Positions 1 through 11,575 of a stretch of DNA of 11,575 nucleotides are shown here, one piece after another (position 1 is the first letter of the stretch; each line of letters starts with the position of its first letter). A program made the position numbers and the translations under genes. Origin of the DNA: an uncultured Eubacterium sp. (GTDB lineage: Bacteria; Bacillota_A; Clostridia; Lachnospirales; Lachnospiraceae); the NCBI GenBank assembly GCA_947653505.1, contig CANTHI010000054.1, positions 1 through 11,575 on the forward strand. The letters run 5' to 3'. Under the pieces are notes generated by a model, which made no database searches, was not told the DNA's origin, and saw only the letters and a list, made by a program, of their open reading frames with translations.

Positions 1-19
1 GGGTTGATGAGAGTATAGA

Positions 20-427
20 GTGTACCCGAATAGGGAACTTGGAAAAGGATATGCTTTTGTGGCCCGTCAGCAGCACATAAAGACAGAAAAAGAAGATTAT
101 TTTATTGATCTTGTATTTTACAATTATATTTTGAAGTGCTTCGTTTTGGTAGACCTGAAAACAGATAAAATTACACATCAGGATGTAGGGCAGATGGATA
201 TGTATATCCGTATGTATGATGAATTAAAGAAAGGTGCGGACGATAATCCGACACTGGGTATTGTGCTTTGTACGGAAACGGATGAAGATATAGCGAGGTA
301 TTCAATCCTGCATGGAAATGAGCAGTTATTTGCATCAAAGTATAAGCTGTATCTGCCAACAGAAGAAGAATTGAGAAATGAAATCGAAACACAGAAGACA
401 ATGTTTTATTTGCAGCGAAGAGAATAG
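20..427 (+). pseudogene. C-terminal fragment of a YhcG/DUF1016-family PD-(D/E)XK nuclease protein
   Basis: The 135-residue reading frame matches what I know of the C-terminal nuclease domain of YhcG/DUF1016 proteins. It has an ELGKGYAFVARQ entry (residues 6-17), an FIDLVFY strand with Asp30, and VDLKT with the Asp45-x-Lys47 pair of a PD-(D/E)XK fold, then a QMDMYIRMYDELKK helix and the FASKYKLYLP tail. Full-length family members have a further N-terminal domain of roughly 150-200 residues. Here two in-frame stops (5-7 and 8-10) lie just upstream, so the readable frame begins at the nuclease domain, with GTG at 20 as the first possible start and no clear ribosome-binding site. It is therefore either a decayed remnant or the 3' end of a frameshifted gene whose 5' part lies outside the window. 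The catalytic residues look intact. Family assignment is fairly sure; the pseudogene status is inference. Confidence 0.7.
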
Positions 428-533
428 ACGGTCAGGCAAAAGAATAGTATGTCATAATTCAGAAAGGATCATTAGAAGATGTGAAACGAAGGGCAAAGAT
501 TCTTATTTATAAATAGAAAGAAAATTTTTCATA

Positions 534-562
534 ATGACATTTCCCCCAAACAATGCTATACT
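534..562 (+). promoter_or_regulatory. Sigma-A-type promoter with extended -10
   Basis: A -35 box ATGACA (534-539, five of six to TTGACA) is followed by a 17-base spacer and an extended -10 TGC-TATACT (554-562, TATACT five of six to TATAAT). Spacing and the TG motif are ideal for a housekeeping promoter. Transcription would start near 568-570, giving a leader of about 200 bases before the deacetylase start at 767. Transcription start is inferred. Confidence 0.65.
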
Positions 563-717
563 ATATCCGATACAAAACAGAAACCGGAATTATCTGTAAA
601 TTCCAAAAATAACTAGCAGACTCCAGTACATTCTCCAAAATTTACAGAAAATTTCAAAAATAACCCTTAAAAAAACCACAATATATTGCAAAAAAATCGT
701 GTTCATTGCGAAGCAAA

Positions 718-728
718 TATGATACAAT
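718..728 (+). promoter_or_regulatory. Possible second promoter (extended -10 only)
   Basis: TATGATACAAT contains TG-A-TACAAT (720-728), an extended -10 match, about 40 bases before the deacetylase start. There is no good -35 box at the right distance (TGTTCA at 700-705 is poor). It could be a minor promoter or chance in AT-rich DNA. Confidence 0.3.
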
Positions 729-766
729 GAGTTGGATAATAAGGACCAGGGGGCTGGGAATATTGA

Positions 767-1816
767 ATGAGTGATAAAAATGAAGGGCTGAATGACCGGC
801 TTGCGCGTAAAAAAAGAGTACAGCGTATGAAGACGGGGCTGGTCTGGTTTTTAATTACATGGCTGCTGGCGCAGACTCTGATTTCGATTACCCTGATTGC
901 AAAAGTACATTCGCTTCAGGAACAGATTGATATTGTGACCGAAAATACGATCCGCAGCCAGCAGGTAGATCAGCAGGAAAATCAGACACTCAATACGGGT
1001 GATTCATATGATGCCGTCACAGGGAAAAATAGTAACAGCACAAAAGCTGCGGACATGAAAACAGCCGGGACAGCCGGTAAAGCCGCAGTGAATCAGTTAA
1101 AGCTGTCTGCGAAAAATGCGGACCGTACGTCGGCGGGTTCCGATCCGGCTGAAGATAAGCAGGAGCAGACGCAGGAAGAGAATAAAAAGGTATATCTGAC
1201 GTTTGATGACGGGCCGAGTAAAAATACGAATAAAATTCTGGATATTCTGGATGAATATCATGTAAAGGCAACGTTTTTTCTGACCGGCAGGGAAGATAAA
1301 AAGTCTTTGCAGCTGTACCGTGAGATTATAAAACGGGGGCATACAGTCGGGATGCATTCTTATACGCATAAGTATGATGAAATCTATGATTCGGTGGAGA
1401 ACTTTGAAAAGGATCTGGATAAGATTCAGAACCGGATTCGGGAGGCGGCAGGGATTACGTGCAGTCTGTACCGGTTTCCGGGAGGCAGCAGCAATCAGGT
1501 CAGCAGACTGGATATGAAGGAATTTATCCATGTTTTAAATGAAAAGGAAATCACATATTTTGACTGGAATGTAGAATGCGGGGACGCAACCTCCCATTCA
1601 TATACGGTGAAAGAACTGGTTGACAACGTGATGAAAGACGTTGTAAAGTATCATACGTCAGTTGTGCTGATGCATGATGCGGAAAATAAGCCGGATACGG
1701 TGAAGGCTTTGCCAGTGATTATCCGGCGGCTTAAGAAGATGGATGCGGAGATTTTGCCGATCGATGAAAATACAACGATTGTACAGCATGTTTCGTCGGA
1801 AAGTGTGGAAGACTGA
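767..1816 (+). CDS. Membrane-anchored NodB-type polysaccharide (peptidoglycan) deacetylase
   Basis: The 349-residue protein belongs to carbohydrate esterase family 4, metal-dependent N-deacetylases that act on peptidoglycan or other N-acetylated glycans. It starts with a basic cytoplasmic tail and one membrane segment (about residues 24-45). A polar Gln/Asn/Lys-rich linker follows (about 46-140), then the extracellular NodB domain. The CE4 motifs are in order: TFDDGP (145-150, catalytic Asp147 and metal-ligand Asp148), HSYTH (197-201, two metal-binding His), RFPGGS (236-241), DWNVECGDA (266-274) and LMHD (301-304, catalytic His303). All key residues are present, so it is probably active. ATG at 767 is preceded by AGGGGG (748-753); the basic-plus-hydrophobic N-terminus supports this start. 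It lies 27 bases upstream of the bactofilin gene, which fits joint action on the cell wall. Peptidoglycan GlcNAc or MurNAc is the likely substrate, but the exact sugar cannot be read from sequence. Confidence 0.9.
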   Translation: MSDKNEGLNDRLARKKRVQRMKTGLVWFLITWLLAQTLISITLIAKVHSLQEQIDIVTENTIRSQQVDQQENQTLNTGDSYDAVTGKNSNSTKAADMKTAGTAGKAAVNQLKLSAKNADRTSAGSDPAEDKQEQTQEENKKVYLTFDDGPSKNTNKILDILDEYHVKATFFLTGREDKKSLQLYREIIKRGHTVGMHSYTHKYDEIYDSVENFEKDLDKIQNRIREAAGITCSLYRFPGGSSNQVSRLDMKEFIHVLNEKEITYFDWNVECGDATSHSYTVKELVDNVMKDVVKYHTSVVLMHDAENKPDTVKALPVIIRRLKKMDAEILPIDENTTIVQHVSSESVED

Positions 1817-1843
1817 CTACATACGGATAAATGGAGGTAAGAA

Positions 1844-3112
1844 ATGAGTTTTTTTAAGGATTTCAAGGAAGATCTGTCTCTGGCGGTAAATGAACTATTG
1901 CCGGGAGAGGATTTTGAGATGGAAGAAGAGCTGGAGGATTCGCCGGAAATGATGGTCAATACTCTGGAGGGGGATCTGGACATTGAGTCCGAGCTGTCCA
2001 AGCTGGATGGTCTGCTGGAGCATGTGGATCAGGATAAAAATCCGAAAGAGCCGGTAAAGCATGTACAGATTGAACCGGAAGAACCGGTACTGGAAAAGCC
2101 TGCAAAAGTAAAACCAGAGGCATCCCCGGTACAAAAGCAGCCGGCAGCGGCAAAAGCGCCGGCATCCCCGGTACAGAAGCAGCCGGCAGCAAAGGCTCCT
2201 GTTTTATCTAAACCGCAGACGGTATCCGGGCCGCAGGCTGTATCAAAAGAACAGCCGCAGGCAGAGCCGAAAAAGGAGTCAAAGTCTGAGCCGTTGAAGG
2301 CTGTAGAAAAAGAGCAGTCCATCCGCAAAGCGGTCAGCAGCTTTGATACTATTTTAGAACCGGAAAAACCGGAGAAAAAAGAAGAAGATGCGGATGACCT
2401 GCCGTTTGATTTTGATGCGCTTTTAAAAGAAGCAGAAGAAAAACCGCAGCGGGTGCAGCCAAAACCGCAGCCGCAACAGCCGAAAAGGCAGATGGCGCCG
2501 GCGCCGCAGCCTGCACAAAGCAATCAGCGAAATTTTGATAATAAGAAACCAAGTACAACAATTAAGGAGGAAATACCAATGAATGAAGAATTGACAAAGG
2601 AGATGGCAGCAGCATCCCTGGAGGATGAGTTATCTACAGACTCACTGGAGGTTACTGACGAGGTATCTATTATTACGACAGGAACTACAATTAAAGGGAA
2701 TCTGTCTACAACAGGATCTTTCAGTATCAGCGGCCGTGTGGAAGGAAATGTACAGTGTAACGGCAAGCTGGAAGTTACCGGTACGATCAAAGGAAACAGC
2801 TCCTCTTCAGAAGTCTTTTCGGATGCAGCCAAAATTGAAGGCGAGATTATGAGCACAGGTACAGTAAAAATCGGACTTGGCTCTGTTGTAGTAGGAAATA
2901 TTGCAGCTACATCCGCAGTGATTGCAGGTGCAGTCAAAGGTGATATTGATGTGCAGGGGCCAGTTGTTGTGGATACTTCTGCGGTTATCGTTGGCAATAT
3001 CAAATCCAGATCCGTACAGATCAACAACGGCGCTGTGATTGAAGGCTTCTGTTCCCAGTGCTATGCAGATATTGACGTGGAGAGCCTGTTTGGGGATAAG
3101 AAAGGCAAATAA
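1844..3112 (+). CDS. Bactofilin-domain protein with long acidic/Pro-rich N-terminal region
   Basis: The 422-residue product has two unlike halves. Residues 1-245 are low complexity: an acidic start (MSFFKDFKEDLSLAVNELLP), a Pro/Lys/Gln/Ala-rich stretch with a tandem 13-14-residue repeat (ASPVQKQPAA(A)KAP, about residues 93-119), and an acidic DLPFDFDALLKEAEE segment. From about residue 274 to 405 it is a bactofilin domain, shown by ISIITTGTTIKGNL-type opening and repeating G-x-(V/I)-x-G-(N/D)-(I/V) turns of a right-handed beta-helix. Bactofilins polymerise into cytoskeletal filaments that commonly organise peptidoglycan enzymes, which fits the deacetylase upstream. There is no membrane segment, so a cytoplasmic scaffold is likely. 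ATG at 1844 follows GGAGGT (1833-1838) at good spacing. The gene ends 3 bases before pyrH. An internal start at 2579 could yield a 177-residue bactofilin alone. The domain call is firm; the role is inferred. Confidence 0.88.
   Translation: MSFFKDFKEDLSLAVNELLPGEDFEMEEELEDSPEMMVNTLEGDLDIESELSKLDGLLEHVDQDKNPKEPVKHVQIEPEEPVLEKPAKVKPEASPVQKQPAAAKAPASPVQKQPAAKAPVLSKPQTVSGPQAVSKEQPQAEPKKESKSEPLKAVEKEQSIRKAVSSFDTILEPEKPEKKEEDADDLPFDFDALLKEAEEKPQRVQPKPQPQQPKRQMAPAPQPAQSNQRNFDNKKPSTTIKEEIPMNEELTKEMAAASLEDELSTDSLEVTDEVSIITTGTTIKGNLSTTGSFSISGRVEGNVQCNGKLEVTGTIKGNSSSSEVFSDAAKIEGEIMSTGTVKIGLGSVVVGNIAATSAVIAGAVKGDIDVQGPVVVDTSAVIVGNIKSRSVQINNGAVIEGFCSQCYADIDVESLFGDKKGK
2120..2200 (+). repeat. In-gene tandem repeat encoding ASPVQKQPAA(A)KAP twice
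   Basis: Two adjacent in-frame units, 42 and 39 bases (2120-2161 and 2162-2200), differ by one Ala codon and a few silent changes. They sit in the flexible linker half of the bactofilin gene and indicate linker growth by tandem duplication. Confidence 0.8.
2564..2581 (+). promoter_or_regulatory. Internal in-frame ribosome-binding site and ATG within the bactofilin gene
   Basis: AAGGAGG (2564-2570), an 8-base spacer and ATG (2579-2581) form the best Shine-Dalgarno/start pair on this side of the window, although it lies inside an open gene. The ATG is codon 246 and in frame. The product would be 177 residues, MNEELTKEMAAASLEDE onward, the size of a typical stand-alone bactofilin. The site sits exactly where the low-complexity half ends. 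Use in vivo is inference. Confidence 0.6.
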
Positions 3113-3115
3113 AAT

Positions 3116-3814
3116 ATGATGAGAAGAGTTCTGTTGAAATTAAGCGGGGAAGCGCTGGCTGGAGATAAAAAAGCTGGTTTTGACGATGCGACTGTATGTG
3201 GAGTGGCAAAGCAGGTAAAAAAACTGGTGGATGACGGCGTACAGGTCGGGATTGTAATTGGTGGCGGCAATTTCTGGCGCGGCCGGACCAGCGAGATGAT
3301 CGACCGTACGAAGGCTGACCAGATCGGGATGCTGGCTACTGTCATGAACTGCATTTATGTCTCCGAGATTTTCCGCTCGGAAGGCATGAAGACAAATGTG
3401 CTGACCCCGTTTGAATGCGGTTCTTTTACAAAGCTGTTTTCAAAAGACCGTGCAAATAAATATTTTGCCCACAATATTGTTGTGTTTTTTGCCGGAGGGA
3501 CAGGACATCCGTATTTTTCCACAGATACTGCCGCGGTTTTGCGTGCGGTGGAGATCGAAGCAGACGGAATGCTTCTGGCAAAGGCAGTGGATGGCGTCTA
3601 TGACTCGGATCCGAAGCTGAATCCGCAGGCAGTCCGTTACGATACGCTTCCGATTGAAGAGGTTATTGAAAAGAAACTGGCAGTGGTGGATCTGACGGCC
3701 TCGATTCTTTGCATGGAGCATAAAATGCCGATGTATGTATTCAGTCTGAATGAGCCGGACAGTATTGTAAAGGCATTGAGTGGCAGTTTCAATGGAACGG
3801 TAATTACCGTATAG
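3116..3814 (+). CDS. pyrH: UMP kinase
   Basis: This cytoplasmic enzyme phosphorylates UMP to UDP with ATP, the essential committed kinase of pyrimidine nucleotide synthesis. It belongs to the amino-acid kinase fold of bacterial PyrH. The 232 residues match the usual family length. Visible motifs are KLSGEA (8-13), the glycine-rich IGGGNFWRG (48-56), DQIGM (68-72), GTGHPYFSTDTAA (128-140, UMP/ATP site) and KAVDGVYDSDP (156-166). ATG at 3116 and ATG at 3119 are adjacent; homologues usually start at a single Met before RVLLKLSGEA, so 3119 is equally possible. The ribosome-binding site (AAGG at 3102-3105) lies inside the end of the bactofilin gene, only 3 bases separate the genes, and translation is probably coupled. 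PyrH is usually preceded by rpsB-tsf in Firmicutes, which is not the case here. Confidence 0.97.
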   Translation: MMRRVLLKLSGEALAGDKKAGFDDATVCGVAKQVKKLVDDGVQVGIVIGGGNFWRGRTSEMIDRTKADQIGMLATVMNCIYVSEIFRSEGMKTNVLTPFECGSFTKLFSKDRANKYFAHNIVVFFAGGTGHPYFSTDTAAVLRAVEIEADGMLLAKAVDGVYDSDPKLNPQAVRYDTLPIEEVIEKKLAVVDLTASILCMEHKMPMYVFSLNEPDSIVKALSGSFNGTVITV

Positions 3815-3830
3815 CGGTCAGGAGGTTTTT

Positions 3831-4385
3831 ATGGACGATAGGTTAGTTCAGTATGATGATAAAATGCAGAAAACAATGCGGAACCTGCAGGAAGAGTTTG
3901 GCAGTATCCGTGCCGGAAGGGCAAATCCGCACGTGCTGGATAAACTGCGTGTAGACTATTATGGCACGCCGACGCCGATCCAGCAGGTTGCCAATGTCAA
4001 TGTACCAGAGCCGAGAATGATTCAGATTCAGCCGTGGGAGCCTTCTATGGTAAAGGTCATTGAAAAAACGATCCTTACCTCCGATCTGGGTATTAATCCG
4101 ACGAATGATGGCAAATCTATCCGTCTCGTATTTCCGGAGCTGACTGAGGAAAGACGTAAAGATCTGGCAAAGGATGTCCGGAAAAAAGGAGAAGCAGCAA
4201 AGGTTGCAGTCCGCAATATCCGGCGTGATGCCAACGATACGTTTAAAAAGCTTGGAAAGAAGGAAGATATTTCCGAAGACGAGATCAGGGAGCTGGAAGG
4301 AAAGATCCAGAAAATGACGGATAAATTTATTGCTGATATTGATAAGGCGGTTGAGGAAAAGACGAAGGAAATTATGACTGTTTAG
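3831..4385 (+). CDS. frr: Ribosome recycling factor
   Basis: RRF splits post-termination ribosomes together with EF-G, freeing subunits and mRNA. The 184 residues match the family length of about 185. The family hallmarks are clear: an N-terminal helix, SIRAGRANP (residues 25-33), the beta domain with LRVDYYGTPTPIQQVANVNVPEPRM, and the C-terminal helices with LTEERRKDLAK and VAVRNIRRDAND. ATG at 3831 is preceded by AGGAGG (3820-3825) with a 5-base spacer, and lies 16 bases after pyrH. The pyrH-frr pair is nearly universal in bacteria. Nothing looks altered. Confidence 0.98.
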   Translation: MDDRLVQYDDKMQKTMRNLQEEFGSIRAGRANPHVLDKLRVDYYGTPTPIQQVANVNVPEPRMIQIQPWEPSMVKVIEKTILTSDLGINPTNDGKSIRLVFPELTEERRKDLAKDVRKKGEAAKVAVRNIRRDANDTFKKLGKKEDISEDEIRELEGKIQKMTDKFIADIDKAVEEKTKEIMTV

Positions 4386-4393
4386 CGATCATT

Positions 4394-4429
4394 GGGGAAC
4401 ATAGCCGCGGCTTGTTCCCTTCTTTTATT
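4394..4429 (+). terminator. Terminator-like hairpin between frr and uppS
   Basis: GGGAACA (4395-4401) pairs with TGTTCCC (4413-4419). Inside, AGCCGCGGCT (4403-4412) extends the stem across one bulged T. The hairpin is followed by TTCTTTTATT (4420-4429). This looks like an intrinsic terminator or attenuator 9 bases after the frr stop and just before the uppS ribosome-binding site. Partial read-through is likely, since no strong promoter is evident for uppS. Confidence 0.65.
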
Positions 4430-4441
4430 GGAGGAAAGAGG

Positions 4442-5146
4442 ATGAACATACCGCAGCATGTGGCGATTATTTTAGATGGAAACGGCAGATGGGCAAAGAG
4501 CAAAGGCATGCCCCGCAACTATGGACATAAAATGGGTGCCAAAAATGTAGAGAAAATCTGTGATGTTGCAGGTCATATGGGGATCCGCTATCTGACGGTT
4601 TATGCGTTTTCCACAGAAAACTGGAGCCGTCCGCAGGCGGAAGTAGACGAGCTGATGCGCCTGCTTGGCAGCTACATGAAGACCTGTCTGAAAACTGCTA
4701 AAAAAAATAATATGCGGGTGCGGGTGCTGGGTGATATTTGCCGCCTGTCCCCGCAGCTGCAAAAGCAGATTCAGGAGCTGGAGGAGGTATCCAGCCAGTA
4801 TGACGGTTTTCATTTTCAGATCGCGTTAAACTATGGCAGCAGGGATGAGATGCTGCGCGCGATGCGCAAAATGTACGCGGATATAGAAGCGGGAAAGCTG
4901 TCCGGAGAAGGGATTACGGAAGAGGTATTTTCCGGATATCTGGATACGGCAGATATTCCGGATCCGGATCTTTTAATCCGTACCAGCGGGGAGCTGCGCC
5001 TGTCGAACTATCTGCTCTGGCAGCTGGCCTATAGTGAGTTTTATTTTACCGATGTGCCGTGGCCGGATTTTGATGAAGAGGAATTAAAAAAGGCAGTTGC
5101 TGCGTATAATAACAGAGAGCGCAGATATGGGGGACTCATGGAATAA
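4442..5146 (+). CDS. uppS: Isoprenyl transferase (undecaprenyl diphosphate synthase)
   Basis: This cis-prenyltransferase adds isopentenyl diphosphate units to farnesyl diphosphate to make undecaprenyl diphosphate, precursor of the lipid carrier for peptidoglycan. The 234 residues include HVAIILDGNGRWA (6-18, with the catalytic Mg-binding Asp12), the NYGHK turn (26-30), FSTENWSRP (56-64), the substrate-binding RTSGELRLSN (180-189), and LAYSEFYFTDVPWPDF (195-210). The start at ATG 4442 is set by GGAGG (4430-4434) seven bases upstream; this gives the family-typical N-terminus. An upstream TTG at 4412 in the same frame falls inside the terminator hairpin and is rejected. The final bases ATGGAATAA recur in each unit of the repeat array downstream. 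It works with dxr and ispG, which feed the isoprenoid pathway. Confidence 0.96.
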   Translation: MNIPQHVAIILDGNGRWAKSKGMPRNYGHKMGAKNVEKICDVAGHMGIRYLTVYAFSTENWSRPQAEVDELMRLLGSYMKTCLKTAKKNNMRVRVLGDICRLSPQLQKQIQELEEVSSQYDGFHFQIALNYGSRDEMLRAMRKMYADIEAGKLSGEGITEEVFSGYLDTADIPDPDLLIRTSGELRLSNYLLWQLAYSEFYFTDVPWPDFDEEELKKAVAAYNNRERRYGGLME

Positions 5147-5158
5147 CAGATGCAGGTA

Positions 5159-5360
5159 CCCTGATGGAATAAAGGGTATGTAATCCTGATGAAGCAGCAG
5201 AGATCAGGATACAGAGCCCCTGATGAAATAACGGGTATGTAATCCTGATGAAGCAGCAGAGATCAGGATACAGGTACCCTGATGGAATAACGGGTATGTG
5301 AATCCTGATGAAGCAGCGGAGTTCAGAATACAGGGTACCCTGATCGTGTAACAGGTATGG
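5159..5360. repeat. Tandem array of ~59-bp units with internal dyads, between uppS and cdsA
   Basis: Three near-identical units lie head to tail: 5159-5217 (59 bp), 5218-5276 (59 bp) and 5277-5337 (61 bp). A degenerate fourth starts at 5338 and fades into the cdsA ribosome-binding site. Each unit opens CCCTGATGGAATAACGGG and contains a perfect dyad in the first two units, ATCCTGAT with ATCAGGAT across a 12-base loop (5183-5190/5203-5210 and 5242-5249/5262-5269); it is imperfect in unit 3. A second small dyad TACCC/GGGTA brackets each opening (e.g. 5157-5161/5174-5178). Unit lengths are not multiples of three and every frame has stops, so it is non-coding. The end of uppS (CTCATGGAATAAC, 5135-5147) resembles the unit opening. 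Confidence 0.85.
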
Positions 5361-5382
5361 GGTGCTATAAGGAGAAGTGGAT

Positions 5383-6183
5383 ATGTTTAAGACGAGACTG
5401 ATCAGCGGAATTGTGCTGGTAGCTGCGGCGCTGGTTCTGATTATTACGGGCGGAGAGGTTTTGCTTGCCGCATCCTGCGTAATTTCTTTAATCGGAATGT
5501 ATGAGCTGTACCGGGTATACCAGATTGCGCGTACGGCTGCGGCGTTTGCCGGATATGTGGCTGCGGTTTTATTTTATCTGGATTTATATGTGGGATGGAT
5601 ACCGGAACGCATGATGTTTGTCATCGGATTTCTGATTGTCCTTCTGGCTGTGTATGTGCTGTCATATCCAAAGTATCACGCGTCGCAGATAACGGCAGTA
5701 TTTTTCGGTGTGTTTTACGTAGCGGTTATGCTTTCCTGCATTTTTCAGACGAGGATGATGGAAAAGGGAGCTTATCTGGTATGGCTGATCTTTCTGTGCT
5801 CCTGGGGATGTGATACATGTGCGTACTGTGTCGGGGTAAAGTTTGGAAAGCATAAGATGTCGCCGGTGCTGTCGCCGAAAAAATCCATCGAAGGTGCCGC
5901 AGGCGGTCTGGCTGGAACCTTTTTGCTGACGGCATTGTATGCGTATGTGTTCCGGACACAGATGGGGATCAGTACGGCACAGATTCTGATACTGGCGGCG
6001 ATCAGTACCGTGGGCGGACTCATTTCCATGATCGGGGATCTGGCGGCATCCGCGATTAAGAGAAATTATGAGATCAAAGACTATGGAACGCTGATTCCGG
6101 GGCATGGTGGTATTCTTGACCGGTTTGACAGTGTGATTTTTACCGCGCCGGTTATTTTTTATCTGGCGGAGTATCTGCTGTAA
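5383..6183 (+). CDS. cdsA: Phosphatidate cytidylyltransferase (CDP-diglyceride synthase)
   Basis: This integral membrane enzyme makes CDP-diacylglycerol from phosphatidate and CTP, the branch-point precursor of phosphatidylglycerol and related lipids. The 266 residues are hydrophobic through most of their length, with about seven or eight likely membrane segments. The C-terminal CdsA signature is clear: SPKKSIEGAAGG (164-175), then GDLAASAIKR (218-227) through DYGTLIPGHGGILDRFDS (233-250), holding the conserved metal-binding Asp and Gly-His-Gly-Gly. ATG at 5383 is chosen because AAGGAGA (5369-5375) stands 7 bases upstream; a GTG two codons earlier (5377) is too close to that site. The 236-base gap after uppS is filled by a tandem array, unusual for this operon. 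Confidence 0.95.
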   Translation: MFKTRLISGIVLVAAALVLIITGGEVLLAASCVISLIGMYELYRVYQIARTAAAFAGYVAAVLFYLDLYVGWIPERMMFVIGFLIVLLAVYVLSYPKYHASQITAVFFGVFYVAVMLSCIFQTRMMEKGAYLVWLIFLCSWGCDTCAYCVGVKFGKHKMSPVLSPKKSIEGAAGGLAGTFLLTALYAYVFRTQMGISTAQILILAAISTVGGLISMIGDLAASAIKRNYEIKDYGTLIPGHGGILDRFDSVIFTAPVIFYLAEYLL

Positions 6184-6207
6184 GAGAAAAAGCTGAATAA
6201 AGATCAA

Positions 6208-6279
6208 AGCTGCATACGGATCGGTGGCTGTCATGAGTGAAACAGCTGCATACGGATTTATAGTTTTTATGGGTGAAAG
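6208..6279 (+). repeat. 36-bp tandem duplication upstream of dxr
   Basis: Two adjacent 36-base units (6208-6243 and 6244-6279) both start with the identical 14-mer AGCTGCATACGGAT and both end with a related ATGRGTGAAAS. The middle has diverged. The second unit runs into the dxr ribosome-binding site (AAAGAGG, 6276-6282). The region between cdsA and dxr (6184-6292) has no other clear content. Confidence 0.75.
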
Positions 6280-6292
6280 AGGTTTGGAAAAT

Positions 6293-7435
6293 ATGAAGCA
6301 TATCGCAATACTAGGTTCTACCGGTTCGATTGGCACGCAGACGCTGGACATCGTACGGGAACAGAAGGATATCAGGGTCTGGGCGCTGACAGCCGGGAAA
6401 AATACAGAGCTGCTGGAACGCCAGATACGGGAATTTAAGCCAAAGCTTGCCGCGGTCTGGGAGGAAGCGGATGCCAAGAGGCTGCGCGAAAGTGTACGGG
6501 ATCTGCCAGTGCAGATTGTGAGCGGGATGGATGGCCTGCTTGCGGCGGCGGTCATTCCGGAAGCGGAGATACTGGTAACGGCGGTGGTCGGGATGATCGG
6601 TCTGCGTCCGACGGTGGCGGCTATCCGCGCGAAGAAAACGATTGCGCTGGCAAATAAAGAGACGCTTGTGACGGCCGGACATCTGATTATGCCGCTGGCA
6701 GAGGAATATGGCGTTGCGATCCTGCCAGTAGACAGCGAGCACAGCGCGATTTTCCAGTCATTAAACGGGGAGAGCGGGAATCATATTCATAAGATTCTGC
6801 TGACGGCATCCGGCGGTCCGTTCCGTGGAAAAACACGGGAAGAACTGAGGAATATACAGGTAGCGGACGCGTTAAAGCATCCGAACTGGAGCATGGGGAA
6901 AAAAATTACGATTGATTCTGCGACAATGGTCAATAAAGGTCTGGAGGTCATGGAAGCAAAATGGCTGTTCGGAACAGATCTGGACCGGATTCAGGTAGTC
7001 GTACAGCCGCAGTCTGTCATTCATTCGATGGTGGAATATGAAGACGGCAGTATTATCGCACAGCTGGGAACGCCGGATATGCGGCTGCCGATCCAGTATG
7101 CGCTGTATTATCCGGAGCGCAGGCCGCTGTCCGGACAGAGACTGGATTTTTTTGCACTCGGCAGTATTACCTTTGAAAAGCCGGATATGCAGACATTTGA
7201 GGGACTGCGGCTTGCCTATGAAGCAGCTGCGCGCGGCGGAAATATGCCGGCGGTATTTAATGCTGCAAATGAACGTGCCGTAGCAAAATTTCTGGATCAG
7301 AAAATAAAATTTCTGGAAATTACACAGATCATTCACGAATGTATGGTAAACTGTGCATATATAGAGCATCCAAAGCTGGATGAAATACTGGAAACTGAAA
7401 ATACTGTATATGAGTGGATAGAAAGCAGGTGGTAG
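6293..7435 (+). CDS. dxr: 1-deoxy-D-xylulose 5-phosphate reductoisomerase
   Basis: The enzyme converts DXP to 2-C-methyl-D-erythritol 4-phosphate with NADPH, the second step of the MEP isoprenoid pathway. The 380 residues match family length. Motifs: the NADPH-binding GSTGSIG (8-14), ALANKETLV (118-126), the metal-binding PVDSEH (146-150; Asp147, Glu149), LTASGGPFRG (170-179), and ATMVNKGLEVMEAKWLF (210-226) with Glu218 as third metal ligand, then QSVIHSMVEYEDGS. ATG at 6293 is chosen: AAAGAGG (6276-6282) is 10 bases upstream and the glycine-rich loop then lies at the usual distance from the N-terminus. The open frame extends upstream to 6224, but that part lies in the 36-bp duplication and is not conserved protein. 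Only 1 base separates it from rseP. Confidence 0.97.
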   Translation: MKHIAILGSTGSIGTQTLDIVREQKDIRVWALTAGKNTELLERQIREFKPKLAAVWEEADAKRLRESVRDLPVQIVSGMDGLLAAAVIPEAEILVTAVVGMIGLRPTVAAIRAKKTIALANKETLVTAGHLIMPLAEEYGVAILPVDSEHSAIFQSLNGESGNHIHKILLTASGGPFRGKTREELRNIQVADALKHPNWSMGKKITIDSATMVNKGLEVMEAKWLFGTDLDRIQVVVQPQSVIHSMVEYEDGSIIAQLGTPDMRLPIQYALYYPERRPLSGQRLDFFALGSITFEKPDMQTFEGLRLAYEAAARGGNMPAVFNAANERAVAKFLDQKIKFLEITQIIHECMVNCAYIEHPKLDEILETENTVYEWIESRW

Positions 7436-7436
7436 A

Positions 7437-8471
7437 TTGAATATTATTTTAGCGCTGGTTATTTTCAGCATTATTATTCTGTTTCATGAGCTGGGACATT
7501 TTCTGCTGGCAAAGCATAATGATGTCAGGGTCAATGAGTTCTGTCTCGGACTTGGTCCTACGATTGTGGGATTTACAAAAGGAGAGACCAAATATTCCTT
7601 AAAGCTGCTGCCGTTTGGCGGAGCCTGTATGATGGAGGGCGAGGACGAGGCCAGTGATGACGACAGGGGATTTAACAACAAATCCGTGCTGCAGCGGGCT
7701 TCCATCGTAGCGGCGGGCCCTGTGTTTAATTTTATTATGGCAATTGCGTTTTCTCTGATTCTGGTCGCAAGCGTCGGTTTTGACCGTCCGGTGCTTTCCG
7801 AAGTGATGGATGGATATCCGGCAAAGGAGGCAGGACTGCAGGCGGGCGACGAAATCACAAAGCTGGGCAGCAAGTCCATTCATCTGTACCGGGAAGTATC
7901 TCTTTATACATATTTCCATTCGAATGAAACGGTGGAAGTGACGTATAAACGGGACGGCGAAAAGCATACAACCATGCTGACACCAAAATATGATGAAGAA
8001 AGCGGCAGATATCTGTTTGGATTTTACGGAACAAGCGCCCGTTCGAAAGGGACGCTTTCTGAGACGCTGCTGTATAGCGTTTATGAAGTAAAATACTGGA
8101 TTTGCTCTACGATCGAGAGTCTCGGACAGCTGTTTACCGGACATGTAGGAATCAATGAAATGTCCGGACCGGTCGGCATCGTCAAGACGATCGGGGACAC
8201 GTATACCGAGGTAAAATCCAGCGGTGTATTTATGGTCTTTCTGAATATGCTCAATATCTGTATCCTGCTTTCCGCGAATCTGGGGATTATGAACCTGCTG
8301 CCGATTCCGGCGCTGGACGGGGGAAGGCTTGTGTTTCTGCTCGTGGAAGCAGTCAGGGGCAAACGGATGGATCCGAATAAGGAAGGAGCCGTGAATCTGG
8401 TATTTCTGATGCTTCTGATGGTACTGATGGTAGTGATTATGTTTAATGATATTCGTAAGATTGTGATGTAG
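7437..8471 (+). CDS. rseP: RIP metalloprotease RseP (site-2 protease family)
   Basis: This membrane-embedded zinc protease cleaves transmembrane segments of anti-sigma factors and leftover signal peptides. The 344 residues include HELGH in the first membrane segment (17-21, zinc ligands and catalytic Glu18), a conserved GPVFNF (94-99), one PDZ domain (about 112-180), and the third zinc ligand in NLLPIPALDGG (286-296, Asp294). The start is TTG at 7437, one base after the dxr stop, with AGGTGG (7427-7432) inside the end of dxr; no ATG lies at a plausible place, and the HELGH spacing supports this start. Translation is probably coupled to dxr. Gene order dxr-rseP is typical of Firmicutes. Confidence 0.96.
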   Translation: MNIILALVIFSIIILFHELGHFLLAKHNDVRVNEFCLGLGPTIVGFTKGETKYSLKLLPFGGACMMEGEDEASDDDRGFNNKSVLQRASIVAAGPVFNFIMAIAFSLILVASVGFDRPVLSEVMDGYPAKEAGLQAGDEITKLGSKSIHLYREVSLYTYFHSNETVEVTYKRDGEKHTTMLTPKYDEESGRYLFGFYGTSARSKGTLSETLLYSVYEVKYWICSTIESLGQLFTGHVGINEMSGPVGIVKTIGDTYTEVKSSGVFMVFLNMLNICILLSANLGIMNLLPIPALDGGRLVFLLVEAVRGKRMDPNKEGAVNLVFLMLLMVLMVVIMFNDIRKIVM

Positions 8472-8472
8472 C

Positions 8473-8487
8473 AGGAGAGCCGGAAGG
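8473..8487 (+). repeat. 15-bp direct repeat, left copy, flanking the toxin-antitoxin module
   Basis: AGGAGAGCCGGAAGG begins 2 bases after the rseP stop and is identical to 9213-9227. The right copy contains the ribosome-binding site of ispG, so this left copy looks like a stranded duplicate. Confidence 0.85.
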
Positions 8488-8516
8488 GAGTGTGTAATGC
8501 GGAAAGGAGGAATTTT

Positions 8517-8753
8517 TTGTCGACATTGGAAAAAACGATAGATTTGTTAGGCGGTCTGTCAGAAAATCAGATAGAAACAATCTATCGTTTTGTGCAGTTT
8601 TTAAGTACGCAGCCAGTTGTGGAAACACAGGATACGGCGGAGTCGCTGGAGGATATTTTTGATCAGATTGTAGGAGTTGTGCCGGATACGGGGAAGACAT
8701 TGGAAGATTACAGAAAGGAACGCATAAAAGAGCGGTATGAGGCTGTTAATTGA
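8517..8753 (+). CDS. Putative antitoxin of a PIN-domain toxin-antitoxin pair
   Basis: The 78-residue acidic protein begins STLEKTIDLLGGLSENQIETIYRFVQFLSTQ and ends in a basic TLEDYRKERIKERYEAVN segment. Small proteins of this build, a helical N-terminal DNA-binding or dimerisation half followed by a toxin-binding tail, commonly precede PIN toxins in Clostridia; I do not recognise a named family with certainty. The start is TTG at 8517, because AAAGGAGG (8503-8510) is 6 bases upstream. A GTG at 8490 opens the same frame, but would place the Shine-Dalgarno inside the gene. The last 17 bases overlap the next gene, so the two are translationally coupled. Antitoxins of this type usually repress their own promoter, but no clear promoter is seen here. 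Confidence 0.75.
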   Translation: MSTLEKTIDLLGGLSENQIETIYRFVQFLSTQPVVETQDTAESLEDIFDQIVGVVPDTGKTLEDYRKERIKERYEAVN

Positions 8754-9159
8754 TACAAATGTTATTCTGGATATGGTACTAAAGCGGAAAAATTGTAATG
8801 TCAGTATGGAGTTGTTTCGCAAAATCAGATTGTGTAAAATAACAGCATTTATAACAGCTTCATCTGTAACAGATTTATTTTACATGATTCGTAAAGAGAT
8901 ACATGATACGGATAAAACTTATATGATTATGGAAAATATTTTTAAATTAGCTGCAGTTTTTTCAGCAACAGAAAAAGATATTCAGGATGCTTTTAAAAGT
9001 AAATGGAAGGATTTTGAAGATTGTGTGCAGTATATGACAGGAAAAAACAATCAGGCAGATTATATTATCACTGTTAATCTGAAAGACTATCCGGAAACGA
9101 TCATACCTGTGCTGACACCAGCAGAATGTATTAAGAGGATGGATCAGAATATATTATAA
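8737..9159 (+). CDS. PIN-domain toxin (VapC-like ribonuclease)
   Basis: The 140-residue protein is a PIN-domain ribonuclease of toxin type. Acidic active-site residues are visible: Asp6 in LLIDTNVILD, Asp46 in ASSVTDLFYMIRK, the DFEDC cluster (92-96) followed by VQYMTG, and Asp108 in ADYIITVNLKDY. Such enzymes cleave RNA (often tRNA or rRNA) when the partner antitoxin is degraded. ATG at 8737 lies inside the antitoxin gene, and only a weak ribosome-binding site (AAAAGAG, 8726-8732) precedes it, which fits coupled translation. The gene is clearly more A/T-rich than rseP and ispG on either side, suggesting acquisition from elsewhere. RNA target unknown. Confidence 0.88.
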   Translation: MRLLIDTNVILDMVLKRKNCNVSMELFRKIRLCKITAFITASSVTDLFYMIRKEIHDTDKTYMIMENIFKLAAVFSATEKDIQDAFKSKWKDFEDCVQYMTGKNNQADYIITVNLKDYPETIIPVLTPAECIKRMDQNIL

Positions 9160-9212
9160 TTTTTAAATTGATAATATTTATTTTGGATATTTCTGTGGTC
9201 GTTCAGATATTA

Positions 9213-9227
9213 AGGAGAGCCGGAAGG
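9213..9227 (+). repeat. 15-bp direct repeat, right copy, overlapping the ispG ribosome-binding site
   Basis: Identical to 8473-8487. It contains AAGGAG (from 9212) and GGAAGG, either of which can serve as the ispG Shine-Dalgarno, and its last base begins the GTG start. Confidence 0.85.
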
Positions 9228-10306
9228 TGAAAAAGATGAAAAGAAAAATAACAAAAACAATACAGATCGGCAGCCATGTCATTGGCGGGGAAAATCCGGT
9301 TCTGATTCAGTCCATGACAAACACAAGGACAGAAGACAGCGCAGCGACAGTTGCGCAGATCCGGCAGCTGGCCGCGGCGGGATGTGATATTATCCGATGC
9401 AGTGTGCCGACGATGGAGGCGGCGGATGCCCTGACAGAGATTAAAAAACAGGTGGACATTCCGGTTGTGGCGGATATTCATTTCGATTACCGGCTTGCGA
9501 TTGCCGCGATTGAGCACGGAGCGGATAAAATACGGATCAATCCGGGAAATATCGGATCCAGGGAACGGGTAAAGGCAGTTGTGGACGCGGCGAAGGAACG
9601 CGGGATTCCGATCCGGGTCGGCGTAAACAGCGGTTCATTAGAGAAGGAACTGGTGGAAAAGTATCACGGAGTTACGGCAGAAGGGCTTGTGGAAAGCGCG
9701 CTGGGACAGGTGAAGCTGATCGAAGATCTGGGATATGACCGTCTGGTTATCAGCATCAAATCGTCTGATGTATTAATGTGCGTGCGTGCGCATGAACTGA
9801 TTTCTGATCAGACGGACTATCCGCTGCATGTGGGCATTACAGAAGCAGGGACGCTGCTCAGTGGAAATATCAAGTCGTCCATCGGTCTGGGTCTGATTCT
9901 GTATCAGGGTATCGGCGATACCGTTCGCGTTTCCCTGACAGGCGATCCGCTTGAAGAGGTAAAATCCGCAAAGCTGATTCTGCGTACGCTGGGTCTGCGC
10001 AAAGGAGGAATTGAGGTCGTATCCTGCCCGACGTGCGGGAGGACCAGAATCGATCTGATCGGGCTGGCAAATCAGGTGGAACAGATGGTAGCGGATATCC
10101 CGCTGGATCTGAAGGTCGCGGTGATGGGCTGCGTCGTGAACGGACCAGGCGAAGCAAAAGAAGCGGATATTGGCATCGCCGGAGGATGCGGGGAAGGGCT
10201 GCTGATCCGGCACGGAGAGGTCATCAAAAAACTGCCGGAAGAAGAGCTGCTGCCAGCGCTGCGGGAAGAGCTGCTGCACTGGGGTGAGAGCAGAAATGCA
10301 ACATAA
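9227..10306 (+). CDS. ispG: 4-hydroxy-3-methylbut-2-en-1-yl diphosphate synthase (GcpE)
   Basis: This iron-sulfur enzyme reductively converts 2-C-methyl-D-erythritol 2,4-cyclodiphosphate to HMBPP, the penultimate MEP-pathway step. The 359 residues show the TIM-barrel opening IQSMTNTRTEDSAATVAQI (27-45), VADIHFDYRLA (81-91), KIRINPGNIG (101-110), and the C-terminal [4Fe-4S] site: Cys267 and Cys270 in SCPTCGR, Cys302 and Glu309 in GCVVNGPGE. The start is GTG 9227 (AAGGAG at 9212-9217, 9-base spacer) or ATG 9236 (GGAAGG at 9222-9227, 8-base spacer); the sequence does not decide. Without the toxin-antitoxin insertion it would lie about 15 bases from rseP. A structured repeat begins 4 bases after its stop codon. 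Confidence 0.97.
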   Translation: MKKMKRKITKTIQIGSHVIGGENPVLIQSMTNTRTEDSAATVAQIRQLAAAGCDIIRCSVPTMEAADALTEIKKQVDIPVVADIHFDYRLAIAAIEHGADKIRINPGNIGSRERVKAVVDAAKERGIPIRVGVNSGSLEKELVEKYHGVTAEGLVESALGQVKLIEDLGYDRLVISIKSSDVLMCVRAHELISDQTDYPLHVGITEAGTLLSGNIKSSIGLGLILYQGIGDTVRVSLTGDPLEEVKSAKLILRTLGLRKGGIEVVSCPTCGRTRIDLIGLANQVEQMVADIPLDLKVAVMGCVVNGPGEAKEADIGIAGGCGEGLLIRHGEVIKKLPEEELLPALREELLHWGESRNAT

Positions 10307-10310
10307 GTGG

Positions 10311-10645
10311 GAATTTAAGAGCAAATGCAACAATATATATAAAAATGTTGCGTATTGGCTATCCGGACGCCGGATGGGAGGCGGTGGCCGGTCTGCCTGT
10401 TCCTGTTCCAGAATGTAAGAAGCTCCAGGTATTCTGCATCCAGTCTGTGGTACCGGACGGGCGCGCCACCTACTGCCCAATGGGGCACGCTGTCCGCTTC
10501 TGGCTGCCGCCAGCAGCTAAAGGTGCCGCTTCGGCTTCGCCGCCTGTGTATCGTGCAGAATACCAAGAGCTTCTAAACATTCTTCCAACGTCACAGGCAG
10601 ACCGGCCACCGCCTCCCATCCGGCTGGCTTTCAAAAGCTTTACAT
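10311..10645 (+). repeat. Structured interspersed repeat, copy 1
   Basis: This copy starts with GAATTTAAGAGCA, then a small hairpin (GCAACA/TGTTGC at 10327-10332/10346-10351 around an A/T loop), TATTGGCT and CGGAC. A very long hairpin (10369-10624) follows, then a tail at 10623-10645. The same order of elements occurs on the - strand at 11011-10846. The leader matches copy 2 at 46 of 58 positions with one gap, the block CCAGAATGTAAGAAGC (10408-10423) at 15 of 16, and the tail at 19 of 23. I do not recognise the family. It could be a miniature mobile element or a structured RNA. Confidence 0.7.
10369..10624. repeat. Long hairpin of repeat copy 1, with perfect 32-bp outer stem
   Basis: Bases 10369-10400 are exactly complementary to 10593-10624 (32 bp, G/C-rich). 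Pairing continues inward imperfectly, including AGAATGT against the right arm and a perfect 11-bp GGTATTCTGCA (10428-10438) with 10554-10564, for arms of about 70 bases. The loop (10439-10553) has smaller dyads such as TGCCC/GGGCA (10474-10478/10483-10487). Open frames across it are a by-product of the G/C-rich hairpin. Confidence 0.85.
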
Positions 10646-10819
10646 TCATTACATCGAAACTTCATGCAGAAATGGTTTACATTCATTACATTGAAACTTC
10701 ATGCAGAAATAATTTCACTCATTATGGCAAAACATCTTGCAGAAATGTTTACACTTATGATAGCGATACACCTTGCAGAAATGTTTTATGCTCATAATAG
10801 CAAAACATCATGTAGAAAT
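10639..10819. repeat. Degenerate 36-bp tandem array, five units
   Basis: The units are 10639-10675, 10676-10712, 10713-10747, 10748-10783 and 10784-10819 (37, 37, 35, 36, 36 bases). Each opens with TTT(A/C)-like sequence, continues as a CATTAT/CTCATTA-like middle and AAACATC, and closes with TGCAGAAAT (TGTAGAAAT in the last). Units 1 and 2 are nearly identical; the rest drift. No spacers separate the units, so it is not a CRISPR array. It lies between the tails of the two inverted repeat copies. Confidence 0.75.
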
Positions 10820-10845
10820 TCATACATCAACATTCCGGTAATCTG

Positions 10846-11011
10846 ATGTAATGCCTGTGAAAACCAGCTGGGAGAGGAACTTTGCCCCGTCTGCGGTGGC
10901 TTCTTGCATTCTGGAGCGGACACAGCAGACGGGGCAAAGTTCCTCTCCCAGCGTCCGCGCAGCCAATAAATAACACTTTTATATAAATTGTTACCCTCTG
11001 CTCTTAAGTTC
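10846..11011 (-). repeat. Structured interspersed repeat, copy 2 (inverted)
   Basis: Read on the - strand from 11011: GAACTTAAGAGCA, a small hairpin (GTAACA/TGTTAT) around an A/T loop, TATTGGCT, CGGACG, then a long hairpin (10952-10867) whose loop contains CCAGAATGCAAGAAGC, then the tail ending at 10846. It is shorter than copy 1 because its long hairpin lacks the extra inner part. Orientation is opposite to copy 1, tails facing. Confidence 0.7.
10867..10952. repeat. 28-bp perfect hairpin of repeat copy 2
   Basis: Bases 10867-10894 are exactly complementary to 10925-10952, with a 30-base loop (10895-10924). The stem sequence differs from that of copy 1, yet both keep full self-complementarity. 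There is no T-run after it on the + strand; the G/C-rich stem may still slow transcription towards polC. Confidence 0.9.
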
Positions 11012-11067
11012 GCCCATATGGGGAAGAACCTGTGCTGGAATGGGAAATTGTCAGGGAGTGATAAGGG

Positions 11068-11575
11068 ATGGAAAAAAATTTTTTTGAAGTATTTCCTGTT
11101 TTGAAAGTCAATACAGAGATGCAGCACCTGCTGGCAGATACGCAGGTGCAGCGGGTAGTATCGAACCCGTCACGCACGCGTCTTCGGGTATACCTGCATG
11201 GGACAAGGCTGATCCAGAAGAAACATATATTTCAGCTGGAAAAAAATATTAAAAACCAGCTGTTTCCGAAACAGGAGCTTACGGTAAAAATTATAGAGCG
11301 TTATCAGCTGTCCGGGCAGTATACGCCGCAGACGCTGATGGATATGTATAAAGACAGTATGCTGGAAGAAATGAAGGCATACAGTCTTTTAATTTATAAT
11401 CTGTTCCGCTGCGCCAGAATGGAATTTAACGGGCCGGAGCATATGAAGCTTTGTCTGGAGGATTCGGTCGTGGCGAGAAGCCGTGCGGATGAGCTGCTGG
11501 AAATTTTGTATAAGGTCATGCGTGACCGGTGCGGGATGAAGCTTACAATCGAACCGGTTTTTGAGCCGAAAAAGG
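11068..11575 (+). CDS. polC: DNA polymerase III PolC-type alpha subunit, N-terminal part (cut by window end)
   Basis: The first 169 codons of the Gram-positive replicative DNA polymerase are present; the full protein is usually about 1,400-1,500 residues. The N-terminal domain is recognised from MEKNFFEVFPVLKV, the basic RTRLRVYLHGTRLIQKKHIFQLEKNI stretch, EMKAYSLLIYNLFRCARMEF, and RDRCGMKLTIEPVFEPKK, which follow PolC N-termini from Clostridia and Bacilli. The OB-fold, exonuclease and polymerase domains would lie beyond the window. ATG at 11068 is preceded by AGGGAG (11053-11058) with a 9-base spacer. PolC commonly follows ispG in Firmicutes, but here 761 bases of repeats intervene and no strong promoter is evident nearby. 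Identification is firm for a partial gene. Confidence 0.93.
   Translation, partial: MEKNFFEVFPVLKVNTEMQHLLADTQVQRVVSNPSRTRLRVYLHGTRLIQKKHIFQLEKNIKNQLFPKQELTVKIIERYQLSGQYTPQTLMDMYKDSMLEEMKAYSLLIYNLFRCARMEFNGPEHMKLCLEDSVVARSRADELLEILYKVMRDRCGMKLTIEPVFEPKK

Follow-up and report, generated by a model that had tools for sequence, protein, structure and literature searches.

A Noncoding Repeat with Two Hairpin Ends, Related to the TwoAYGGAY RNA Family and Probably Mobile, in a Genus of Lachnospiraceae

Introduction

The closest described relative of the repeat discussed here is TwoAYGGAY (RF01731), an orphan RNA family listed since 2010. The available part of one source regards it as a probable RNA that is not cis-regulatory (PMC2864571), Rfam types it as Cis-reg, and the available passages of another source propose that it is a CsrA-binding sRNA whose external stem is "not well conserved" (PMC4333381). 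In the literature passages at hand that name TwoAYGGAY, no description of it as a repeat or as a mobile element was found.

Two groups of mobile sequences are also relevant. IS66 elements have, according to the text available from PMC11946415, ends that start with GTAAGCG and 8-bp repeats. As for the REPs, the part of Di Nocera 2013 (PMC3733652) available to us defines the GTAG type by a Y1 (RAYT) gene flanked by the repeat, and describes the CGTC-tagged type as having no dedicated transposase and as occurring mostly as HH dimers, with heterodimers in several families.

The DNA considered in this work, hereafter the window, is a stretch of 11,575 nucleotides from an uncultured Eubacterium sp. 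of the Lachnospiraceae (contig CANTHI010000054.1). A preliminary description, made from the letters alone, had noticed two inverted copies of a structured repeat near its end, and had offered three options: a structured RNA, a hairpin-ended mobile element, or a single-strand-transposed element. Our analysis favors the second of these, and we give a probability of roughly 0.6 to the reading that the block represents an aged member of a non-autonomous, hairpin-ended, transposon-like (MITE-like) repeat family belonging to one Lachnospiraceae genus. The element seems to be noncoding.

Locus and Anatomy of the Element

The block is located between ispG, which ends at 10306, and polC, which starts at 11068, and it has the matching inverted ends that had been ascribed to it: the arms 10302-10323/10999-11020 are 82% complementary, and the arms 10329-10396/10925-10992 are 72% complementary. 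Its features are the following.

10302..11020, no strand: whole element, from outermost to outermost inverted repeat (10311-11011 in the preliminary description, plus a few bases)
10327..10351, plus: left end, small hairpin GCAACA-n13-TGTTGC, whose counterpart in relatives is GTAACAGTTCAGATAGGGTGTTAC
10353..10369, plus: TATTGGCTATC and the CGGACG tag at the stem foot
10369..10400, plus: long stem of the left half, 5' arm, type B-like by eye
10404..10589, minus: conserved core of the left half, a relative of TwoAYGGAY in Rfam, with 39.3 bits against a cut-off of 43
10593..10624, plus: long stem of the left half, 3' arm, perfect complement of 10369-10400
10625..10866, no strand: spacer between the halves
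10867..10894, plus: long stem of the right half, inner arm, type A-like by eye
10899..10920, minus: loop of the right half, core remnant CCAGAATGCAAGAAGC
10925..10952, plus: long stem of the right half, outer arm
10952..10968, minus: CGTCC tag and AGCCAATA, mirror of TATTGGCT..GGACG
10970..10994, minus: right end, small hairpin GTAACA..TGTTAT

The left half is composed, in order, of the small hairpin, TATTGGCT, CGGACG, and a 32-bp perfect stem that encloses a branched core, while the right half has the mirror-image order, with a 28-bp perfect stem and a 22-nt loop instead of the core. Both stems (10369-10400 with 10593-10624, and 10867-10894 with 10925-10952) are thus as perfect as first reported, and the statement that the two halves follow the same plan holds for the order of their parts; the halves are nevertheless unequal, with copy 2 keeping a remnant of the core only. 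Comparison with the family, whose 131 unique, full-length halves include the left half of the window, shows the loop to be a remnant. The change from a C-G pair to T-A in the small hairpin, cited earlier as compensatory, is real, with the outermost pair of copy 2 being G-T only.

The predicted folds are very stable, with z -12.7 for the left half (0/100 shuffles as stable) and z -7.25 for the right half (0/200 shuffles). Much of the spacer, at 10634-10819, is occupied by direct repeats with a spacing of ~37 nt and the core CATGCAGAAAT. No target duplication flanks the window copy, whose right end reads GTAAC and whose left end reads GCAAC. Elsewhere in the window, between rseP and ispG (8490-9159), there are two small genes that we take to be an antitoxin/PIN-domain toxin-like pair, the second of which starts with MRLLIDTNVILDMV.

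Relatives of the Host and Insertion of the Element

The host was placed by means of its IspG, for which L001 was the closest sequence (92% identical) among the best 80 of 386 relatives. Searches with the block in the genomes of three relatives gave at least 72, at least 62, and 0 matches, and at E 1e-6 further copies are present in 10/13 genomes of L001's genus. Seven of these genomes have at least 72, 68, 64, 60, 51, 49, and 27 matches, and the other three have 9, 2, and 1; these counts are not copy numbers, as up to 40 candidates were scored in each genome and a single copy can yield several matches, pieces included. Phages and plasmids gave no match at E 0.01, and the two patterns searched in viral contigs gave no exact match.

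The gap between ispG and polC was compared across the 13 genus genomes, as the preliminary description had proposed for close relatives, and the element is absent from it in all of them. The gap measures about 10 to 130 nt in 11 genomes (G002 among them) and 464 nt in L001, where a copy lies upstream of ispG instead, while in G011 it holds two unrelated genes (L172 933-2817), one of them with what we take to be a DGQHR stretch. The block is therefore an insertion relative to its kin, with the relatives being too distant to give its exact borders.

Halves, Pairs, and Stem Types

A profile of the halves gave 163 half matches in 92 sequences (some of the loci overlapping), 137 of them full length and 131 unique. 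A complete half consists of a ~30-bp stem around a conserved core of ~160 nt, for a total of ~260 nt, and 128 of the 131 full halves carry GGACG at the stem foot. Taking as a pair a plus half followed by a minus half, we counted 41 distinct complete pairs, the share of which is biased upward because many loci were chosen for their visible pairs. Close halves are convergent, and full halves in any other order are absent within 1.6 kb in the raw list.

The spacers of the 41 pairs range from 57 to 1161 nt and are similar in 18/820 spacer pairs. None of the 41 elements is contained in a long ORF, and the longest stop-free stretch of the spacer is at most 106 aa in 40 of them and 162 aa in the other one. 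A protein-coding reading was rejected in view of these short stretches and of the three ORFs across the block, none of which has a Pfam match over the cut-off. The genes flanking 36/41 elements are arranged as 13 ++, 10 --, 7 -+, and 6 +-, with no clear excess of convergent genes. A reading as terminator or promoter was discarded, such sites occurring near the chance number, and the matches to Rfam microRNAs, all far below the cut-off, were taken as those that any long hairpin would give.

Within a genome, the stems fall into two types, A and B, and in the two well-sampled genomes an element usually has one of each: 15/16 elements in G008 (p 0.0002) and 10/11 in G001 (p 0.005), i.e., 25/27 overall. 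Smaller sets gave 3/4 (G011), 3/3 (G010), and 2/4 (G006), none of them significant, and the G006 clusters, of 16 and 2 halves (the two divergent ones only), are weak ground for the A/B rule. A permutation test had suggested mutual avoidance between the two stems of an element, for which the simpler reading is that there are two end types, with left and right arbitrary. The cores are more alike within an element than between elements (0.106 versus 0.125 permuted, 0/2000 as low).

Other arrangements occur as well. G011 has short derivatives of about 190-350 bp whose cores are lost or fused, like the right half in the window. For ten halves of G006 a partner was sought on the inner side and none was found within 3.5-13.7 kb; two of these ten resemble, by eye, collapsed hairpins flanked by an outer end on each side. 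Two halves of the same genome, L140 3038-3296 and L137 2528-2783, have a divergent stem and core, and the core of L140 contains CCACGGACGG, in agreement with the AYGGAY motif missing from nearly all other halves. In the flanks of L125, L122, and L121, the outermost ~25 nt of the half (TGGCTTCGCGGACGCC and similar) stand in tandem just outside some elements.

Pairing and Covariation

The stems of diverging copies keep their pairing, and the covariation that the preliminary description proposed to test is strong. In 24 diverse halves, 96.3% of the cells pair; changes on both sides occur in 53/85 pairs, and covariation is 0.373 versus 0.131 when shuffled, with none of 500 shuffles or slid versions reaching the measured values, counts that are inflated because the structure was derived from the same alignment and the copies are related. 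The core also covaries, in 14/25 pairs of helix 2 and 4/9 pairs of helix 5.

Stems could be parsed singly in 104/131 halves, with the ends trimmed to matching runs and the window's left half among the 27 unparsed ones. In these 104 stems, Watson-Crick pairs make up 3262 of the 3336 ungapped positions, 24 positions are other mismatches, and there are 6 gaps, and on the strand that reads GGACG first there are 14 G-U versus 36 A-C, the latter being G-U on the other strand, that of the Rfam family. This near-perfect pairing, with few wobbles, is found despite arms that differ between copies, by 12-26% within one cluster of one genome.

Such stems would be expected if template switching at quasi-palindromes during replication kept them perfect and the structure itself had no role, an explanation that is compatible with a mobile element and that is also in keeping with the greater likeness of cores within an element. 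We consider it unlikely as the full account, since core helices with internal loops and branches covary, the tag outside the stem is conserved, the mismatches are strand-asymmetric, and related cores exist in other genera. It does bear on the earlier suggestion that structure is under selection: pairing is maintained and family-wide covariation is strong; selection on an RNA may be the cause, but arm-to-arm copying of this kind could have the same effect.

The asymmetry was also examined on the Rfam strand for all 131 halves, at positions that are at least 75% Watson-Crick, where the three helix groups have G-U:A-C ratios of 64:26, 61:14, and 37:14 (the copies not being independent). Among the positions excluded by the 75% rule, two lean in the opposite direction (A-C 40 and 54) and one in the same direction (G-U 39), and at two positions of the stem base pairing is very rare. 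The bias could be explained if the Rfam strand folds, be it RNA or single-stranded DNA, or if mutation is strand-biased.

Relation to TwoAYGGAY

The core in the window falls below the gathering cut-off of RF01731, and among 20 loci of the genus only L129 exceeds it, at 45.1 bits. In the reverse direction, model R1, built from 23 genus cores only (the window copy included, which it matches at 10407-10584 minus), found the same place and strand at 12/30 Rfam-type loci of other genomes, with rough E-values from 1.8e-7 to 2.9e-4; it gave no match on that strand at 18/30, among them L291, the best Rfam match. Taken together, these matches show that the core and TwoAYGGAY share ancestry, and hence the family, described at first as unrecognized, is not wholly so.

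Across the family, RF01731 itself exceeds its cut-off in 11/80 genomes, with 1 to at least 30 matches per genome and at least 6 in eight of them; G011, which carries the genus variant, has none under the stricter filters of this 80-genome search. Most of the Rfam-type loci examined are single long hairpins, the outer stems of which vary between copies and are largely complementary. Inverted pairs are seen at 2/3 Rfam-type loci of G021, with outer ends that look GGACG-like by eye, and at L298 a second copy lies at a distance of about 1.1 kb, as a mirror image of the first. In two genomes, TwoAYGGAY matches (L302 1231-1341 and L314 1962-2042) lie near S10-Clostridia ribosomal leaders.

The homology raises the question of whether the element is simply a functional structured RNA, e.g., a CsrA-binding or regulatory one, that is kept by the host and merely repeated. 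The CsrA proposal of PMC4333381 speaks for this explanation, as does the excess of G-U over A-C on the Rfam strand, both in the helix groups and in the singly parsed stems (36:14), which one would expect if that strand folded; the two excluded positions that lean to A-C speak against it. On the other hand, AYGGAY, on which the CsrA proposal is based, is present in 3/131 cores, and the same simple scan detects it at least once in 13/20 Rfam-type matches and not at all in 7/20. Moreover, there are many copies per genome, in inverted pairs, some of which have target duplications, and promoter- and terminator-like sites are about as frequent as chance would give. A host-kept RNA is for these reasons an improbable account of the whole element. 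Repetition, mirror-image pairing, and target duplications favor instead a mobile element, of which an RNA used by the host or by the element itself could also be part.

Ends, Target Duplications, and Candidate Transposases

In G007, G010, and G011 the halves are preceded by a terminal hairpin like GTAACAGTTCAGATAGGGTGTTACA, decayed in the window, and intact ends read GTAACAG...CTGTTAC. With two mismatches allowed, the pattern of this hairpin occurs 181 times in G011, 10 times in G007, and 8 times in G006; G008 and G010 have 2 occurrences apiece and the other eight genus genomes have none, and in the family sample it is confined to 1/397 genomes, namely G011. The GTAACA end is absent or rare in G001, G002, G006, and G008.

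Exact 8-bp direct repeats stand immediately outside 3/23 two-ended elements (AATCATTG, TCAAAACG, and CTTAAGAG), and two further elements have 7/8 repeats, one of them of low complexity; with mispaired flanks, 0.0 exact repeats and 0.14 at 7/8 are expected. The other 20 elements have no exact duplication, and none of the 23 has exact duplications of any other length from 3 to 12. Duplications of 8 bp point to a DDE enzyme.

Regarding the enzyme, IS66 transposases (PF03050) exceed the cut-off in 4/13 genus genomes, G002 has one match below it, and seven genomes have none, including the copy-rich G001, G008, G010, and G011; intact IS66 frames are present in the copy-rich G005. The IS66 copies read in G004 (several) and in G005 (one, L252) have GTAA ends with a different following sequence, and no autonomous copy that shares the ends of the element was found among the 13 genomes. 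The G004 genome, which includes a 6.3-Mb contig, has 91 IS66 and 54 Y1 transposase matches, yet only two element matches, and transposase matches are few in most of the copy-rich genomes. No match to a described IS-derived element was obtained, an outcome that the preliminary description had left open, and the ends are nevertheless IS66-like.

Y1 transposases do not track the element: none was found in the copy-rich G002, those of G006, G010, and G011 have stops or are fragments, and halves lie near 1/30 Y1 loci (L387), on one side. It is quite doubtful that the element is a giant analogue of REPs and REPINs, in which a Y1 (RAYT-like) transposase would mobilize head-to-head heterodimers of tagged hairpins in the form of single-stranded DNA. 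The near-invariant GGACG at the foot of the hairpin (CGTCC when the complementary strand is read), the outside position of the tags, the two stem types, and the heterodimers without dedicated transposase of the CGTC-tagged REPs all recall such a system, but the 8-bp duplications count against it, the halves are far longer than REPs, and, as the available text of PMC3733652 reads, the tag and the CCA tail are on swapped sides of the hairpin.

Proposed Mechanism and Implications

The hairpin-ended mobile element is the best of the three options first offered, given its many copies, the gaps without it in the relatives, its convergent ends, and the 8-bp duplications of some relatives. According to the model that we propose, the two structured ends of a complete copy converge and usually belong to different stem types, each with the GGACG tag, an end-specific stem, and a TwoAYGGAY-related core, to which some genomes add a terminal hairpin starting with GTAACA. 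A transposase acting in trans would cut at the GTAACA ends and insert the element between genes; we infer it to be IS66-like because of the GTAA ends and the 8-bp duplications, and, as no autonomous relative was found, it is a putative enzyme. The long hairpins would be retained since recognition or propagation requires that one strand fold at each end, in the form of single-stranded DNA or of a transcript directed outward, and the stems may differ to ensure that an arm pairs within its own end and not with the other one.

TwoAYGGAY may then be part of an element that spreads in genomes, and not (only) a regulatory RNA. More tentatively, and with somewhat less than even confidence, it could represent the folded terminus of noncoding mobile elements that form a widespread class in the Lachnospiraceae; in this class the two arms of a hairpin would change in concert, and in one genus the ends of an element would be marked by hairpins of two types. 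The orphan family would gain a different and testable identity, as a mobile repeat, and a label of cis-regulatory RNA on such copies could mislead annotation. A noncoding bacterial element with two distinct, co-varying hairpin ends of ~260 nt also offers a natural case in which to compare DNA folding, RNA folding, and arm-to-arm copying as possible keepers of perfect long palindromes in bacteria.

Comparison with Known Systems

The likeness to TwoAYGGAY extends to the pattern of core helices, the internal branching, the variable long outer stem, the strand, the covariance-model matches in both directions, and the several to many matches per genome. It differs in that the genus copies are mostly seen as ends of a paired element and rarely carry AYGGAY.

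With the IS66 family and its miniature derivatives some relatives of the window copy share ends that begin with GTAA and 8-bp duplications; in the window copy itself, the right end alone begins in this way. In contrast, the element has no internal transposase, its terminal sequence is unlike the IS66 ends in G004 and G005, and several copy-rich genomes lack an IS66 match.

CGTC-tagged REPs and REPINs resemble it in their tagged hairpins, the conserved foot tag being outside in dimers as GGACG is in the convergent pairs here, in their head-to-head pairs, often of two types, and in their many intergenic copies. The REP monomer, of 20-40 bp with a stem of 8-9 bp, is several times smaller than the halves, with their stems of ~31 bp and their elaborate core, and no linked RAYT gene was found for the element.

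Foldback-type elements and MITEs in general are noncoding, with inverted ends and many copies, as is the case here; the difference is that the two ends of this element form separate hairpins, each of which covaries and has a distinct stem sequence. In sum, it is a new and elaborate variant of noncoding mobile repeat, related by descent to TwoAYGGAY, that resembles IS66 MITEs and REPINs without membership of either being implied.
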